Of a stretch of 64,000 nt of DNA, positions 1-64,000 are shown piece after piece (position 1 is the stretch's first letter; each line of letters opens with the position of its first letter). Origin of the DNA: Geodermatophilus sabuli (GTDB taxonomy: Bacteria > Actinomycetota > Actinomycetes > Mycobacteriales > Geodermatophilaceae); contig NZ_OBDO01000008.1 in the NCBI RefSeq assembly GCF_900215145.1, positions 1-64,000 on the forward strand, read 5' to 3'. Both the position numbers and the translations under genes were made by a program. The notes below the pieces were generated by a model. The model did no database searches. It was not told the DNA's origin and worked only from the letters and a program-made list of their open reading frames with translations.

Positions 1-93
1 ATGCGCGGCTGCAGCCTCTACCTCGACGACGCCCTCATCGTCGACGCCGGCGAGCTCACCGTCCCCGAGATGCGCCCGGGAAACCGCCGATGA
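1..93 (+). CDS. C-terminal end of a catabolic enzyme, probably 2,5-dihydroxypyridine dioxygenase (NicX-like)
   Basis: Only the last 30 codons lie in the window; the frame is open from base 1 and ends in TGA at 91-93. The tail contains GCSLYLDD followed by a short acidic end. Its stop overlaps the start of the maleate isomerase gene (ATGA), so it belongs to the same operon. The next three genes match the last steps of nicotinate breakdown, in which 2,5-dihydroxypyridine is opened to N-formylmaleamate, so a NicX-type dioxygenase is expected here. That assignment is from context; the visible tail alone does not prove it. The real start is outside the window. Confidence 0.45.
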   Translation: MRGCSLYLDDALIVDAGELTVPEMRPGNRR

Positions 94-863
94 GCGTCCA
101 CCGCATCGGCATGATCGTGCCGAGCTCCAACCTGACGATGGAGACGGAACTGCCCCGCATGCTGCGGGACCGCCAAACCGTCCTCCCCGTGGACGAGTTC
201 GTCTTCCACGCCAGCCGGATGCGCATGAAGCACGTGACCCCCGAGGGCCTGCGCGCCATGAACGCGCAGACCGAGCGGGCCGCGCTGGAGCTGGCCGACG
301 CCCGTCCGGACGTCGTGACGACCGCGTGCCTGGTCGCGATCATGGCCCAGGGACCCGGCTCCCACTGCACCGCGGAGGACCAGATCACCGCGGCCCTGCG
401 CAGCGAGGGGGCGACCGCGCCGGTGGTGTCCAGCGCGGGCGCACTGCTGGAGGGCATCGCCGCCCTCGGGGCCCGCCGGGTCGCGATCGTCACCCCGTAC
501 CTGAAGCCGCTCACCAAGCTGGTCGCGGACTACATCGAGGACGCCGGGGTGGAGGTGGTCGACGCCCTCAGCCTCGAGGAGCCCGACAACCTCGCGGTCG
601 CCCGCCTGGACCCCATGGACCTGCGCGACCACTACAAGCGGCTGGACCTCACGAACGCCGACGCGCTGGTCCTGTCGGCGTGCGTGCAGATGCCCTCGCT
701 CGCCGCCGTCCAGCCGGTCGAGGACGAGGCCGGGCTGCCGGTGCTCACCGCGGCCGTCGCCACCACCTGGTCGATCCTCACCCGCCTCGGCCTGCCGACG
801 GTGGTACCGGGCGCGGGGCGCCTGCTCAGCGGTGAGCCGGCCCCGGCGGGGGCGTCCCGGTGA
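90..863 (+). CDS. Maleate cis-trans isomerase (NicE-like, Asp/Glu racemase superfamily)
   Basis: A 257-residue cytoplasmic enzyme predicted to turn maleate into fumarate, the last step before the TCA cycle in maleamate catabolism. The N-terminus has the family pattern IGMIVPSSNLTME. The two cysteines that form the covalent intermediate and act as acid/base are visible as C80 (VVTTAC) and C198 (LVLSAC). Their spacing of 118 residues equals the C76/C194 spacing I recall for the characterised Nocardia enzyme. The ATG overlaps the upstream stop, and the TGA overlaps the GTG of the next gene, so the operon is translationally coupled. An arylmalonate decarboxylase or generic Asp/Glu racemase is the alternative, but neighbours favour maleate isomerase. 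Confidence 0.85.
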   Translation: MSVHRIGMIVPSSNLTMETELPRMLRDRQTVLPVDEFVFHASRMRMKHVTPEGLRAMNAQTERAALELADARPDVVTTACLVAIMAQGPGSHCTAEDQITAALRSEGATAPVVSSAGALLEGIAALGARRVAIVTPYLKPLTKLVADYIEDAGVEVVDALSLEEPDNLAVARLDPMDLRDHYKRLDLTNADALVLSACVQMPSLAAVQPVEDEAGLPVLTAAVATTWSILTRLGLPTVVPGAGRLLSGEPAPAGASR

Positions 864-1525
864 CCGCGGGCTACGGCGAGGACACCGACCGGACGTACCA
901 GCAGGCCGGTTTCGGCGCGCCCGTGCGCCGTGGGCGGCGGCCGGCGATCGTCGTCGTCGACCTCAGCCGCGGGTTCACCGAACCGGAGTTCCCGGCCGGA
1001 GCCGACCTCACCGACGTGGTGACGGCGACCGGTCGGCTGATCGAGGCGGGCCGCCGGGCGGGCGCACCGGTGGTCTTCACGACCATCGCGTACACGCCGG
1101 CCGAGGCCGAGGGTTCCGCGGTGACCTGGCTGCAGAAGGCGACCGGGATGCGCACGCTGCGGGAGGGCAGCCCGGCCGTCGCCATCGACCCGCGGCTGCC
1201 GATGCGCCCGGAGGACGTGCTCCTGGTGAAGAAGGGCGCCTCGGCGTTCTTCGGGACGACCCTGGCCGCGACCCTCACCGGGCTGGGCTGCGACACGGTG
1301 CTGGTCTGCGGGGCGACGACGAGTGGCTGCGTCCGCGCGACCGCGGTCGACGCCGTCCAGTCCGGGTTCCCGGTCCTGGTGCCCCGGGACTGCGTCGGCG
1401 ACCGGGCGCCCGGCCCGCACGAGGCCAGCCTGTTCGACATCCAGGCCAAGTACGGGGACGTCGTCGACCTCGACGACGCCGTCGCGTACCTGGCGGCCCT
1501 GGCCTCCGTCGGGGTGCCGGCATGA
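860..1525 (+). CDS. Isochorismatase-family hydrolase, probable maleamate amidohydrolase (NicF-like)
   Basis: A 221-residue cysteine hydrolase of the isochorismatase / N-carbamoylsarcosine amidase family. The catalytic triad is readable: D34 in IVVVDLS, K125 in LLVKKGASAFF, and nucleophile C157 in TTSGCVRAT. The predicted reaction is maleamate to maleate plus ammonia, which feeds the isomerase encoded just upstream. It starts with GTG in a GTGA overlap and ends in an ATGA overlap with the alpha/beta hydrolase. N-carbamoylsarcosine amidase has the same fold and motifs. The deformylase-amidase-isomerase trio is what points to maleamate. Confidence 0.8.
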   Translation: MTAGYGEDTDRTYQQAGFGAPVRRGRRPAIVVVDLSRGFTEPEFPAGADLTDVVTATGRLIEAGRRAGAPVVFTTIAYTPAEAEGSAVTWLQKATGMRTLREGSPAVAIDPRLPMRPEDVLLVKKGASAFFGTTLAATLTGLGCDTVLVCGATTSGCVRATAVDAVQSGFPVLVPRDCVGDRAPGPHEASLFDIQAKYGDVVDLDDAVAYLAALASVGVPA

Positions 1526-2397
1526 CCGACGGCCCCGGTCCCCGGTGCGTGACCCAGGCCGCGCTGGCCGACCTCGCCGACGTCCCGGCGGGCAGCCGGT
1601 GGGTGCGGTCGGCCGGCGTGCGCCTGCACGTCCTGGACTACGGGGGCGACGGGGTGCCGCTGGTGGTCCTGCCGGGGATCACCAGCCCCGCGATCGCCAT
1701 GGACTTCGTCGCCCGGGAACTGACCGACCTGGTCCGGCCGCTGGTCGTGGACGTCCGGGGCCGCGGCCTGTCCGACGACGGGGACACCTACGACCTGGAC
1801 GCGTACGCGGACGACACCGAAGCCGTCGTGACCGGCCTGGGACTGGAGCGACCGGTCCTGCTCGGCCACTCGATGGGCGCCCGGATCGCGGCGGTGGTGG
1901 CGGCGCGGGGGGCGGTCCCGCTCCGCGGCACCGTGCTGGTCGACCCGCCGATGAGCGGCCCCGGCCGCGGTCCCTACCCGACGACGCTCGCCGCCTTCCT
2001 CGGGCAGCTGGCGGAGGCGAAGCGCGGGACGACCGCCGACGAGGTGGCCCGGTCCTGGCCGCGCTGGCCGCGGCGCGAGCAGGCGCTGCGCGCCCGGTGG
2101 CTCGCGAGCTGCTCGGAGCGGGCGATCGCCGAGACGCACCGCGGGTTCGAGACCGAGGACTTCTTCGCCACGTGGCCGCACGTCCCGGCGCCCACCGTGC
2201 TCGTCCACGGCGGCGACAGCCCCGTCGTGACCGCTGCCGGTGCTGCCGAGGCCGCCCGGACCAACCCCGCCGCGGAGCTGGTCGAGGTGCCCGGCGCCGG
2301 CCACATGGTGTTCTGGGACGTCCCCGACACCGCGCTGTCGGAGACCCGCCGCGCCCTCGCGTCCCTGCTCGGCCGCGCCGTCGTCGACGTCGCGTGA
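1522..2397 (+). CDS. Alpha/beta hydrolase, probable N-formylmaleamate deformylase (NicD-like)
   Basis: A 291-residue alpha/beta-hydrolase. The nucleophile elbow is GHSMGA with S117. The oxyanion-side VLPGITSP lies near residue 50, and the C-terminal histidine is in GAGHMVFWD. NicD enzymes remove formate from N-formylmaleamate and carry the same HSMGAR elbow. The start ATG overlaps the previous stop. This is the last gene of the operon and is followed at once by a strong hairpin. The substrate is inferred from the operon; the fold and catalytic serine are directly visible. Confidence 0.78.
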   Translation: MTDGPGPRCVTQAALADLADVPAGSRWVRSAGVRLHVLDYGGDGVPLVVLPGITSPAIAMDFVARELTDLVRPLVVDVRGRGLSDDGDTYDLDAYADDTEAVVTGLGLERPVLLGHSMGARIAAVVAARGAVPLRGTVLVDPPMSGPGRGPYPTTLAAFLGQLAEAKRGTTADEVARSWPRWPRREQALRARWLASCSERAIAETHRGFETEDFFATWPHVPAPTVLVHGGDSPVVTAAGAAEAARTNPAAELVEVPGAGHMVFWDVPDTALSETRRALASLLGRAVVDVA

Positions 2398-2401
2398 TGC
2401 C

Positions 2402-2437
2402 CGCCGGGGTCAGGTCCACGAGGACCTGACCCCGGCG
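2402..2437. terminator. Strong intrinsic hairpin terminator, bidirectional
   Basis: Perfect 16-bp inverted repeat (arms 2402-2417 and 2422-2437, core CCGGGGTCAGGTCC) around the 4-nt loop ACGA. It lies 4 nt after the deformylase stop and 15 nt past the end of the convergent membrane-protein gene, so it can stop both transcripts. There is no T-tract, which is usual in this kind of genome. Confidence 0.85.
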
Positions 2438-2452
2438 CCACACCTGCCTCCG

Positions 2453-3070
2453 TCAGGGGCAGGTCTCCTCGCGCTTCACGACCCCGAGGTCGATGAGCCC
2501 CTCGACCTCACCGGTCACGCGCTGACCGGCCGGGACGTTCTGCGTGCAGACCATCCAGTTCGAGTCGACCAGCTGGTTGCGCGACCCCAGTAGGTCGTGC
2601 GACCGGCTCAGGAAGACGCCGTTGCTCTGCACGGTGATCTGCGCGGTCTGCAGGTCGACCCCGACGAGGTCCGGCATCGCGAAGTCGACGACCACCTCGG
2701 GCTGGGTCGCCGGAGCCGGCGGCGGCGTGGTCGGCGGCTGGGTGGGCGCCACGGCAGCCGGCGGGACCACGGTCGTGGGAGCAGTCGCGGGGCTGGACGA
2801 CGACTCGGCGGGGGCCGTCGGGGAGGACGAGCCGGCCGCCGAGGACGTACTGGCCGCCTCGATCGAGTCCGCCGCCTCCGACCCGCCGTTCGCGTTCCCG
2901 ATGCCGATGCCGATGACGAGCGCGGCCGCCACACCCCACACCCACGGACGTTTGAGGAACGGCTTCTGCTCGGGCGCCGCAGGGAGCGGCGCGGTGACCT
3001 GCTGCGGCCAGGGATCCGACCCCTGCGGACCGGGCGGGGGGAAGGGCGGCGGGCCCTGCGGCTGCGACAC
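2453..3070 (-). CDS. Single-pass membrane protein with C-terminal PASTA-like domain
   Basis: 205 residues: a proline-rich cytoplasmic N-terminus (about 1-38), one transmembrane helix near residues 44-60 after the positive KRPW stretch, a Ser/Thr/Pro/Ala linker (65-125), then a compact domain with MPDLVGVDLQTAQ and NVPAGQRV, the pattern of a PASTA-like repeat. Such domains face outward and may bind peptidoglycan fragments, but no partner kinase is adjacent. The organisation (proline-rich tail, KKPF-like motif, one helix, Ser/Thr linker, beta domain) is the same as that of the protein at 43022-43687. Function unknown; the domain call is by motif only. Confidence 0.75.
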   Translation of the reverse strand: MSQPQGPPPFPPPGPQGSDPWPQQVTAPLPAAPEQKPFLKRPWVWGVAAALVIGIGIGNANGGSEAADSIEAASTSSAAGSSSPTAPAESSSSPATAPTTVVPPAAVAPTQPPTTPPPAPATQPEVVVDFAMPDLVGVDLQTAQITVQSNGVFLSRSHDLLGSRNQLVDSNWMVCTQNVPAGQRVTGEVEGLIDLGVVKREETCP

Positions 3071-3290
3071 GGATGACCTCCGACGACGAAGGAGAGGAGA
3101 CGGAGGGCAGGACGCCGACCGGGCGATCGGACGAGACCGGCCCGTATCGCCGTCGCGTCATCGGCACGCGGAACGGGCGCCGTGACCGTCCGGAGGCGTC
3201 CCGGAGGTGTTCCGTGGTCAGACCGGACGCACCCGCCACAGACGCCACAGACGCCTCGCGCACCTGACCGGACCGGTCCGTCCGGGCCGG

Positions 3291-3296
3291 TAGACA
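3291..3296 (+). promoter_or_regulatory. Candidate -10 hexamer (TAGACA) of a leaderless transcript
   Basis: TAGACA ends 6 nt before the ATG at 3303, so a transcript starting at the usual distance would begin at or next to the start codon. No convincing Shine-Dalgarno sequence precedes the ATG. I do not see a clear -35 element. Confidence 0.35.
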
Positions 3297-3302
3297 GGCA
3301 CC

Positions 3303-6300
3303 ATGAGCGCCACGGACCTCCGGTCGACCGACACGAACACCCGGCCGGCCGTGGCGATCTCGGCCACCTCCACCCCCGTCCTCAGCTACGCGCTGGCCCA
3401 CAACCGGGTGCCGGTGGTGAGCCGGCTGGCGTTCACCAACCACGGCGGCGCGGTCCGCGCGGCGACGGTCCGGCTCGGGGTCCGCGACGCCGAGGGCCCG
3501 ATCGGCACCGCCGTCGAGCTGCTGGTCGACCTCGACGCCGGCCAGACGACGGTCCTCAGCGACGTCGGCCTAGTGATGGACCCCGCCGCGATGTTGCAGA
3601 TCGAGGAGCAGCGCCCGGGCTCGATCGAGATCGACCTGCTGGTCGACGGCGAGGACGTCGCGGGCACCGCCGTCCCGGTGCAGGTGCTGGCCGCCAACCA
3701 GTGGCTGGCCGCGCCGGTGCCGCTGGCGCTGGAGATGCTGGCCGCGCACGTGCTGCCCAACCACCCGGCGGTCAGCGCGCTGATCGACGAGGCCAGCGCG
3801 CTGCTGGAGAAGCGCACCGGCAGCGCCTCGGTGCAGGGCTACCAGTCCGGCCCGGAGCGGGTCGACGAGATCGTCGCCGCGCTCACCGAAGCGATGCGCC
3901 GGCGCGGCATCCGCTACAGCGAGCCGCCGGCCAGCTGGGCCGACGTCGGCCAGAAGGTGCGCACGCCCGGCGACGTCCTCGACGGCCGCGTCGGCACCTG
4001 CCTGGACACCGTCGTCGTCCTCGCCGCCGCCCTCGAGCAGGCCGGCATCCGGCCGCTGCTGTGGCTGGCCGAGGGCCACGCGTTCCTCGGGTACTGGCGC
4101 GAGGAGCGCGGCGCGGAGAGCGCCGCCACGACCGACGTCGCCCCGCTGGTCAACCTGGTCGACCTCGGGCTGGTCCGGCTGGTCGAGACGACGCTGCTGA
4201 CCAGCCGTGCCCGCGACGACGAGCCGCAGGACCTGCACTCCCCCGCCTACGACGCCTGGCTGACCGGCGACCTCGACCGCGTCCTGGGCGTCACCGACGT
4301 CCACCGGGCCCGGCGCGACGGCATCGTGCCGCTGCCGGCCCGCACCCGCGGCCCGGACGGCGCGGTGCAGGTGTTCGAGTACCGGCCGGCGCAGCACAGC
4401 GTCGCCGCCCGGCCGGTCGAGCGGGTGCCGGCGCCGGCCCAGCCGGGCCGCACGGAGACACCCGCGCGGGTGCAGCAGTGGAAGAACAGCCTGCTCGACC
4501 TCTCGCTGCGCAACCGGCTGATCAACTACTCCGAGCGCGCCGGGCTGCCGCTCGCCGTGCCCGCCGCGCACCTGGGCACCCTGGAGGACCTGCTGCACGC
4601 CGGCACCGCGGTGCAGCTGCTGCCCAGCGACCGGATCGCGGCCGTCCAGCGCGAACGCGGGCTGCGCTCGGCCGCCGAGTTGCCCGCCGACGTACTCGCC
4701 GAGCTGCTGGTGGAGCGCAAGTCCGTGCACGCCGACGTCACCGAGGGCGGCTACCTGCCCCGGCTGCGCAACCTGGCCTACAAGGCGAAGACCGTGCGCG
4801 AGGAGACCGGCGCCAACAACCTGTACCTGGCGCTGGGCAGCCTGGCCTGGGAGCTCGACGGCCGGCCGCTGCGCTCGCCGCTGGTGCTGGTGCCGGTCAC
4901 CCTCACCCCGACCAGCCGCAACGGCGTCTACCGGCTGACCCTCGACGACACCGGCACGAGCACCCCCAACTACTGCCTGCTGGAGAAGCTCCGCCAGGTG
5001 CACGGCCTGACCGTCCCCGGCCTGACCGAGCCCGCCGAGGACGGCGCCGGCATCGACCTCGACCGCGCGCTGCAGGCCATGCGCCAGGCGCTGGCCGACG
5101 CCGCGCTCCCCTACCGCGTCGAGCCGACCGCCGACCTGGCGGTCCTGCAGTTCGCTAAGTTCCGGCTGTGGAAGGACCTCGACGAGCACTGGGCCGACTT
5201 CACCGCCAACCCGCTGGTCGCCCACCTCGTCCACGAGCCGACCGAGGCGTTCACCGACCCCGCGCCGGACACCGCCGGCCGGGTGGACCTCGACGAGCTC
5301 GCCGCCCAGTGCCCCGTCCCCGCCGACGCCTCGCAGCTGCGGGCGGTCGCGGAGGCCGGCGCCGGCCGCACCTTCGTGCTCGAGGGCCCGCCCGGCACCG
5401 GCAAGTCGCAGACCATCACCAACCTGCTCACCCGCGCGGTTGCCGACGGCAAGCGGGTGCTGTTCGTCGCCGAGAAGCGGGCGGCCCTGGACGTCGTCGC
5501 GCGGCGGCTCGAGGCCGTGGGCATGGCTCCCTTCGCCCTCGACCTGCACGACAAGGGCAGCAAGACCTCGGTGGTCCGGGCGCAGATCAAGGCGGCGCTG
5601 GAGCACGCCGTCGTCGTCGACGAGCAGGGTCTGGCCGCCGACGGCGAGGACCTGCGCTCCGCCCGCCGCACCCTCGCCCGCTACGCCGACCGGCTGCACG
5701 CCGAGAACGCCACCGGACTGTCCTACTACTCGGCGCGGACGGCGGTCCTGGCCGTGCGCGACGGCGTCCCGGCGATGCCGCTGCCGGCGACGTTCGTCGC
5801 CGGGGCCTCCGCCGAGACGATGACCGCGGTGCGCCGCGCGCTGGCGCTGCTGCCCGACATCGCCGACCTGGTCCGGCCCTCGCCGCAGCACGCGTGGGCC
5901 TTCGTCGACACCGCGCAGGTGGACCTCCTCGCCGCCCAGCAGGCCGCCGCCGCCGTCGACGCCGCGATCCGCGAGCTGCCCGCCGAGGCGCACCTCGCCC
6001 GCGCGCTGCGCGAGGTGCGGACGCCGGAGGACCTCGGCGCCCTCGCGCACCTGCTGTCCGGCCCGGCGACGTCCCTCGACGTGCTCGACGAGGTGCCGAC
6101 CGAGCGTTGGACGACGGCGACGGCGAGCGTCCTCGGTGAGGTCGCCGCGTTCGCCGGTGCCGTCCACCCCGGGCTGGAACTGGCCACCCCGGCCGCGCTG
6201 GAGCTGCCGCTGGCCGAGCTGTACGTCGCCGCGCAGACCGCCCAGGCCGGACGCTGGATGGCGCGCCGGAAGGGGTTGCGCGCGGTCCGCGACCAGCTCG

Positions 6301-9300
6301 CCCCCGTGCTGCGCCCCGGGGTGAAGGTCAAGCTCGCGGACGTCCCCGAGCTGACCGCCGCCCTGTGGCGGGTGCAGACCGCGGCGCAGGGCATCGCCGC
6401 CCGCGCCTCGGTCATCCCGGGGCTCGCCGTGCCGGCCGGGTGGAACCCGCTGGTCGACCCGGCGCTGCTCGACGGGCAGGTGGCCTGGCTGCGCGCGGCC
6501 GGCGCCGCCGCGGACCGCGACGGCGAGTTCGCCGCCGCGCTGCGCCGCTGGGTCGTCCAGGGCCCCGGCCCCGACGCCGCGACCGGCGCGGCCGTCGCCC
6601 GGCTCCGCGACGCCGTGACCGCCCTGTTGCGGGTGTGCTCCACCGGCTCCCGCCAGCTCGCCCGCTGGGCCGGGGACGACGGCCTGGTGCTGCGCTGGCA
6701 CATGACCCGCCCCGAGCGCGGCGTGGAGCACACCGGGCTCATGTCACTGCGCCGCTGGGCGGACTTCATCGACACCCTCGAGCCGCTGCGCACCGCCGGC
6801 CTACACGAGGCGCGGGCGCTGCTGGTCAGCGGCGAGCTGCTCGCCGACGACGCGGTGCGGGCCTTCGAGCACGGCGTCGCCCTGGCCTCGGTCACCGAGC
6901 GGCGCGCCGCCTCCGGCCTGGACGGGTTCGACGCCGACGTGCACCAGAAGGCGATCACCCGGTTCACCGCCGCGTCCAAGGCGGTGCGCGAGCACCTGCG
7001 CTCGGCACTGCCCGGCGCGGTGCTCGCCGCCCGCCCGTTCGACGCCGCCAGCGGCAACGGCCAGGTCGGCGCGCTGCAGCGGGAGCTGGCCAAGTCCCGC
7101 CGCGGGCTGGGCGTGCGCGGGCTGCTGGCCCAGTACGGCGAGCTGGTCACCGCGGTCATGCCGTGCGTGCTCGTCTCCCCGGACTCGGTGGCGCGGTTCT
7201 TCCCGGCCGAGGCCGGCCTGTTCGACCTGGTGGTGTTCGACGAGGCCTCGCAGATCCGGGTGGCCGACGCCGTCGGCGCCCTGGGCCGGGCGAAGGCCGC
7301 GGTCGTCGTCGGGGACAGCCGGCAGATGCCGCCGACGTCCTTCGCCGAGCCGTCCTCCGGATCGGCCGAGGACGACGCGATCGAGCTGCTGGGCACCGCG
7401 GTCGAGGACGAGGAGTCGATCCTCTCCGAGTGCGTGCAAGCCCGGGTGCCGCGGCAGTGGCTGTCGTGGCACTACCGCAGCCAGGACGAGTCGCTGATCG
7501 CGTTCAGCAACGCCAACTACTACGACAACCGGCTGTCGTCGTTCCCCGCGCCGACCCACGGCCGGCCCTCGGCGGACGTCGACGGCCGCGGCATCTCGCT
7601 GGTGCGGGTCAACGGCACCTTCCACCGCTCCGGCGCCGGGCGGCTGCTGCGCACCAACCCGATGGAGGCCAAGGCGGTCGTCGCGGAGATCCGCCGCCGC
7701 TTCGACGCCTGGCAGGCCGGGGAGGACGGCAGCCTGCCCTCGATCGGCGTCATCACGTTCAACGTGCAGCAGCGGGCCTACATCGAGGGCCTGCTGCGCG
7801 ACGCCGGCGACGACCGCCTGGTCGAGGCGCTGGACCGCACCGACGGCGAGGGGCTGTTCGTCAAGAACCTGGAGAACGTGCAGGGCGACGAGCGCGACGT
7901 CGTGCTGTTCTCCACCGGCTTCAGCGTCAACGACCGCGGGTTCCTGCCGCTGAACTTCGGCCCGCTCAACCGGGTGGGCGGCGAGCGGCGGCTCAACGTC
8001 GCGGTCACCCGCGCCCGGCGCCAGGTCGTCGTCTTCTCCTCCTTCGAGCCGTCGCAGCTGCGGGCGGAGCAGACCTCCTCGGTGGGCATCAAGCACCTGC
8101 GCGCCTACCTCGACCTGGCCGCGCTGGGCACCGACGCGCTCCCCCGCGACGCCCGGCCGGTCGCCGTCCCGGATCGGCACCGCGAGGAGATCGCCGCCGC
8201 GCTGCGCGACCGCGGGCTCGTGGTGCGCACCGACGTCGGGCTCTCGGAGTTCCGGGTGGACCTGTCGGTCGCCCGCGCCGAGGCCCCGGACGCGCCGGTG
8301 ATGGCGGTCCTGCTCGACGGCCCCGCGTGGGCCCGCCGGCGCACGGTCGGCGACCGCGACGGCCTGCCGGTCGACGTGCTCGCCGGGATGCTGCGCTGGC
8401 CCGCGGTCGAGCGGGTGTGGCTGCCGACCTGGCTGCGCGACCGCGCCGCCGTCCTCGACCGGCTGGTCGCCGCCGTACCTGCGCCCGATCTCCCGGCCCG
8501 AGCGGCAGAAATGGCCATTTCTGCCGCCCCGGCGCACATCGAGGAGGCCGCGGTGGTCGCGCCGCCGGTGGACGTCGTCCCGCCCGTGCCCGCACCGGCC
8601 GAGCCGCCCGCGACCGAGCTGAAGTCGGCGGTCCCGCTCCGGGCCACCACGCCGGTCGTCGTCGAGGTGGCGGCACCGGTCGCCGACGTCCCGCAGGCGG
8701 CGGTCGTCGTGGAGCCGACCGACGGCGAGCCCGCCGTCCCCACCCCGGTCGTCGACACGGCGCCGACGAAGCCGGCCCGGCGGACGCCGAGGAAGACGGC
8801 GTCACCACTGGACGGCGAGCTGCCGTTCGTGCCGTGGGTGCCCAAGACCGCCGGGGACCGCAAGGTGCTCGACTCGCTGTCCGACGCCCGGATCGCGCGC
8901 ACGGTGAAGCGGGTGCTGACCACCGGACTCAAGGCCGAGGGGCCGGTGCACCGGGACCGGCTGGCCCGGCTGACCGCGAGCGCGTTCGGCCTGACCCGGG
9001 TCAGCGAGGCCCGGCGCGACGCGCTGCTGGCGCTGCTGCCGCCGGCCACCCTCGTCGGCGAGTTCGTCTGGCCCGAGGCGCTGGACCGCGACACGTGGCC
9101 GGCCTTCCGCCGGCAGGCCGCCAGCGCGGACCGTCCGCTGGAGCACGTCGCGCCGGAGGAGGTCGGCAACGCGATGGTCGCGCTGTGCCGCGCCAGCGCC
9201 GGGATGACGCCGGACGAGCTGTTCCTGCGGACGGCGGAGGTGTTCGGCTACCGCCGGCGGACGCCGTCCCTGCTGCCGCTGCTGGAGGCGGCGCTGGCCC

Positions 9301-9362
9301 GCGTGCTGGACGCCGGGCGGCTCTCCCGCCAGGACTCCGGCCTGCTGACCGTGGCCGCGTGA
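3303..9362 (+). CDS. DUF4011-helicase-Vsr-like nuclease-DUF3320 protein (Hhe-type antiphage effector)
   Basis: A 2019-residue multidomain protein. A DUF4011-type segment lies around residues 390-600 (LLDLSLRNRLINY near 396). A superfamily 1 helicase core follows: P-loop GPPGTGKS at 695-702, DEAS box near 1311, GDSRQMPPT near 1337, and NVAVTRARR near 1566. A Vsr/PD-(D/E)XK-like endonuclease segment covers about 1620-1725 (SEFRVDLSV, LLDGPAW, TVGDRDGLP). After an Ala/Pro/Val linker, a DUF3320-type domain runs from about 1840 (PFVPWVPK). Single proteins with this domain order are known antiphage factors (published as the Hhe type). It stands alone with its own leaderless promoter. The length is normal for the family and no frame break is seen. 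That it defends this host is inference. Confidence 0.88.
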   Translation: MSATDLRSTDTNTRPAVAISATSTPVLSYALAHNRVPVVSRLAFTNHGGAVRAATVRLGVRDAEGPIGTAVELLVDLDAGQTTVLSDVGLVMDPAAMLQIEEQRPGSIEIDLLVDGEDVAGTAVPVQVLAANQWLAAPVPLALEMLAAHVLPNHPAVSALIDEASALLEKRTGSASVQGYQSGPERVDEIVAALTEAMRRRGIRYSEPPASWADVGQKVRTPGDVLDGRVGTCLDTVVVLAAALEQAGIRPLLWLAEGHAFLGYWREERGAESAATTDVAPLVNLVDLGLVRLVETTLLTSRARDDEPQDLHSPAYDAWLTGDLDRVLGVTDVHRARRDGIVPLPARTRGPDGAVQVFEYRPAQHSVAARPVERVPAPAQPGRTETPARVQQWKNSLLDLSLRNRLINYSERAGLPLAVPAAHLGTLEDLLHAGTAVQLLPSDRIAAVQRERGLRSAAELPADVLAELLVERKSVHADVTEGGYLPRLRNLAYKAKTVREETGANNLYLALGSLAWELDGRPLRSPLVLVPVTLTPTSRNGVYRLTLDDTGTSTPNYCLLEKLRQVHGLTVPGLTEPAEDGAGIDLDRALQAMRQALADAALPYRVEPTADLAVLQFAKFRLWKDLDEHWADFTANPLVAHLVHEPTEAFTDPAPDTAGRVDLDELAAQCPVPADASQLRAVAEAGAGRTFVLEGPPGTGKSQTITNLLTRAVADGKRVLFVAEKRAALDVVARRLEAVGMAPFALDLHDKGSKTSVVRAQIKAALEHAVVVDEQGLAADGEDLRSARRTLARYADRLHAENATGLSYYSARTAVLAVRDGVPAMPLPATFVAGASAETMTAVRRALALLPDIADLVRPSPQHAWAFVDTAQVDLLAAQQAAAAVDAAIRELPAEAHLARALREVRTPEDLGALAHLLSGPATSLDVLDEVPTERWTTATASVLGEVAAFAGAVHPGLELATPAALELPLAELYVAAQTAQAGRWMARRKGLRAVRDQLAPVLRPGVKVKLADVPELTAALWRVQTAAQGIAARASVIPGLAVPAGWNPLVDPALLDGQVAWLRAAGAAADRDGEFAAALRRWVVQGPGPDAATGAAVARLRDAVTALLRVCSTGSRQLARWAGDDGLVLRWHMTRPERGVEHTGLMSLRRWADFIDTLEPLRTAGLHEARALLVSGELLADDAVRAFEHGVALASVTERRAASGLDGFDADVHQKAITRFTAASKAVREHLRSALPGAVLAARPFDAASGNGQVGALQRELAKSRRGLGVRGLLAQYGELVTAVMPCVLVSPDSVARFFPAEAGLFDLVVFDEASQIRVADAVGALGRAKAAVVVGDSRQMPPTSFAEPSSGSAEDDAIELLGTAVEDEESILSECVQARVPRQWLSWHYRSQDESLIAFSNANYYDNRLSSFPAPTHGRPSADVDGRGISLVRVNGTFHRSGAGRLLRTNPMEAKAVVAEIRRRFDAWQAGEDGSLPSIGVITFNVQQRAYIEGLLRDAGDDRLVEALDRTDGEGLFVKNLENVQGDERDVVLFSTGFSVNDRGFLPLNFGPLNRVGGERRLNVAVTRARRQVVVFSSFEPSQLRAEQTSSVGIKHLRAYLDLAALGTDALPRDARPVAVPDRHREEIAAALRDRGLVVRTDVGLSEFRVDLSVARAEAPDAPVMAVLLDGPAWARRRTVGDRDGLPVDVLAGMLRWPAVERVWLPTWLRDRAAVLDRLVAAVPAPDLPARAAEMAISAAPAHIEEAAVVAPPVDVVPPVPAPAEPPATELKSAVPLRATTPVVVEVAAPVADVPQAAVVVEPTDGEPAVPTPVVDTAPTKPARRTPRKTASPLDGELPFVPWVPKTAGDRKVLDSLSDARIARTVKRVLTTGLKAEGPVHRDRLARLTASAFGLTRVSEARRDALLALLPPATLVGEFVWPEALDRDTWPAFRRQAASADRPLEHVAPEEVGNAMVALCRASAGMTPDELFLRTAEVFGYRRRTPSLLPLLEAALARVLDAGRLSRQDSGLLTVAA

Positions 9363-9408
9363 CCGGGCTGCGCGCGGGCGGCGGCCGGACGTCGGCGACG
9401 ATGGCGGG

Positions 9409-10692
9409 GTGAGCTCTCCCTCCCTCGTGGGCACGAGGCTGGACCCGGCCGCGTTCGAGGCGGCGGTGCGGGAGGCGGTCGGTCGCCTCACCGGCGTCGC
9501 CGAGCGGACCCCGCTGCAGCGCAACGCCCGCCTCTCCGCCGCCACCGGCGCCGACGTCTGGGTGAAGCGGGAGGACCTGCAGATCGGGCGCTCCTACAAG
9601 GTCCGCGGCGCCTACAACACGATCGCCGGACTCGACGCCGGCGCCCGCGCGGCCGGGGTCGTGTGCGCCAGCGCCGGCAACCACGGCCAGGGCGTCGCGT
9701 ACGCCTGCCGGGCGCTGGACGTCCACGGCTCGGTGTTCGTGCCGGGAACGACGCCCCGACAGAAGCGGGAGCGGATCCGCGCCCTGGGTGGGGACGCGGT
9801 GGAACTCGTCGTCGCCGGTGACTCCTACGACGAGGCGGCGGCCGCCGCGGCGGCGTTCGCCGAGCGCACCGGTGCCACCCTCGTGCCCGCCTTCGACGCC
9901 CCCTCGACCGTCGTCGGCCAGGCCACGGTGGCCGTCGAGGTGCTCGACCAGCTCCCCGTCCCGCCGGACGTCGTAGTGCTGCCCGTGGGCGGCGGCGGGC
10001 TGCTGGCCGGCTGCGGCACGTGGCTGCGGGCGCACAGCCCCGGCACCCGGCTCGTCGGCGTGGAACCGGCGGGCGCGGCGAGCATGGCCGCCGCCCTGGC
10101 CGCCGGGCGCCCGGTGGAGCTGGCGGAGCTGGACACGTTCGTCGACGGCGCCGCCGTCCGCCGGGTCGGCGACGTCACCCTGCCGCTGGTCCGCGACTGC
10201 GGCGCGGACCTGGTCGCCGTCCCCGAGGGCCAGATCTGCACCGAGATGCTCGACCTCTACCAGGTGGACGGCGTCATCGCCGAGCCGGCCGGTGCGCTGG
10301 CGCCGGCCGCCCTGACCGGCGGGCTGGTCGCGGTCGAGCCGGGGCAGACGGTCGTGTGCCTGCTCTCCGGGGGCAACAACGACGTCAGCCGGTACGCCGA
10401 GGTCGTCGAGCGGTCGCTGGTCCACCGCGGGCTGAAGCACTACTTCCTGGTGGAGTTCCCGCAGGAGCCCGGCGCGCTGCGCCGTTTCCTCGACGAGGTG
10501 CTCGGCCCCGACGACGACATCGTGCTGTTCGAGTACGTGAAGAGGGACAACCGGGAGACCGGCGCGGCGCTCACCGGCATCGAGATCGGCCGGGCCGGCG
10601 ACCTCCCCGGCCTGCTGGCGCGGATCGAGGCCAGCCCGCTGCGCATCCAGCACCTGGCTCCCGGCACCACGGCCTACCGCTTCCTCGTCTGA
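9409..10692 (+). CDS. ilvA: Threonine ammonia-lyase (threonine dehydratase), biosynthetic type
   Basis: A 427-residue PLP enzyme that converts threonine to 2-oxobutanoate for isoleucine synthesis. The PLP lysine is K64 in SYKVRGAYN; the phosphate loop SAGNHGQG and the glycine loop PVGGGGLLAG are present. The C-terminus carries one short ACT-like regulatory domain (KHYFLVEFPQ onward), which matches the compact IlvA form of about 420 residues rather than the two-domain E. coli form. GTG start at 9409, 46 nt after the upstream helicase; no T-box or attenuator is visible, so it may be read partly from upstream. Ends in a hairpin shared with the convergent VapBC operon. Confidence 0.92.
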   Translation: MSSPSLVGTRLDPAAFEAAVREAVGRLTGVAERTPLQRNARLSAATGADVWVKREDLQIGRSYKVRGAYNTIAGLDAGARAAGVVCASAGNHGQGVAYACRALDVHGSVFVPGTTPRQKRERIRALGGDAVELVVAGDSYDEAAAAAAAFAERTGATLVPAFDAPSTVVGQATVAVEVLDQLPVPPDVVVLPVGGGGLLAGCGTWLRAHSPGTRLVGVEPAGAASMAAALAAGRPVELAELDTFVDGAAVRRVGDVTLPLVRDCGADLVAVPEGQICTEMLDLYQVDGVIAEPAGALAPAALTGGLVAVEPGQTVVCLLSGGNNDVSRYAEVVERSLVHRGLKHYFLVEFPQEPGALRRFLDEVLGPDDDIVLFEYVKRDNRETGAALTGIEIGRAGDLPGLLARIEASPLRIQHLAPGTTAYRFLV

Positions 10693-10693
10693 C

Positions 10694-10715
10694 CCGGCGG
10701 CCGGCTCCCCGCCGG
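10694..10715. terminator. Hairpin between convergent ilvA and vapC
   Basis: CCGGCGG (10694-10700) pairs with CCGCCGG (10709-10715) around an 8-nt loop. It starts one base after the ilvA stop and lies 29 nt from the end of the convergent toxin gene. Confidence 0.5.
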
Positions 10716-10744
10716 ACCGTCTCCCTCCGGCTCCCACCGTGTGG

Positions 10745-11140
10745 TCACGCCGGGAGGAGGAAGTCGCAGGCCGGGCCACTCGCCCGGGCCAGGCGGCGGT
10801 CGAGGGTGAGGAGGGGTGCTCCGAGCTCCTCGGCCAGCGCCACGTAGGCGGCGGCGTACGCGGTGACCGTCGGGTGGAGCGCCCACACGCGGGGCGCCAG
10901 CGGCTCGAAGGGGAACGACGTCACGCTGAGCTGCACGAGGTCGTGGTGGGCCAGGATGGCGACATCGCGGCCCAGGCGCCCCCCGAGGACCGCCCGGCGC
11001 AGGGCGCCGGACACCTCGACCAGCAGGTGGCCGGGAGCGGCGAGCGCCTCGCCGCGGACCTGTCGGCGTACCCAGGTGCCCTCGTCGCCGCTGTCGACCA
11101 GGGCGGCCAGCACCGCGGAGGCGTCGACGACGAGCGTCAC
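10745..11140 (-). CDS. VapC-like PIN-domain toxin with one catalytic acid replaced
   Basis: A 131-residue PIN-domain protein, normally an Mg-dependent RNase toxin. Visible acids are D6 (VVDASAV), E42 (LVEVSGAL) and D114 (LTLDRRL). At the position where the family, including the paralogue at 33273-33665, has TAYD, this protein has TAYA: residue 96 is alanine (codon at 10853-10855). Loss of one of the four metal-binding acids may weaken or abolish RNase activity. It is encoded after its antitoxin, with a 4-nt overlap. Whether it is still toxic cannot be decided from sequence. Confidence 0.85.
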   Translation of the reverse strand: MTLVVDASAVLAALVDSGDEGTWVRRQVRGEALAAPGHLLVEVSGALRRAVLGGRLGRDVAILAHHDLVQLSVTSFPFEPLAPRVWALHPTVTAYAAAYVALAEELGAPLLTLDRRLARASGPACDFLLPA

Positions 11141-11373
11141 GGCCGGCCGGCGTCCCTGGCCTCCAGGATCTCCTCGGCGGACAACCGGGTGCCCGTGGCG
11201 CGCACCCGCTGCTCCACCCGCTCCCAGAGCTCGTCCGGGGCCGGCCGCTCGGCCAGCGCCTTCAGCTGCGCCCGGACGTACTCCTGCAGCGACTGGCCGG
11301 CGCGCGCCGCACGCGCCGCGAGGACGTCGCGCGTCTCGTCGGGTACGTCGCGGATCGTCATGGAGACGGGCAT
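11137..11373 (-). CDS. VapB/FitA-like antitoxin
   Basis: 78 residues. The N-terminus MPVSMTIRDVPDETRD followed by ARAGQSLQEYVRAQL is a ribbon-helix-helix DNA-binding unit; the C-terminal half (ELWERVEQ, SAEEILEARDAG) is the toxin-neutralising tail. It is first in the operon and overlaps the PIN toxin by ATGA. Autorepression through an upstream operator is expected. The region 11374-11420 contains TGCATGCACTCTGCATGC, a repeated TGCATGC that could be the operator. Confidence 0.82.
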   Translation of the reverse strand: MPVSMTIRDVPDETRDVLAARAARAGQSLQEYVRAQLKALAERPAPDELWERVEQRVRATGTRLSAEEILEARDAGRP

Positions 11374-11501
11374 GCCATCACTCTAGCTGCGTCGCATGCA
11401 CTCTGCATGCGGTGCCGTGACGCGGGCGTGGATGGTCGTTCCCAGGTTCGCGTTCTACCGTCGTCGTCCAGTCGTCGTCGATCCCGGGAGGGCCGCGCAC
11501 C

Positions 11502-12605
11502 GTGGACGAGGCGCTCGACCCCACCGGAGCCGTCGCCGACCTGGCCGGCACCCGCCAGGTCCACCTCCTGGAGCCCGGCGACCCCGAGCGGATCGGGCCG
11601 TACACGCTGATGTGCCGGCTGCCCCGCGGCGGCCAGGGCGCCGACGTCTTCGTGGGCTCCACCGGGGACGACGGCCCGCTGGTGGTCATCAAGCGGCTGC
11701 CCGAGGCCGCACCCGAGCTGGCCCGCAAGCGGCTGGCCCGCGAGGTGGAGAACGCCGCCCGGGTGAAGAGCTCGCGGGTGGCCCGGATCGTCGACCAGGA
11801 CCTCGCCGCCGGCGCGCCCTACTACGTGCAGGAGTACGTGTCCGGCACGCCGCTGGACGAGTTCCTGGCCCACCGCTCGGCCGGGCTCAACGCCGAGGAG
11901 CTGCGCCGCATCGCCATCGGCCTGCTCCGCGCGCTGCGAGACGTGCACGCCGCCGGCGTCGTCCACCGGGACGTCAAGCCAGGCAACATCATCATCTCCG
12001 GCAGCGACGTGTGGCTGGTCGACTTCGGGATCAGCCGGTACATCGGCCCCGAGCCGCCGTCGGGCACCGCGACCACCGGCATGGCGGTGCTGGGCACGAA
12101 GCTGTTCGCCAGCCCCGAGCAGCTGCAGGGCGCCGCGCTCACCGAGGCCAGCGACCTCTACAGCTGGGGCATGGTGATCGCCTTCGCCGCGGGGGCGGAG
12201 CACCCGGTCGACCCGGACGACACCATGTCCGACTCCGACTACTTCCTCGCCCTGCGCGGCGGCCGGCTCAACCTGTCGCGGGTGCCGCCCAACCTGCTCG
12301 ACAGCGTCAGCCAGGCGCTGCGGTACGCCCCGGAGAAGCGGCCGTCGGTGGCGCAGCTGGCCCGGCAGGTCGAGCAGCAGACCCGCTGGCTGGGCGGCAC
12401 CTCGCAGATCCCCGACCCGCGGACGACGATGCGCGACCTGCAGTCGGTGGGCGCGGTGGTCGAGGCCGCGCGCTACGAACTGGCCCGGCTGGAGCGGGCG
12501 ATCGCCGACACCCGGACCGGGTTCGCCGCCGCCGTCGCGGTCGCCGTCCTGCTCGGGATCATCGCCGGGCTCGTCCTGGCGGTCCTCTACCACGTCGTCC
12601 TCTGA
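11502..12605 (+). CDS. Membrane-anchored Ser/Thr protein kinase (first gene of the GTPase conflict operon)
   Basis: 367 residues. N-terminal kinase domain: glycine loop RGGQGADVF near 42-50, ATP lysine K64 (VVIKRLP), catalytic loop HRDVKPGN at 155-162, DFG at 174-176 and APE-like SPEQ. The last 25 residues form one transmembrane helix (AVAVLLGIIAGLVLAVLY), so the kinase is tail-anchored, with no PASTA or other outer domain. GTG start at 11502. It is followed by a 45-residue membrane peptide and by the GTPase-GAP1 pair, an arrangement in which kinases are thought to regulate the NTPase. Its stop lies inside a 17-bp tandem duplication. Confidence 0.88.
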   Translation: MDEALDPTGAVADLAGTRQVHLLEPGDPERIGPYTLMCRLPRGGQGADVFVGSTGDDGPLVVIKRLPEAAPELARKRLAREVENAARVKSSRVARIVDQDLAAGAPYYVQEYVSGTPLDEFLAHRSAGLNAEELRRIAIGLLRALRDVHAAGVVHRDVKPGNIIISGSDVWLVDFGISRYIGPEPPSGTATTGMAVLGTKLFASPEQLQGAALTEASDLYSWGMVIAFAAGAEHPVDPDDTMSDSDYFLALRGGRLNLSRVPPNLLDSVSQALRYAPEKRPSVAQLARQVEQQTRWLGGTSQIPDPRTTMRDLQSVGAVVEAARYELARLERAIADTRTGFAAAVAVAVLLGIIAGLVLAVLYHVVL

Positions 12606-12625
12606 CCCACGTCGTCCTCTGACCC
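12592..12625 (+). repeat. 17-bp tandem duplication spanning the kinase stop codon
   Basis: ACGTCGTCCTCTGACCC occurs twice without a gap (12592-12608, 12609-12625), and a third partial copy (ACGTC) follows. The first copy encodes the last residues and the TGA, so the duplication lengthens only the untranslated spacer. Confidence 0.85.
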
Positions 12626-12665
12626 ACGTCCCCTCACCCACCGTCCCCCGAGGAGGCCACCGCCT

Positions 12666-12803
12666 GTGTCCGGCATGTACGAGCGGGCGCTCGCCCAGCA
12701 GCGCCTGGACGCGCGACGGCACCGCTACCGCGAGCGGCAGCGCGTGCTGCTGGCGGTGTTCTGCGCGACCGCCGTCGTCTTCTTCGTCCTCTTCGTCCGC
12801 TGA
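12666..12803 (+). CDS. Small single-pass membrane protein (45 aa)
   Basis: GTG start at 12666 preceded by GAGGAG; stop TGA 12801-12803. The first half is highly basic and helical (QQRLDARRHRYRERQRV) and the second half is one hydrophobic helix ending in FVLFVR. It lies between the kinase and the GTPase, 7 nt before the latter, so it is probably part of the operon. No family is recognised. Its size and topology suggest a small membrane-associated adaptor or effector, which is inference. Confidence 0.65.
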   Translation: MSGMYERALAQQRLDARRHRYRERQRVLLAVFCATAVVFFVLFVR

Positions 12804-12810
12804 GCCGGCG

Positions 12811-13983
12811 ATGAAGCGTCGCGTCTGCCCGCGCTGCCTGGAGCCGCTGGTCACCCCGGTGTGGCGGGACGCCGCCGGGGTGCCGCGGCGCCCGCCGGTC
12901 GAGCGGCGCAGCCGCTGGCAGCGCCTGCTGGAGCCGCTGCGGACCGCCGAGATGGCGCCGCCACCCACCCCCAGGGACGCCGCCGTCGCGGCCGCGGCCA
13001 GCGTCAGCCCCACCTGCCCGAACGGGCACCGGCTGCCGCCGGCCTACCTGGAGCGCCCGACGATCGTCGTGGGCCTGGTCGGGCTGACCGGCGCGTCGAA
13101 GAGCACGTACCTGACCGTCCTGATCGACCTGCTGCACGAGGGGGCGCTGGCGCCGCTCGGCATCTCCGTGGAGATGGACGAGGAGAGCGCGGCTCGCTTC
13201 GACGACTACCGCTACCGGCTCATGGTGCAGCGCCGGCAGCTGCCGCTGACCCTGCCGCTGCTGGGCGAGGGCAGCTCACCGGAGCCGTTCATGCTCGTGC
13301 TACGCGGCACCGGGCGGGGCGGCGCCGAGCGGGCGGTCAACCTGGTCTTCTTCGACGCCTCCGGCGAGCAGCTCTACCGCGCCGAGGACATGGGCCAGTA
13401 CGGGAAGTTCCTCTACGCGGCGTCGTCGGTGCTGGTGCTGCTCTCCCCCGGCGTCTTCCCGCGGCTGCGGCACCTGGCCGACCCGGGCGAGGAGTCGATG
13501 GGTCTGGCCCGGCACACCCAGATGGTGGTGAACCTGGCCAACCTGCTGCGCACCGCGCGCAACCTGCACCCGGACAGCCCGCTGGCGGGCGTCTCGGCGT
13601 CGGTCGTCGTCACCAAGGCCGACAAGCTGCGCGGCCTGCCCGACTTCCCCGCCGGCGCGCTGCGCGACACCGACCTGGCCGCGATGCCCCTGGCGCACTG
13701 GTTCGCCGACGTGCGGTCCACCAGCTCCCGACTGGTCGACTTCCTCGAGGTCAACGGCGGCTCGAACCTGCTGACCGCGGTGCTCAACCGGCTGCCGCGG
13801 CCCACCGTGCACGCGGTGTCGGCCACCGGCGCCGACGCGCGCGACGGCGGCTACCCGGAGATCTCCCCGGTGGGCTGCCTGGACCCGCTGCTGGTGCTGC
13901 TGGCCCGGCACGGCTTCCTGTCCGAGGAGGGGCTGGACCCGGAGGAGGCCGGCTCGGCTCTGCGCGGCGAGTGGTTCGGATGA
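12811..13983 (+). CDS. TRAFAC-like GTPase with N-terminal zinc ribbon (GAP1-associated)
   Basis: 390 residues. A zinc-ribbon-like start (C6-x2-C9 and C69-PNG-H73) is followed by a P-loop GTPase: G1 motif GLTGASKS at 91-98, a DxxG-type FFDASGEQ near 177 and a TKAD specificity motif near 270. The sixth G1 residue is serine instead of the usual glycine, an unusual P-loop. The gene overlaps the next one, a GAP1-type protein, by ATGA. GTPase-GAP1 pairs are the core of the NTP-dependent conflict systems described computationally in actinobacteria and other multicellular bacteria. The nucleotide specificity is inferred from the TKAD motif. Confidence 0.8.
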   Translation: MKRRVCPRCLEPLVTPVWRDAAGVPRRPPVERRSRWQRLLEPLRTAEMAPPPTPRDAAVAAAASVSPTCPNGHRLPPAYLERPTIVVGLVGLTGASKSTYLTVLIDLLHEGALAPLGISVEMDEESAARFDDYRYRLMVQRRQLPLTLPLLGEGSSPEPFMLVLRGTGRGGAERAVNLVFFDASGEQLYRAEDMGQYGKFLYAASSVLVLLSPGVFPRLRHLADPGEESMGLARHTQMVVNLANLLRTARNLHPDSPLAGVSASVVVTKADKLRGLPDFPAGALRDTDLAAMPLAHWFADVRSTSSRLVDFLEVNGGSNLLTAVLNRLPRPTVHAVSATGADARDGGYPEISPVGCLDPLLVLLARHGFLSEEGLDPEEAGSALRGEWFG

Positions 13984-15644
13984 GCGGCCGGGCGTACCCG
14001 CAGGCGGTCTACACCTCCGCGCCGCGGACCCTGGAGGGGCCGGGCTTCGGCGTCTTCGCCCACTCCCCCGACTGGCCGGCGGAGGTGGGCCGCACGCGCA
14101 AGGCGCTCGGCGCGCTGGTCGGCTTCACCCCGGACGCGGGCGAGGCCTTCGGCCTGGTGCAGCGCGGCGCCGGCCGGCTGCTCTACCGCAAGGTGGCGGC
14201 CCGCACCGACGGTTTCGGCCGGCCCGGCAACTACCTGGTGCACCTGCTGTGGGACGACGGCGACCGGCTGGGCCTGCGCGACCTGCTGGCGCTGCGCCGC
14301 ACCGGCCGCTTCCTCGACGGGCTCGACGCGGACGCCGCCCCGACCGCGGAGCTGCCGCCGCTGCGGGTGCCGCCGGCCGAGCGCACCGTGCCGGCCCTCA
14401 CCGCCGACGACGTGGACGCCCTCACCCCGTGCCTGGCGCTGCTGCTGGCCGCGCTCGCCGACGGATCGGGGGCGTGCACCCTGCCGCGGCGGACGCCGTC
14501 GGGCCGGGAGGTCGCCGACGTCGTCGCCGCCGTGCTGCCGCGGGGGCTGACCGCCGACGTCTCGCTGACCTCCGATCCGCAGGCCGACGACGGCGACACC
14601 GCCGCGGTGGCGGTCGCCCTCGGGGACGGGCCGGCCGGGGCGGCCGCCGGTCCGGTCGACACCGAGCGGGCGGGCTCGCTGCTGGCCGCGGCCAGCAAGG
14701 GCTACCTGCCGCCGGACACGATCGGCGACCTGCGCGCGCTGGACGCGTGGCTCTTCGCCGACGAGTGGGCCGAGCAGGACGCCGCCGACCTGACCGCGGA
14801 ACAGGTGGCCTGCGTGCTCGGGTCCGACGCCGCCGCGCGCTGGCTGACCCGCGGGCGCAACTCCGCCGACGCGCTGACCCTCGCCGCGGCCGAACCGCAG
14901 GTGTCCACCGCGCTGCGGACGTCGGTGCGCCGGTCGGCGGCGGTCGCCCGGCGGGTGCGGGCCGAGGTGCTGGCCCGGCTGCTCGACGAGGTGTTCGACG
15001 GCGCCGACGGGCCGGACGAGGCGGCCGTCGCGGTCGCCGGGCTGACCCAGGGTGACCTGTGCGAGGCCCTCGCCGAGGAGGTGCGGAGTGGCCGGCGGAT
15101 CGCCCACCTCGACCGCGCGGCCGGGCTGCTCGTCGAGCAGGCGCTCAGCCTCGGGGTCCGGCTGCCGCTGCTGCGGCTGACCGACGACCGGTGGGAGCTG
15201 GCCCTGCTGGCGTCCCGGCGGCGGGTGGTCGGCGACGCGCTGGAGGCGCAGTGGCGCGCGGACGGCGGCTGGGAGGAGGAGCACCGGGCGCTGCTGGGGC
15301 ACCTGCTGGTGGCCGACGTCGGCTGGCTGGCCCGGCTGGAGCCGCTGGTGCCGGCGTCCGGGCTGCCGCCGGTGCTGCGCTGGGCCGCGCTGCGGATGGA
15401 CGTCGCCGGGGTGGAGAAGCTGGCCGCCGCGGTCGCCGTCGGGGCCACCGCCGGGCAGGGGTGGGCGCTGCGCGAGGTCGTGTTCGGCTCGGAGCTGCCG
15501 GCGCGCGACGTCGACGCGATCCTCGGCCGCTCGCTGGCGCTGCTGCTGGTCGACGACGGCTGGCCCGCGGACCTGGCGGAGTCCTTCGCCCGCAGCCGCG
15601 GCGCCGCCGACGACGTCCCCCGCCGGCGCCGCCGCCGCGACTGA
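13980..15644 (+). CDS. GTPase-associated protein 1 (GAP1-N/GAP1-M type)
   Basis: 554 residues, ATG at 13980 inside the GTPase stop. The N-terminal part (YTSAPRTLEGPGFGVFAHSPDWP, then NYLVHLLWDD near 84-93) has the GAP1-N signature. The alpha-helical, Leu/Ala-rich middle and end match the GAP1-M/C region. There is no membrane segment and no nuclease motif. GAP1 proteins occur almost always beside a TRAFAC-type GTPase, as here, and are thought to couple NTPase switching to an effector. No separate effector follows; the operon ends in a hairpin 40 nt downstream. The role is inferred from the family. Confidence 0.8.
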   Translation: MSGRAYPQAVYTSAPRTLEGPGFGVFAHSPDWPAEVGRTRKALGALVGFTPDAGEAFGLVQRGAGRLLYRKVAARTDGFGRPGNYLVHLLWDDGDRLGLRDLLALRRTGRFLDGLDADAAPTAELPPLRVPPAERTVPALTADDVDALTPCLALLLAALADGSGACTLPRRTPSGREVADVVAAVLPRGLTADVSLTSDPQADDGDTAAVAVALGDGPAGAAAGPVDTERAGSLLAAASKGYLPPDTIGDLRALDAWLFADEWAEQDAADLTAEQVACVLGSDAAARWLTRGRNSADALTLAAAEPQVSTALRTSVRRSAAVARRVRAEVLARLLDEVFDGADGPDEAAVAVAGLTQGDLCEALAEEVRSGRRIAHLDRAAGLLVEQALSLGVRLPLLRLTDDRWELALLASRRRVVGDALEAQWRADGGWEEEHRALLGHLLVADVGWLARLEPLVPASGLPPVLRWAALRMDVAGVEKLAAAVAVGATAGQGWALREVVFGSELPARDVDAILGRSLALLLVDDGWPADLAESFARSRGAADDVPRRRRRRD

Positions 15645-15683
15645 GCCGGACCGCCCCGCCGGCACGGCTGACCGGACCTCGCC

Positions 15684-15721
15684 GCAGGGCGGTGTCCTCC
15701 TGCAGGAGAACACCGCCCTGC
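15684..15721. terminator. Hairpin ending the kinase-GTPase-GAP1 operon
   Basis: A 12-bp perfect stem (GCAGGGCGGTGT, 15684-15695, with 15710-15721) encloses a 14-nt loop that itself holds the palindrome CTCCTGCAGGAG. Confidence 0.8.
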
Positions 15722-15847
15722 CCAGCTCGGTCGAGCGTCCGCGGAGTGTGTCCCACCCCTCGTCCCCACCGGGACCTTGGGCCCGGTTGTGGACGGTCTC
15801 TTCTCGTTAACGTCGGCCGTCAAGGGGACCGACAGCGAGGAGAGCAC

Positions 15848-17530
15848 GTGAGCCAAGCCGTGCACGACCGTCCACTCCACTCCGTGCCCGCCGACGGCGG
15901 TGAGGACGTCGCCGCGGGAGCGACCGCCGGCCGGCTCGGTGGGGTCGCCGCGCTGCTGGGGAGGCCGCAGGCGATCGCGGCCGAGACCGTGCAACTCGGC
16001 CGGGACCTCGTCGAGATCGTCCGCGGGACCGACCGCATCACGCCGTCCCCGAGGGACCGGCGGTTCGCCGACCCGGCGTGGACGGACAACCCCGGCTACC
16101 GGCGGCTCGGCCAGGGCTACCTCGCCTGGGCATCGGCGCTGCAGCGCCTCGTCGACCGGCTGGAGGCCGACGGCGGGGACTGGCGGGACGTCGAGCGCGC
16201 CCGCTTCACCATCAACGCCCTGACCAGCGCGGCGGCGCCCACCAACACGCTGCTGGGCAACCCGGCCGCGCTCAAGCGGGTGCTCGAGACCGGTGGCGGC
16301 AGCGTCGTCCGCGGGGCCAAGGCGCTGGTGGACGACGTCCTGCACAACGGCGGGCTGCCGTCCCAGACCGACCGCTCGGCCTTCCAGGTGGGCCGCAACC
16401 TCGGCATGACCCCGGGCGCGGTGGTCTACCGCGACGACGTCATCGAGCTCATCCAGTACTCGCCGTCGACCGAGCGGGTCCGCGAGCGGCCGTTGCTCGT
16501 CGTCCCGCCGCCGATCGGCCGCTTCTACTTCCTGGACCTCCGCCCCGGCCGCAGCTTCGTCGAGCACGCCGTCGCCCAGGGGCTCCAGGTCTTCATGATC
16601 AGCTGGCGGAACCCGACGCGGAAGCAGGCCCACTGGGACCTCGACACCTACGCCGAGCGGGTCCGCCGCGCGGTCGCGGTGGCCCGGCAGGTCACCGGCT
16701 CCCCCGACGTGAACACGGTCGGGTTCTGCGCCGGCGGCATCGTCATGAGCACGCTGCTCAACCACCTGGCCGCCGTCGAGGACCCGAGCGTCCACAGCGC
16801 CACCTTCGGGGTCACGCTCCTGGACTTCCACGCCCCGGCACCGATCGGCGCCTTCGCCGGGAGGTCCACGGTGGGCCTGGCGCGGCGGCTGTCGCGCACC
16901 CGCGGGGTCATCCCGGCCCGGTCGATGGGCAGCGTCTTCACCTGGATGCGGCCCGACGACCTGGTGTTCGGCTACCTCGTCAACCAGTGGCTGATGGGTG
17001 AGGCCCCGCCGGCGTTCGACGTCCTGGAGTGGAACGCCGACGGCACCAACCTGCCGGCCGCGCTGCACGAGGACTTCCTGCGCGTCTTCCGGGAGAACAC
17101 GCTGACCCTGCCGGGCGAGGAGACGGTGCTCGGCAGCCCGGTGGACCTGGGCCGGATCACCGTGCCGACGTACGTCGTCGGGGCCCTCACCGACCACATC
17201 ACCCCGTGGAAGGGCACCTACCGCACCACGCACCTGCTGTCGGGCCCCACCGAGTTCGTGCTCAGCTCCAGCGGCCACATCCAGAGCCTGGTCAACCCGC
17301 CGGGCAACCCGAGGATGAGCTACTGGACCGGCGGTACCCCCGGCCCCGATCCCGAGGAGTGGCGCGCGCAGGCCGAGCGGCACACCGGCAGCTGGTGGGA
17401 GCACTGGGCGGAGTGGGCCGTCGCCCGGTCCGGCGACGAGGTGCCCGCCCCGCAGGAGCTGGGCAGCGAGGACCACCCGGCGCAGGAGGCGGCACCGGGC
17501 CTCTACGTGCTGGACCGGGTGCCGGCCTGA
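15848..17530 (+). CDS. phaC: Class I poly(3-hydroxyalkanoate) synthase
   Basis: 560 residues, GTG at 15848 with GAGGAG 5 nt upstream. The enzyme polymerises hydroxyacyl-CoA into storage polyester on granule surfaces. The catalytic triad is clear: C294 in the lipase-like box GFCAGG, D449 in ALTDHITPW, and H477 in SSSGHIQS. YRDDVIELIQY and the SWRNPT motif are typical of class I synthases. The length is normal. No phasin or PhaA/PhaB gene lies nearby, so monomer supply is encoded elsewhere. The gene is monocistronic between two hairpins. Confidence 0.93.
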   Translation: MSQAVHDRPLHSVPADGGEDVAAGATAGRLGGVAALLGRPQAIAAETVQLGRDLVEIVRGTDRITPSPRDRRFADPAWTDNPGYRRLGQGYLAWASALQRLVDRLEADGGDWRDVERARFTINALTSAAAPTNTLLGNPAALKRVLETGGGSVVRGAKALVDDVLHNGGLPSQTDRSAFQVGRNLGMTPGAVVYRDDVIELIQYSPSTERVRERPLLVVPPPIGRFYFLDLRPGRSFVEHAVAQGLQVFMISWRNPTRKQAHWDLDTYAERVRRAVAVARQVTGSPDVNTVGFCAGGIVMSTLLNHLAAVEDPSVHSATFGVTLLDFHAPAPIGAFAGRSTVGLARRLSRTRGVIPARSMGSVFTWMRPDDLVFGYLVNQWLMGEAPPAFDVLEWNADGTNLPAALHEDFLRVFRENTLTLPGEETVLGSPVDLGRITVPTYVVGALTDHITPWKGTYRTTHLLSGPTEFVLSSSGHIQSLVNPPGNPRMSYWTGGTPGPDPEEWRAQAERHTGSWWEHWAEWAVARSGDEVPAPQELGSEDHPAQEAAPGLYVLDRVPA

Positions 17531-17536
17531 GCCGCC

Positions 17537-17566
17537 GCGGCCGGCGCCGCACCCGGTGCCGGCCGC
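17537..17566. terminator. Bidirectional hairpin between phaC and the phytochrome gene
   Basis: GCGGCCGGC (17537-17545) pairs with GCCGGCCGC (17558-17566), and three further inner pairs (one G-T) give a 12-bp stem with a 6-nt loop. It lies between two convergent stop codons. Confidence 0.75.
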
Positions 17567-17572
17567 TCCCCG

Positions 17573-19792
17573 TCACGTGCGGCCGAGGCCGACGAGGGTG
17601 ACGTCGTCGACGTCCGGCGGGTCCAGCGCGGTGAGGACGTCGTCGAGCAGGACCTCCAGGGGCCGGCCGGCGGTCACCGCGGCCCGCAGGGTGTCCAGCC
17701 GCTCGGGCAGCGGGACGTCACGGCGCTCCACCAGGCCGTCGCTGTACAGCAGCAGCCGGTCGTCGCCGGCCAGCTGCAGCCGCACCTCGGAGTAGTCCGC
17801 GGCGTCGAGCAGGCCGAGCGCGGGGCCGCGGCCGTCGGTCACCAGCGTGGCTCCGCCGGCGCCGACGTGCAGCACCGGCAGGTGCCCGGCGCTGGCGACG
17901 ACGACCGCGCCGGTGGCCGGGTCGACCTCGGCGACGACGACGGTGGCCAGCTCGCCGGGCAGCAGTGCCGCGACCAGGGCGCCGAGCCCCGACAACGCCA
18001 CCCCGGGGCCGAGGTCGCGCAGCAGGTGCGCGCGCAGCGCGTGCCGCAGCTGGGCGGTGATCGCCGCGGCGGCCAGGCCGTGGCCGGCGACGTCCCCGAG
18101 CACGACCGACACCCGGCCGCTGGGCAGCGGCACGAGGTCGTACCAGTCGCCGCCGACGACGTCGGCGGCGATGGGCCGGTAGTGCGCGGCCAGCGTCAGG
18201 CCGGGGACCTTGGGCAGCTCCTCGAGCAGCAGCGTGCGCTGCAGGACGGCGGCCAACCGGCTGTCCTCCCCCGCCCGCTGCAGCCGCGTCTCGGTGAGGT
18301 GGGCGGCCAGCGCCTGGGCGGCGGCGACCTCGTGCACGCGCCACGGGGCCGCCGTCCCCCGCACCGTCTCGCTCCAGGCGGCGAAGGAGCGGCGCGGGCT
18401 CAGCCGCGGCCCGGCGTCGGTCTCGACCGTCTTGGGGGTGTGCGGGTTGCCGCCCCAGGTGACCTCGCGCAGCGTCTCGGGGCGGAACCAGGCCAGGAAG
18501 TCCCCGTTCCCGCCGCCGACCTCGACGGCGAGCAGCCCGCTGGCGGTGTCCGCGACGTCGGCCGCGGCCGGGACGACGCGCCCCAGCGCGTCGGTGGCCG
18601 GCTGCCCGGTGGCGCGCAGGGCCTCGACCAGCCCGGCCACCCGGTCGGCCGGCGGGGTGCTGCCGAGCAGCCGCAGCCGGCCGTCCAGCCGCACCGCGGA
18701 ACCGGCGGCGGGCAGCAGGTCGAGCACCGTGCGGTCGCCTCCGGTGAGCGCCGCCCCGGGGTCGCGCGGGGTGCGGCCGACCGCGGCGACCAGCTGCGCC
18801 TGCCGCTGCGCGACGCCGACGACCTCGCCCCGGTCGGCGGTCTCGGCGGTGGTGTGCAGCAGCAGGGACGCGGTGCGGCCGAGGAACTCCGCGGCGACCC
18901 GGTCGGCGTAGGACGGCCGGTGCGGCCCGGCGTAGTGGTGGCAGGAGATCAGGCCCCACAGCCGGCCGCGGTCGATCAGCGACACCGACATGGAGGCGAC
19001 GACGCCCATGTTCGCCAGGTACTCCAGGTGCACCGGCGAGACGCTGCGCAGGATCGAGCCGGAGAGGTCCAGCGGGCGGCCGGTGCCCGGGTGCACCGGC
19101 GGGTCCAGCGGCACCGGGCGGTACCGGGCGTCGGGGATGAGCCGCTGCCAGTTGACCGTGTAGAGGGCGCGCGCCTGGGCGGGGATGTCGCTGGCCGGGT
19201 AGCGCAGGCCGAGAAACGGCTCGAGGTCGGCCCGCCGGTCCTCGGCGACCACCTCGCCGTTCCACTCGGCGTCGAAGCGGTAGACCATCACGCGGTCGAA
19301 GCCGGTGAGCTCGCGGACGTCGCGGGCCAGCACCGCGGTCAGCTCGCCGAGGCCGGTGGTCGCCGACAGCCGCTGCAGCACCGCGGGCAGCCGGCGGTGC
19401 CACGCGGCCCCGGCCTGCCCGGCGCCCTCGACCGGCTCCCACTCGGTGAGCAGCAGGCCGTCGGCGCGGGAGACGACGACGTCGACCTCGGCGCCGCCCA
19501 CGGTCACCCGCAGCGGGTTGAGCTCGGCGAGGTCCCCGGCCAGACCGGCGCGCAGCCGGGCGAGGTCGTCGGCGGCGAGCAGCTCGGGCAGGGCCGCCGG
19601 CGCAACACCCAGCAGCTCGGCGGCGTTGGCGGAGGCGACGACGACGCCGAGGTCGGGCTCGGTCACGGCCAGCAGCGCGCCGTGCGGCTGGATCGCGCCC
19701 GGGACGGCGATCGGCTCGTCGGCGCAGCGGGCCAGGGCGTCGTTGCTGACGCCGGGCATCTCGGGACGGGGGACGGTCGACGTCACCGTCAC
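17573..19792 (-). CDS. Bacteriophytochrome with SpoIIE-type PP2C phosphatase output
   Basis: 739 residues: PAS (about 20-125), GAF (about 140-310), PHY (about 320-510) and a C-terminal SpoIIE-type Ser phosphatase (about 530-735; GGDWYDLVPLP, LGDVAGHG, DVDDVTLVGL). The biliverdin-binding cysteine is C23, next to the IQPHGALL motif. The GAF pocket has PASDIP (D202) and H255, and the PHY tongue has WGGNP and PRRSF. These match C24, D207 and H260 of the Deinococcus phytochrome. The phosphatase replaces the usual histidine kinase, so light should control dephosphorylation of a STAS anti-anti-sigma factor, such as the one encoded 4 nt upstream. No haem oxygenase gene is in the window. Confidence 0.92.
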   Translation of the reverse strand: MTVTSTVPRPEMPGVSNDALARCADEPIAVPGAIQPHGALLAVTEPDLGVVVASANAAELLGVAPAALPELLAADDLARLRAGLAGDLAELNPLRVTVGGAEVDVVVSRADGLLLTEWEPVEGAGQAGAAWHRRLPAVLQRLSATTGLGELTAVLARDVRELTGFDRVMVYRFDAEWNGEVVAEDRRADLEPFLGLRYPASDIPAQARALYTVNWQRLIPDARYRPVPLDPPVHPGTGRPLDLSGSILRSVSPVHLEYLANMGVVASMSVSLIDRGRLWGLISCHHYAGPHRPSYADRVAAEFLGRTASLLLHTTAETADRGEVVGVAQRQAQLVAAVGRTPRDPGAALTGGDRTVLDLLPAAGSAVRLDGRLRLLGSTPPADRVAGLVEALRATGQPATDALGRVVPAAADVADTASGLLAVEVGGGNGDFLAWFRPETLREVTWGGNPHTPKTVETDAGPRLSPRRSFAAWSETVRGTAAPWRVHEVAAAQALAAHLTETRLQRAGEDSRLAAVLQRTLLLEELPKVPGLTLAAHYRPIAADVVGGDWYDLVPLPSGRVSVVLGDVAGHGLAAAAITAQLRHALRAHLLRDLGPGVALSGLGALVAALLPGELATVVVAEVDPATGAVVVASAGHLPVLHVGAGGATLVTDGRGPALGLLDAADYSEVRLQLAGDDRLLLYSDGLVERRDVPLPERLDTLRAAVTAGRPLEVLLDDVLTALDPPDVDDVTLVGLGRT

Positions 19793-19796
19793 GACC

Positions 19797-20147
19797 CTAC
19801 GGGCGGACCTCTCCCTCGATCAGCCCGGCCGACTCCACGATCGGCACCAGGGCCCGCAGGTCCAGCAGGTCCACGACCAGCCGCACCGGCCGGTTGTCGC
19901 GGGGGCAGACCACCTGCAGCGCGACACCGGCGGCCTCCGCCGAGCGGGCGAGGAGGACCAGCTGCCGGGCGCCGGAGGAGTCCAGGAAGGCGGTCTCGGT
20001 CAGGTCGACGACGACCGAGCGGGGCTGCTGGGACAGCAGTGACGCCACGGCCTCGCTGAGCTGCGGAGCGGTGGCGAGGTCGAGCTCACCGCGTACTCTC
20101 AGCGCCGGTTGCCCGAGGACCGTGGTCCGTTCCACCTCGAACAGCAC
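19797..20147 (-). CDS. STAS-domain anti-sigma factor antagonist
   Basis: 116 residues. The SpoIIAA/RsbV-type fold shows RVRGELDLATAPQL and, after VVVDLT, the phosphorylation motif DSSG at 56-59. In this family the serine is phosphorylated by an HATPase anti-sigma kinase and dephosphorylated by a PP2C phosphatase. Both partners are adjacent: the phytochrome-phosphatase 4 nt downstream on the same strand, and the kinase divergently upstream at 20236. GTG start at 20147. The C-terminal tail (LRALVPIVESAGLI) is somewhat longer than in RsbV. Confidence 0.88.
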   Translation of the reverse strand: MLFEVERTTVLGQPALRVRGELDLATAPQLSEAVASLLSQQPRSVVVDLTETAFLDSSGARQLVLLARSAEAAGVALQVVCPRDNRPVRLVVDLLDLRALVPIVESAGLIEGEVRP

Positions 20148-20164
20148 GGTTCGGCCCCCTCGTC

Positions 20165-20191
20165 GTTGTCATCCTGCCCATCGCAGGGTAA
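20165..20191 (+). promoter_or_regulatory. Candidate SigB/SigF-type promoter before the anti-sigma kinase gene
   Basis: GTTGTC (20165-20170), a 15-bp spacer and GGGTAA (20186-20191) resemble the GTTTAA-N12-15-GGGTAT pattern used by stress sigma factors controlled by partner switching. It points at the gene starting at 20236. One element departs from consensus at three positions, so this is suggestive only. Confidence 0.35.
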
Positions 20192-20235
20192 GGGCCATCG
20201 GGCATGGAGGGGGAACTCGGGATGGACGATCCAGC

Positions 20236-20667
20236 ATGGACATAGCCTTCACCGTCCGCCTCCCGGTGGACGGCACCAGCGTGCCGTTCGTGCGCGGGCT
20301 GTGCCGGCAGGCGCTGGAGCACCTCGGGGTCGAGCGCACGGCCGTCGACGAGGTGACGCTGGCGCTCACCGAGGCGTGCGCCAACGTCGTCCACCATGCC
20401 GGGGAGCACGCGGAGTACGAGGTGCAGGTCGCGATCAGCGACGCGCTGTGCCGGATCAGCGTGTTCGACGACGGCGACGGTCTCGAGCCCGAGGCGCTGC
20501 CCGACGCCACCGGGCGCTCGCCGCTGGGTGGCGGTGGCCTGCGGCTCATGCAGGCGCTGGTCGACCGGCTGTCCTTCCGGCACGAGTCCGACGGCCGGCA
20601 CCGGGTGACGCTGGACAAGCGGCTGTCCTCCCCTCCTCCGCAGCTGCGTCTGGTGGACCCGGTCTGA
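20236..20667 (+). CDS. Anti-sigma factor kinase (RsbW/SpoIIAB-type HATPase)
   Basis: 143 residues. GHKL ATPase motifs are visible: N-box ALTEACANVVHHA near residues 48-60, G1 box FDDGDGL near 81, and G2 box GGGGLRLMQ near 99. RsbW-type proteins hold a sigma factor inactive and phosphorylate the STAS antagonist. ATG at 20236 was chosen because the family begins at the first beta strand (MDIAFTVRLP); a longer in-frame extension upstream has no RBS. No sigma factor gene is adjacent. It is followed 11 nt later by a PASTA kinase gene, probably co-transcribed. Confidence 0.88.
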   Translation: MDIAFTVRLPVDGTSVPFVRGLCRQALEHLGVERTAVDEVTLALTEACANVVHHAGEHAEYEVQVAISDALCRISVFDDGDGLEPEALPDATGRSPLGGGGLRLMQALVDRLSFRHESDGRHRVTLDKRLSSPPPQLRLVDPV

Positions 20668-20678
20668 GCACTGGGCGC

Positions 20679-22322
20679 ATGCACCGGCCGGGCACGGTCC
20701 TCGAGGACCGCTACGAGCTCCTCTCCCCGATCGCGGCCGGGGGGATGGGGCGGGTCTGGTGTGCCCGCGACCTGGTCCTGGGCCGCTCGGTCGCGGTCAA
20801 GGTCCTGCGGGCCGAGTACACCGGCGACCACGTCTTCCTGACCCGGTTCCGCACCGAGGCCCGGCTGTCCGCGGGGCTGGTGCACCCGAACATCGCCGTC
20901 CTGCACGACTACGGCGAGGTCGAGCCCGCGCAGGCCGGCGGCGACCGGCTGGTCTACCTGGTCATGGAACTGGTGGACGGCGAACCGCTGGTGGAGCTGC
21001 TGCAGCGGGAACACCGGCTGACCCCGGAGCGGACGCTGGCCGTGCTGCGCCAGGTGGCCGCCGGGCTGGCCGCCGCCCACGCGGCCGGTGTGGTGCACCG
21101 GGACGTGAAGCCGGGCAACGTGATCGTCGGCGCCGACGGCACGGTGAAGATCACCGACTTCGGGATCGCGTGGTCGGCGGCGAACGCGGCGGTCACGCGC
21201 ACCGGCCACGTCGTCGGCACCCCCCAGTACCTCGCGCCGGAGCAGGTACGCGGCGACAAGGCGGTCCCGGCCAGCGACGTCTACTCGTGGGGCATGGTCG
21301 CCTACGAGTGCCTGGCCGGCCGCCGGGCGGTGGACGGGCCGGACCCGGTCGACGTCGCGTTCCGGCAGCTGCGCGAGACCCCCGACCCGCTCCCGGACGA
21401 CGTCCCCGAACCGGTGCGCCGGCTGGTCGAGCAGACCCTGGTGAAGGAGCCGGCGGACCGCATCCCGGACGGCGCGGCGCTGCTGGCCGCGGTGGACGAC
21501 GTCGTCACCGGGCGGACGCCGTCCACCGGGCGGCACGCGGCCCCTCCGGACCCGGCCCCCGCACCGGCCGCGGCTGCGGACCCGGCCCCGGACGCGGACC
21601 GGGCCGACACGCTCGTGATGCCGGCGGTGCGGCCGGAGCCGACGACGCGCGTGCTGCCCGCCGTCCCCGCCGCTGCCGCTCCGGCGGCCGCGGCTCCGGC
21701 GGCCGCGGCGGCTGCTGCCGCTCCGGACGACGCCGGGGTCGGCACCGACGCCGATGCGGGTGCGCCCGCCGATGACGACGGCGCCGGCCGGTCGCGGCGG
21801 CGCCTGCTGCTCCCGCTGCTCGTGGCGCTGGTCGTGGTCGCCGCCGTCGCGGGTGCGGTGTTCCTCGGCACACGCGGGGAGGCCCCGGCGCCCGCGAGCG
21901 CGACGACCCCGCCGCCGGCCGCGCCGACGACGTCCGCGACGCCGACTCCCCCGCCCGCTCCGCCGGTCGTGCGGGTCCGGCTGGCGGCCGCGGAGTACGT
22001 GGGCCGGCCGGTCGGCCAGGTGCAGGCGGAGCTCACGGGGCTGGACCTGCAGGTGGCGCTGCGGCCGATCGAGACCTCCGACGTCCCGGACGGTCAGGTG
22101 ATCGCGGTCGACCCGACCGGCGAGGTGCCGGTGGGCACGACGATCGCGGTCACCCACGCCGTCGCGCCGCCCCCGCCGCCTCCGGTGGTCGTGCCCACGA
22201 CGGAGGCCCCGGCGCCTCCCGACAGCGGGAACGGCAACGGGAACGGCGACGACGAGGACGGCGAGCGGGACCGCGACCGCGACCGGGACCGCGGCGACAA
22301 CGGCAACCGCGGGCGGGACTGA
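20679..22322 (+). CDS. PknB-like Ser/Thr protein kinase with one extracellular PASTA domain
   Basis: 547 residues. Kinase domain 12-275: glycine loop IAAGGMGRVW, ATP lysine K41, HRDVKPGN at 140-147, DFG at 160-162, and the TPQYLAPEQ activation segment. A long Ala/Pro linker, one transmembrane helix near 375-395, a second linker, one PASTA-type domain (about 430-500; VGRPVGQVQAEL) and an Asn/Gly/Asp/Arg-rich tail follow. Cell-wall kinases such as PknB usually carry three to five PASTA repeats; this has one. It sits directly behind the anti-sigma kinase gene, suggesting that envelope signals reach the same partner-switching circuit (inference). Confidence 0.88.
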   Translation: MHRPGTVLEDRYELLSPIAAGGMGRVWCARDLVLGRSVAVKVLRAEYTGDHVFLTRFRTEARLSAGLVHPNIAVLHDYGEVEPAQAGGDRLVYLVMELVDGEPLVELLQREHRLTPERTLAVLRQVAAGLAAAHAAGVVHRDVKPGNVIVGADGTVKITDFGIAWSAANAAVTRTGHVVGTPQYLAPEQVRGDKAVPASDVYSWGMVAYECLAGRRAVDGPDPVDVAFRQLRETPDPLPDDVPEPVRRLVEQTLVKEPADRIPDGAALLAAVDDVVTGRTPSTGRHAAPPDPAPAPAAAADPAPDADRADTLVMPAVRPEPTTRVLPAVPAAAAPAAAAPAAAAAAAAPDDAGVGTDADAGAPADDDGAGRSRRRLLLPLLVALVVVAAVAGAVFLGTRGEAPAPASATTPPPAAPTTSATPTPPPAPPVVRVRLAAAEYVGRPVGQVQAELTGLDLQVALRPIETSDVPDGQVIAVDPTGEVPVGTTIAVTHAVAPPPPPPVVVPTTEAPAPPDSGNGNGNGDDEDGERDRDRDRDRGDNGNRGRD

Positions 22323-22362
22323 CCGCATCCGGCCCGCCGGCCGTGGTGAGCCGCCGGCCCCG

Positions 22363-22902
22363 TCAGCCGTTGGCGGCGGCCAGGCGCGCCTCCCACTGGT
22401 CCCCGAGCGTGGCGCCCCACGCGCGGGCCCGCTCCTCCTCGCCCGTGACCAGCGGCCCCTCCGGTGAGGTGACGAGGAAGTGCTCGGCCGGGGCGACCAG
22501 CCGGCAGTGCAGGCGGCCGAGGAGCTTCTCCTCCGTCCGCGACGCGTGGTCTAGCTTGGTGACGAGCTTCGGGTGGTCCATGCGGGTGTCGTAGGCCGCC
22601 GCGGCGATGGCGGGGCCCTCGATGCGCACCTCGTCCAGCCACTCGCGCAGCCCGGCCGCCGGGTCGACGGACAGTCCGTAGTCGCGGTTGGCCCCCTCGC
22701 GGGTGGCGGGGCGCGGCAGGCCGGTCACGTGGTTGGGGGCGCCGACCACGAGCAGCCCGATCTCGGGGCCGAGCGTCGTCGGGGCGTCCGACGCGGCGGT
22801 CACCGTCACGGGCAGCCGCGCGGACAGCCCGTCGGCGATCGCGCGGGCGATGGTCCGGCCGTCGCCGAACAGGGACTCGTAGACCACCAGCGCCTTGGTC
22901 AT
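22363..22902 (-). CDS. Flavodoxin-family protein
   Basis: 179 residues. The N-terminus ALVVYESLFGDGRTIARAIADGL is close to the flavodoxin phosphate-binding pattern (T/S-x-F-G-x-x-x). The LLVVGAPNHVTGLP stretch corresponds to the second FMN loop. The ATG is preceded by GGAGGTG at a good distance. It probably binds FMN and carries electrons, but no obvious redox partner is adjacent. It is transcribed divergently from rtcB. Confidence 0.72.
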   Translation of the reverse strand: MTKALVVYESLFGDGRTIARAIADGLSARLPVTVTAASDAPTTLGPEIGLLVVGAPNHVTGLPRPATREGANRDYGLSVDPAAGLREWLDEVRIEGPAIAAAAYDTRMDHPKLVTKLDHASRTEEKLLGRLHCRLVAPAEHFLVTSPEGPLVTGEEERARAWGATLGDQWEARLAAANG

Positions 22903-23019
22903 GGCGGGCACACCTCCGTGGGTCGTCGTCCTCCCGATGCTGGTCCAGCGGGTGCGGCGGCGCGCCGTCCGGAGGTCCGCAGCGGACGGGACGGACGTCC
23001 CCGGCCGGGGTAGGGCCCC

Positions 23020-24186
23020 ATGGTGGAGAAGATCAGCGACCGCCTGCTCAACTGGGCGTCGATCCTGGAGCCGACCACCCGCCTGCAGGCCGAGCGGACG
23101 GCGTCGATGCCGTTCATCGCCCCGCACATGGCGCTGATGCCCGACGCGCACCTGGGCAAGGGCGCGACCGTCGGCTCGGTGATCCCGACCGACGGGGCGA
23201 TCATCCCGGCGGCGGTGGGCGTGGACATCGGCTGCGGCATGAACGCCGTCCGCACCCAGTTCACCGCGGACGACCTGCGCGGGCGGAACCTGTCGACGCT
23301 GCACGAGCAGATCTCCCGGGCCGTCCCGCTGTCGGCCGGGCGCTACAACAAGAAGCTGCGCGACTCGGCGGCCGCGCGGGTCGCCGAGCTGCGGGACCTG
23401 CCCGGTGCGGCGCAGGCGGACGGCGTCGCACACAACTGGCCGCTGCAGCTGGGGTCGCTCGGGTCGGGCAACCACTTCATCGAGGTGTCGCTGGACGAGG
23501 CCGACCGGGTGTGGCTGTTCCTGCACTCGGGCTCGCGCGGAGTGGGCAACCGGCTGGCGTCCAAGCACATCCGGGTCGCGCAGGACCTCGCGCGGGCCCG
23601 CGAGTTGGACCTCCCCGACCGGGACCTGGCCTACCTCGAGGAGGGGACGCCGGAATTCGACTCCTACGTCGAGGCGCTGCACTGGGCGCAGCGGTTCGCC
23701 TACCTCAACCGCGAGGAGATGATGGACCGCGTCGCCGAGCAGGTCTCGCGGTTCCTGACCACCGAGGTCGAGCGGCAGGTGGAGATCTCCTGCCACCACA
23801 ACTACACCGAGCGCGAGGAGCACTACGGCCGCTCGGTGTGGCTGTCTCGGAAGGGAGCGATCTCGGCGCGGCGCGGGCAGGAGGGGCTGATCCCGGGGTC
23901 GATGGGCGCGGCGTCCTACGTCGTCGTCGGCAAGGGGAACCCGGAGGCGCTGATGTCGGCGCCGCACGGGGCGGGGCGCAACCACTCGCGCGGGCAGGCG
24001 CGGCGGATGTTCACCCGCGCGGACCTGGACCGCCGCATGAAGGGCATCGCGTGGGGCCGCTCCGACGCGTTCCTCGACGAGCACCCCGACGCCTACAAGC
24101 CCATAGACCAAGTGATGTCAGACGCTTCTGATCTGGTGGAGGTGCGTCACACGCTCAGGCAGGTCGTCAACGTGAAAGGTGACTGA
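23020..24186 (+). CDS. rtcB: RtcB-type RNA-splicing ligase
   Basis: 388 residues. RtcB joins 2',3'-cyclic phosphate and 5'-OH RNA ends with GTP and Mn. Visible motifs: MPDAHLGKG, GVDIGCGM, GSLGSGNHFIEV, LHSGSRGVG, SCHHNY and the guanylylation region PHGAGRNHSRGQ. The C-terminus ends in NVKGD, as in complete homologues. Odd feature: from codon ATA at 24103 to the stop, 9 of about 28 codons end in A or T (ATA, CAA, TCA, GCT, TCT, GAT, CGT, AAA, GGT), while such codons are rare before. The change leads straight into the overlapping homing endonuclease gene. Confidence 0.95.
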   Translation: MVEKISDRLLNWASILEPTTRLQAERTASMPFIAPHMALMPDAHLGKGATVGSVIPTDGAIIPAAVGVDIGCGMNAVRTQFTADDLRGRNLSTLHEQISRAVPLSAGRYNKKLRDSAAARVAELRDLPGAAQADGVAHNWPLQLGSLGSGNHFIEVSLDEADRVWLFLHSGSRGVGNRLASKHIRVAQDLARARELDLPDRDLAYLEEGTPEFDSYVEALHWAQRFAYLNREEMMDRVAEQVSRFLTTEVERQVEISCHHNYTEREEHYGRSVWLSRKGAISARRGQEGLIPGSMGAASYVVVGKGNPEALMSAPHGAGRNHSRGQARRMFTRADLDRRMKGIAWGRSDAFLDEHPDAYKPIDQVMSDASDLVEVRHTLRQVVNVKGD

Positions 24187-24712
24187 GTCGGACCTCGTCC
24201 TCCCCTGCTGTACAGGTTTCTTCGACGGAGAGGGGTCGATCGGCATCTATGAGAGTGGAAGCTCACGTGGCCGGACGCTGCGGGTCCAGTTGACCCAGAA
24301 TGCCACGGTCTGCAGTACCGTGCTGCTTCTCGAGTGCCAATCCCGCTGGGGTGGTTCTCTCTGCGTGATGAACCGCACGTACGCGCGTCCCGCATGGAAC
24401 TGGCAGGTCAGTGCCGGCGCAGGCGCCAAGGCGCTCACAGACATCCGCCCCTGGCTCAGGTTGAAGTCCGAAGAGGCAGACATTGCCCTGGAGTGGTGGA
24501 CCAAGCGGCCAGTTCCACAACGCGGCCCCTTGGGCCGCTACCTCCCGTTCACAGCCGACCAACGTGCATTCGACGCTTCAGCAGAGAAGCGACTGAAAGC
24601 CGCCAAGAGTGCCAATGCGCCAGATCGCATCACGAAGCTGACACTCGACGGAATGGACGTCATCGCCCTCGAGCACACGGGAGGCAAGGCATCCGGCGCT
24701 GAGGGCCACTGA
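24179..24712 (+). CDS. LAGLIDADG homing endonuclease (single-motif, I-CreI-like)
   Basis: 177 residues, GTG at 24179 overlapping the last 8 nt of rtcB. The LAGLIDADG helix is TGFFDGEGSIGIY (residues 12-24), with an acidic residue at the metal-binding position. A second segment IRPWLRLKSEEADIALEWW resembles the part of I-CreI that reads QPFLKLKQKQAN. One motif implies a homodimer that cuts a near-palindromic site. GC and codon use are clearly lower than in neighbours, which marks it as foreign. The reading frame is free-standing: RtcB itself is complete and not interrupted by an intein. The target is probably the intact rtcB 3' end (inference). Confidence 0.88.
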   Translation: MTESDLVLPCCTGFFDGEGSIGIYESGSSRGRTLRVQLTQNATVCSTVLLLECQSRWGGSLCVMNRTYARPAWNWQVSAGAGAKALTDIRPWLRLKSEEADIALEWWTKRPVPQRGPLGRYLPFTADQRAFDASAEKRLKAAKSANAPDRITKLTLDGMDVIALEHTGGKASGAEGH

Positions 24713-24737
24713 GGGCCACTGAGGGCCACTGAGGGCC
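24700..24737 (+). repeat. 10-bp tandem repeat at the end of the homing endonuclease gene
   Basis: TGAGGGCCAC occurs three times in a row (24700-24729), followed by a partial copy TGAGGGCC (24730-24737). The endonuclease stop codon TGA (24710-24712) is the start of the second copy. Confidence 0.9.
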
Positions 24738-24773
24738 GACGCCCTCGACCCAGCGTCCCGAGCCGCCCTGGAC

Positions 24774-24791
24774 CGCCCGGGATGCCGGGCG
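24774..24791. terminator. Hairpin between convergent endonuclease and NmrA genes
   Basis: CGCCCGG (24774-24780) pairs with CCGGGCG (24785-24791) around the tetraloop GATG, 3 nt before the end of the convergent gene. Confidence 0.6.
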
Positions 24792-24794
24792 CTC

Positions 24795-25637
24795 TCAGCC
24801 GCTCCAGCCGGTGCCCGCCAGCCAGGTCGGGAGGTCCTGCAGACCGGGCGCCAGTGCGCGGGTGGCGGCGAAGTCGGCGCGGTAGGCCGGGGGCGTCCCG
24901 AACCAGGCGAACATCGCCCGGGAGTCCTCGTCGAGGCCGTCCAGCGGCTGCGCCTCGTAGCGGCCGGGCCGTCCGGCGCGCTCGCCGAACGCCGCGGCGA
25001 TCTGCTCGCCGGTCCGCTCGTCGCCGCCGATCTCGATGCTGCCGCTCGGCACGCGCGAGGGGTCCAGCAGGACGGCGGCGGCGACCGCGCCGATGTCGGC
25101 CACAGCGATCATCTGCAGCGGCACGCCGGCCGGCAGCGGCATCCGGACGACGACCTCGCCGTCGTCCGTCGCCACCATCCACGGCAGGTTCTCCATGAAG
25201 AAGACCGGCCGGACGATGGTCGCGGGCAGGCCGAGGGAGGCGATGTGCTCCTCGACGCGGCGCTTGCTCTCGAAGTGCGGGATGCCGGTGGACCGCTCCG
25301 CGCCGCCGACCGAGTTGAACACCAGATGCTCGACGCCGGCGTCGGCGGCCGCGTCGGCCAGCGAGATCCCCTGCGTGACCTCCGCCTCCGGGCCGCCCTC
25401 GCCGAACGGGGTGGTCATCGCGAACACCCGCTGCGCCCCGCGGAACGCCGTCCGCAGGCTGTCGGGGTCTTGCAGGTCGGCGCGGACGAGCTCGGCGCCG
25501 CGGCCGGCGAGGTCGCCGGCCTTCGCGGGGTCGCGGACCAGCGCACGGACCCGGGCGCCGGCGTCGAGCAGTGCGCGGGCGGTGGCACCGCCCTGCTGAC
25601 CGGTGGCTCCGACGACGGCGAGAAGGGGTTCGGGCAC
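24795..25637 (-). CDS. NmrA-like NAD(P)-binding protein
   Basis: 280 residues. A Rossmann fold opens with LLAVVGATGQQGG, the glycine-rich loop typical of the NmrA/HSCARG group; NSVGGAERS and the HFESKRRVEEHI stretch place it among atypical short-chain dehydrogenases. These proteins often sense NADP(H) or act as regulators rather than classic reductases. The GTG at 25637 was chosen because GAGGAG lies 8 nt upstream and the fold starts at once; upstream in-frame codons overlap the divergent promoter. No substrate can be named. Confidence 0.8.
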   Translation of the reverse strand: MPEPLLAVVGATGQQGGATARALLDAGARVRALVRDPAKAGDLAGRGAELVRADLQDPDSLRTAFRGAQRVFAMTTPFGEGGPEAEVTQGISLADAAADAGVEHLVFNSVGGAERSTGIPHFESKRRVEEHIASLGLPATIVRPVFFMENLPWMVATDDGEVVVRMPLPAGVPLQMIAVADIGAVAAAVLLDPSRVPSGSIEIGGDERTGEQIAAAFGERAGRPGRYEAQPLDGLDEDSRAMFAWFGTPPAYRADFAATRALAPGLQDLPTWLAGTGWSG

Positions 25638-25689
25638 GCGGCGCTCCTCGAGGGGTGTGCGGGGTCCCACCCACCCTAGGGTCCCGGCC

Positions 25690-26589
25690 ATGGCAGATCG
25701 GCAGCTCAGGACGGTTCTGGAGGGCGGCGGGTTCTTCGAGGGCCCGCGCTGGCACGAGGGCACCTGGTGGGTGTCGGACTTCTACCGGCACACGGTCAGC
25801 CGGGTGGCGCCGGACGGCGCGGAGACCGTCGTCGTCGAGGTGGAGCAGCAGCCCTCCGGGCTCGGCTGGCTACCTGACGGCTCGCTGGTGGTCGTGTCGA
25901 TGAAGGACCACCGCGTCCTCCGCCACGCCGACGGGTCGGTGAGCACGTACGCCGACGTCACCGAGCACTGCGGCGGGCACCTCAACGACCTGATCGTGGA
26001 TGCGCAGGGGCACGTGTTCGTCGGCGACTTCGGCTTCGACCTGATGGGCGGCGGCGCTGCTGCGACGGCGTCGCTGAAGCGGATCGGTCCGGACGGCTCG
26101 GTCTCCGTCGCCGCGGAGGAGTTGCAGTTCCCGAACGGCGCGGTGATCACCCCGGACGGCGGCACCCTCGTCGTCGGCGAGACGCTGGGCAACCGGTACA
26201 CCGCGTTCGACCTGGGTGCCGACGGGTCGCTGACCAACCGGCGGGTGTGGGCCGCGCTCGGCCCGGAGGTCACCGGGACGACGGTCGACGAGGTGCTCGG
26301 CCAACTGGTGGTTGCGCCGGACGGGTGCACGCTGGACGCCGAGGGCCGGATCTGGGCCGCCGACGCGGTCGGGGGCCGGGTGGTGCGCGTGGCCGAGGGC
26401 GGCCAGATCGTCGACGAGGTCGCCGCGCCGGCCGGGCTCGGCGTGTACGCCTGCATGCTCGGCGGGGACGACGGCCGCACGCTGCTGATGTGCTGCGCGC
26501 CGGACTTCTACGAGCACAACCGCGCGCCGGTGCGCGAGGCGGTGCTGGTGGCGACCGAGGTCGACGTCCCCCACGCCGGCCGGCCGTAG
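25690..26589 (+). CDS. SMP-30/gluconolactonase-family protein
   Basis: 299 residues forming a predicted six-bladed beta-propeller. The family start EGPRWHEGTWWVSDFY carries the metal-binding glutamate; further metal ligands are expected in HLNDLIVDAQG and FPNGAVITPDG. Enzymes of this family hydrolyse sugar lactones or related esters with a divalent metal. No sugar operon is adjacent, so the substrate is unknown. ATG at 25690. It ends in a 20-bp hairpin shared with the small convergent gene. Confidence 0.85.
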   Translation: MADRQLRTVLEGGGFFEGPRWHEGTWWVSDFYRHTVSRVAPDGAETVVVEVEQQPSGLGWLPDGSLVVVSMKDHRVLRHADGSVSTYADVTEHCGGHLNDLIVDAQGHVFVGDFGFDLMGGGAAATASLKRIGPDGSVSVAAEELQFPNGAVITPDGGTLVVGETLGNRYTAFDLGADGSLTNRRVWAALGPEVTGTTVDEVLGQLVVAPDGCTLDAEGRIWAADAVGGRVVRVAEGGQIVDEVAAPAGLGVYACMLGGDDGRTLLMCCAPDFYEHNRAPVREAVLVATEVDVPHAGRP

Positions 26590-26613
26590 CCGCTCATCGC
26601 GGCCCGGAACACA

Positions 26614-26655
26614 CGGCAGCGGCCCCTCCCGGACGTCCGGGAGGGGCCGCTGCCG
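26614..26655. terminator. Very strong bidirectional hairpin
   Basis: 20-bp perfect stem: arms 26614-26633 and 26636-26655 (core GGCCCCTCCCGGA) with a 2-nt CG centre, effectively an ACGT tetraloop. It lies between the stops of two convergent genes. Confidence 0.9.
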
Positions 26656-26664
26656 AGCGGTGGA

Positions 26665-26823
26665 TCAGTAGCCGCGGCCCGGTCCCTTGCCGCCGCCCTT
26701 CTGCTTCGCCTGGTAGTCGGCGATGAACTTCTTGAGCTTCGCCTGGTTCTCCGGCTTGCGGGCCTCCTGGATGACCTTCGCCGCGATCCCCGATGCCACG
26801 AGCTTCCGGATCATTCCGGCCAT
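26665..26823 (-). CDS. Small basic hypothetical protein (52 aa)
   Basis: ATG at 26823 preceded by GGGAGG at 8 nt; stop TGA. The sequence is amphipathic and Lys-rich (GIAAKVIQEARKPENQAKLKK) with a Gly/Lys tail ending in GRGY. It has no signal peptide. No function is recognised; size and charge would fit a nucleic-acid- or membrane-surface-associated helix. It has its own strong terminator. Confidence 0.7.
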   Translation of the reverse strand: MAGMIRKLVASGIAAKVIQEARKPENQAKLKKFIADYQAKQKGGGKGPGRGY

Positions 26824-27146
26824 GTGAGTTGCCTCCCTGGGTTGGTTGTCCGTAGTCGTGCCCGCCCAACGGTCCGGCCAACCCCGGAGGTTCCCGCGGC
26901 TCCGCGTTGTCCTACCACTACTCCGAGCAACGACTCCCCGAGTGTGACCTGTCTGTCTGTCACCGCGCTGACCTGCGGTGTTTCGAGTTCGCGTCGGCTG
27001 GGGTTTCCGGCGTCCGTGGTGCTCAGGACGGCGTGTCGCGCGCGTGTCGCGATGTCCGCCGACCGGGCAGCGGACCGACGAGTCCGCTCTTAACGTCCTC
27101 CGCGGTCCTGACGGGCCCCTCGTCGCCGCACCTGGTGACACCCGTC

Positions 27147-27292
27147 GGATCCCGCCGAACCGGGGCGCGGCCACGCGTCGCGCCCGGACCGGGGACCCAC
27201 CGCAGCACTGGGGTGAAGCACGGCCACGCGCCGTGCCGGGCGACCTCCCCGCCCGAACCCGTCAGCTAACCCGGTAGGCGGACGGAAGGAAC
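27147..27292 (+). promoter_or_regulatory. c-di-AMP riboswitch (ydaO/yuaA type)
   Basis: The leader of the NlpC/P60 gene contains the conserved ydaO blocks in order: GGGGACCCAC (27191-27200), TGGGGTGAA (27209-27217), and CCGAACCCGTCAGCTAACC (27253-27271) followed by GGTAGGCGG and GGAAGG. An upstream GC-rich hairpin (CCGGGGCGCG with CGCGCCCGG) fits the variable arm. In actinobacteria this riboswitch precedes cell-wall hydrolase genes and switches them off when c-di-AMP binds. The boundaries are approximate, set from the conserved blocks. The rest of the gap, 26824-27146, holds the promoter region and no gene I can support. Confidence 0.88.
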
Positions 27293-27308
27293 AGGAGAAC
27301 CGTCGTCG

Positions 27309-27803
27309 ATGACGACTGCCCGCACGTCCCTCGCCCGTCGCTCGTTCCGTGGGATCGCGGTCGCCGCGGTCGCCGGCGCCGGGATCGCCCTCGCTCCCGC
27401 CACCGCCTCGGCCGCGCCCGCCCCGGTCGCCACGCCGGCGGCCGCCCCGAACCCCGTCGCGCAGGCTGCGGTCGACACCGCGCTCGCGCAGCAGGGTGAC
27501 GCCTACCGCTACGGCGCCACCGGCCCGGACGCCTTCGACTGCTCCGGCCTGACGACCTTCGCCTACCGGGCGGCGGGCATCGAGCTGCCGCGCACGTCCC
27601 GGGCGCAGGCGACGGCCGGTGTCCCGGTCGCGCGCGACGCCCTGCAGCCCGGTGACCTGGTCTTCTTCTACAGCCCCGTCTCGCACGTGGGGATGTACAT
27701 CGGCAACGGGCAGATGGTGCACGCCTCGACCGCCGGCCAGCCGGTGAAGGTCGTGAACCTGGACTACATGCCCAGCTACAACACCGCGCGCCGCGTCGCC
27801 TGA
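27309..27803 (+). CDS. Secreted NlpC/P60 peptidoglycan endopeptidase
   Basis: 164 residues. Signal peptide about 1-36: RRSFRG, a hydrophobic Ala/Val stretch, and the cleavage site TASA-AP. A short Ala/Pro spacer follows, then an NlpC/P60 domain with catalytic C78 in FDCSGL, H126 in VSHVGMY and a third polar residue H138 in MVHAS. It should cut peptide stems of the cell wall outside the membrane. It has no LysM or coiled-coil targeting region, so it is a minimal enzyme. It is controlled by the c-di-AMP riboswitch upstream. The start ATG lies about 12 nt after AGGAGAA. Confidence 0.92.
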   Translation: MTTARTSLARRSFRGIAVAAVAGAGIALAPATASAAPAPVATPAAAPNPVAQAAVDTALAQQGDAYRYGATGPDAFDCSGLTTFAYRAAGIELPRTSRAQATAGVPVARDALQPGDLVFFYSPVSHVGMYIGNGQMVHASTAGQPVKVVNLDYMPSYNTARRVA

Positions 27804-27810
27804 TCCAGCG

Positions 27811-27848
27811 CCGCCGGTGCCCTGCTAGTCGCGGCAGGGCACCGGCGG
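27811..27848. terminator. Hairpin overlapping the 3' end of the convergent gene
   Basis: 15-bp perfect stem CCGCCGGTGCCCTGC (27811-27825) with 27834-27848 and an 8-nt loop. The loop contains the TAG stop codon (minus strand, 27825-27827) of the hypothetical gene on the other strand, so the stem also encodes that protein's last residues. Confidence 0.85.
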
Positions 27849-28199
27849 CTGGTCGGCCGGCTGCAGCGAGAAGACCGAGCCGGCGTCCCGCGGCCAGGAG
27901 CGCAGGAACAGCAGGCCCAGGCGGGTGTGCAGGAACGCCTCGGGGCCGTCCTCGCGGACCAGGGCCGCCATGCGCCCGGTGTCGTGGTTGCGGTGCCGCT
28001 GCAGCTCGTCGCCGACGGCGAGGGTCACGACGTCGTCCACGGCGCCCATGACGACCACCTGCCGCCAGAGCTCGTCGGGGCCGCCCTGCGCGAGCTGGAC
28101 GTGCGCCGGGTGTGGGGCGTGGCCGCGGCCCGGACGCCGGCAGGGGGTCGGGGCCTCGACACGGCTCGGGCCCGGCTGCGGCTCGAGGTGGTCGGACAC
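27825..28199 (-). CDS. Hypothetical protein (124 aa)
   Basis: Not recognised. Real coding is supported by nearly all codons ending in G or C and by the frame ending exactly in the loop of a shared terminator. The first 35 residues are Pro/His/Arg-rich and may be wrongly included; the core (VQLAQGGPDELWRQVVVMGAVDDVVTL and following) is mixed alpha/beta without signal peptide or membrane segment. The GTG start at 28199 is the first in the frame. A later start is possible. Confidence 0.6.
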   Translation of the reverse strand: MSDHLEPQPGPSRVEAPTPCRRPGRGHAPHPAHVQLAQGGPDELWRQVVVMGAVDDVVTLAVGDELQRHRNHDTGRMAALVREDGPEAFLHTRLGLLFLRSWPRDAGSVFSLQPADQPPVPCRD

Positions 28200-28361
28200 T
28201 GGCTCCCCCTGGTTCCGTGCTCCGCCGGATCACCGATGGACGCTCAGTGCAGCACGCACAGGGCCCGTTGGCGGAGCCCGGCGGACACCTGGGACGGCGA
28301 AGTCCCCCGTGTGGGCGACCAGCGTCCCGCTGTTCCGCGGCGGGGTCACCGACAGCCACGG

Positions 28362-29498
28362 TCACGACGGCGGGACGACCCACTCCCCCGCCCGCAGCAC
28401 CCCGCGCACGTCCCAGTTCCCGTCGAGCAGGACGACGTCGGCGCGCCGGCCGGCGGTGAGGGCGCCGACGTCGGCCAGGCCGAGCGCCGCGGCCGGGGTG
28501 GTCGCGGTGACCCGGGCGGCGTCGGCCAGCGACAGCCCGAGCTCGGACACCGCGCGACGGAAGAGCCGCGCCGACGTGGCGGTCCCGCCGGCGAGCGTGC
28601 CTCCCCCCGTCAGCCGGGCCACCCCGCCGTCGACCGTCACCGCCAGCCCGCCCAGCTCGTACGCGCCGTCGGGCATCCCGGCAGCGGCCATCGCGTCGGT
28701 GACCAGCGCGACCCGCTCCGGCCCGGCCGTCGCGAGCACGTGCCGCTCCCAGGCCGGGTGCAGGTGCACGCCGTCGGCGATCAGCTCGACGGTGACTCGC
28801 GGGTCCTCGAGCAGCGGCAGCACCGGCCCCGGTTCGCGGCCGGCCGGTGCGGGCATCGCGTTGAGCAGGTGGGTGGCGACCCGCGCCCCGGCGTCGACCG
28901 CGGCCCGGACGACGCCGTACGCGGCCTCGGTGTGCCCGACCGCGGGCACGACCCCTGCGCCGGCGAGCGCGGCGATCGCCTCCAGCGCACCGGGGAGCTC
29001 GGGCGCGAGCGTCACCATGCGCACGATCCCCGGCGCCAGCACCCGCGCCAGCTCCGCCGGCGTCGGCGGCCGCAGGGCTGCGGGGTCGTGCGCGCCGCAG
29101 CGGGACGGCGCCAGCCACGGGCCCTCCAGGTGGACCCCGGCCAGCTCGCCGTCGGCGACCAGTCCGGTCAGGTCGTCGAGCGCCCGATCCAGCGCGCCCC
29201 GCCGCAGCGACACCAGCGAGGCGACGACCGTCGTCGTCCCGGCCGCGCGGTGCACGGCCAGCGCGTGCCGGGCGGCGTCGGGGCCACCGTCGTAGGAGGC
29301 GCCGCCCCCGCCGTGCTGGTGGACGTCGACGAAGCCGGGCACCAGGGTGCGCCCGGTGCAGTCGGTGACGCGGTCGGCGGCCGGTGCCGGGCCCGTGCCG
29401 ACCGCCGTCAGGCGCGGCCCGGTCGCGTGCACCCAGCCACCGGCGAGGACGCCGCCGGGCGGGACGACGTCCCCGCCGGTGAGCAGCAGACTCCCCAT
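28362..29498 (-). CDS. nagA: N-acetylglucosamine-6-phosphate deacetylase
   Basis: 378 residues, amidohydrolase superfamily. The enzyme removes acetate from GlcNAc-6-P in amino-sugar recycling. Metal and catalytic motifs: VDVHQHGG (H60, H62), HLEGPWL (Glu), VGHTEA (His), HLLNAMP, and LVTDAMAAAG with the catalytic Asp. ATG at 29498 lies 20 nt after the upstream lipoprotein gene, so the two are probably co-transcribed. No nagB or transporter is in the window. A decayed sugar kinase lies just beyond, hinting at a former larger sugar cluster. Confidence 0.9.
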   Translation of the reverse strand: MGSLLLTGGDVVPPGGVLAGGWVHATGPRLTAVGTGPAPAADRVTDCTGRTLVPGFVDVHQHGGGGASYDGGPDAARHALAVHRAAGTTTVVASLVSLRRGALDRALDDLTGLVADGELAGVHLEGPWLAPSRCGAHDPAALRPPTPAELARVLAPGIVRMVTLAPELPGALEAIAALAGAGVVPAVGHTEAAYGVVRAAVDAGARVATHLLNAMPAPAGREPGPVLPLLEDPRVTVELIADGVHLHPAWERHVLATAGPERVALVTDAMAAAGMPDGAYELGGLAVTVDGGVARLTGGGTLAGGTATSARLFRRAVSELGLSLADAARVTATTPAAALGLADVGALTAGRRADVVLLDGNWDVRGVLRAGEWVVPPS

Positions 29499-29518
29499 GC
29501 CGTCGTCGTGGAGCTCGG

Positions 29519-30142
29519 CTACGGGACCCGCACGAAGTCGCGGCCGTTCCAGTGCCAGCGCACGGTGACGGGGATCGACGGGCCGTCGGCGCGGTTGTCC
29601 TCCGGCGCGTAGGCCCGCATCCCGGCGACGATGTCGCCGTCCCGGACCGACAGCGCGGTCGGGTCGTAGAGCGGCGACAGGATCGTCGACTCCCGCAGCG
29701 TGCGCGGGCTGGGCAGCAGCCCGAGCCAGGTTCCGTCGGCGGCGAAGACCTGGACCTCCTCGAGGATCCCGTTGGACGGCTGCGGGGAGCACTGCAGCAG
29801 CACGACCGTGTCCGGCTCGCCGTCTCCGTCGACGTCACCGCTGGCGCTGGCCTCGAACCAGACGTCGTAGTACTCGTAGAACGGGCTCCGGCTCGCGTCG
29901 GCGGGCACGCGCGCGGCCCCGCCGTCGAGGTCCGCCTCGAAGCCACCCGGGACGATCCCGTCGCAGGTCACGCTGTACGTGGCCTCGGGCCAGTCGGGCT
30001 CCGGTTCCGGGGAGGGACCCGGTGCGGCCCCACTGCCGCCGGCGGTGGCGCACCCGGCCAGCAGGCACGCCGCCAGGCCGACGGCCGACAGCGCGGGCGG
30101 TGCTGTCCGCAGCCGTCCCGGCGCGGTCCACGACACGGACAT
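29519..30142 (-). CDS. Putative lipoprotein with FG-GAP/EF-hand-like loop
   Basis: 207 residues. A signal sequence with lipobox LLAGC puts the lipidated cysteine at C31. A Gly/Pro/Glu spacer follows, then a globular outer domain with the calcium-type loop DVDGDGEPD near 103-111, as in VCBS/FG-GAP repeats, and several aromatic residues. Probably anchored on the outer face of the membrane. The binding target is unknown. It lies upstream of nagA on the same strand. Confidence 0.72.
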   Translation of the reverse strand: MSVSWTAPGRLRTAPPALSAVGLAACLLAGCATAGGSGAAPGPSPEPEPDWPEATYSVTCDGIVPGGFEADLDGGAARVPADASRSPFYEYYDVWFEASASGDVDGDGEPDTVVLLQCSPQPSNGILEEVQVFAADGTWLGLLPSPRTLRESTILSPLYDPTALSVRDGDIVAGMRAYAPEDNRADGPSIPVTVRWHWNGRDFVRVP

Positions 30143-30267
30143 CGGCGATCACCTCGGCCGGGGAGGGCGGGGAGCTCCCTCCGGAGACGGAGGATCCCAC
30201 GATGCGGCCGCCGTCGGTGGCTGCCGGCGAGCGGTCCTCCGACGGGGATCGGGGCAGTCTGTCCCCG

Positions 30268-30750
30268 TGGACCTCCCGCACTGGCCCCGCCCCGCGGGCG
30301 CGGGCCCGGTGGTGGCGCTCGGCAAGCTGGTGGCCGACCAGGTGCTGGTGCTCTCCGCGCCGCTGGTGGCCGGCGGGCAGCAGCGGGTCGCGCGGACGAC
30401 GACCGCGGGTGGTGCGCCGGCCAACGTGACCGCGAACCTGGTGCGGCCGGACGTGCCGGCACGGCTGGCGGGCTGGAACCGGGTGACGTCCGCCGCGAGT
30501 GGGTGGCCGGCGCGGCCGTCGTCCACCTGGACGGCTACGACCTGCTGCGCTTCCCGGACGCGCTGGCCGCCGGAGCTGCCCTGGCGCACGACGCCGGGGT
30601 ACCGGTGAGCGTCGACGTGGCGGCGACGACCCGGATGCCGGCGCCGGGATCGACGCGTACGTCGGGCTGCTCGCCGGCGTGCTGGCCGGGTGGCGCGCCG
30701 GGCCACCGGTCCTGGACGCCGTCCGCAGCGGGCAGCGACGGCCGCGGTGA
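30268..30750 (+). pseudogene. Decayed PfkB/ribokinase-family sugar kinase
   Basis: Three fragments in different frames together look like one PfkB kinase. First: ALGKLVADQVLVLSAPLVAGG and TAGGAPANVT (frame of 30268). Second, near 30500-30645: VVHLDGYDLLRFPDAL and AHDAGVPVSVDVA. Third, near 30640-30750: DAGAGIDAYVGLLAGVLAGW, the usual GAGD-containing C-terminus. The whole remnant is about 480 nt against about 900 expected, so it has frameshifts and internal deletions. No full-length frame can be built. Confidence 0.6.
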
Positions 30751-30796
30751 TCGCCGGGGTGGTCGGCGCCCAGCCGCCGTCCTGCCCCCCGCGACG

Positions 30797-30816
30797 TGGT
30801 ATCAGCGGCGATACCA
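30797..30816. promoter_or_regulatory. Operator-like inverted repeat before the antitoxin gene
   Basis: TGGTATC and GATACCA form a 7-bp inverted repeat around AGCGGC. It ends 7 nt before the ATG at 30824 and overlaps where a -10 element would lie, so it is the likely autorepression site. A related pair (TGGTATC ... GGTACCA) lies near 52909-52935 before the MazE-like gene. Confidence 0.5.
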
Positions 30817-30823
30817 TCCGGGC

Positions 30824-31027
30824 ATGGCCATGACCCTGCGTCTGGACGACCAGGAGACCGAAGCCCTCCGCCGCCGAGCGGAACTCGAGGGCCGGTCGAT
30901 GCAGGACGTCGCTCGGCAGGCGGTCCGCGACTACATCGAGCGCACCAGCAAGCGCGAACTGCTCGATCGCGTGCTCGACGAGGAACTCCCGCGATATGCC
31001 GAGGCGCTGGAACGTCTCGGGCAGTGA
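30824..31027 (+). CDS. Ribbon-helix-helix antitoxin (partner of a truncated Doc)
   Basis: 67 residues. MAMTLRLDDQETEALRRRA is the DNA-binding ribbon and first helix; GRSMQDVARQAVRDYI is the second helix; the C-terminal part (RELLDRVLDEELPRYAEAL) is the neutralising tail. The first ATG of two was chosen; the second is 6 nt later. It overlaps the following Doc-like gene by GTGA and has an operator-like palindrome upstream. The antitoxin is complete although its toxin is not. Confidence 0.78.
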   Translation: MAMTLRLDDQETEALRRRAELEGRSMQDVARQAVRDYIERTSKRELLDRVLDEELPRYAEALERLGQ

Positions 31028-31221
31028 TCTTCCTGGACCTCGACGACCTCCTGCACGTCGCCGGGCGAGCGGTCGGAGAGATCGAGCTGCGGGACCTCGG
31101 CCTGCTGGAGTCTGCCTCGGCACGACCGCGCTCCACCGCGTTCGGCGAGGACGCCTATCCGACGATCCACGAGAAGGCAGTGGCCCTGCGCCTGCGGTCC
31201 GGTACGGCTCCGTGGCGGTGA
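31024..31221 (+). pseudogene. Truncated Doc-type (Fic-fold) toxin lacking the active site
   Basis: 65 codons from GTG 31024. IFLDLDDLLHVAGRAVGE, RDLGLLESASARP and AFGEDAYPTIHEKAVAL match the N-terminal half of Doc toxins. A complete Doc has about 125 residues and continues with the Fic motif HxFxDGNKR, which carries the catalytic His and phosphate loop. Here the frame ends after SGTAPWR and the Fic motif is not found in any frame before the next gene. It should therefore be inactive. Confidence 0.75.
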
Positions 31222-31242
31222 TCGCGGATCGGCCGCGAGGAG

Positions 31243-32910
31243 TCACACCGCGAGCAGGCGGTGGACGAACTGGATGGCGATCGAGCCCTCGCCGACGGCG
31301 GACGCCACCCGCTTGACCGACCCGTGCCGGACGTCCCCGGCCGCGAGGACCCCGGGCACGCTGGTCTCCAGCGGCACCGGCGGACGCCCGAACGCCCGGA
31401 GCGCCTCGGCACCGAGGTCGGCCCCGGTCAGCACGAAGCCGGCGTCGTCGCGCTCCACCGTCGGCGGCAGCCACTCGGTGTGCGGCCGCGCGCCGATCAT
31501 CAGGAAGAGGGCGAACGCGTCGACCGTCTCCTGCCCCCCGGTCGTGCGGTCACGCAGCACCAGGTGCTCCAGCCGGCCGTCGCCACCACCGTCGACGACC
31601 TCGGTGCCGGTCCGGACCTCGATGTTCGGGGTCTGCTCGACCTGGTGGACCAGGTAGTGCGACATGCCGGCGGCGAGCGTCGCGGCCCGCACGACGAGCG
31701 TGACGCGCTTGGCGTAGTGGGCGAGGTGCAGGGCGGCCTGCCCGGCGGAGTTCGCGCCCCCGACGATGAAGACCTCCTCCCCCGCCACGAGCGGCGCCTC
31801 GGCGGCGGCGGCGCCGTAGTAGACACCGGCACCGCGCAGCTCCTCGAGTGACTCGACGCCCAGGCGGCGGTAACTGGCGCCCGTCGCCAGGACCACCGCG
31901 CGGGCCACCACGACCCCACCGGTGTCGAGGCTCAGGACGACGCCGCCGTCCTCGCGCGCCAGGTTCGTGACCTGCTGCATGAAGGCGAAGCGGGCGCCGA
32001 AGACCCACGCCTGCTGGTAGGCGCGGCGGGCCAGGTCCGCACCGCTGAGCCCCCGCGGGAAACCGAGGTAGTTGCGGATCGACGAGCTCGCCGTGGCCTG
32101 CCCGCCGATGCTGCCCGAGTCGATCACCACGGTGCGCAGGCCCTCGGAAGCGCCGTAGACGCCCGCGGACAGGCCGGCGGGTCCGCAGCCGACGATCACC
32201 AGGTCGTACTCGTCCCCCGACGGGTCGATCGTCGTCCCGGCCGACCGGGCGATGTCCATGTCGGTGGGGTCCTCCATCACCCGCCCGTCGGGCATGCGCA
32301 GGAGCGGGAGCCGCCTGTCCAGACCGGCGTCGGTGAGGATGGCGCGGCCCTCCTCGGAGCCGGCCAGGCAGAACCGGTGCGGCATCGCGCAGCGCTCCAG
32401 CGTCTCCCGCAGCTCGTAGGCGCGGCCGGACCAGGTCTCACCGACGACGTCGATCGTGTGCGGCGCGCGGCGGCGCGTCTCGGCCCACGCGAGCAGGAAG
32501 CTCGAGAGCGCCTGGTGGAACTGCTCGTCGGGCGGCGGTGCCGGCCGCATCACCCACTGGTCGATGCGGCCGCGGGCGATGGCCTCGAAGACGGTGTCGC
32601 CGGTGGGCGGGTCCCCGACGTGCGCCCACGGGAGGAGCAGCGCCCGCTGAGCGTGCGGGAACAGGCTCGGCACGCCCGCCAGGAAGTCGGCGCCGGGTCT
32701 GCCCGCGAGCTCCTCGCCGGCGAGCACCAGGGCGACCTCCCCGCCGTCGGCCGCCACGTCCTGGAACCTCCGGCGAGCCTCGTCCGGCGAGCGCAGGCAG
32801 CAGACGCGGTAGTCGGCCGAGTACCGGTTGCGCAGCTCCCGCTCGACGTCGGCCAGCAGGCCGGGGTCGTCGTCGACCGCGACCAGCAGGGGCGCGCTCG
32901 CGGCGACCAT
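31243..32910 (-). CDS. Fused receiver-like/thioredoxin-reductase-like FAD oxidoreductase
   Basis: 555 residues. The N-terminal 1-125 resembles a response-regulator receiver (LLVAVDDDPGLLADVEREL). A small thioredoxin-fold-like segment (about 155-225) follows. The remainder is a two-dinucleotide-binding flavoprotein: LVIVGCGPAGLSAG (FAD) near 243, VFIVGGANSAGQAA (NAD(P)H) near 395, and VLAAGDVRHGSVKRVASAVGEG at the end. The CxxC redox pair of true thioredoxin reductases is absent: the stretch reads GGQATASSSIRNYLGF. It is therefore a TrxR-like enzyme with another electron acceptor. ATG at 32910. Confidence 0.85.
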   Translation of the reverse strand: MVAASAPLLVAVDDDPGLLADVERELRNRYSADYRVCCLRSPDEARRRFQDVAADGGEVALVLAGEELAGRPGADFLAGVPSLFPHAQRALLLPWAHVGDPPTGDTVFEAIARGRIDQWVMRPAPPPDEQFHQALSSFLLAWAETRRRAPHTIDVVGETWSGRAYELRETLERCAMPHRFCLAGSEEGRAILTDAGLDRRLPLLRMPDGRVMEDPTDMDIARSAGTTIDPSGDEYDLVIVGCGPAGLSAGVYGASEGLRTVVIDSGSIGGQATASSSIRNYLGFPRGLSGADLARRAYQQAWVFGARFAFMQQVTNLAREDGGVVLSLDTGGVVVARAVVLATGASYRRLGVESLEELRGAGVYYGAAAAEAPLVAGEEVFIVGGANSAGQAALHLAHYAKRVTLVVRAATLAAGMSHYLVHQVEQTPNIEVRTGTEVVDGGGDGRLEHLVLRDRTTGGQETVDAFALFLMIGARPHTEWLPPTVERDDAGFVLTGADLGAEALRAFGRPPVPLETSVPGVLAAGDVRHGSVKRVASAVGEGSIAIQFVHRLLAV

Positions 32911-33045
32911 GCCCGGACCGTAGGAGCGGCCCCGATCCGGGCACCAGGTACTTAGGGCCCTGGCTCCGCCGACGTGCTCGCCCACTCGGGGACCACGGGC
33001 GTCGTCCCCATCATGCCGCATGGGATTCGCATGTACCTTCCGTGG

Positions 33046-33276
33046 GTGAGCAAGATGCTGCAGGTCCGCAACGTGCCGGACGAGCTGCACGCCGAACTCC
33101 GCCGCCGAGCGGCGGCGGCGGGGGTGTCGCTGTCGGACTACGTGCTGCGTGAACTGCAGCGGGTCGCCGAACGCTCGACCGCGGCCGAGGTCTTCGCCCG
33201 TTCGGCGTCCCTGCGGGTCCCACTGCCGATGGACGAGGTGGTCGAGGCCGTCCGGGCCGACCGCGACAACCGGTGA
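33046..33276 (+). CDS. VapB/FitA-like antitoxin
   Basis: 76 residues from GTG 33046. KMLQVRNVPDELHAELRRRAA and AGVSLSDYVLREL form the ribbon-helix-helix domain; the tail STAAEVFARSASLRV is the toxin-binding end. GTG 33046 was chosen because the family starts at this beta strand and upstream in-frame codons are not conserved-looking. Overlaps the PIN toxin by GTGA. Confidence 0.82.
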   Translation: MSKMLQVRNVPDELHAELRRRAAAAGVSLSDYVLRELQRVAERSTAAEVFARSASLRVPLPMDEVVEAVRADRDNR

Positions 33277-33665
33277 TCGTCGTCGACGCCTCGACGGTCG
33301 TCGCGGCCCTGCTCGATGCGGGCTCCGACGGGGAGAGCGCCCGCGAGGTGATGCTGGCGAACGAGGCCCATGCGCCTCACCTCCTCGACGTGGAGGTCCT
33401 CTCGGCCGTCCGTCGCCACGCGCTGTCCGGCCGGCTGAGCGGTGCCGCCGTACACGGCGCCGTCGCGGCCCTGCGAGAGCTACCGGTCGCCCGACACGGT
33501 CACGACCTGCTCCTCGACCGGTCACTCGAGCTGCGCGACTCCGTCACCGCCTACGACGGGGTCTACGTCGCCCTCGCCGAGGTCCTGGAGGCGCCCCTCG
33601 TCACCGGGGATCGCCGACTGTCCCGCACGCCGGGCCTGCGGTGCGCGGTGTCCGTGATCGGCTGA
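33273..33665 (+). CDS. VapC PIN-domain RNase toxin
   Basis: 130 residues, GTG start in a GTGA overlap with the antitoxin. All four PIN acids are present: D5 (VVDASTV), E41 (DVEVLSA), D94 (TAYDGVY) and D112 (VTGDRRL). It is therefore the intact counterpart of the altered toxin at 10745-11140. It should cleave RNA when freed from its antitoxin. Confidence 0.88.
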   Translation: MIVVDASTVVAALLDAGSDGESAREVMLANEAHAPHLLDVEVLSAVRRHALSGRLSGAAVHGAVAALRELPVARHGHDLLLDRSLELRDSVTAYDGVYVALAEVLEAPLVTGDRRLSRTPGLRCAVSVIG

Positions 33666-33723
33666 GTCGTTCCAGTCGTCGAGCAGCGAGATCGGGGCCT
33701 CACGGGCGAGCATGTTGCGCCGT

Positions 33724-33741
33724 ATCGGCAGACCTGCCGAT
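33724..33741. promoter_or_regulatory. Perfect palindrome upstream of the membrane-protein gene
   Basis: ATCGGCAG and CTGCCGAT flank a 2-bp centre (AC). It lies 60 nt after the VapC stop and about 40 nt before the next gene. It could be a regulator binding site or a weak terminator; no T-tract follows. Confidence 0.4.
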
Positions 33742-33781
33742 GTGTGTGCACCCTCAGGCCACCAGAGGGTACGCAGCCGCC

Positions 33782-34417
33782 GTGGACGGGCGGACGCTGG
33801 TGCTGGGCGACTGGACGCCGATCGTGCGGGACGGCATCGACGTCCTGCGGCTGGTCATCCTGGGCGGAGCGGTCGTCTACGCGGCCATCGGGGACTGGGG
33901 GTCGGCCGCGCTGCTGGCCTTCCTGGGGAGCATCACGCTCGTCGCGCGCCTGGTGAACATGCCGCGGCTCTACGACCTGTCCCTGACCCTCGGCATGGCG
34001 CTGCAGGGCTTCGGCGAGACGCTCGGCTGGTACGACGAGTGGGTCCGGTTCGACGACCTGGTGCACTTCACCCTGCCGATGCTCACGGCCCCGGTCATCT
34101 ACATCGCTCTGGCCCGGCTGGAGGTCGTCCCGGACCCGCGCGACGAGACCCACCTCCAGCACTACATCGGGATCGGCGTGGTCACCGCAGCTCTGGGGAT
34201 CGCCGTCGGCGCACTGTGGGAGCTGTTCGAGTGGCGGTCGGACGCGTGGTTCGGGACGGCGCTGTCGGTGGACAACGACGACACCAACGGCGACCTCTTC
34301 CGCGACACCCTGGGCTCGCTCGTCGGCGCCGGACTGCTGGTCCTGTGGGCTCGCTTCGGCTGGGGGTCGGTGCGGCGCATCCCCGGCGTGAACACCCACG
34401 AGGAGATCAGCGCCTGA
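33782..34417 (+). CDS. Multi-pass integral membrane protein (DUF2238-like)
   Basis: 211 residues with five or six hydrophobic segments (VLRLVILGGAVVYAAI, AALLAFLGSITLVARL, MALQGFGETLGW, LTAPVIYIALARL, TAALGIAVGALWELFEW, SLVGAGLLVLWARF). The conserved polar positions WYDEWVRFDDLVHF and DTNGDLFRDTLGSL match the DUF2238/YjdJ-like family, whose function is unknown. The GTG at 33782 fits the family's start. An ATG at 33740 would add 14 residues that overlap the palindrome and look non-coding. Confidence 0.72.
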   Translation: MDGRTLVLGDWTPIVRDGIDVLRLVILGGAVVYAAIGDWGSAALLAFLGSITLVARLVNMPRLYDLSLTLGMALQGFGETLGWYDEWVRFDDLVHFTLPMLTAPVIYIALARLEVVPDPRDETHLQHYIGIGVVTAALGIAVGALWELFEWRSDAWFGTALSVDNDDTNGDLFRDTLGSLVGAGLLVLWARFGWGSVRRIPGVNTHEEISA

Positions 34418-34499
34418 CCCACGAGATCGACACGGCGGAACCGTGCCGCACCGACACGGACGTCCTGCTCCGCGTGGGGCGTCCCGCTCGGTACTCGTG

Positions 34500-35144
34500 T
34501 CACCTCCGCCAGAAGAGGTGGTGCGTCACGCCGCTCGGGCTGGGCACGACGTCGAGGTGGAAGCGGTCGAGCAGCTCGTCGGGCGACTCCCAGAGCCGCA
34601 CCCCGGAGCCGAGGGTCACCGGCGAGACCGCCACGTGCAGGGTGTCGACGAGGTCGGCGTCGAGGAACTCCCGGATGGTGGTGGCGCCGCCACCGAGCCG
34701 GACGTCCTTGCCCTGGGCCGCCTCCCGCGCCTGCCCGAGGGCCGTGGCCGGGTCGGCGTCGACGAAGTGGAACGTGGTGTCGGAGAGCGTGAACGACGGC
34801 CTCGGGTGGTGGGTCATGACGAACACCGGGGTGTGGAACGGCGGCTCGGCACCCCACCACCCCTGCCACTCGAGGTCCTGCCAGGGGCCACGCTGGGGCC
34901 CGAACTTGTTGCGGCCCATGATCTCGGCGCCGATGTTGCGGGCGAAGTCCCGCGTGAAGTAGTCGTCGAGACCACGGCTCCCCCCGGGCTCGGTGCGGTT
35001 GGGCCAGCTCGCCGTGGCCCCGGCCCAGGACATCAGCTCCGCCGGATTGGCGTGGCCGAACGGTCGCTCCAGACTCTGGCCCTCCCCCGCACCGAACCCG
35101 TCACTCGAGACGGTGAAGTTCTGGACTCTCAGCAACTGCTCCAC
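34500..35144 (-). CDS. Dihydrofolate reductase family (RibD C-terminal-like) protein
   Basis: 214 residues. LRVQNFTVSSDGFGAGEG at the start and IMGRNKFG, FVMTHHPRP, DVRLGGGATTIREFL and VAVSPVTLGSG are the signature of the RibD-C/DHFR-like group common in actinobacteria. These are probable NADPH reductases of unknown substrate, not housekeeping FolA. GTG start at 35144. It is convergent with the DUF2238-like gene and divergent from the sulfurtransferase gene. Confidence 0.85.
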   Translation of the reverse strand: MEQLLRVQNFTVSSDGFGAGEGQSLERPFGHANPAELMSWAGATASWPNRTEPGGSRGLDDYFTRDFARNIGAEIMGRNKFGPQRGPWQDLEWQGWWGAEPPFHTPVFVMTHHPRPSFTLSDTTFHFVDADPATALGQAREAAQGKDVRLGGGATTIREFLDADLVDTLHVAVSPVTLGSGVRLWESPDELLDRFHLDVVPSPSGVTHHLFWRR

Positions 35145-35268
35145 GTGGTTCCTCCCGGGTCGACGACGGTCAGACCGTCCGGGACCGGGGAACTCATCGC
35201 CGCACGAGGGGCCCGGCGGATCGCACCCGGGACCGCGACGTCAGCACCCTTTCGATCGAGGAGCACCG

Positions 35269-36150
35269 ATGACCACGAAGGACACCACCGCCACACCACT
35301 CGTCGTCGACGTCGACTGGCTGGCCGCGCACGAGGACGACCCGGGCGTCGTCGTCGTCGACACGACGACGTTCCTCACGCTGCCGGAGGGCGACGGCTAC
35401 TACGACGTCGAGTCCGGCCGCGAGGCGTACCGCAAGGGGCACATCCCCGGTGCCGTGTTCGCCGACCTCCTCCACGACCTCGCCGACGAGAATGCGCCGT
35501 ACCAGTTCACCGCACTGGACTCCGACACGTTCGCCCAGCGGATCGGCGCCCTCGGCATCGGCAACGACGCCCACGTGGTCGTCTACGACCAGGGGCAGCT
35601 CATGTGGGCCACCCGGCTGTGGTGGAACCTGCGGTTCGAGGGCTTCGACGACATCTCGGTGCTCGAGGGCGGGTTCCCCGCCTGGCGGGACGCCGGCCTG
35701 CCGGTGGCCACCGGCGACGAGACCCGCGAACCGACGACGTTCACCGCCCGCCGCCGTCCCGAGCTCCGGGCCGACGTCGACCGGGTGCTCGCCGCCACGG
35801 AGGACGAGCGCAGCCTGCTGGTGTACGTGCTGGACCCGGAGTCCTTCCGCGGCGAGAAGGTGACCTACGCGCGGCCCGGGCACATCCCCACGTCGAAGAA
35901 CGTCCCGGTGATGTCGTTGTACGGCGGTCCCGGGCAGGTGGCGACGACCGAGCAGGTCGAGCAGGCGTTCGGCGGGACCGGCGCGCTCGACGGCGACAAA
36001 CAGGTCATCACCTACTGCGGCGGCGGCATCGCGGCGACCTACAGCGCGTTCAACCTGGCCCGCCTCGGCCGGGACGACGTCGCCGTCTACGACGGCTCGA
36101 TGACCGAGTGGGCGGCTGACCCCGAGCTGCCGCTCGAGACGGGCGGGTGA
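35269..36150 (+). CDS. Two-domain rhodanese sulfurtransferase
   Basis: 293 residues. Two rhodanese folds: the inactive N-terminal one (about 10-135; HIPGAVFADLLHDL, VVVYDQGQLMWATRLWW) and the catalytic C-terminal one (about 160-290) with the persulfide cysteine C250 in ITYCGGGIAAT. It transfers sulfur from thiosulfate or 3-mercaptopyruvate to cyanide or a thiol acceptor. The active loop CGGGIA is closer to neither classic type, so the donor is unsettled. ATG at 35269 with GAGGAG 6 nt upstream. Confidence 0.9.
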   Translation: MTTKDTTATPLVVDVDWLAAHEDDPGVVVVDTTTFLTLPEGDGYYDVESGREAYRKGHIPGAVFADLLHDLADENAPYQFTALDSDTFAQRIGALGIGNDAHVVVYDQGQLMWATRLWWNLRFEGFDDISVLEGGFPAWRDAGLPVATGDETREPTTFTARRRPELRADVDRVLAATEDERSLLVYVLDPESFRGEKVTYARPGHIPTSKNVPVMSLYGGPGQVATTEQVEQAFGGTGALDGDKQVITYCGGGIAATYSAFNLARLGRDDVAVYDGSMTEWAADPELPLETGG

Positions 36151-36165
36151 CCTGCTGCTGACCGG

Positions 36166-36399
36166 TCAGCGGTCGGGCCGGGGTTCTCCGCACCGGGGAG
36201 CCCCGGCCCGCGCGTCTCGGTCCTCGTCCCGCCACGGCGCACCGAGCCACGAACCACGGAAGGCCCGCTCCTGCTCGAGGTAGCCCTCCGTGCAGGAGCC
36301 GCAGTAGCTCCCGACCGAACCGGTCGCCACGGCCTGGCGCTCCTCCACCCGTTCCCCGCAGCTCTCACACAGGACGTGCGTGGGTGTTCCGGCGTGCAT
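36166..36399 (-). CDS. Small zinc-ribbon protein (77 aa)
   Basis: Two CxxC pairs, C11-E-S-C14 (VLCESCGERV) and C33-G-S-C36 (SYCGSCTEGYL), make a zinc ribbon; the rest is acidic and basic without a membrane segment. The ATG is preceded by an unusually strong AGGAGGGGG. Binding partner unknown. The stop lies within GCTGACCGGTCAGC, a palindrome shared with the convergent sulfurtransferase end. Confidence 0.7.
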   Translation of the reverse strand: MHAGTPTHVLCESCGERVEERQAVATGSVGSYCGSCTEGYLEQERAFRGSWLGAPWRDEDRDARAGAPRCGEPRPDR

Positions 36400-36529
36400 C
36401 TGCTCCCCCTCCTAAGGGCCACCGAGCGGTGGCATACGGGTCGTCATCGGCACACGAGAGGAGTAACCGGAGCCCAGAGTCCCACTCCTCACCCCCTCGG
36501 CCCAGCCCCCGGATCGCCCGGCCGGGACG

Positions 36530-37708
36530 TCAACCGGTGGTGACCGCGCCGCCGCCGTTGGGGACCAGCTCGACCCACGTGCTCCCGGGCGCGAGCTCCA
36601 CCGGGTCGCCGTCCGCACCGGTCAGGGTCACCCGGTCACCGGTGTCCGGCTTGGACCAGGTGGCCTCGATGGTGTGCCCGCCGGAGGCGACGAGGGCGCG
36701 GCCGGTGCCGGTCAGGATGGTCTCCGGGACGGGGTTGCCGGCCGGGTCCCGGGCCTCGGTCGCGACGACGTCGACGCGCAGCACGACGACGTTGGCGGCG
36801 CCGACCCGCCGGCCGTCCGCCTCGACGGCCGGAGCGCTCCCCTCGCTGCGCAGCCAGCGGCCGTCCGCCGCGCTCCACGCCCATCGGGGGTGGCTGACCC
36901 CGGACAGCGTGAGGTCCAGCCTCTCCGCCGGCTGTCCTTCGGCGGCGGCGGTGGGGAGGCCGTCCCCGGCGTGGTCGAACTGGACGGCGGGGGCGGCGCG
37001 ATGGGCGGCGTCGGCCTGGTCGACGAGGGTCTGCGGCACCGCGTAGACGTTGTGCGGCGCCGTGCGGGTCGACGTGCGGGAGAAGCCGTCGGCGCCCGTG
37101 TCCTGGCTGAGCACCTGCAGTCCCGCGTCCTGGGCCGCGCTGACGTAGGCCGGCACGCCCCCGGAGAACGCGAGCAGCCCGCCGAGCGGCGCGGCGATCG
37201 CGGGGTCCATCGGCCGGATCGAGCGCACCGGGCCGACCTCGGGCGGGAGGGTGGAGTGGTAGACGGCGACGAACCGGGTAATCCCGCCCTCGACCACCTG
37301 CTCCCACACCACGTCCGCGGCGTCCAGCCCGGTCTGCGGGCGGGCGTCGACGGAGTTCTCGATCTTCACGGCGAGCGCCGGCCGGTCGGGGACCACGGCG
37401 ACCGGGACCCCGGTCAGCGGCCAGGCGGGCGCGGACGACGACGGGAGCGCGGAGACGATCGAGTCGAGGAACGGCACCGCGGCCAGCTGCTCCCGGAGCG
37501 CCGGCCAGACGACGACGCCGGTCGCCACCAGCACGACGAGCAGGGCGGCTCGGCGGCCTCGCCGTGACCTTGCCGGGGGCTGCCTCTTCGCCGGTGCTCG
37601 CTTCGCCGGTGTTCGTTTCGCTGGCGTCCGCTTCGCCGGCGTCCGCTGTGGAGCGCGGGCGCCGGATCTCGACCCGGAGCGCGACCGGGCCGGGGTGGAC
37701 CTGGGCAC
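36530..37708 (-). CDS. DUF3048-domain (YerB-like) envelope protein
   Basis: 392 residues. The N-terminal 45 residues are Arg/Lys/Pro-rich with repeats of TPAKR (three copies) and APAKR. One transmembrane helix follows (AALLVVLVATGVVVWPAL, about 54-71). The outer domain has the DUF3048 signature AVKIENSVDARPQTGLDAADVV and ITRFVAVYHSTLP, GPVRSIRPMD. Function in the envelope is unknown. GTG start at 37708. The basic repeats resemble histone-like tails, but here they form the cytoplasmic end of a membrane protein. Confidence 0.85.
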   Translation of the reverse strand: MPRSTPARSRSGSRSGARAPQRTPAKRTPAKRTPAKRAPAKRQPPARSRRGRRAALLVVLVATGVVVWPALREQLAAVPFLDSIVSALPSSSAPAWPLTGVPVAVVPDRPALAVKIENSVDARPQTGLDAADVVWEQVVEGGITRFVAVYHSTLPPEVGPVRSIRPMDPAIAAPLGGLLAFSGGVPAYVSAAQDAGLQVLSQDTGADGFSRTSTRTAPHNVYAVPQTLVDQADAAHRAAPAVQFDHAGDGLPTAAAEGQPAERLDLTLSGVSHPRWAWSAADGRWLRSEGSAPAVEADGRRVGAANVVVLRVDVVATEARDPAGNPVPETILTGTGRALVASGGHTIEATWSKPDTGDRVTLTGADGDPVELAPGSTWVELVPNGGGAVTTG

Positions 37709-37843
37709 GTCGGAGCTCCTGGGTCAGCGGGGTGGTACCTCCTCTACATCGGCACGCTCGACCGGGCCCGGCACGTCCACGCAGCGGGACGGCTTGGCTG
37801 CACTGCTCTTGAGGCAGCTGGCTCAAGGAGGCACGTTGCCGAT

Positions 37844-38125
37844 GTGGAGACGATCGATCTGCGGGAGCTGGAGCAGAACCCGTCCAGAGTCGTGGCGCGG
37901 GTCCGGGCCGGCGTCACCGTCGTCGTGACCGACCGCGGCCGCCCGATCCTGCGCATGGTGCGCGAGGTCGAGCGCCCGGGCTCGCTGCACGACCTCGTGG
38001 TCTCCGGGGAGGCGACCGCACCAGTCGACCAGGGCATGCCGGAGTTGATCCCCGATCTCACTCCCGAGCTCGACAACCTGACGGAGCTGGTGGTCACCGA
38101 CCGGCGCCGCGAGCGCGGACGTTGA
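37844..38125 (+). CDS. Phd/YefM-type antitoxin
   Basis: 93 residues from GTG 37844. TIDLRELEQNPSRVVARVRAG and VVVTDRGRPILRMV are the Phd/YefM DNA-binding domain; the acidic tail (ELIPDLTPELDNLTEL) should bind the toxin. AAGGAGG lies 12 nt upstream. Its stop overlaps a TTG that starts a truncated PIN toxin. Confidence 0.75.
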   Translation: METIDLRELEQNPSRVVARVRAGVTVVVTDRGRPILRMVREVERPGSLHDLVVSGEATAPVDQGMPELIPDLTPELDNLTELVVTDRRRERGR

Positions 38126-38325
38126 TCCACGTCGACACCAGCACGCTGGTGGAGTTCGTCAAGCGCGAGGCCGAGTCAGAGGCACTGCGCAGCTGGCGCC
38201 GCCGGCTTCCCCCCGGCACCGGATTGGCGACGAGCGAGCTGGCGGAGCTGAAGATGAGCCGTCACCGTCCTGACGCGATGCTCCGGAGGTCGGAGCGCAC
38301 CGTCGGCACGCCGGCGCCAACAGGA
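38122..38325 (+). pseudogene. Truncated VapC (PIN) toxin
   Basis: TTG start inside the antitoxin stop. IHVDTSTLVEFVKRE (D5) and GLATSELAELKM (E39-like) are the first third of a PIN toxin. Homology-like sequence fades after about 55 codons, and the distal acids in YDA- and TxD-type motifs are absent in every frame before the next gene at 38343. The frame itself runs on as a shadow of that gene. A deletion that joined it to the ADP-ribosylglycohydrolase gene is likely. Confidence 0.65.
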
Positions 38326-38342
38326 GGCGGAGGTCCCCTCGC

Positions 38343-39731
38343 ATGCACCGCTCCCACCGCGTCGCCGGCGCGCTGGTCGGCTCAGCGGTCGGCGACGCAC
38401 TCGGCGCCCCGTTCGAGTTCGGCCCGCCCGGGCAGTTCTCCGCCCGCTTTCCCGTGCCTGCCCGTGGAGCGCACACCGAGATGTGCGGTGGCGGCGCCCT
38501 CGGCTGGGAGCCCGGTGAGTTCACCGACGACACGCAGATGGCGCTGCTCGTCGCGACGTCCCTCCTCGAGCGCGGCGGCCTGGACGAGGCCGACCTCTTC
38601 GCCCGCTTCCGCGCGTGGCTCGGCGGCAACCCGCCGAACGTCGGCAACCAGACCCGTGCCGTCCTGGGCTCGGGCCGGCCGTGGGACGTCGCCGCGGCCG
38701 AGCACTTCGCGCGGTCGGGGCACGCCGCCGGCAACGGCTCGCTGATGCGCACCACACCGGCCGCGATCCGGTTCGCCCGCGAGGGCCGCGAGGCCACGAT
38801 GGACGCCGCTCGCCGGATCTCGGCCCTCACCCACGGCGACCCGTCCGCCGGTGAGGGTTGCGCGGTCTTCCACGAGCTGGTGCGGGTCGCGCTCGACGGC
38901 GGCGACCCGCTCGCGTTCATCCCCTTCGCATTGATGGCCGTGCCGGACGAGCACCGGGAACGGTGGACGACCGTGCTCGCGCCGGACTGGACGCCGGAGC
39001 AGGCCACCGAGTCCAACGGCGCGGTGTGGCCGACGCTGGGCCAGGCGGTGTGGGCGCTGCGGCACGGCAAGGACTTCGCCGAGGTGATGCGGCTGGTCAT
39101 CGACCTAGGTGGGGACACCGACACGGTGGCCGCCGTCGCCGGTGGTCTGGCCGGTGCCGTGTACGGGATGGGCGGCATCCCGATGCGGTGGCCGTCGGTG
39201 GTGCACGGGCGGGTGCCGGGCCACTCGGACCGGCTGTGGCGGCTGGCCGACCTGCAGGAGTTGGCGGCGGCGCTCGACGGCAAGGACGGCCGGCCGTACG
39301 ACCCGGGCGTCATCCCGCGGATCGGGCCGCGCGAGGTCATCCCCGGCATCTGGGCGGGCAATCTGGACGGCGCCCGGTACAGCGAGTCCGACTTCGCGGT
39401 CATCTCGCTGTGCCGGCTCGGCGAGCCGTTCCCCCATCCCGTGCACCGGATGGCCTACATCGCGGACAACGAGCACAACAGCGGGTTGGACGCCGTGCTG
39501 GCCGACGTCCTCGACGACATGGCGGCGCTGCGCGCCGAGGGCCACCGGCTGCTCGTGCACTGCCACGGCGGCGCCTCGCGGACCGGGCTGGTCCTGCGTG
39601 GCTGGCTGGTGCGCGAGGAGGGCATGTCGGTCGAGGAGGCGACCGCCTACGTCGCCGAGCGGTGGGAGCACCTCGGCCTCTGGAATGACAGCTTCACCGC
39701 CGCCCTCGAGCGACTCGCACGAGCCCGATGA
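38343..39731 (+). CDS. ADP-ribosylglycohydrolase fused to a dual-specificity-type phosphatase
   Basis: 462 residues. Residues 1-300 are a DraG/ARH-type hydrolase: GSAVGDALGAPFE, FTDDTQMAL (metal Asp pair), AGNGSLMRT, and LGGDTDTVAAVAGGLAGA (second metal site). Residues 335-462 form a compact tyrosine/dual-specificity phosphatase with the P-loop HCHGGASRTG (C-x5-R). One chain could remove ADP-ribose and a phosphate, or process an ADP-ribose-phosphate product. The two halves are in one frame without a gap. A substrate is not evident from neighbours, a truncated toxin and a DUF898-like gene. Confidence 0.87.
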   Translation: MHRSHRVAGALVGSAVGDALGAPFEFGPPGQFSARFPVPARGAHTEMCGGGALGWEPGEFTDDTQMALLVATSLLERGGLDEADLFARFRAWLGGNPPNVGNQTRAVLGSGRPWDVAAAEHFARSGHAAGNGSLMRTTPAAIRFAREGREATMDAARRISALTHGDPSAGEGCAVFHELVRVALDGGDPLAFIPFALMAVPDEHRERWTTVLAPDWTPEQATESNGAVWPTLGQAVWALRHGKDFAEVMRLVIDLGGDTDTVAAVAGGLAGAVYGMGGIPMRWPSVVHGRVPGHSDRLWRLADLQELAAALDGKDGRPYDPGVIPRIGPREVIPGIWAGNLDGARYSESDFAVISLCRLGEPFPHPVHRMAYIADNEHNSGLDAVLADVLDDMAALRAEGHRLLVHCHGGASRTGLVLRGWLVREEGMSVEEATAYVAERWEHLGLWNDSFTAALERLARAR

Positions 39732-39825
39732 GGCGGATGGCACCAACGGGACGACCCCGTTCCGTTGAGGCGGCGTCCTGCCGATGGACGTGGTGTCCAT
39801 CACCGTCTCTTCACGGGGGTACGTC

Positions 39826-40245
39826 ATGTCCAAGTCCGGCCGGTTCCGCTTCGACGGCGGCGCCGCGACCTACGTGGGGACCGCCCTCCTCGGCGTCCTC
39901 ATCACCGTCTGCACGCTCGGGATCTGCTACCCGTTCGCGCTGGTCCTGACCCAGCGGTGGCGCGCGAAGCACAGCTACATCGACGGCTTCCCGCTGGTCT
40001 TCACCGGCTCGGCCGTCGGGCTGTTCGGCAACTGGATCAAGTGGTTCCTGCTCAGCATCATCACGCTCGGCATCTACCTGTTCTGGGTCGGCCCGCGGAT
40101 CACGCAGTGGAAGTGGGAGCACACCGACTTCGACCGCAGCCGCACTCCGCTGCCGCTGACCGACGTCCGCCAGGCCATCCCGGTCCAGCAGGTCGGCGGC
40201 CTGCCGATGGCGGGCCACGCGCCGGCGCCCTACGCACAGCACTGA
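39826..40245 (+). CDS. DUF898-like integral membrane protein
   Basis: 139 residues. SKSGRFRFDGGAATYVGTALL, then LITVCTLGICYPFALVL (helix 1) and WIKWFLLSIITLGIYLFWVGPRI (helix 2) with the family's repeated TLGI-Y-F/P pattern. The C-terminal tail is proline-rich and cytoplasmic. ATG at 39826 was preferred over an earlier in-frame ATG (39784) because the homologous region starts there. Function unknown. Confidence 0.75.
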   Translation: MSKSGRFRFDGGAATYVGTALLGVLITVCTLGICYPFALVLTQRWRAKHSYIDGFPLVFTGSAVGLFGNWIKWFLLSIITLGIYLFWVGPRITQWKWEHTDFDRSRTPLPLTDVRQAIPVQQVGGLPMAGHAPAPYAQH

Positions 40246-40251
40246 CTCAGC

Positions 40252-40286
40252 GGGCCGGGTGGGACGGAGTACGTCTCACCCGGGCC
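40252..40286. terminator. Hairpin between convergent DUF898-like and DUF4407 genes
   Basis: GGGTGGGAC (40257-40265) pairs with GTCTCACCC (40273-40281) with one G-T pair, and outer GGGCC/GGGCC bases partly extend it. The remaining gap to 40412 shows no gene. Confidence 0.45.
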
Positions 40287-40412
40287 TGGCACGGCCAGGG
40301 TAGTTCGGGTGCCGCCGGAATCCGGTCGCGGTTCGACGACGCCGTGCGACCGTGCTCAGACGGACGGAATGCCGACGCGGCGTGGACACCCTGTCCGGCC
40401 GCTTGGTGCGCT

Positions 40413-41906
40413 TCACATTGATGCCGGTGACGAGCCGGCCAGCCGGCCGTCTCGTGGGTCCTCGGATTCGAGGGCGTCGGGCTCGTACAAGGCGTCCAGA
40501 TCGTCGGCGGACGCGCTTCCGTGGGGATCGGCGCCCTGCCCGGGGGGAGCCACTCCGGGAACGCGTCCGAGCTGCTCATCCCGCCAGCGCCGTACGCCAT
40601 CATGGGTGACCGCGAGCTGGGCGTCGAGCACCATCCCGGTCGCCCGGGACTCGGCCTCCAGCGTCCGCGCTGCGCGCGCCTCAGCGGCAGCGAGCGCCGA
40701 GCGCGCCAGCGTCTCGGCTTCCTCGTACTCCGTCTGCATCCGTAGACGGACCCGCGCCTCGGCCTTCTCCTCCTCGAGCGCGACGAGCCGCTCGTACAGG
40801 GAGGGCGGGGCGAGCGCGAGCATCGTCTTGAAGATGATGGGCAGGCACTCCAGTGCGGTCATGAAGGCGAAGAGCAGCCAGTGCGCCGTAGCCGCCGCCG
40901 GGTCGTCCTCTCCCAGGCGCTCCAGCGCGGTCAGCCGCGCGAGGATCCCGTCGCTGTTTCCGACCGATTCCCGGTGAGCGGCGATCTCCTCCGCCCGCTG
41001 TCGTTCGGTGTCAGCGACCTCGGCCTCCAGGGCGTTCAGCCGTGCCTGCTCGTCGGCCGCCTTCCGAGCCTCCTCCGACGTGAGTTGCGCCTCCACCCGG
41101 GTCTTGGTCGCTTCCAGCTGCTGCGTCAAGGCATCCCGCTCGCCCTCGAGCCGGTCACGGTCGGCCATCCTCGCCGCGGTGGCGGGGCCCATGCCGGCGT
41201 CTCCGGTGCCACAGGTGCCGTCCGCCTCGCACAGGAGAGCCGCGACCGCCGCGTCGTACTGGGCGGTGACCTCGTCCAACCGTTGTTGCAGGTCGGCGAC
41301 GGCTGGGTCCTGTGCGACGTCCGCCGGGGTGATGCCCTCCGCGACGGAGACCTCCAGCTGCTCGATCTGCTGCTTCTTCGCCGGGAGCTCCTTGTAGCGG
41401 CTGTCTTCCGCGAGCTGCTCGTTGAAGAGGTCCTCGTCCTCCGCCGCCATCTGTCGCACCTCAGTGTTGATCTCGGCGCTGAACACGGCGAGCGTGAGAG
41501 GTGTCGAGACCACGGCGCCGATGAGGATCGCGAGGAGCACGCGCGGCAGTGCCATCGCCAGGGTTCCCCCCTTGGTCTTCAGGCGGGGGGACGAGACGAC
41601 GAGCCAGCGGTCCAGGTTGAGGATGACCAGACCCCAGGCGAGGCCACCGAGGACGGCGAAGGGCCACCAGAGGTGGAGCGCGAGATGAAGTGCGTAGGTC
41701 GCCGACACGACCGCGATCGCGGCGGTGGACACGAGCACGGCACCCATGGCGACCTGCTTGGTGCGCTCCTTGGGTGCTTCCTGCAAGACGTCGCGGTTGG
41801 CCCCTGCGACGGTGAGGAGCTGCTCCGCGATCGCTCGTCGGTTGAGCCGTCGGAGTGCTGCACCGACTGACGAGCGAGCGCTCGCCTGCACCGTCGATGG
41901 GCTCAC
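40413..41906 (-). CDS. DUF4407-domain membrane protein with coiled coil
   Basis: 497 residues. Three N-terminal membrane segments (about 52-70, 75-95, 118-140: AVLVSTAAIAVVSATYAL, WWPFAVLGGLAWGLVI, LLAILIGAVVSTPLTLAVF) frame the signature NLDRW. A long, charged coiled coil (about 150-340) follows, then a fourth membrane segment (HWLLFAFMTALECLPIIF) and a second coiled coil. The cysteine pair CEADGTC near 230 could form a disulfide in the outer loop. This is the DUF4407 layout. GTG start overlaps the stop of the upstream gene by GTGA, so the two make an operon. Confidence 0.85.
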   Translation of the reverse strand: MSPSTVQASARSSVGAALRRLNRRAIAEQLLTVAGANRDVLQEAPKERTKQVAMGAVLVSTAAIAVVSATYALHLALHLWWPFAVLGGLAWGLVILNLDRWLVVSSPRLKTKGGTLAMALPRVLLAILIGAVVSTPLTLAVFSAEINTEVRQMAAEDEDLFNEQLAEDSRYKELPAKKQQIEQLEVSVAEGITPADVAQDPAVADLQQRLDEVTAQYDAAVAALLCEADGTCGTGDAGMGPATAARMADRDRLEGERDALTQQLEATKTRVEAQLTSEEARKAADEQARLNALEAEVADTERQRAEEIAAHRESVGNSDGILARLTALERLGEDDPAAATAHWLLFAFMTALECLPIIFKTMLALAPPSLYERLVALEEEKAEARVRLRMQTEYEEAETLARSALAAAEARAARTLEAESRATGMVLDAQLAVTHDGVRRWRDEQLGRVPGVAPPGQGADPHGSASADDLDALYEPDALESEDPRDGRLAGSSPASM

Positions 41907-42808
41907 TGGGCTTCGCCGTCCCGGGTCCGGCGGGTCCGCCGCAGACCCTCGATCACGGTGGTAGGTACGCCGACGAGCCCCGGTGGAGCGCTCAGGCGTG
42001 GACGCAGGTCCTCCTGGGTCGCCCAGAAGGCGTCGAGCTGCTGGCTGATCGATGTTGTCGCCCCGACCGTCGCCGCGACGTCGGTCCGCAGGGCAACGGG
42101 TGGCGGCGAAGCCACGGTCGGCAGGTCCAACTGCGGCACCGCCATGGCCACGATTGCCGCCGTCGCCACCGGCGTGGCGCCATGCCGGTTTCGGCCGACG
42201 AGCTCGATTCTGCGGCTGTCATCGATGCGGACGAGCGCCTCGCCGCAGGCCGGGTACCCGCCGCGACCGTCGACCACGACGTCCCGAGCGTGCTCGAAGC
42301 ACCACGTGACACTCACGCTCGAACCGGGACGCACGATGGTGTGGCTGCCCGACAGAGCCCGCAGGACCGGTGCCCGTTCCTCCGGCGTCTCGACGTCCAC
42401 GGCCACGCCGTGCCTGCAGCTGACCAACTGCGGCTCGGCGTCGGATTCCGTCCCGGTCGCGTTCCGCTGCTGCGCGGCGGCCTCACGCCAGTCCCGGATC
42501 CAGCGGTCGGTCCAGGGCAGCTCGGGCGAGGCGTTTCCTCTTGTTTCCGCGCGTCCTGCGGAGCGAGCGGGACGGAAGGGACCCCCGGTCATCCGCCAAG
42601 CCCGTGCTCGCAGCCATGCGAGGAGGAGGAGAACAAAGAAGGACCAGAGGAAGATCTCGGCGAGGTCTCTCAGGAACCCAGCGACACGGTCGGCCTGAAG
42701 GTGTCCGCTCCACTCCGTGTTGTTGCTCAACGCCGCGAAGGCGCCGAGCAGCATCAGCAGCACCCAGCCGACGACGAGCGGATCACGACGCAGCGGTTCC
42801 CGGAACAT
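41903..42808 (-). CDS. Membrane protein with soluble beta-rich domain, partner of DUF4407
   Basis: 301 residues. Two N-terminal helices (VVGWVLLMLLGAFAAL near 12-27, LWSFFVLLLLAWLRA near 54-68), then a cytoplasmic region whose middle (TIVRPGSSVSVTWCFEHARD, VRIDDSRRIELVGRN) looks like an immunoglobulin-like sandwich, and a C-terminal segment with IVAMAVPQLDLPTV and a WATQEDLRPRL tail. No named family is recognised. Codons are less GC-biased than in the first 40 kb. It overlaps the DUF4407 gene by 4 nt, so the products probably work together. Confidence 0.7.
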   Translation of the reverse strand: MFREPLRRDPLVVGWVLLMLLGAFAALSNNTEWSGHLQADRVAGFLRDLAEIFLWSFFVLLLLAWLRARAWRMTGGPFRPARSAGRAETRGNASPELPWTDRWIRDWREAAAQQRNATGTESDAEPQLVSCRHGVAVDVETPEERAPVLRALSGSHTIVRPGSSVSVTWCFEHARDVVVDGRGGYPACGEALVRIDDSRRIELVGRNRHGATPVATAAIVAMAVPQLDLPTVASPPPVALRTDVAATVGATTSISQQLDAFWATQEDLRPRLSAPPGLVGVPTTVIEGLRRTRRTRDGEAQ

Positions 42809-42969
42809 GTCTCCCCCGATGCACGGGTCCAGCCCGTGCGCGTTGTCCGATGGGATCTACGGAACCCGATCGGCTCGCAGTCCTCTCGCTCTTGTTACCG
42901 GGGGCGACTCCCCGACGACACGGCTCCTCACCCGATGGGGCGAGGATGGGGCCGTTGACCTCAAGGACG

Positions 42970-43009
42970 ACTGAGGGCCTCCCGCCGGGATCGGCGAAAG
43001 GCCCTCAGT
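42970..43009. terminator. Hairpin downstream of the DUF4352-like gene
   Basis: ACTGAGGGCCT (42970-42980) pairs perfectly with AGGCCCTCAGT (42999-43009); 18-nt loop. It lies 12 nt beyond the end of the minus-strand gene at 43022. The rest of the 42809-43021 gap is the promoter region of the membrane operon. Confidence 0.7.
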
Positions 43010-43021
43010 GAGGCGTGGCGC

Positions 43022-43687
43022 TTACTGCAGGTTGACGGTCACGCCGCCCGAGAACATCGAGTCGTGCAGCTCGATCGAAGCCGGCGTCGTACCCGCAGGT
43101 ACGTCGAAGACGACCTTGCTGTTCAGCGTGTTGCCGGGGTTGATCTCCTCGTACAGCGACGAGGACTCCTCCAGGTAGATGGCGGCCTCGGTGTCGGCCG
43201 AGAACTCCTGGCCCTGTGCGTTGAACAGCTTGGCGTTGTCGCCGAAGAAGCTCTGCGCCTCGTCGCCGATGTTGGAGATGGTCAGGTCGACGACGCAGAA
43301 CTGGCCCTGGGCCTTGGTGTTCAGGAACTCGTTGCCGATCTGGGTGGTGCTGCAGTCGACGCCGTTGACGACGAAGTTGAAGTCGCCGTCGGCGGCGGGC
43401 TGGCCGATGCCCGGCACGTTGGCGGGCGCCTCGGCAGGCGCGTCAGCCGACGCCTCGGCGGGCGCGTCGGCCGCCGCACCGGCGCCGGCAGCACCGTCGG
43501 TGGAGGACGAGCTGTCGGTCGACGAGTCGCCGCCGCCCGACTGGGTGGCGATGACGATGACCACGATGACGGCGAGGATGAGGAACCAGGCCTTCTTGTA
43601 GAAGGGCTTCTTGGCCGGGGCCGGCTGCTGAGGGGTGTAGCCCTCGGGCATCTGCGGCGGACCGGCGGGCGCGTGGGTCTGGGACAT
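43022..43687 (-). CDS. DUF4352-like membrane-anchored protein
   Basis: 221 residues: proline-rich N-terminus, KKPFYKKAW then one helix (FLILAVIVVIVIATQ, about 34-48), a Ser/Thr/Ala-rich linker with AEAxADAPAEA repeats, and an outer beta domain (FNFVVNGVDC, FCVVDLTISNIGDEAQSFF, NPGNTLNSKVVFDVPAG) typical of DUF4352/telokin-like domains. Two cysteines could form a disulfide. Probably an envelope-associated protein of unknown role. Confidence 0.82.
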   Translation of the reverse strand: MSQTHAPAGPPQMPEGYTPQQPAPAKKPFYKKAWFLILAVIVVIVIATQSGGGDSSTDSSSSTDGAAGAGAAADAPAEASADAPAEAPANVPGIGQPAADGDFNFVVNGVDCSTTQIGNEFLNTKAQGQFCVVDLTISNIGDEAQSFFGDNAKLFNAQGQEFSADTEAAIYLEESSSLYEEINPGNTLNSKVVFDVPAGTTPASIELHDSMFSGGVTVNLQ

Positions 43688-44324
43688 GGACTCCCCCGGA
43701 GTGGGCGGTGATCGAGGCGCCGGTGCCGTGACCGCGGCAGCGGTCATGCCTCCGTGAGCTCCTCGGGTTGGCTGCTGGACCGTGACACGCCGACGTCCCG
43801 AAACTGGGCAGGCCGGATCCGACACCGTCCCGGTAGACACGTCCCGCCACAGGGGGTTGCCCGTGCCCCAGCGGGCGCCACCCACCTCCGCTGAGCGCAC
43901 AAGACGCAGGGATTCCGCATCGGCGCGGCAGGTGCCCCGACTCCGGTTCATCGGCGACCTCCCACCGTCCGACGCCCCTGCACTGGGAGTCCTCCTTGCC
44001 CTCCGTCGCCGAGACACGCGAGTCGTTCAACGACACAACAGCGGTTGCCATCGCCGCATCCATCGACAATCGGCTCGCGCCCGAGAAGAGCCGATCCGAT
44101 CGCTTTGCCTGCTTTGGCGATGACACGACGCTGCTGATCGTGGGCGGGGAGCAGGAACGCGCCACACGGAACTCGCTCTCGCCTACGGCGTGGCCTGAGC
44201 CGGGTCGCGGCCCCGATCGGTTCGTCGCCTCCACCGCACCGTCTTCGACGACCCGGCGACCACATCGACCGAGTACTGCACTCGCTACGGGCAGCCCGCT
44301 GCCCCCCACCCTCGAGGAGACCGC
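43688..44324. other. 637-bp stretch without a supportable gene
   Basis: The base composition and codon endings in all frames are mixed. A frame at 43996-44328 (110 codons, TTG start) ends in an ATGA overlap with the DUF6308 gene; its first half (ESFNDTTAVAIAASIDNRL, FGDDTTLLIVGG) could be a remnant, while its second half is Ser/Thr/Pro/Arg-rich and looks non-coding. I treat the region as intergenic with possible gene debris plus the promoters of both flanking genes. Confidence 0.5.
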
Positions 44325-44993
44325 ATGACCTACCGCCTGCCCCAGGCCCTGCAGACGCCCGACGACACCCAGGCGCTGGAGTACCTGCGCACGTACTACG
44401 GGCGGAACGGAGGTCGCGCCTACACCGGCTCCTACTTCGACGACTGGGGCGGCGAGCAGGACCCGGACCGCTTCACCGCAGAGGACGTCGTCGCGGTCAC
44501 GTTCCTCTCCGTCGTCGTCCCACCGATGGCCGCCCACCGGCTGCTGGTCGAGGAGGCGGAGCTGTTCACCGGACTGCTCAAGGAGCTCGGACCGGACCGC
44601 GACCTCGTCGACGAGGACCAGACCATCGACCCCGACTGGCCGGGGCGCCGACTCAACCGCGCGCTCCAGGATCGGCTCGTGGGAGTGGGCCCCACCATCG
44701 CCAGCAAGCTCTGCGCCCGCAAGCGGCCGCGGATGATCCCGATCTACGATTCGGTCGTGCGGGACGTGACCGACGCGCGGCTCGCCCAGTGGGAGCCACT
44801 CCGCAACGAGCTGCGCGCCGGCGACGGTGCGCTGCACGAGCGCCTGCTGCGTCTCCGCGACGAGGTCGGCCTGGATGAGCGGATCTCGGCGATCCGCGTC
44901 TACGACGTCATCACTTGGATGGAGGGCAAGCAGCGGAACCTGCGGCCCACCGAACCCGACGAGCAGCCCGGCGCCGCTCTGCCTGAGGAGTGA
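44325..44993 (+). CDS. DUF6308-family protein
   Basis: 222 residues. EYLRTYYGRNGGRAYTGSYF, VAVTFLSVVVPP, DRLVGVGPTIASKLCARKRP and IPIYDSVVRDV give the pattern of this actinobacterial family. The VGPTIASKLCARKRP part resembles a helix-hairpin-helix DNA-binding element, so a DNA-related role is possible, but no catalytic site is evident. It is encoded just after the empty stretch and before a convergent operon. Confidence 0.75.
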   Translation: MTYRLPQALQTPDDTQALEYLRTYYGRNGGRAYTGSYFDDWGGEQDPDRFTAEDVVAVTFLSVVVPPMAAHRLLVEEAELFTGLLKELGPDRDLVDEDQTIDPDWPGRRLNRALQDRLVGVGPTIASKLCARKRPRMIPIYDSVVRDVTDARLAQWEPLRNELRAGDGALHERLLRLRDEVGLDERISAIRVYDVITWMEGKQRNLRPTEPDEQPGAALPEE

Positions 44994-45085
44994 GCCCTGA
45001 GGTCGCTGCCCACAGGAGCGGGGCCGTGACCACTGACGAATCGGGCCGCGGGGCGGTCGGCGGGCGCCGCCGACCACCCCGCGAG

Positions 45086-46360
45086 TCACTCCACGGGGCG
45101 GCTCTCCTCCGGCTCCGTCTCACGTCGGTTCGCCGTCCCGCGTCGCTCGGTGAACGCACTTCTTGTCGCCTCGCCGACAGAGCGCAGACCGGTGAAGGTG
45201 GCCACCAGGGCGTCCTGCCCGAGGGTGGCGGTGCTCGACGCCACCTCCTTCGTCCGCGAGCCCAGCTCGCGGGCCGCCTCGACGACCGTGGGGACGGAGG
45301 GGTCCGCCCATCCCTCGATCTGCAGGCGGCGCGCTTCTGCGAAGGCGGTGACGTCCACGTGCAGCGAGGCGGCGTGACGACGCAGCCGCCGCGCGGTGAC
45401 GCGGTGGTGCGTCTCGAGCGGCTTCAACGCTGCGGTGTCCGAGAGCGTTGCCGCCAGGTCGTCCAGCAGCTGCCGGTCGGCGGCGGCGTCCTCACGGAGT
45501 TGCTTGAGCGCGTCCCGCCTCGCCTGCTGGTGCAGCCCGGCCTCCGTGACCCGGATGCGCTCCAGCCGCAGCTGCTGCCAGAGGTACAACGCGTCCTCGG
45601 CCACGAGGAGCAGCTGGAGGATCTCCCCCAGCCGGTTCTGTTCCACCGCGGACGCCAGATCGCGGGCCCGTGTGGAGGCCTTGGCCGAGACATCGAAGTC
45701 CTGGAGCGTTTTCGTGGCGTACCGGCGCAGCCGATCCGTGGCCACCTCCAGCTCCGGCCCGAGCGGCGCCACAGCATCCCAATCGGCGGCGCTCAGCTGG
45801 CCAGTCTCGTCCAGCGTGTCGACGATGCGACGAAGTGCGCGATGGCGACCCATGACGTCGCCGGCGTTCTGCGCCTCTGCCAGGGCAAGGAGCTGCGAGA
45901 CCTTGCCCTCGACGCGCTCGACCGCCCGCGCGACATCGGCGATGGCTGCCCGGAGAGCCAGGTTCGCCGTGAGGTTCTGGATCGCGAGTGCCTGCTCGGG
46001 TCCCAGCGAGACGCTCTGCCACTGCAGCTGCCCCGCGAACTGCCCACCTTCCCCCCGGACCGCCATCCGGAAGAAGCCCGGGTCGCCCGGGATCAGGTCG
46101 TGGTGCCGCAGCAGATCGAGGCTCTCCGGGGAGAACCGGAGTGCCTCTCCCGCAGTGGCTCCCACGGCGCTCAACGACGCTGCGACCGAGGCGGCATCGC
46201 TCAGCTGCTGCCGATGCATCGACGGGTCCACGCCCACAGCGGAGCAGGTCTGCCGCAGTCTCGCGGTGAAGGCGTCGACGGCCGAGGGCTCGCCCAGCAC
46301 GACCAGCTGGTCGTCGTCACTGACCATCGCCAGCTCGGCGTCGGGTACTTCCGGGGTCAT
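45086..46360 (-). CDS. Hypothetical coiled-coil protein (424 aa)
   Basis: Not recognised by name. Residues 1-60 are a small alpha/beta unit (LAMVSDDDQLVVLGEPSAVDAF), which resembles nucleotide- or ligand-sensing starts. From about 110 the chain is nearly all helical (ALAIQNLTANLALRAAIADVA, VERVEGKVSQLLAL, DDLAATLSDTAAL) with heptad-like spacing. The end (ATLGQDALVATFTGLRSVG) is weakly hydrophobic and could touch a membrane. ATG at 46360 overlaps a short upstream ORF (ATGA), so it seems to be the third frame of a coupled operon with the EEP remnant. Confidence 0.65.
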   Translation of the reverse strand: MTPEVPDAELAMVSDDDQLVVLGEPSAVDAFTARLRQTCSAVGVDPSMHRQQLSDAASVAASLSAVGATAGEALRFSPESLDLLRHHDLIPGDPGFFRMAVRGEGGQFAGQLQWQSVSLGPEQALAIQNLTANLALRAAIADVARAVERVEGKVSQLLALAEAQNAGDVMGRHRALRRIVDTLDETGQLSAADWDAVAPLGPELEVATDRLRRYATKTLQDFDVSAKASTRARDLASAVEQNRLGEILQLLLVAEDALYLWQQLRLERIRVTEAGLHQQARRDALKQLREDAAADRQLLDDLAATLSDTAALKPLETHHRVTARRLRRHAASLHVDVTAFAEARRLQIEGWADPSVPTVVEAARELGSRTKEVASSTATLGQDALVATFTGLRSVGEATRSAFTERRGTANRRETEPEESRPVE

Positions 46361-46569
46361 GCCACGTTCTCCGTTGCTGTCATGGGCTCCGGGTCACGGT
46401 AAGTGGCCGGACAGGAGGTGGCGCGGCGCTGCTCCACGAACCACTGCACCGAGTCCTCGCCAACACCGCTTGCCCGGCGCCCCCTCGTACCGAGCGCGAA
46501 CGACGTCGGAGTACGGCACGCCCAGCAGATCGGCCAGGGCACGCCACCGACAGAGTTGAGGGCTGTCAC
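46357..46569 (-). CDS. Uncertain small coupled ORF (70 aa), possibly frame-damaged
   Basis: GTG start in a GTGA overlap with the EEP gene's stop, and stop in an ATGA overlap with the next gene. Such double coupling suggests a real operon member. Its last part (GEDSVQWFVEQRR) looks natural. The first half (WPICWACRTPTSFALGTRG) has an odd Cys/Trp content, while the alternative frame there reads ALADLLGVPYSDVVRARYEGAPGK, which looks more protein-like. Two compensating indels or a sequencing problem are possible. No function. Confidence 0.3.
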   Translation of the reverse strand: MTALNSVGGVPWPICWACRTPTSFALGTRGRRASGVGEDSVQWFVEQRRATSCPATYRDPEPMTATENVA

Positions 46570-47321
46570 GAACCCGTTGGGATCGTGACCCGCACCTCGG
46601 CGGTGTATGCCGCGTGGTCGCTGAGCTGCCCGCCGCCCCAGCCGGGTCGATGGACGGCAGCAACCGAGTCGACGACGACGAGGTCACGGCTGACGGCAAG
46701 ATGGTCGATCGCGTGTGAGTCAGCGTTGAGATGCTGCGCCTGCTCGGTCATCGCCACGAGACCGAGTCTGTCGAACGCCGAGCGCAAGGCGGTCGCCCCA
46801 CCGACGGTCGCACCCCAGAAGGGTCGGGTGAGCTGCTGGTTGAAGTCACCGCCCCAGATCAGCGGCTCCCCGGGCAGCCGTTCGGCTCCGATCCGGGCGA
46901 CATGGTGATCGAGGACGTAGCGGAACTGTGCAGCCTGGCTGACGGGCAGCCCAGGCCAGTACTCGCCGGCACCCCGCCACGGAAGGACAGAGCAGGCCAC
47001 CAGGACGGACGAGGGTCGAGCACCGCCGACCTCGAGGCGCGTGAGGGCCAATCCCTCCTCAGCCGCGTGCTCCAAGGTCGGGCGCTCACGCAGTCCGCCC
47101 AGCGGCAGTGCGGTCTCGATACCTGCCCACCGCTTCTCCTTGTTGTCGATCCCGCGCGGCGGGGCGACGACGAGGCGTCCACCACGAGGGTCCCAGTCCC
47201 GGCGCACCTCGGTGAGGAGCCAGATGTCGACGTCCTGAGCATCCATCCAGGCGGCGATGGCCTGCCCCCTCTCGGAAGCCGAGGTGGGGCAGAGCTTCAG
47301 GGTTCAGGTGCCGATGCGCAT
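46566..47321 (-). pseudogene. Endonuclease/exonuclease/phosphatase (EEP) family gene with nonsense codon near the start
   Basis: From ATG 47321 the frame reads MRIGT, then TGA (47304-47306), then TLKLC and 240 further codons with EEP motifs: VDIWLLTEVR (catalytic Glu), WGGDFNQQL (Asp/Asn) and QLSDHAAY (Asp-His). In the family the start is GTWNL, so TGA-ACC replaces TGG-AAC and also removes the metal-site Asn. The bases GGTTCA where GTTCCA is expected (plus strand) could be two substitutions or a paired insertion and deletion. An internal ATG at 47246 could give a 226-residue product without that strand. Probably inactive. Confidence 0.7.
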
Positions 47322-47502
47322 GGTGCTCCTCGTTCGTCGGTCGACACGGTTCGCTTTCGTGAGTCGCCGGTGGTTCAGGAGCGCAGCCGGCGGACACTGT
47401 GATCCGCGGCCGACGGCGAGGAGTTCCAACACGCCGTCGACCCGGAACGACGGACCCTCCCGTACCCCGGCAGCGACTGAATGGGGCAGCGAAGACTCTT
47501 CG

Positions 47503-50500
47503 TCATCGGATGACGGTCGCCATCTCGACGAGCCGGCAGAGGGCGTTGACCTGACGCAATTGCTCCGGCGTCCGCACGGCTGCGTCCAGCAGCTGCTCGC
47601 TCATCACGACGACGGCCAGCGCCTTGGCGCGGGACACCGCCACGTTGAGCCGGTGCAGGTCGTAGAGGAACGAGACGCCCCGGGGCGCGTCCTCGGCCGA
47701 CGTCGACGTCATCGAATACACGACGACCGGCGCCTCCTGGCCCTGGAACTTGTCCACGGTGCCGACCCGCGCGCCGTCGGGCAGCAGGCTCCGGATACGG
47801 GCGACCTGGTTGTTGTACGGCGCCACCACCAGCACGTCGTCCGCGCCGATGACCGACCGCTCCCCCGCCGCGTCGACCCAGCCGACGCCCTGCAGCGACC
47901 GCCACAACTCGGCCACCGCACGAGCCTCGTCGTCCGACGCAGCGGCGGCCGCGCGAGTGTGCTCCACGAACCGGACCGCCAGCCCACTGGCCCAGCCGTC
48001 CACCGCGATCCGCTCGCGATCGGCCGCCGACTCCAGCCGGCCCTCGTACGCGAGGTCCGACACGAACGCGGTCAGCGCCGGGTGCATCCGGTAGGTCCGG
48101 TCCAGGAAGACGCCGCGGTCCTCCGGCACGGTCGGGTGCCCCTCGAGCAGGTGCTCCAGCGCCGAGAGCCCCGACTCCCCCGGGTGTACGGCCTGCGTCG
48201 GCTGCGCCAGCTGCTGCGGGTCGCCAAGGAGAACCAGTGAACGAGCCGACCGGGCGACGGCGACCGCGTTGGCCAGCGAGAACTGCCCCGCCTCGTCGAT
48301 CACCAGCACGTCGACCGCCTCGGCGAGGTCCTCCCGGCACCAGAACCACGACGTCCCGCCGACCAGCGACGCCGACCCGTCGAGCAGCCGGCCGGCCACC
48401 TCGCCGGAATCGCGAGACCACTCGACCCCCGGCGCCCCGCAGGCCTGGTGCTCCTCGCACTTCTGCAGCGCCGGCCGGCCCACGGCCTGCAGCACGTTGC
48501 CGATCACCGCGTGGGACTGCGCCGTGACGCCGACCTTCTTGCCGGCGTCGAGCAGCGCGCGGATCAGCCGCGACGCCGCCCGTGTCTTGCCGCTGCCAGG
48601 CGGCCCCTGGACGGCGAGCACCTGCCCGTCCAGCTCCAGCCCGAGCCGGACGACGGCGTCCCCGGCCTCCTCCCCCGGCAGCCGCCGGCAGTCGGCCGGG
48701 ACAACGCGGTCGAGCAGCGCCTGTCCGAGACACGGCCGGCCGGCGAGGACGGCGTCCGCCGTGGCGACGATCGCCGCACGCATCTGCTTGTCGTCGAGCG
48801 GTCCCTCAGGGCCGAGCCCGCGGACGGCGCCCGGCTGCTTCGTGCTCTTGACGACGATCCGCCCGCCGACGGCGTCGAGCGCCCGCACCTCGCCGATGCG
48901 CGTCCGGGTGTCGACGTCGAAGGCCGGCTTGCCGACCGAGAGCTTGGCGTCCTGCGGCGGGAAGGTGAGCTCGTAGAGCTTGCTGCGCTTCTCGGTGCCG
49001 ATCTCGACGGCGGCGGAGAGCCCGCCGAGCGCGGTGCGGTCCTCGACGAGCTGCTCGTCCTCCAGGTCACCGCGGCTGAAGAACTCCCACCAGCCGGGCC
49101 GGGCCTCGCGGCGGTGCCACTGCACGAGGTCGCCGAGCAGGTCGTGGCCCTTGGTCTGCAGCTGCTCGACCAGCGCCAGCTCCGCGACCTCGGCGTCCGA
49201 CCGCGGCTTCGGCGCGTCGATCTCGGACAGCAGCGGGCGCGGCAGCTCGCCGTGCTCGGCCTCCAGCTCGGCCCGCTGGCTCTCCAGCCAGTCGTGCAGC
49301 TCGCGGGTGGAGTCGACGTCGTCGCGGTTGTAGTCGTGGATGGCCTGCAGGCGGGCCGGGTCGCGGTCGATCAGCCACTTCTCGTACTCGACGACGCTGG
49401 ACATCGCGTCGGCGACGTCGCCGGTGTGCTCGCGCCCGTAGAAGGCCTCGACCTTCTTGATCGAGTAGGATTCCTTGCTGATCCGCATCGACTGGCGGAC
49501 GACGGGATACAGGTCGACGAACCGCTCGGCGCGCAGCAGCTGGTCGAGCTCGGCCTCGCGGACGCCGTACCGGCCGGTGAGCCGCTTGAGCGCGCTGACC
49601 TCGTAGGCGGCGTAGTGGTAGACGTGCATGCTGGGATCGCCGCGCCAGGCGTCGACGATATGGTCGATCAGCTCCTCGACCATGCGGCGCTCCTCGGCGG
49701 CATCGTGCGCCCAGAGGGCGGTGAAGCGGTCCTCCCGGTCGCCGAGGCCGGCGAGGTACTCCAGGCCCTGGCCGTCGCCGGAGAGCGGGTCGCCCTCGAA
49801 GTCGAGGTAGAGGTCGCCGGGGCTGGGCGCGGGGAGTCGCAGCAGTCCCTGGGCCTGCTGCGGTGTGAGCAGGGTGCGGGTGGGCGCTCCGGCCTGCCGG
49901 CCGCGGAGCTGCTCGCGGGCCTGGTCGCGCAGCCGCTCGCGGGTGCCCCGAGTGATGCCGGTGGCCCTGAGGGTGTCGTCGTCGGCCGCGGCGAGCTGCT
50001 CGAGGGTGGTGACGCCGACGCCGTTGAGCGCCGCCCGGTGGTCGCGGCGCATGCCGGCGACGAGGCTGAGGTCGTCGCTGGTGCGCAGCTCGTCCTCGCA
50101 CCGCGCCTTCCAGCTGCACTGACCGCAGTGCGCGACCGGGACGGGTGCGGTCTCCCCCGGGTCCGCGACGAAGCCCTCCAGCCGGGCACGGGCGCGGCGG
50201 GCGTAGGCGGCGACGTCGACCAGCCGCCAGGGTCGGGACTCGCCGTCGCCGGTGACGACGCAGATGCGCTCGGGCGTGCGGCCCTGGAGGGTGGCGAGCC
50301 GGTCGGCGTAGGTGGCCATCTGCAGCAGCGCCGGCACCTTGATGCGGCGGGCGAGCTTCGCGTCGGCGACCTCGTAGGACCAGTCGCCGAGATCCGACGG
50401 GGTGTCCGCCTTCAGGAGGAAGTCGGCCTGCCCGCCCCACGTGCCGTCGAACAGGTACGCCTGGTGGATGACGTCGACGCCGGCGCGCATCGCCTGGCGT

Positions 50501-50751
50501 GTGGCTGCCTCGCTGCGGCTGTCCCGCAACCGGACGACGTCGAGGCCCTGCTCCTCCAGCGACTCCAGGTAGCGGAGCTCGTGGGCGATGCCGAGGTCGG
50601 CGACGAGCACGGTCTGGTCGCTCACGCCCTCGGCCAGTGGCTGCACGTCACCGCCGGCCACCGCGACGTTGAGCGCGGTGAGGTGGTGGCACTCCTGGTG
50701 CCGGGTCAGGTCACTGGGGCTGAGGACCAGCCGCCCGTCGACGCGGTACAC
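47503..50751 (-). CDS. TM0106-family RecB-like nuclease fused to SF1 helicase
   Basis: 1082 residues. N-terminal RecB-like nuclease (about 1-230: GQADFLLKAD, YEVADAKLAR, LQMATYADRL) ends in a cysteine cluster (CGQCSWKARC with an earlier Cys), as in iron-sulfur or zinc RecB-type nucleases. A middle RNase H-like domain (about 310-480; LYLDFEGDPL, YNRDDVDST) follows. The rest is a Dna2/Upf1-like SF1 helicase: GPPGSGKT near 717, DEAG near 815, GDPQQLAQP near 838, and NVAVSRAKAL near the end. GTG start. Proteins with this layout are widespread; some lie in defence islands, but a repair role is equally possible. Confidence 0.87.
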   Translation of the reverse strand: MYRVDGRLVLSPSDLTRHQECHHLTALNVAVAGGDVQPLAEGVSDQTVLVADLGIAHELRYLESLEEQGLDVVRLRDSRSEAATRQAMRAGVDVIHQAYLFDGTWGGQADFLLKADTPSDLGDWSYEVADAKLARRIKVPALLQMATYADRLATLQGRTPERICVVTGDGESRPWRLVDVAAYARRARARLEGFVADPGETAPVPVAHCGQCSWKARCEDELRTSDDLSLVAGMRRDHRAALNGVGVTTLEQLAAADDDTLRATGITRGTRERLRDQAREQLRGRQAGAPTRTLLTPQQAQGLLRLPAPSPGDLYLDFEGDPLSGDGQGLEYLAGLGDREDRFTALWAHDAAEERRMVEELIDHIVDAWRGDPSMHVYHYAAYEVSALKRLTGRYGVREAELDQLLRAERFVDLYPVVRQSMRISKESYSIKKVEAFYGREHTGDVADAMSSVVEYEKWLIDRDPARLQAIHDYNRDDVDSTRELHDWLESQRAELEAEHGELPRPLLSEIDAPKPRSDAEVAELALVEQLQTKGHDLLGDLVQWHRREARPGWWEFFSRGDLEDEQLVEDRTALGGLSAAVEIGTEKRSKLYELTFPPQDAKLSVGKPAFDVDTRTRIGEVRALDAVGGRIVVKSTKQPGAVRGLGPEGPLDDKQMRAAIVATADAVLAGRPCLGQALLDRVVPADCRRLPGEEAGDAVVRLGLELDGQVLAVQGPPGSGKTRAASRLIRALLDAGKKVGVTAQSHAVIGNVLQAVGRPALQKCEEHQACGAPGVEWSRDSGEVAGRLLDGSASLVGGTSWFWCREDLAEAVDVLVIDEAGQFSLANAVAVARSARSLVLLGDPQQLAQPTQAVHPGESGLSALEHLLEGHPTVPEDRGVFLDRTYRMHPALTAFVSDLAYEGRLESAADRERIAVDGWASGLAVRFVEHTRAAAAASDDEARAVAELWRSLQGVGWVDAAGERSVIGADDVLVVAPYNNQVARIRSLLPDGARVGTVDKFQGQEAPVVVYSMTSTSAEDAPRGVSFLYDLHRLNVAVSRAKALAVVVMSEQLLDAAVRTPEQLRQVNALCRLVEMATVIR

Positions 50752-50948
50752 GGCGTCAGCCCTCCGTCGTGCGGACGACGGCGGGCAGGGATGAGTGCGG
50801 CAACGTTCCCCCGTGGTGCTGAATGCAGAACCTCAGGAGGCTGTCACGGACGGCGCCGTCCCTGAACTTCCCGCGCCGTCGCGGTGCTGCTCCGACGCGG
50901 GTCTGTGATCGGGCCGGGGGTCCAGCGGCACGGCTCGCGGTGAACGGG

Positions 50949-51233
50949 TCAGGGGGTCGGCGGCGGAGGGCGGTAGACCTCAGCGCGGTGGGCGATGCGG
51001 ACGACGAGCACCGTGCGCGCGCTCTCGTCGATGTCGATGAGCACCCGGTAGTCGCCGCGGCGAGCACTGCGGAGACCCTCGAACTCACCGGTCAGCGGCT
51101 TGCTCAGGCGCTGCGGGTTCTCCGGGAGGACGGCAGTGATGAACTCGACGACGGCTACGGCGACCCGGGACGGGAGCTGGCCCAGCTGCCGGTGCGCCGC
51201 TGACGCGATGTGGACCTCGTACGAGGAACTCAC
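50949..51233 (-). CDS. RelE/ParE-family toxin
   Basis: 94 residues. SYEVHIASAAHRQLGQLP and LTGEFEGLRSARRGDYRVLIDID followed by VVRIAHRAEVY are the RelE ribosome-dependent mRNase pattern (R in SARRGDYR, H in IAHR). GTG start overlapping the antitoxin stop. Downstream gap 50752-50948 has a frame ending in AVVRTTEG just before the nuclease-helicase gene, possibly a remnant. Confidence 0.87.
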   Translation of the reverse strand: MSSSYEVHIASAAHRQLGQLPSRVAVAVVEFITAVLPENPQRLSKPLTGEFEGLRSARRGDYRVLIDIDESARTVLVVRIAHRAEVYRPPPPTP

Positions 51234-51502
51234 CCGGGCAGGCCGTACTGCGTTCGAAGATCGGCAGCAGCCACGGTCTGCCCTTCGGCGAACTCCCGTC
51301 GCGCCTGCGCAACGTCCTCCCGGACGCCGGGCTGGGACAACCAGAAGATCGTCTCGTGCAACGAGTCCAGGTCTGACTTGGCCATCAGCACGGCCGCCTC
51401 ACGTCCGTGCCGGGTGATCGTCACGATGTCGTGGGTCGTCTCAGCGGCTTCGACGAGAGCCGACAGCTTGTCCTTGGCCTCGCTCAACGGCACGGTCGTC
51501 AT
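51230..51502 (-). CDS. Phd/YefM-type antitoxin
   Basis: 90 residues. TTVPLSEAKDKLSALVEAAE and DIVTITRHGREAAVLMAKSDL form the YefM fold; the C-terminal REFAEGQTVAAADLRTQYG covers the toxin. ATG at 51502 lies 6 nt after a -10-like TAGAAT (minus strand), so the mRNA is probably leaderless. First gene of the antitoxin-toxin operon. Confidence 0.88.
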   Translation of the reverse strand: MTTVPLSEAKDKLSALVEAAETTHDIVTITRHGREAAVLMAKSDLDSLHETIFWLSQPGVREDVAQARREFAEGQTVAAADLRTQYGLPG

Positions 51503-51508
51503 GCAGAC

Positions 51509-51532
51509 ATTCTAGCCGTAATTCTGGCTAGA
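51509..51532 (-). promoter_or_regulatory. Promoter/operator of the YefM-RelE operon
   Basis: TCTAGCC (51511-51517) and GGCTAGA (51526-51532) form a 7-bp inverted repeat. On the minus strand the same bases contain TAGAAT (51514-51509), a good -10 hexamer 6 nt before the ATG. Binding of the antitoxin complex would therefore cover the promoter. Confidence 0.6.
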
Positions 51533-51594
51533 TATGTCCGCCTCGCGCCCGGCGGCCGACCGGGCTGGCCCGGTTCCGCGGCACACTGCCCGAC

Positions 51595-52107
51595 GTGGGA
51601 CGCCGGAAGCCCGGGAAGTACCCGTACGACTACACCCTGGGCGATGACGCACGATTCGCCGACAGCGGCGTCGGCGGCACGATGCGGGTGCTGCACGGCC
51701 CCGGCCGGGACATGGGGAGCACCGAGGGCGTGGTCTGCCAGGTGGACGTGCGGGGTCAGGACGGTGCCCTCCTGGACGACGCGGAGGCAGGCAAGCTCGG
51801 CAAGGAGCACCGCCTGCACGGGACCGCGCCCGGGGACCGGATCGACGCCACCGTGTCGGCGCACCACGCAGCCGGCCCGGACGGCGAGCTCACGGCCACG
51901 CGGACGGTCGTGCTCACCGGGGACCTCGACGACGTGGTGCGCTTCGGCGTCGGCCCCGGCTGGGAGCAGGTGGCCGCGGGGACGCCGGCGAGCTGCCATG
52001 GAGCCGACGACCCCGACGTCCCAGCTCTGGGGTGCCGGTGTGCGGCTGCGCGGGGCCCGCTCCACATGACTGCCACGGCCGCCCACGACAGGGCCGTCCC
52101 CCTCTAG
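51595..52107 (+). CDS. Hypothetical protein (170 aa)
   Basis: GTG at 51595. Codons are mostly G/C-ending through residue 130. The region EGVVCQVDVRGQDGALLD, GDRIDATVSAHHAAG and TRTVVLTGDLDDVV suggests a beta-barrel of OB type; the end (AARGPLHMTATAAHD) is less convincing. No signal peptide or membrane segment. Not recognised. Confidence 0.5.
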   Translation: MGRRKPGKYPYDYTLGDDARFADSGVGGTMRVLHGPGRDMGSTEGVVCQVDVRGQDGALLDDAEAGKLGKEHRLHGTAPGDRIDATVSAHHAAGPDGELTATRTVVLTGDLDDVVRFGVGPGWEQVAAGTPASCHGADDPDVPALGCRCAAARGPLHMTATAAHDRAVPL

Positions 52108-52119
52108 CGTCGTCCCCCG

Positions 52120-52316
52120 GTGTCGAAGCACCACGGCAGGAAGCCCTCGAAGGACCGCGGCGCCGGTCCGCCGCCCGGCGTGCGACCGGCCGCACGGAAT
52201 CACGCAGCCCGGACCTGATCGACGAGGTCGCCGGGGCGCTCGCCACCGGACAGCCCCTGGACCTGCTCGGGCTGACGAGCGCCGCGGATCGGAGCGCGCG
52301 ACGACCAGCCGTCAGG
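52120..52316 (+). pseudogene. Possible gene remnant with a frameshift
   Basis: From GTG 52120 the frame reads SKHHGRKPSKDRGAG, a basic start, and stops at a TGA near 52215. In the neighbouring frame the sequence continues as PDLIDEVAGALATGQPLDLLGLTSAAD, which looks like a natural helical segment. Together they resemble the N-terminus of a protein broken by one indel around 52190. No full gene can be restored. Confidence 0.3.
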
Positions 52317-52679
52317 TCAGGCCTTGGCGTACGTGTCGGCCGTCTTGCTCTCGAACTCCAACGCCACGAACGGTTCATCGCCCACGACCCAGGCGTCGTG
52401 GCCTGGTTCGAGACGGTAGGCGTCACCCGCACTGATGTCGGCTTCAGCGCCGTCGCTCGCGGTGACGTGGATCTTGCCGGAGACGACGTACCCCAGGTGC
52501 GCCGCCTGACAGGTGTCCGTACCGGCCACCGGCTTGATGCAGTCCGACCACCTCCAACCCGGTTGGAGGGTGTAGCGACCCACGGTGGTGCCGCCCAGGT
52601 GGACGACGCCCACGCTCGTCTTGTCCGGGGTCCGCGACTCGTCGGGGTGATCCATGCTCTTCGACTCGATGCTGGCCAT
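52317..52679 (-). CDS. Cupin-domain protein
   Basis: 120 residues with a single cupin barrel: RYTLQPGWRWSD, AAHLGYVVSGKIHV (motif 1) and AYRLEPGHDAWVVGDEP (motif 2). Motif 1 keeps only one clear histidine, so metal binding may be altered. ATG at 52679 with GGAGG upstream. A signal- or ligand-binding role is as likely as catalysis. The gap 52680-52942 contains the promoters of this gene and of the MazE-like gene and nothing else I can support. Confidence 0.78.
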   Translation of the reverse strand: MASIESKSMDHPDESRTPDKTSVGVVHLGGTTVGRYTLQPGWRWSDCIKPVAGTDTCQAAHLGYVVSGKIHVTASDGAEADISAGDAYRLEPGHDAWVVGDEPFVALEFESKTADTYAKA

Positions 52680-52942
52680 CGCTGGTCGCCTCCTGACTTC
52701 GAGGAGTTGAGACGACCGGGCCGCGCCCGCGCTGCGCACTGAGATGCCCTGCCGCGTCGGGCGAGGGTGTCCGGCGCCATGCACTGTGCTCGCTGCACCC
52801 CCGCCGGTCAACGGCCGCGGCCGTGGGAGCGCCGGTCGTCCGGGTTCTCTCCCCTCATCCGGCTCCGGGCCGGACGGTCGTCAGACCCGTGCGACCACGC
52901 TTCGTGGTATCACCGCGCATCCCAGATCGGTACCATTGATGG

Positions 52943-53179
52943 GTGAGCACACAGATCGCCGTCCGGCTCCCCGAGGAGCTCGTGGAGTTCATCGACCGGC
53001 TGGTGTCCGAGGGCCGCGCTCCATCCCGCGCCGCCGTCGTCAGTCAGGCGCTCCGGCGGGAGCGGCGTCGCGAGGTCGCGGCTCGCGACGCGGCCATCCT
53101 GGCCGCTGCCGCCGAGGACGACGACCTGGACGCCCTCGCCGAACACGCTGCCCGGACGCCGCTCGACGACCTCGACTGA
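52943..53179 (+). CDS. Ribbon-helix-helix (MazE-like) antitoxin
   Basis: 78 residues from GTG 52943. TQIAVRLPEELVEFIDRLVSEG and SRAAVVSQALRRE are the ribbon-helix-helix unit; the tail DDLDALAEHAARTPLDDLD is acidic. A TACCAT hexamer 10-11 nt upstream lies in an imperfect TGGTATC/GGTACCA repeat. Stop overlaps the MazF start (TGATG). Confidence 0.85.
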   Translation: MSTQIAVRLPEELVEFIDRLVSEGRAPSRAAVVSQALRRERRREVAARDAAILAAAAEDDDLDALAEHAARTPLDDLD

Positions 53180-53496
53180 TGCGTCCGATCCATCTCGCCC
53201 ACCTGGACAAGACCCGGCCCGTTCTCGTGCTGACCCGGGAACTCGTGCGCCCGCACCTCTCGCGGGTCACCGTCGCCCCGATCACGAGCACGGTCCGCGG
53301 GCTGTCGACAGAGGTCCCCGTCGGACCGGACAACGGCCTGGACTATCCGAGCGTCATCAGCTGCGACAACGTCGTCACGGTGCCGAAGGCAGCGCTCGGT
53401 CGGCAGATCGGCCGACTGCTCCCCGAGCAGGAGCCGGCCTTCACCGCGGCTCTGCACGCCGCGTTCGACCTCGAGGACCTGCCCGCTCCTCGCTGA
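53179..53496 (+). CDS. mazF: MazF/PemK-family endoribonuclease toxin
   Basis: 105 residues. RPIHLAHLDKTRPVLVLTREL, VTVAPITSTVRGL, and SVISCDNVVTVPKAALGRQIG give the SH3-like MazF fold; the conserved RP-V-L and PITST segments line the RNA-cutting site. Begins with ATG overlapping the antitoxin stop by one base. It should cleave single-stranded mRNA at short motifs. Confidence 0.9.
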   Translation: MRPIHLAHLDKTRPVLVLTRELVRPHLSRVTVAPITSTVRGLSTEVPVGPDNGLDYPSVISCDNVVTVPKAALGRQIGRLLPEQEPAFTAALHAAFDLEDLPAPR

Positions 53497-53567
53497 GTTC
53501 TCTCGCCGGCTCTCGCCCACCGTGTCCTGCCACGCTGTCGCCGCTGCCTCGGGGACAGTGGGACCCC

Positions 53568-54476
53568 GTGTCCCCCAGCACCCCTGACGCTCAGGTGTTC
53601 GAGCGGCTGTCATCCCTCCGCCAGCACCAGCAGGACGGCCGGCGGTCCCCGCACAAGCCCCTGCTCGTCCTCCTGGCGCTGGGGCGCCTGGCCGCCACCG
53701 GGACGAGCCGCCTGCCCTGGTCGGAGGCGGAGCAGGAGCTCGCCGACCTGATCGAGGAGTTCGGACCGACGTCGAAGACGGGCCGCGCCCAGAGCGCCGC
53801 CTTTCCGTTCACGAGGCTGCGGTCCGACGGCGTGTGGACGCTCGACCGCGATGTCCCCATGGACACCGTCGGCCCGCTCCGCGAAGGCGTGACGGGGCGG
53901 TTCGAGGCGTCACTGGAAGCGGCCCTGCGGAATCGTCCGGAACTCATCGCCGAGGCGGCGCGCGGCCTGGTCGAGAGCCATTTCCCGGGCACGGTGGCAC
54001 CCGACGTCCTCGTTGCCGTTGGCCTGGACCCGGACTGGCTGGAGGGCAGCGGACCCGCTCGCGGTGCGAGCCCCGCTGACCGACGGCGGAGCAGCACGTG
54101 GCTGGCCGCCGTCATCGAGGCGTGGGACCGGCAGTGCGCCTTCTGCGGCTTCGACGGCGCCGCCGGCGGAGGCGTCGTGGGGATCGAGGCGGCGCAAGTC
54201 CGCTGGTTCAAGCTGGGCGGTCCGGACGACCTCGACAACGGGCTCGCCCTGTGCTCCCTGCACCACAAGCTGTTCGACCGCGGGATGCTCGGCCTGGACG
54301 ACGACCTCGCCGTCGTCGTGTCCCGCCGCTTCTCCGCCCGGGCGCCCCAGGGCCGGACCGTGTACGACCTGCACGGCCAGCGGTTGCAGCCACGTCCCGG
54401 CACGCTCCTGCCTGCCGACCGGCATGTTGCCTGGCACCGGGAGCAGGTGTTCCAGGGAGTGGCGCTCGCCGGCTGA
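53568..54476 (+). CDS. Phosphorothioate-type HNH restriction endonuclease
   Basis: 302 residues, GTG start at 53568. The N-terminal part (SPHKPLLVLLALGRLA near 27-42, LPWSEAEQELADLIEEFGP) matches the sulfur-binding domain that reads phosphorothioated DNA in the ScoMcrA/SprMcrA group. The C-terminal half is an HNH nuclease: CAFCGFDG near 196, IEAAQVRWFKLGGPDDLDNGL, and CSLHHKLFDRG. Such type IV enzymes destroy incoming DNA with foreign sulfur modification. No dnd or ssp modification genes are in the window, as expected for a restriction-only enzyme. Methylated-DNA specificity is the alternative. Confidence 0.85.
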   Translation: MSPSTPDAQVFERLSSLRQHQQDGRRSPHKPLLVLLALGRLAATGTSRLPWSEAEQELADLIEEFGPTSKTGRAQSAAFPFTRLRSDGVWTLDRDVPMDTVGPLREGVTGRFEASLEAALRNRPELIAEAARGLVESHFPGTVAPDVLVAVGLDPDWLEGSGPARGASPADRRRSSTWLAAVIEAWDRQCAFCGFDGAAGGGVVGIEAAQVRWFKLGGPDDLDNGLALCSLHHKLFDRGMLGLDDDLAVVVSRRFSARAPQGRTVYDLHGQRLQPRPGTLLPADRHVAWHREQVFQGVALAG

Positions 54477-54493
54477 GCTGACTGCGTGCCTGT

Positions 54494-55090
54494 TCATCCT
54501 CCAGCGGTCTGATCGGCGGGTATCCGGTGACGCACGACGATCCTCGGCGCGTCGGACGGGAAGTAGGTCTCCCGGCGCTTGGCCAGGCGGGCGAGCTCCC
54601 AGTTCCACGGCACGCGGGCAGCCTTCTGCTCGTTGTGCCGTCGGCACAGAGCCTGCCCGTTCTCGATCGCGGTGACCCCACCACGGCTGTGCGGGTGGAC
54701 GTGGTCCGCCTGCAGTCCCTCGGTCTCCCGGCACCGCCCGAGCAGCCAGGAGTGCCGTTCGCAACGACGACCAGCCCGCGCCAGGATCTCCGCTTTGTCG
54801 GACCGGGAAAACCCGCGCTGCGGATCCCGCGGGCAGCCGCCGTGGATCACCGAACGCGCAGTACGGATGGCGGCGCGGAGCGCCAAGAGCACAACAAGCC
54901 CGAGGAGCCACGGAGTCGCGACCAGTCCTTCGAGGACGTCGCCGAGCACTCCCGTGAAGAAGTCGGATGGCTCGAGGCCTGCAACTCCCGCGTCACCTGC
55001 GTCCGGGCTCAGATGCACGTTGGTGCTGTCGACCAGCGCGGCGGGGAGCTTGAGCGACAGGTCCCCAGACCGAAGGCACCTGTCCCCCAC
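54494..55090 (-). CDS. Membrane-linked HNH endonuclease
   Basis: 198 residues from GTG 55090. A hydrophobic helix (LVATPWLLGLVVLLALRAAI, near 55-75) precedes an HNH nuclease: CERHSWLLGRC, ADHVHPHSRGG and NGQALCRRHNEQK give the Cys4/HNH pattern. The preceding segment (GDLSLKLPAALVDSTNV) is soluble. A longer frame reaches 55276 but would overlap the divergent helicase gene, so the start at 55090 is preferred; an intermediate start at 55147 is possible. It is divergent from the helicase with back-to-back -10 elements. Confidence 0.75.
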   Translation of the reverse strand: MGDRCLRSGDLSLKLPAALVDSTNVHLSPDAGDAGVAGLEPSDFFTGVLGDVLEGLVATPWLLGLVVLLALRAAIRTARSVIHGGCPRDPQRGFSRSDKAEILARAGRRCERHSWLLGRCRETEGLQADHVHPHSRGGVTAIENGQALCRRHNEQKAARVPWNWELARLAKRRETYFPSDAPRIVVRHRIPADQTAGG

Positions 55091-55116
55091 CCGAGCGTCG
55101 AACTCAGCAGATCGAG

Positions 55117-55126
55117 ATTGTACAGT
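55117..55126. promoter_or_regulatory. Overlapping divergent -10 elements
   Basis: On the minus strand TACAAT (55122-55117) and on the plus strand TACAGT (55121-55126) share two bases. The plus-strand start codon (55139) is 12 nt beyond its hexamer and the minus-strand start (55090) about 27 nt beyond its own. One promoter should interfere with the other. Confidence 0.4.
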
Positions 55127-55138
55127 TACGTTGAGTTT

Positions 55139-58100
55139 ATGGGGGACGCGCCCACTGGGCTGTACGAGCACCTGGTCACCGATCGGCTCAACAAGGACCT
55201 GGCCGCGACGGCTCCCGACCTGGTCCAACTCGGCACGCTCGACCCGGCCGACGCCCACGAGACGCTGACCCGCCACATCGCCGAGCTCGCGAGCCGGGCC
55301 CTACGGGCCGGCGGTGGAAGCGACGCATCGGCCATCAGTCGACAGGTCGAGCTGGCCAACCGGATCGTCGCGGCCATCGGCGACCTGTCGCCGGACGTAG
55401 CCGACATGGACGACGCCGTCGCGGATCCGGCCCGCACCCTCCTGGCGATCGCCCCGCCGAGCGGGGTACCTGGGCCCGCGTCGTTCCCCGAGCGACCGGC
55501 CGTCCCGCTCTCCACGAGCGCACTGCTGGTCAACGGCCGCGGCCAGCCGCGGATCGGCTACGAAGTCACCCGGGAACTGGCGTCGGCCGACCGGGTCGAC
55601 CTGCTGTGCGCCTTCATCAAGTGGCACGGGCTGCGCGTCCTGGAAGACGCCCTCACCGATCTCCGCGAGCGCAGTGTCCGGCTGCGCGTCATCACCACCA
55701 CCTACATGGGCGCGACCGACCAGCGCGCCCTCGACCGGCTCGTCGAACTCGGCGCCGACGTCAAGGTCTCCTACGAGACGCGGACGACGCGGCTGCACGC
55801 CAAGGCGTGGCTGTTCCACCGGGACACCGGCATGTCGACGGCCTACGTCGGCAGCTCGAACCTCTCCCGGACGGCGCTCATCGACGGCCTCGAGTGGAAC
55901 GTGCGGCTGTCCAACGTCGAGCAGTCGCACCTGCTGACGACGTTCGCGGAGACGTTCGACAGCTACTGGGCAGACCCGTCCTTCGAGACCTACGAGCCGA
56001 GCCGTGACGGCGATCGGCTGCGGCAGGCCATCGCTGCTGAGCGCGGCGGGCCAAGCGACCTGCCCATCGAGATCGCAACGCTCGACGTCCGCCCCTTCGG
56101 CTACCAGCAGGAGATCCTCGACGAGCTCCAGGCCGAGCGAGAGGTCCACGATCGCTGGCGGAACCTCGTGGTGATGGCGACCGGAACGGGGAAGACGGTC
56201 GTCTCGGCCCTCGACTACCGGCGGCTGCGCACGGCGGGAACCGTCGAGCGAGTGCTGTTCATCGCTCACCGCGAGGAACTGCTGGTCCAGAGCCTGTCGA
56301 CGTTCCGGCACGTGCTCCGCCAGGGGGACTTCGGCGAGCTCTTCGTCGGCGGCCAGCGGCCTCGGGAGTGGCGGCACGTCTTTGGCTCGGTCCAGTCACT
56401 GACCCAGTTCGACCTCGCCGAGCTCAACCCGAGCCACTTCGACATGGTCATCGTCGACGAGTTCCACCACGCCGAGGCCGCGACGTACCGCAGGCTCCTG
56501 GAGCACCTGCAGCCCAAGGTCCTCCTCGGCCTGACGGCAACACCCGAGCGGACCGACGGCGCCGACGTCCGGGGCTGGTTCGGCGGCCGGACGGCGGTCG
56601 AACTGCGGCTGTGGGAGGCGCTGGAGCAGGGCCTGCTCGCGCCGTTCCAGTACTTCGGCATCCACGACGACGTGGCGCTCGACCAGCTGCGGTGGCGGCG
56701 CGGCCGGGGGTATGACGTCGGGGAGCTGACCGACGTCTACACCGGCAACGACAAGCGCGTAAGGCTGGTCCTGCAGGCGGTCCATGACAAGGTGGCGGAC
56801 CCGCGGCAGATGCGAGCGCTGGGCTTCTGCGTGAGCATCCAGCACGCGCAGTACATGGCTGAGCGGTTCACCGCGGCGGGGATCCACAGCCTGGCGGTCA
56901 CCTCGACGACGTCCCGCGAGGAGCGAGCCGCCGCACTGACCGCCCTCCGCGACCGCACCGTGAACGTCCTCTTCGCGGTCGATCTCTTCAATGAAGGGCT
57001 CGACGTCCCGGCGGTCGACACCGTGCTGTTTCTCCGGCCGACCGAGAGCGCAACTGTCTTCCTCCAGCAGCTGGGCCGCGGCCTGCGACTGTCGGAGGAC
57101 AAGGCCTGCCTGACTGTTCTCGACTTCATCGGCGCGCAGCGCAAGGAGTTCCGCTTCGACCTCCGTTTCCGGGCCCTGACCGGCACCTCACGGCGCGGCC
57201 TGCAGCGGGTGGTCGAGCAGGGCTTCCCCACCCTGCCGGCCGGCTGCCACATCGAGCTGGACCGGGTGGCGCAGCGGATCGTCCTCGACAACATCAAGCA
57301 GTCCCTCAACGTCTCGTGGAAGGGGCTGGTCGCCGAGGCGTCTGGCGCGCAGACGCCTGCGCTCGCCGACTTCCTGGAGGAGACCGGGGTTGAGCTCGAG
57401 GACCTCTACCGCGGCAGCGGCCGCAGCTGGCTGGATCTGAAGCGCGCCGCCGGCTGGGACGACTCGGTGCCCGGTCCGGACGACGCGACACTGCGGGCGG
57501 CGTTCGGTCGCATGCTGCACATCGACGACCTGGAACGACTGAGGGCTCTGCGGGAGCTGCTCGATGCGGCGAGCGCCCGTTCTGAGGTCGACGGCTCGGA
57601 GCGCATGCGTCGGCTGGCGGCGATGCTGCACTTCTCCCTGTGGGGTTCGCGGACGCCGTTCAGCAGCGTGGAGACGAGTCTCGAGCGTCTGCTGGCGAAC
57701 CCCGGTCGAGCGCGAGAGCTGACCGAGTTGAGCGGCGTCCTGCACGACCGCATTCACCGAGTGACGCCGGCCCTGGAGGTTGCCGGAGACCGTCCGTTGC
57801 ATGTGCACGCCCGGTACAGCCGCGACGAGGCGCTGGCGGCGTTCGGGATGGAGGACCTGAACGGCACGTGGGGCTCGGGGGTGCGCTGGGTGCCCGGCGA
57901 CCAGGCAGACGTCTTCTTCGTGACGCTGGTGAAGACCGAGGCGCACTTCTCCCCCACGACGATGTACGCCGACCACGCCATCTCGCCGACGCTGTTCCAG
58001 TGGGAGTCGCAGAACGTGACGGCTGAGCGGTCGGCAACAGGCCAGCGGTACATCAACCACCGGGGGATGGGCACGTCGGTGCACCTGTTCGTCCGTGAGT

Positions 58101-58255
58101 CCAAGACGGCAGACGGGACGCTCGGGACGCCGCCGTACCTCTACGCGGGACCGATGTCCTATGTCTCACACGCGGGCGAGCGCCCCATGCGGATCCTCTG
58201 GCGACTGGAGCACGCACTACCAGCTGACGTCTTCCACGCCGCCAAGGTCGCCTGA
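55139..58255 (+). CDS. PLD nuclease-DEAD/DEAH helicase-DUF3427 protein
   Basis: 1038 residues. A PLD-type nuclease domain (about 125-300) has the HxK motif in RLHAKAWLFH and the following GSSNLS. The SF2 helicase has ATGTGKT near 345, DEFHH near 441, LTATPER near 464, and GRGLRL near 645. The C-terminal DUF3427 domain (about 790-1035) ends the protein. ATG at 55139. Related proteins are frequent in defence regions, where the PLD part would cut and the helicase part translocate on DNA. No methylase is adjacent. The family assignment is firm; the defence role is inference. Confidence 0.9.
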   Translation: MGDAPTGLYEHLVTDRLNKDLAATAPDLVQLGTLDPADAHETLTRHIAELASRALRAGGGSDASAISRQVELANRIVAAIGDLSPDVADMDDAVADPARTLLAIAPPSGVPGPASFPERPAVPLSTSALLVNGRGQPRIGYEVTRELASADRVDLLCAFIKWHGLRVLEDALTDLRERSVRLRVITTTYMGATDQRALDRLVELGADVKVSYETRTTRLHAKAWLFHRDTGMSTAYVGSSNLSRTALIDGLEWNVRLSNVEQSHLLTTFAETFDSYWADPSFETYEPSRDGDRLRQAIAAERGGPSDLPIEIATLDVRPFGYQQEILDELQAEREVHDRWRNLVVMATGTGKTVVSALDYRRLRTAGTVERVLFIAHREELLVQSLSTFRHVLRQGDFGELFVGGQRPREWRHVFGSVQSLTQFDLAELNPSHFDMVIVDEFHHAEAATYRRLLEHLQPKVLLGLTATPERTDGADVRGWFGGRTAVELRLWEALEQGLLAPFQYFGIHDDVALDQLRWRRGRGYDVGELTDVYTGNDKRVRLVLQAVHDKVADPRQMRALGFCVSIQHAQYMAERFTAAGIHSLAVTSTTSREERAAALTALRDRTVNVLFAVDLFNEGLDVPAVDTVLFLRPTESATVFLQQLGRGLRLSEDKACLTVLDFIGAQRKEFRFDLRFRALTGTSRRGLQRVVEQGFPTLPAGCHIELDRVAQRIVLDNIKQSLNVSWKGLVAEASGAQTPALADFLEETGVELEDLYRGSGRSWLDLKRAAGWDDSVPGPDDATLRAAFGRMLHIDDLERLRALRELLDAASARSEVDGSERMRRLAAMLHFSLWGSRTPFSSVETSLERLLANPGRARELTELSGVLHDRIHRVTPALEVAGDRPLHVHARYSRDEALAAFGMEDLNGTWGSGVRWVPGDQADVFFVTLVKTEAHFSPTTMYADHAISPTLFQWESQNVTAERSATGQRYINHRGMGTSVHLFVRESKTADGTLGTPPYLYAGPMSYVSHAGERPMRILWRLEHALPADVFHAAKVA

Positions 58256-58318
58256 GGCACGAGCTCGACGGCCGAGCTTCCGGAAGATCGAGAACAGCGT
58301 CCCCAGGTCGGTAGCACT

Positions 58319-58687
58319 TCACTGGCGCTCGGGCGCGACACCCCGGAACGAGGCAACTGGAAAACGTTCTCCGTTCCGCGCCAGCTTGCCCAGCACGGCA
58401 TCGCTCAGATCCACGCCGGCCACATCAGCCAACCGCAGCAGGTACAGTAGAACGTCGGCCAGTTCGTCCCCGAGCCGCTCCCGCAGCGGTGGATCCGCTG
58501 TCATCGCACGCTCCGCTGGCAACCACTGCACGAGCTCGGCAACCTCGCCGACCTCCCCCGCGAGCGCGAGCGTCAGCGACTTGAGGTCGTGAAATCGCCC
58601 CCAGTCACGCGCGTCGCTGAACGCCCGCATCTGCCTCATCAGTTCCTCGAGATCCGCCACGCGTGGAGTATGGGTAACCGACTGCAC
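58319..58687 (-). CDS. MazG-like nucleotide pyrophosphohydrolase
   Basis: 122 residues. The all-alpha NTP-PPase fold shows LTLALAGEVGEVAELVQWL (ExxE) and RLGDELADVLLYLLRLAD (ExxD), the Mg-binding motif pair. It hydrolyses a (d)NTP to the monophosphate and pyrophosphate. GTG start at 58687; a slightly later start at VADLEEL is possible. It is convergent with the DUF3427 helicase and divergent from the DUF2075 gene; the three seem to form one unit. Confidence 0.85.
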   Translation of the reverse strand: MQSVTHTPRVADLEELMRQMRAFSDARDWGRFHDLKSLTLALAGEVGEVAELVQWLPAERAMTADPPLRERLGDELADVLLYLLRLADVAGVDLSDAVLGKLARNGERFPVASFRGVAPERQ

Positions 58688-58766
58688 CGACCGGCGCGTC
58701 TAGGCTGCTTGCTGCGGCCCGACTGGCTTCCGTCGCACGGACATGCCCCCACCCGCACGTTGATTC

Positions 58767-60656
58767 GTGCTGCCCGGGGACACGCCTTTGCCACTCCTTC
58801 GTACATCGGCCGCCGGCCTTCACACTCTTGCCCTGGCCGGACGGCTCGGGACCACACTGGCGACTCAAATGGCTCACCGCATGAGTCGCGCGACGTCCCC
58901 ATCTGAGCTGCGCTCATGGGACGCCAGCCTGACGGCGCTGGCTGCGGACCTCATGCAGGCCGGCTTGGACGGCGTCGAAGTCCTGGTTGAGTACCAACTT
59001 CCGCTCTCGAGCAAGCGAGTCGACGTCGTGCTCGCCGGTGAGCACCCCCGGCGTGGCACTCCCTCCTACGTCGTCATCGAACTCAAGCAGTGGACTCAGG
59101 CCTCGCTGTACGAGGGGGAGCCCGAACTCGTCATCCAGCCTTCGTATGGACCGCGCCCCGTGCTCCACCCGGTAGCCCAGGTCCGCGGATACGTCGAGTA
59201 CCTCATGGACTTCCTGGGGATCCTCCACGGCACCAGCGACGTCCTCACCGGTGTCGCCTATCTGCACAACGCAACTGACAGCCGAGTGGCTCCCCTGCGG
59301 GACTACCCAGAGGATGACTACAGCCGCTTTTTCACCGGCGAGGATCGCGGCGACTTCCTTGAGTTCCTTCGCAGCCGCCTCTCACCCGTCAACGCCCCCA
59401 TCCATGCTGACCGGTTGCTCCGCTCGTCGGTCGCTCCAAGCAAGCAACTCCTTGCGGTCGCCGCGGAGGAACTCCGCACACGCGAGCAATTCGTCTTGCT
59501 CGACGAGCAGAGAGTGGCCTTCAACCTCGTCTTGCATGAAGTCGAGAAAGCGCAGCACGGCGACCACAAGAGCGTCGTCGTCATAACCGGTGGTCCCGGT
59601 AGCGGGAAGAGCGTGATCGCCCTGTCGTTGATGGGCGAGTTGGGTCGGCGTGGTGTGCGCGTCGTGCACGCCACGGGGTCCCGTTCGTTCACCCACACGC
59701 TCCGCAAGATCGCCGGCCACCGCGCTCCTCGTACGAGAGCGCTGTTCCGATATTTCAACCAATTCATGGACGCCGACCGAAATGGGCTCGACGTCCTCAT
59801 CGCGGACGAGGCGCACCGCATACGCGACACGTCCGTCGACCGCTACACCCGCGCGGCACTGCGCACCAACCCACGTCGCCAAGTCGATGAACTCATCGAC
59901 GCCGCTCGAGTGCCAGTCTTTCTGTTGGACCAGAATCAGGTCGTCCGGCCAGGCGAGATGGGCACCGTTGAAGACATCGAGAAGCACGCCCGAGAGAAGG
60001 GCCTCGACGTCCATCAGATTGACTTGAACGCGCAGTACCGCAGCGGCGGCAGCGCCGAGTATGTCGAGTGGGTCGAGCGACTACTTGAACTCGTTCCGGG
60101 TGGACCGGTGCCGTGGGAAGGAGACGAGCGGTTCGAGGTCCGGACGGCCTCATCCCCCTCCACGATGGAACAGGCACTGGCCGAAAAGCTCACCGCCCAA
60201 CAGAACGCGCGCATCGCGGCCGGTTACTGCTGGACCTGGAGTGACCCGCGCCCCGACGGCTCGCTGGTGCCGGACGTGCGGATAGGTGACTGGTCGCGAC
60301 CCTGGAATCTCAAGGGCGACCGTTCCGTCGGTGGAGCACCGCCGGCCTCTCTGTGGGCTAGCGATGAGCGTGGCTTTGGACAGGTGGGCTGCGTGTACAC
60401 AGCGCAAGGTTTCGAGTACGAGTGGAACGGCGTCCTCTTGGGGCCGGACCTGGTCTGGCGCAGGGGCCGATGGGTCGCGGTCCGCAGCGCCAACCGCGAC
60501 CCGGACTTTCGCAGCACCAAGCGGGTGAGCGACACCGAGTTCGATCTCCTAGTGCGAAACGTCTACAAAGTGCTGCTGACCCGCGGCCTTCGCGGCGTCT
60601 ACCTGCATTCCACGGATTCTGAGACCCAACAGTTCCTCGAGCGACTCGTCAATTGA
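58767..60656 (+). CDS. DUF2075-domain P-loop protein with N-terminal nuclease-like domain
   Basis: 629 residues. The N-terminal 60-230 (VEYQLPLSSKRVDVVLAG, YVVIELKQW) has the shape of a PD-(D/E)XK nuclease: D then ExK. A DUF2075/Schlafen-group-3-like NTPase follows: GGPGSGKSVIALS near 271, ADEAHRIRD near 345, LNAQYRSGG, and a helicase-like end (VGCVYTAQGFEYEW, VYKVLLTRGLRG). GTG at 58767 follows an in-frame TGA at 58761. GC and codon use are lower than in the core genome. Its neighbour MazG is divergent. The nuclease domain is my reading of the motif and needs a profile search. Confidence 0.82.
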   Translation: MLPGDTPLPLLRTSAAGLHTLALAGRLGTTLATQMAHRMSRATSPSELRSWDASLTALAADLMQAGLDGVEVLVEYQLPLSSKRVDVVLAGEHPRRGTPSYVVIELKQWTQASLYEGEPELVIQPSYGPRPVLHPVAQVRGYVEYLMDFLGILHGTSDVLTGVAYLHNATDSRVAPLRDYPEDDYSRFFTGEDRGDFLEFLRSRLSPVNAPIHADRLLRSSVAPSKQLLAVAAEELRTREQFVLLDEQRVAFNLVLHEVEKAQHGDHKSVVVITGGPGSGKSVIALSLMGELGRRGVRVVHATGSRSFTHTLRKIAGHRAPRTRALFRYFNQFMDADRNGLDVLIADEAHRIRDTSVDRYTRAALRTNPRRQVDELIDAARVPVFLLDQNQVVRPGEMGTVEDIEKHAREKGLDVHQIDLNAQYRSGGSAEYVEWVERLLELVPGGPVPWEGDERFEVRTASSPSTMEQALAEKLTAQQNARIAAGYCWTWSDPRPDGSLVPDVRIGDWSRPWNLKGDRSVGGAPPASLWASDERGFGQVGCVYTAQGFEYEWNGVLLGPDLVWRRGRWVAVRSANRDPDFRSTKRVSDTEFDLLVRNVYKVLLTRGLRGVYLHSTDSETQQFLERLVN

Positions 60657-60846
60657 CCGGTTGCCCCGAACCCGTGTTCGGTCGGCTCCCGACTCCCACC
60701 GGTCCGGGCGACCATCGGGTCCCCCATCGGACGTGTGTGCGGCTGCTCGCTCGCCCGACAGGGCGCTCGCCCTTCCGTGGGCGCGCAGCCTCTAAGACCG
60801 ATGGGGTCCGAGGCTTCGCGTCCCGACCACCCGGGACTACCGTCCG

Positions 60847-62178
60847 ATGGTGGGTTCCGCGGAGGACGGCCGACCGACGCGGGGACGGCTCGCCCGGACG
60901 GCGCGGCTCGCCGCACTTCCGGCCGCGTACGCCGGGCGCACCGCAGTCGGGATCGGCAAGCGGATCGGCGGCCGCCCCGCGGAGGTCGTTGCCGCGCAGG
61001 TGCAGCAGCGCACCGCCGAGCAGCTGTTCGCCACCCTGGGCCACCTCAAGGGCGGCGCCATGAAGGTCGCCCAGGCGTTGTCGGCCATGGAGTCCGCGCT
61101 GCCCGAGCAGCTGGCCGGCCCCTACCGCGACACGCTCGTCCGGCTGCAGGAAGCGGCGCCGGCCATGCCGACCGCGCGGGTCCACGAGCAGCTGGACCGC
61201 TCGCTCGGCCGGAACTGGCGACAGGTCCTGAAGAACTTCGACGACCACCCCGTCGCCGCCGCCAGCATCGGGCAGGTGCACCGCGCCACCTGGCGCGACG
61301 GCACGCCGGTCGCCGTGAAGGTCCAGTACCCCGGCGCCGCCGAGGCCCTCGTCGCCGACCTCGGCAACCTGCAGATGTTGACGCCGGTCATGAAGGCGGC
61401 CGTACCCGGCCTCGACGCCCGCGAGTTGTTCGCCGAGCTGCGCGAACGACTGAGCGAGGAGGCCGACTACCAGAGAGAAGCCCAGGCACAGCGAGACTTC
61501 GCCGACGCCTACCGCGGCGACCCCGACATCTGCGTCCCCAACGTGCTCAGAGTCCAGCGCCAGGTACTGGTCAGCGAGTGGGTCGGCGGCACTGCCCTCT
61601 CCCGCGTCATCACCGAGGGCACCCAGGACGACCGGGACCGCGCCGGTCAGCTCCTCGTCCGCCTCCTCGCCTCCGGCCCCGCCAGAGCCCACCGCGTGCA
61701 CGGCGACCCGCACCCCGGCAACTTCCGCCTCCTGCCCGACCGGCGGCTCGGCGTCCTCGACTTCGGCTCCACCCAGGCCATGCCGCACGGCTGGCCCGGC
61801 CGGCTCGGCCCGCTGCTCGCCGCTGGCCGGGACGGCGACGCCGCGACCCTCCACCGCATCGCCTCCGGGCACCTCGTCCAACCCGGCAAGGTCACGCCGG
61901 AGGCCCTGCTCGACCTGCTCGACCCCTACTTCCAGCCGCTGCACAGTCCGGAATACCGGTTCACCCGCCGCTGGATGCAGGAGCAGACCCTGCGCGCCTC
62001 CGACCCGCTCAGCACCACCGCCCGCACCCAGCGCCGGCTGACCATCCCCCCGCGGTACCTGCTGCTGCAGCGGGTGGCCGCCGAACTGGTCGGCGTCCTC
62101 TGCTCGCTCGGCGCCACCGTCGCCGTCGACGCCGAGGTCCGCCGGTGGCTGCCCGGCTACGACACCACGAGCACGTAG
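60847..62178 (+). CDS. ABC1/UbiB-family atypical kinase
   Basis: 443 residues. Family motifs: GHLKGGAMKVAQALS (the KxGQ-like extension), ALPEQLAGPYRDTLVRLQ, AAASIGQVHRA in place of the glycine loop, VAVKVQYPG (ATP lysine), HGDPHPGNF and GVLDFGSTQ. The alanine-rich nucleotide loop is typical and favours ADP binding or ATPase activity over protein kinase activity. The substrate in actinobacteria is unsettled. ATG at 60847. No quinone genes are nearby. Confidence 0.9.
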   Translation: MVGSAEDGRPTRGRLARTARLAALPAAYAGRTAVGIGKRIGGRPAEVVAAQVQQRTAEQLFATLGHLKGGAMKVAQALSAMESALPEQLAGPYRDTLVRLQEAAPAMPTARVHEQLDRSLGRNWRQVLKNFDDHPVAAASIGQVHRATWRDGTPVAVKVQYPGAAEALVADLGNLQMLTPVMKAAVPGLDARELFAELRERLSEEADYQREAQAQRDFADAYRGDPDICVPNVLRVQRQVLVSEWVGGTALSRVITEGTQDDRDRAGQLLVRLLASGPARAHRVHGDPHPGNFRLLPDRRLGVLDFGSTQAMPHGWPGRLGPLLAAGRDGDAATLHRIASGHLVQPGKVTPEALLDLLDPYFQPLHSPEYRFTRRWMQEQTLRASDPLSTTARTQRRLTIPPRYLLLQRVAAELVGVLCSLGATVAVDAEVRRWLPGYDTTST

Positions 62179-62280
62179 CGCGGGACGTTCGGCACCGTTG
62201 TCCGCCGTCCCGGGGGCGAGGACGCTCGCCGGTGCGGCGACACCACGGAAGGCGCCGCACGGCACGAGAGGAGCCGGGAG

Positions 62281-62910
62281 ATGTACGCCCGTTCCACCAC
62301 CATGATGATCTTCCCCGCGTCGATGGACGAGGCCATCGCCTACATGGGCGACGAGGTCTGGCCGGCGATGCGCGACATGGACGGCTGCGTCGGCCTGTCG
62401 ATGATGTGCGACCGCGAGAGCGGCAAGTACATCGCCACCTCGGCCTGGGAGGACCGCCAGGCCATGCAGGCCAGCGACGAGCACGTCCACCCCATGCGCG
62501 AGCAGATGGTCGACCGCTTCGGCGCCGGCGTCGCCGAGCCGGAGATCCAGGAGTGGGAGATCGCCGTCCTGCACCGCGAGCACGCCTCCGGCGACGGCGC
62601 CTGCTGCCGGGTCACCTGGCTGCGCACCGACCCGAGCCGGGCCGACCAGCTGCTCGACATGTACCGCACCCGCGTGATGCCGCGGATCCAGGAGATGCGT
62701 GGCTTCTGCAGCCTCAGCATGCTGATCGACCGCGAGAGCGGCCGCGCCGTCGGCACGGCCGTGTTCGAGAGCCGTGCCGCCCTCGAGGCATCCCGGGAGC
62801 AGGCCCGCATGCTGCGGGAGGAGAGCGTCCAGGCCATGGGCGTGGACATCCTCGACGTCGCGGAGATGGACTTCGTCCTCGCCCACCTCCGGGTGCCCGA
62901 GACCGTCTGA
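62281..62910 (+). CDS. Protein with two tandem ABM-like (antibiotic biosynthesis monooxygenase) domains
   Basis: 209 residues. Two repeats of a dimeric alpha-beta barrel: residues 1-100 (YARSTTMMIFPASMDEAIAYM, GCVGLSMMCDRESGKYIATSAWED) and 105-205 (CCRVTWLRTDPSRADQLLDMY, GFCSLSMLIDRESGRAVGTAVFES). The matching pairs CDRESGK and IDRESGR show the internal duplication, so the single chain can form the usual dimer by itself. ATG with GGGAG upstream. Substrate unknown; some relatives degrade haem or act on quinones. Confidence 0.82.
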   Translation: MYARSTTMMIFPASMDEAIAYMGDEVWPAMRDMDGCVGLSMMCDRESGKYIATSAWEDRQAMQASDEHVHPMREQMVDRFGAGVAEPEIQEWEIAVLHREHASGDGACCRVTWLRTDPSRADQLLDMYRTRVMPRIQEMRGFCSLSMLIDRESGRAVGTAVFESRAALEASREQARMLREESVQAMGVDILDVAEMDFVLAHLRVPETV

Positions 62911-63022
62911 GCGCCAGGCAGCCGAGCGCCGAGCAATCGGCCCGTCGCACCGGCCGGTGCACCGCCTCACGGGTGAAACCCCGGACGGCGCGGCCCCCGG
63001 GACGTCTCGATCACGGCGCACT

Positions 63023-63049
63023 GTGCTACGGAAGTGCTACGGTCGTAGC
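63023..63049 (+). promoter_or_regulatory. Operator region of the last toxin-antitoxin pair
   Basis: GTGCTACGG occurs twice, at 63023-63031 and 63034-63042, exactly 11 bp apart, one helical turn. The second copy merges into the perfect palindrome GCTACG-GT-CGTAGC (63036-63049). It ends one base before the GTG at 63051, so antitoxin binding would block transcription start. Confidence 0.6.
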
Positions 63050-63050
63050 C

Positions 63051-63305
63051 GTGAAGGTGGCCTCACGGGAGTTGCGGAACGACACTGCCGGCGTGCTGCG
63101 CCGCGCCGCCGCGGGCGAGTCCGTGCAGATCACGGTCAACGGCGAGCCGGTCGCAGAGCTCGGGCCGCTCCGCACCCGCCGGTCGCACTGGACGAGCCGT
63201 TCGTTCCTGCTCGAACGGCTCACGAACATCCAGGCCGATCCAGCTCTCGACGACGACCTGCGGGCCCTCTCCGGCGGAACGGATGAGCTCGGGCCGATCG
63301 AGTGA
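63051..63305 (+). CDS. Phd/YefM-type antitoxin
   Basis: 84 residues. KVASRELRNDTAGVLRRAAAGE and VQITVNGEPVAELGPL are the Phd fold; the tail (RLTNIQADPALDDDLRAL) binds the toxin. GTG start directly after the operator repeat. Overlaps the PIN toxin by GTGA. Confidence 0.87.
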   Translation: MKVASRELRNDTAGVLRRAAAGESVQITVNGEPVAELGPLRTRRSHWTSRSFLLERLTNIQADPALDDDLRALSGGTDELGPIE

Positions 63306-63694
63306 CCCGCGGCCTGCTGGACACGAGCGTGTTCATCGCCCGGGAAGGCCGTGGACTGGATCTTGCACGGGTGCCCGACGAGGTCGCCGTCTCGGTCATC
63401 ACCTATGCGGAGCTGCGCGCCGGCGTGCTCGCCGCCTCGAACCTGTCGGTGCGCTCCCGCCGGCTCACCACCCTGCAGACCGTTGCCGACCTGAACCCGC
63501 TACCGATCGACGCGCTCGTCGCCGACGCGTGGGCGGAGCTCCGACTGCGCATCGCCGAGTCGGGCAGGCGGATGAACGTCAACGACACGTGGATCGCCGC
63601 CACCGCGATCGCCCACGACGTCCCGGTCGTCACCCAGGACGCCGACTTCGACGTCCTCGCCGATCTCGCCGGGCTCCGCGTCATCCATGTCTGA
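63302..63694 (+). CDS. VapC PIN-domain RNase toxin
   Basis: 130 residues. Acids: D7 (LLDTSVF), E37 (TYAELRAG), D94 (NVNDTWIA) and D112 (VTQDADF). All four are present, so it should be active. GTG start in a GTGA overlap. Convergent with the SNF2 helicase gene. Confidence 0.9.
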   Translation: MTRGLLDTSVFIAREGRGLDLARVPDEVAVSVITYAELRAGVLAASNLSVRSRRLTTLQTVADLNPLPIDALVADAWAELRLRIAESGRRMNVNDTWIAATAIAHDVPVVTQDADFDVLADLAGLRVIHV

Positions 63695-63711
63695 CGAGGG
63701 CCGGGCGGCAG

Positions 63712-64000
63712 TCAAGCGAACAGGCCGCGGATGTCCTCGGCCGTCAACGGGCCCGCCAGCGCGCCGTCGTCGTCCAGCACGCGGGCGGACAGGTCCCGCT
63801 TGCGCTCCTGGAGCGCCATCACCTTCTCCTCGATGGTCCCCGCGGCCACCAGCCGGTACACCATCACCGTCTTGTCCTGGCCGATCCGGTGCGTCCGGTC
63901 GACCGCCTGCGCCTCCACGGCGGGGTTCCACCACGGGTCGAGCACGAACACGTAGTCGGCCTCGGTGAGGTTCAGCCCGAACCCGCCGGCCTTGAGGCTG
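63712..64000 (-). CDS. C-terminal end of an SNF2/SWI2-family helicase
   Basis: Ninety-six codons run off the right edge; the real start is outside. Motifs of the C-terminal helicase lobe are readable: [38 protein letters not shown] (motif V/VI) and [14 protein letters not shown]. These are ATP-driven DNA translocases without a fixed single role in bacteria. The DNA upstream (outside) would show whether it has a SWIM zinc finger. Confidence 0.92.

Follow-up and report, generated by a model that had tools for sequence, protein, structure and literature searches.

A probable 3'-end-replacing homing element at the rtcB gene of Geodermatophilus sabuli, with relatives in phages and other bacteria

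In the window, a 64,000-nt stretch of the Geodermatophilus sabuli genome, the last codons of rtcB are recoded and overlap a gene for a LAGLIDADG homing endonuclease. Such linkage, and in part the recoding, recurs in relatives; in two pairs of phages, nucleotide identity between rtcB genes with and without the endonuclease breaks off near the 3' end, and several members of the family carry a second, displaced copy of the RtcB tail. Judging from these sequence comparisons, we consider it likely that the rtcB tail and the endonuclease gene constitute one mobile unit, a 3'-end-replacing homing element.

In the proposed mechanism, an I-CreI-like endonuclease, probably acting as a homodimer, would introduce a break into the native 3' end of an rtcB gene that is still empty, and donor-templated repair would then leave the recipient with its own rtcB body while adding the recoded tail and the endonuclease gene of the donor. 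The synonymously recoded tail would specify nearly the same protein from altered target DNA, and the native tail of the recipient would be pushed downstream of the endonuclease gene. In prokaryotes, where the element is compact, this displaced tail would continue the reading frame of the endonuclease and form its C-terminus, ending at the old rtcB stop; it would also provide the right-hand homology and would decay later.

The recoded end of rtcB and the overlapping ORF

The rtcB gene of the window (23020-24186, forward strand; PF01139, E 9.8e-119) falls into two parts. Its body (23020..24102, forward strand; PF01139) shows native codon usage, with 282 of 288 codons ending in G or C within the 300 codons 5' of the tail. 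It is followed by a tail of 27 codons plus the stop (24103..24186, forward strand), proposed to have arrived with the endonuclease, in which the proportion drops to 17 of 26 (P 1.6e-7). The abrupt switch from the ATA at 24103, on which the original prediction was built, is therefore real. Of the 12015 stretches of 27 codons in 33 GC3-rich window ORFs, picked by a mechanical rule, 109 (those of rtcB itself included) had a GC3 as low as that of the tail. As had also been predicted, the protein end NVKGD is complete in spite of the recoding, and the RtcB reading frame is uninterrupted and full length. A search of positions 22500-25500 against Rfam at E 1 matched no family, and neither intron RNA nor an in-frame insertion in RtcB was found at this site, in agreement with the earlier view of a placement that involves neither an intron nor an intein.

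The endonuclease ORF (24179..24712, forward strand; 177 codons) starts at a GTG within the end of rtcB, the only in-frame ATG, GTG or TTG codon 5' of its motif, and overlaps the last 8 nt of rtcB just as first described. It has a single LAGLIDADG motif, GFFDGEG (24215..24235, forward strand), which includes the conserved acidic residues and is invariant in 10 aligned rtcB-linked members of the family. A perfect 10-bp tandem repeat of 3.9 copies (CTGAGGGCCA; 24699..24737, forward strand) begins within the last codons of the ORF, and its unit, CTGAGGGCCA, resembles the native rtcB end AAGGGCGACTGA. The right edge of the element in the window cannot be fixed, since the flank 3' of 24712 has no match in empty relatives until about 25664.

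Genes with and without the endonuclease

Within the genus, 26 genomes were searched, some of them draft assemblies, with the window genome listed as G000. Full-length rtcB was found in 22, one (G003) retains only the last 22 codons, and three gave no match, which does not sit well with the earlier description of rtcB as an essential-type gene. The endonuclease is present in two genomes, G000 and G004, directly 3' of rtcB in both, and the two proteins are 65% identical. All 20 full-length rtcB genes that lack the endonuclease have tails in which 24 to 27 of the 27 codons end in G or C; the original prediction had named A/T-ending tails in such relatives as the observation that would overturn it, and none of the 20 has one. 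The G004 tail is recoded in the same manner (ATA, CAA GTG ATG TCA GAC GCT TCT GAT, CTC AGG, AAC GTG AAA). Where the residue is the same, the tails of G000 and G004 use identical codons at 20 of 25 positions; the corresponding figures for comparison with the 20 empty genes are 225/461 for G000 and 177/424 for G004. Before the tail, the nucleotide identity of the two endonuclease-bearing genes to the empty ones (0.83 and 0.88) is close to that among the empty genes (0.86), whereas in the tail it falls to 0.76 and 0.72, against 0.90 among the empty genes.

Between G000 and G004 the endonuclease genes show pN 0.239 and pS 0.772, compared with a pS of 0.276 for the rtcB body, in which the ceiling on pS is lowered by a GC3 of 98-99%. 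The low pN points to purifying selection on the endonuclease, and a pS above that of the rtcB body is suggestive of its separate gain by the two genomes. The pS of the rtcB tail is about 0.37 (about 7/20 versus 89/115 for the endonuclease, P 3e-4), so that either the tail is constrained at the DNA level or the histories of the two parts partly differ. An inverted repeat, GCTCGTGCTCTGCCCAC...GTGGGCAGAGCACGAGC, recurs 3' of rtcB in several genus members (e.g. L005, L018, L022 and L023).

Phages provide closely related genes before and after insertion. Skinny, which carries the endonuclease gene, and SirSheldon, which does not, differ at 40 positions in the last 180 nt of rtcB and at 8 in the preceding 540 nt. 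The Skinny gene is inserted immediately after the last base of the rtcB stop codon, and the 983 nt beyond it do not differ from those of SirSheldon; in the control pair, SirSheldon and Bongo, the last 300 nt of rtcB do not differ at all. Likewise, OneUp (with the gene) and BrutonGaster (without it) are free of mismatches between -150 and -69 but differ at 19 of the last 68 positions; the OneUp endonuclease stop with the bases following it aligns with the native rtcB stop and flank of BrutonGaster. For a third phage, Pumpernickel, even the closest empty relatives share no more than about 75-77% identity. The breakpoints in both pairs indicate that in two phages the gene arrived along with a changed rtcB end. 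Alignment of relatives with and without the endonuclease, proposed at the outset as a check, thus places the fall in identity near the 3' end of rtcB, where it was expected.

A recoding of the tail in place, without any transfer, through local selection such as that for a ribosome-binding site of the downstream gene, would account for the AAAGG that is present in the recoded end and in G004 lies 8 nt 5' of the endonuclease GTG. We regard this explanation as very improbable, given that as many as 27 codons are affected, that the recoding starts sharply and is common to two species, and that it is mirrored by the foreign tails of the phage pairs.

The endonuclease family and displaced gene ends

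The window protein on its own fell below the cut-off in a comparison with Pfam LAGLIDADG_1 (E 0.016). A profile built from ten rtcB-linked proteins (G000, G004, OneUp, Skinny, Pumpernickel, L035, L036, L037, L050 and L051) matched, over about 110 residues, an I-CreI-derived single-chain protein with E 8.7e-14, I-CreI with E 3.5e-8 and weaker, and I-MsoI with E 3.4e-5, which places the window endonuclease with the single-motif I-CreI-like enzymes. The rtcB-linked family thus shows both the acidic motif residues and the core-fold homology of LAGLIDADG homing endonucleases. Single-motif I-CreI-like enzymes act as homodimers, and the window endonuclease probably does so as well. I-CreI and I-MsoI are encoded in introns of chloroplast rRNA genes; around the window endonuclease, Rfam gave no intron match (22500-25500). 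No other gene in the G. sabuli genome matched the ten-member profile. A homodimer would be expected to have a pseudo-palindromic target; when a 22-bp palindrome was sought in the final 120 nt of the rtcB consensus for the genus and of five empty phage rtcB genes, no position scored above shuffled sequences.

Just before the motif, the window protein departs from the family consensus: it reads CTGFF where AGFF is usual among the ten aligned members, and a near-invariant Tyr is missing; its C-terminus, too, is degenerate. The protein may be weak or inactive. That it is a decayed relic, with the tail left behind by a past event, is possible but on balance doubtful, because the ORF is intact, the motif residues are invariant and pN is well below pS in the comparison with G004; such decay would in any case be compatible with the origin proposed here.

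Three phages, two viral contigs and three further bacterial assemblies carry related I-CreI-like endonuclease genes 0-300 nt 3' of rtcB. A tblastn search of 50,697 phage records with the window protein matched 19, of which five, representing the three phages Skinny, Pumpernickel and OneUp, have the gene directly 3' of phage rtcB; two of the other 14 were examined (Ailee and DotProduct), and both matches lie in DNA methylase genes. Further scans yielded 15 loci from the genome collection and 233 viral loci, of which 79 were kept. Among the 99 loci checked (L030-L128), nine records, eight of them distinct, have rtcB in the flanks examined (L030, L031, L034, L035, L036, L037, L050, L051 and L052, the last being OneUp again). 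In the genome scan as in the viral scan, the three best matches are rtcB-linked, and within L030-L128 the closest relatives of the window endonuclease are the rtcB-linked ones. The order scan matched five of 397 genomes and the phylum scan two of 396, with G000 counted in both; three weak matches of the order scan (G078, G088 and G303) lie in longer open frames, and a match in G448, which adjoins what reads like 23S rRNA, was set aside. No relative emerged when viral sequences were scanned with the window protein as the single query, and a plasmid search gave no match. The RefSeq record of OneUp labels its endonuclease as HNH; PHROG family phrog_5046, to which these LAGLIDADG proteins match, bears the name HNH endonuclease, as do some phage records. 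The label of phrog_5046 looks like a misannotation.

Among the bacterial members, the endonuclease gene lies about 50-90 nt behind rtcB in Kutzneria (L037), where neither tail recoding nor a displaced tail was seen. A Burkholderiales member (L036) has an rtcB tail of low GC3 (14/26 GC-ending codons versus 276/284). A nominally significant fall of GC3 in the tail is found in five of the ten members (G000, G004, L036, L050 and Pumpernickel) and also in one of six empty phages, BrutonGaster (P 0.007). Base composition alone accordingly proves nothing, and we rejected it as sole evidence. In the viral member L050, an abiF RNA (Rfam RF03085; 2749-2785) adjoining a tRNA array was identified just 5' of rtcB.

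In L035, L050 and L051, the endonuclease ORF ends in a second, in-frame RtcB tail that scores far above all 300 shuffles in each case; one such ORF ends in ...EEDLVEIKHELRQVLNVKGD and lies 3' of an rtcB that ends in ...SSDLVEVRYVLRQIVNIKGD. The last 18 codons and the stop of the window ORF (24656..24712, forward strand) probably represent a decayed copy of such a displaced native tail, to judge from their similarity to native tails in the stop-anchored register. In this register, the segment matches native tails at up to 31 of 54 nt (26-31 over the 20 empty genes) and has a BLOSUM score of 23, where shuffled sequences average -15 (P 2e-4). When anchoring was dropped, local alignment of the endonuclease end with the native tail reached only P 0.02, and in a nucleotide slide the best value, 31/54, only just exceeds the 30/54 of an unrelated stretch. 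A gapped test with 17 distinct exact native rtcB tails as queries gave the window a score of 29, which none of 70 control endonuclease C-termini reached (shuffle P 0.003). The same protein-level test was clearly positive for L035, L050 and L051, detected no displaced tail in G004, OneUp, Skinny, L036 or L037 and was marginal for Pumpernickel (shuffle P 0.019, with 8 of 70 controls scoring as high). With Pumpernickel counted among them, six of the ten members show no displaced tail, and the idea that all rtcB-linked endonucleases keep one was rejected.

Displaced ends are not limited to rtcB. When 148 distinct LAGLIDADG ORFs from the collected loci were screened with a detector of repeated gene ends, for which we roughly estimate about one chance hit, L208 was found to carry the displaced end of a phage terminase large subunit gene (PHROG E 1.1e-45), and the second endonuclease ORF of the L049 contig carries that of a host gene that belongs to no confident family. 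L163 (score 40, shuffle maximum 34) and L265 (36 and 35) in this screen, and L098 (41 and 38) in the separate shuffle comparison, were too weak to claim. Where the residue is the same, codons match between the two copies at 3/10 positions in L208, 2/12 in L049, 6/16 in L051, 7/11 in L050 and 15/17 in L035. The mismatches in the first four, though not in L035, fit a requirement that the protein be kept while the DNA must differ; in L035, from Cellulomonas, the two tails are almost the same, the rtcB body is truncated and the endonuclease gene lies about 300 nt behind. The displaced tails of some relatives, together with the recoding shared by G004 and absent from the empty genes and with the phage breakpoints, support the original idea that the mobile element brought its own RtcB C-terminus.

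A different type of endonuclease was also observed at rtcB. In G003 (L297, G003:C6, 8403-9303) the body of rtcB is gone, and a two-motif LAGLIDADG_3 endonuclease (Pfam E 3.4e-9) lies about 34 nt 5' of an orphan native rtcB tail starting with AADLVEV, with synteny to G002 on both sides; this arrangement suggests that a second, different invader has used this site. An endonuclease of the G003 type is also encoded by the Bacillus phages Goe17 and BSP36 (L315 and L316, about 1452-2600), beside a group I intron (RF00028) and followed by an annotated part of rtcB; it seems to split the gene. In three genomes of the order (L308, L309 and L310), an endonuclease of this type lies about 90-250 bp from rtcB on the opposite strand, and in L308 only rtcB codons 276-386 were found. 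Seven closer relatives of the G003 endonuclease (L301-L307) have no rtcB in their 1.5-kb flanks.

Comparison with known homing systems

Intronless homing by the seg and mob enzymes of phage T4, as outlined in parts of PMC2988022, involves genes that adjoin their targets, may overlap upstream ORFs and spread by double-strand-break repair with co-conversion. The rtcB-linked gene might likewise be an ordinary free-standing intergenic endonuclease that cuts somewhere in rtcB, in which case the foreign tail would be a mere passenger of co-conversion and no built-in part of the element. The position of the gene after the rtcB stop in Skinny and OneUp, with a co-conversion-like tract of mismatches upstream, agrees with this interpretation, as does the failure to detect a displaced tail in six of the ten members. 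Against it, the in-frame displaced tails of L035, L050, L051, L208 and L049 require insertion within the coding end, and an onset and recoding common to two species suggest that the tail is kept with the gene; the shared recoded tail, in particular, argues against an endonuclease of the T4 type. The T4 enzymes also differ in belonging to the GIY-YIG or HNH families and in cutting hundreds to thousands of bp away, with no displaced tail reported in the same parts of PMC2988022. We therefore judge a free-standing endonuclease to be unlikely and prefer a unit that contains both the tail and the endonuclease gene.

Closer parallels come from eukaryotes. In WHO elements of Torulaspora and Lachancea yeasts, a LAGLIDADG gene lies 3' of full-length FBA1 and no splicing is involved; at each homing event the 3' end of FBA1 gives way to a resistant allele, and the former end is moved downstream (Coughlan et al. 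2020, PMC7282813, as described in the sections of that paper used here). The rtcB element resembles them in having an endonuclease gene directly 3' of a full-length host gene in the window, G004, the phages and the other loci (with the exception of L035, where rtcB is truncated) and in that the 3' end of rtcB departs from empty alleles while the preceding part does not, both in the genus and in the phage pairs. A displaced old end, the third WHO feature, is clear in L035, L050 and L051, decayed but significant in the window, and undetected in six of the ten members, including G004. According to those sections, WHO proteins are related to inteins and HO and have a zinc finger, and the elements occupy nuclear genes, with large 3' fragments and clusters. 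In contrast, the rtcB element is found in bacteria and phages, encodes a small I-CreI-like protein, has overlapping genes and, in some members, lets the displaced tail serve as the end of the endonuclease. The ten-member profile matches I-CreI and I-MsoI first, no chain named VDE or HO appears among the 60 of 63 profile matches listed, and Pfam at E 0.1 reveals no zinc finger in the ten rtcB-linked members. The element would work like a WHO element or an mORF, yet by protein lineage it lies outside the WHO family.

Mitochondrial mORFs bring foreign C-termini to atp6 (in Allomyces and Glomus), atp9, cox2 and nad3; the foreign C-terminus is fused to the host gene, and the native one is duplicated downstream and is closer to that of relatives (PMC3630166, in the portions used here). 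As is proposed for the rtcB element, an endonuclease ORF brings a C-terminus and the native end is left downstream. The mORFs differ in residing in organelle genes and in encoding LAGLIDADG or GIY-YIG proteins, and the same portions of PMC3630166 report no such case for rtcB, bacteria or phages. A survey of phage endonucleases describes genes that lie beside essential genes, and RtcB is absent from the text of that survey. Among the matches listed for the open-access literature searched, we found no tail-replacing endonuclease of bacteria or phages and none at rtcB.

The strategy therefore has eukaryotic precedents, in yeast nuclei (WHO elements) and in fungal mitochondria (mORFs); what is new here is that the setting is prokaryotic, that phages and bacteria share the specialisation for rtcB, and that the displaced tail has been put to use at the end of the endonuclease. 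The chances seem to us about even that these genes belong to a general, as yet unnamed class in prokaryotes and phages, comprising homing elements at gene 3' ends, each with a recoded end of its host gene and an endonuclease that ends in the displaced native end, adopted for rtcB, terminase and other genes and exchanged between phages and bacterial chromosomes. Occurrence in bacteria and phages, besides yeast nuclei and fungal mitochondria, suggests that this strategy originated repeatedly. Splicing allows introns and inteins to hide in genes that are conserved; the rtcB element would rewrite the end of the gene, leave the protein nearly unchanged and need no splicing. Phage co-infection and Escherichia coli plasmids offer easy systems for studying how a gene might become immune to an endonuclease through synonymous recoding and how homing gives rise to chimeric genes. 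The element also serves as a warning that the 3' end of a gene can have a history different from that of the rest of the gene.
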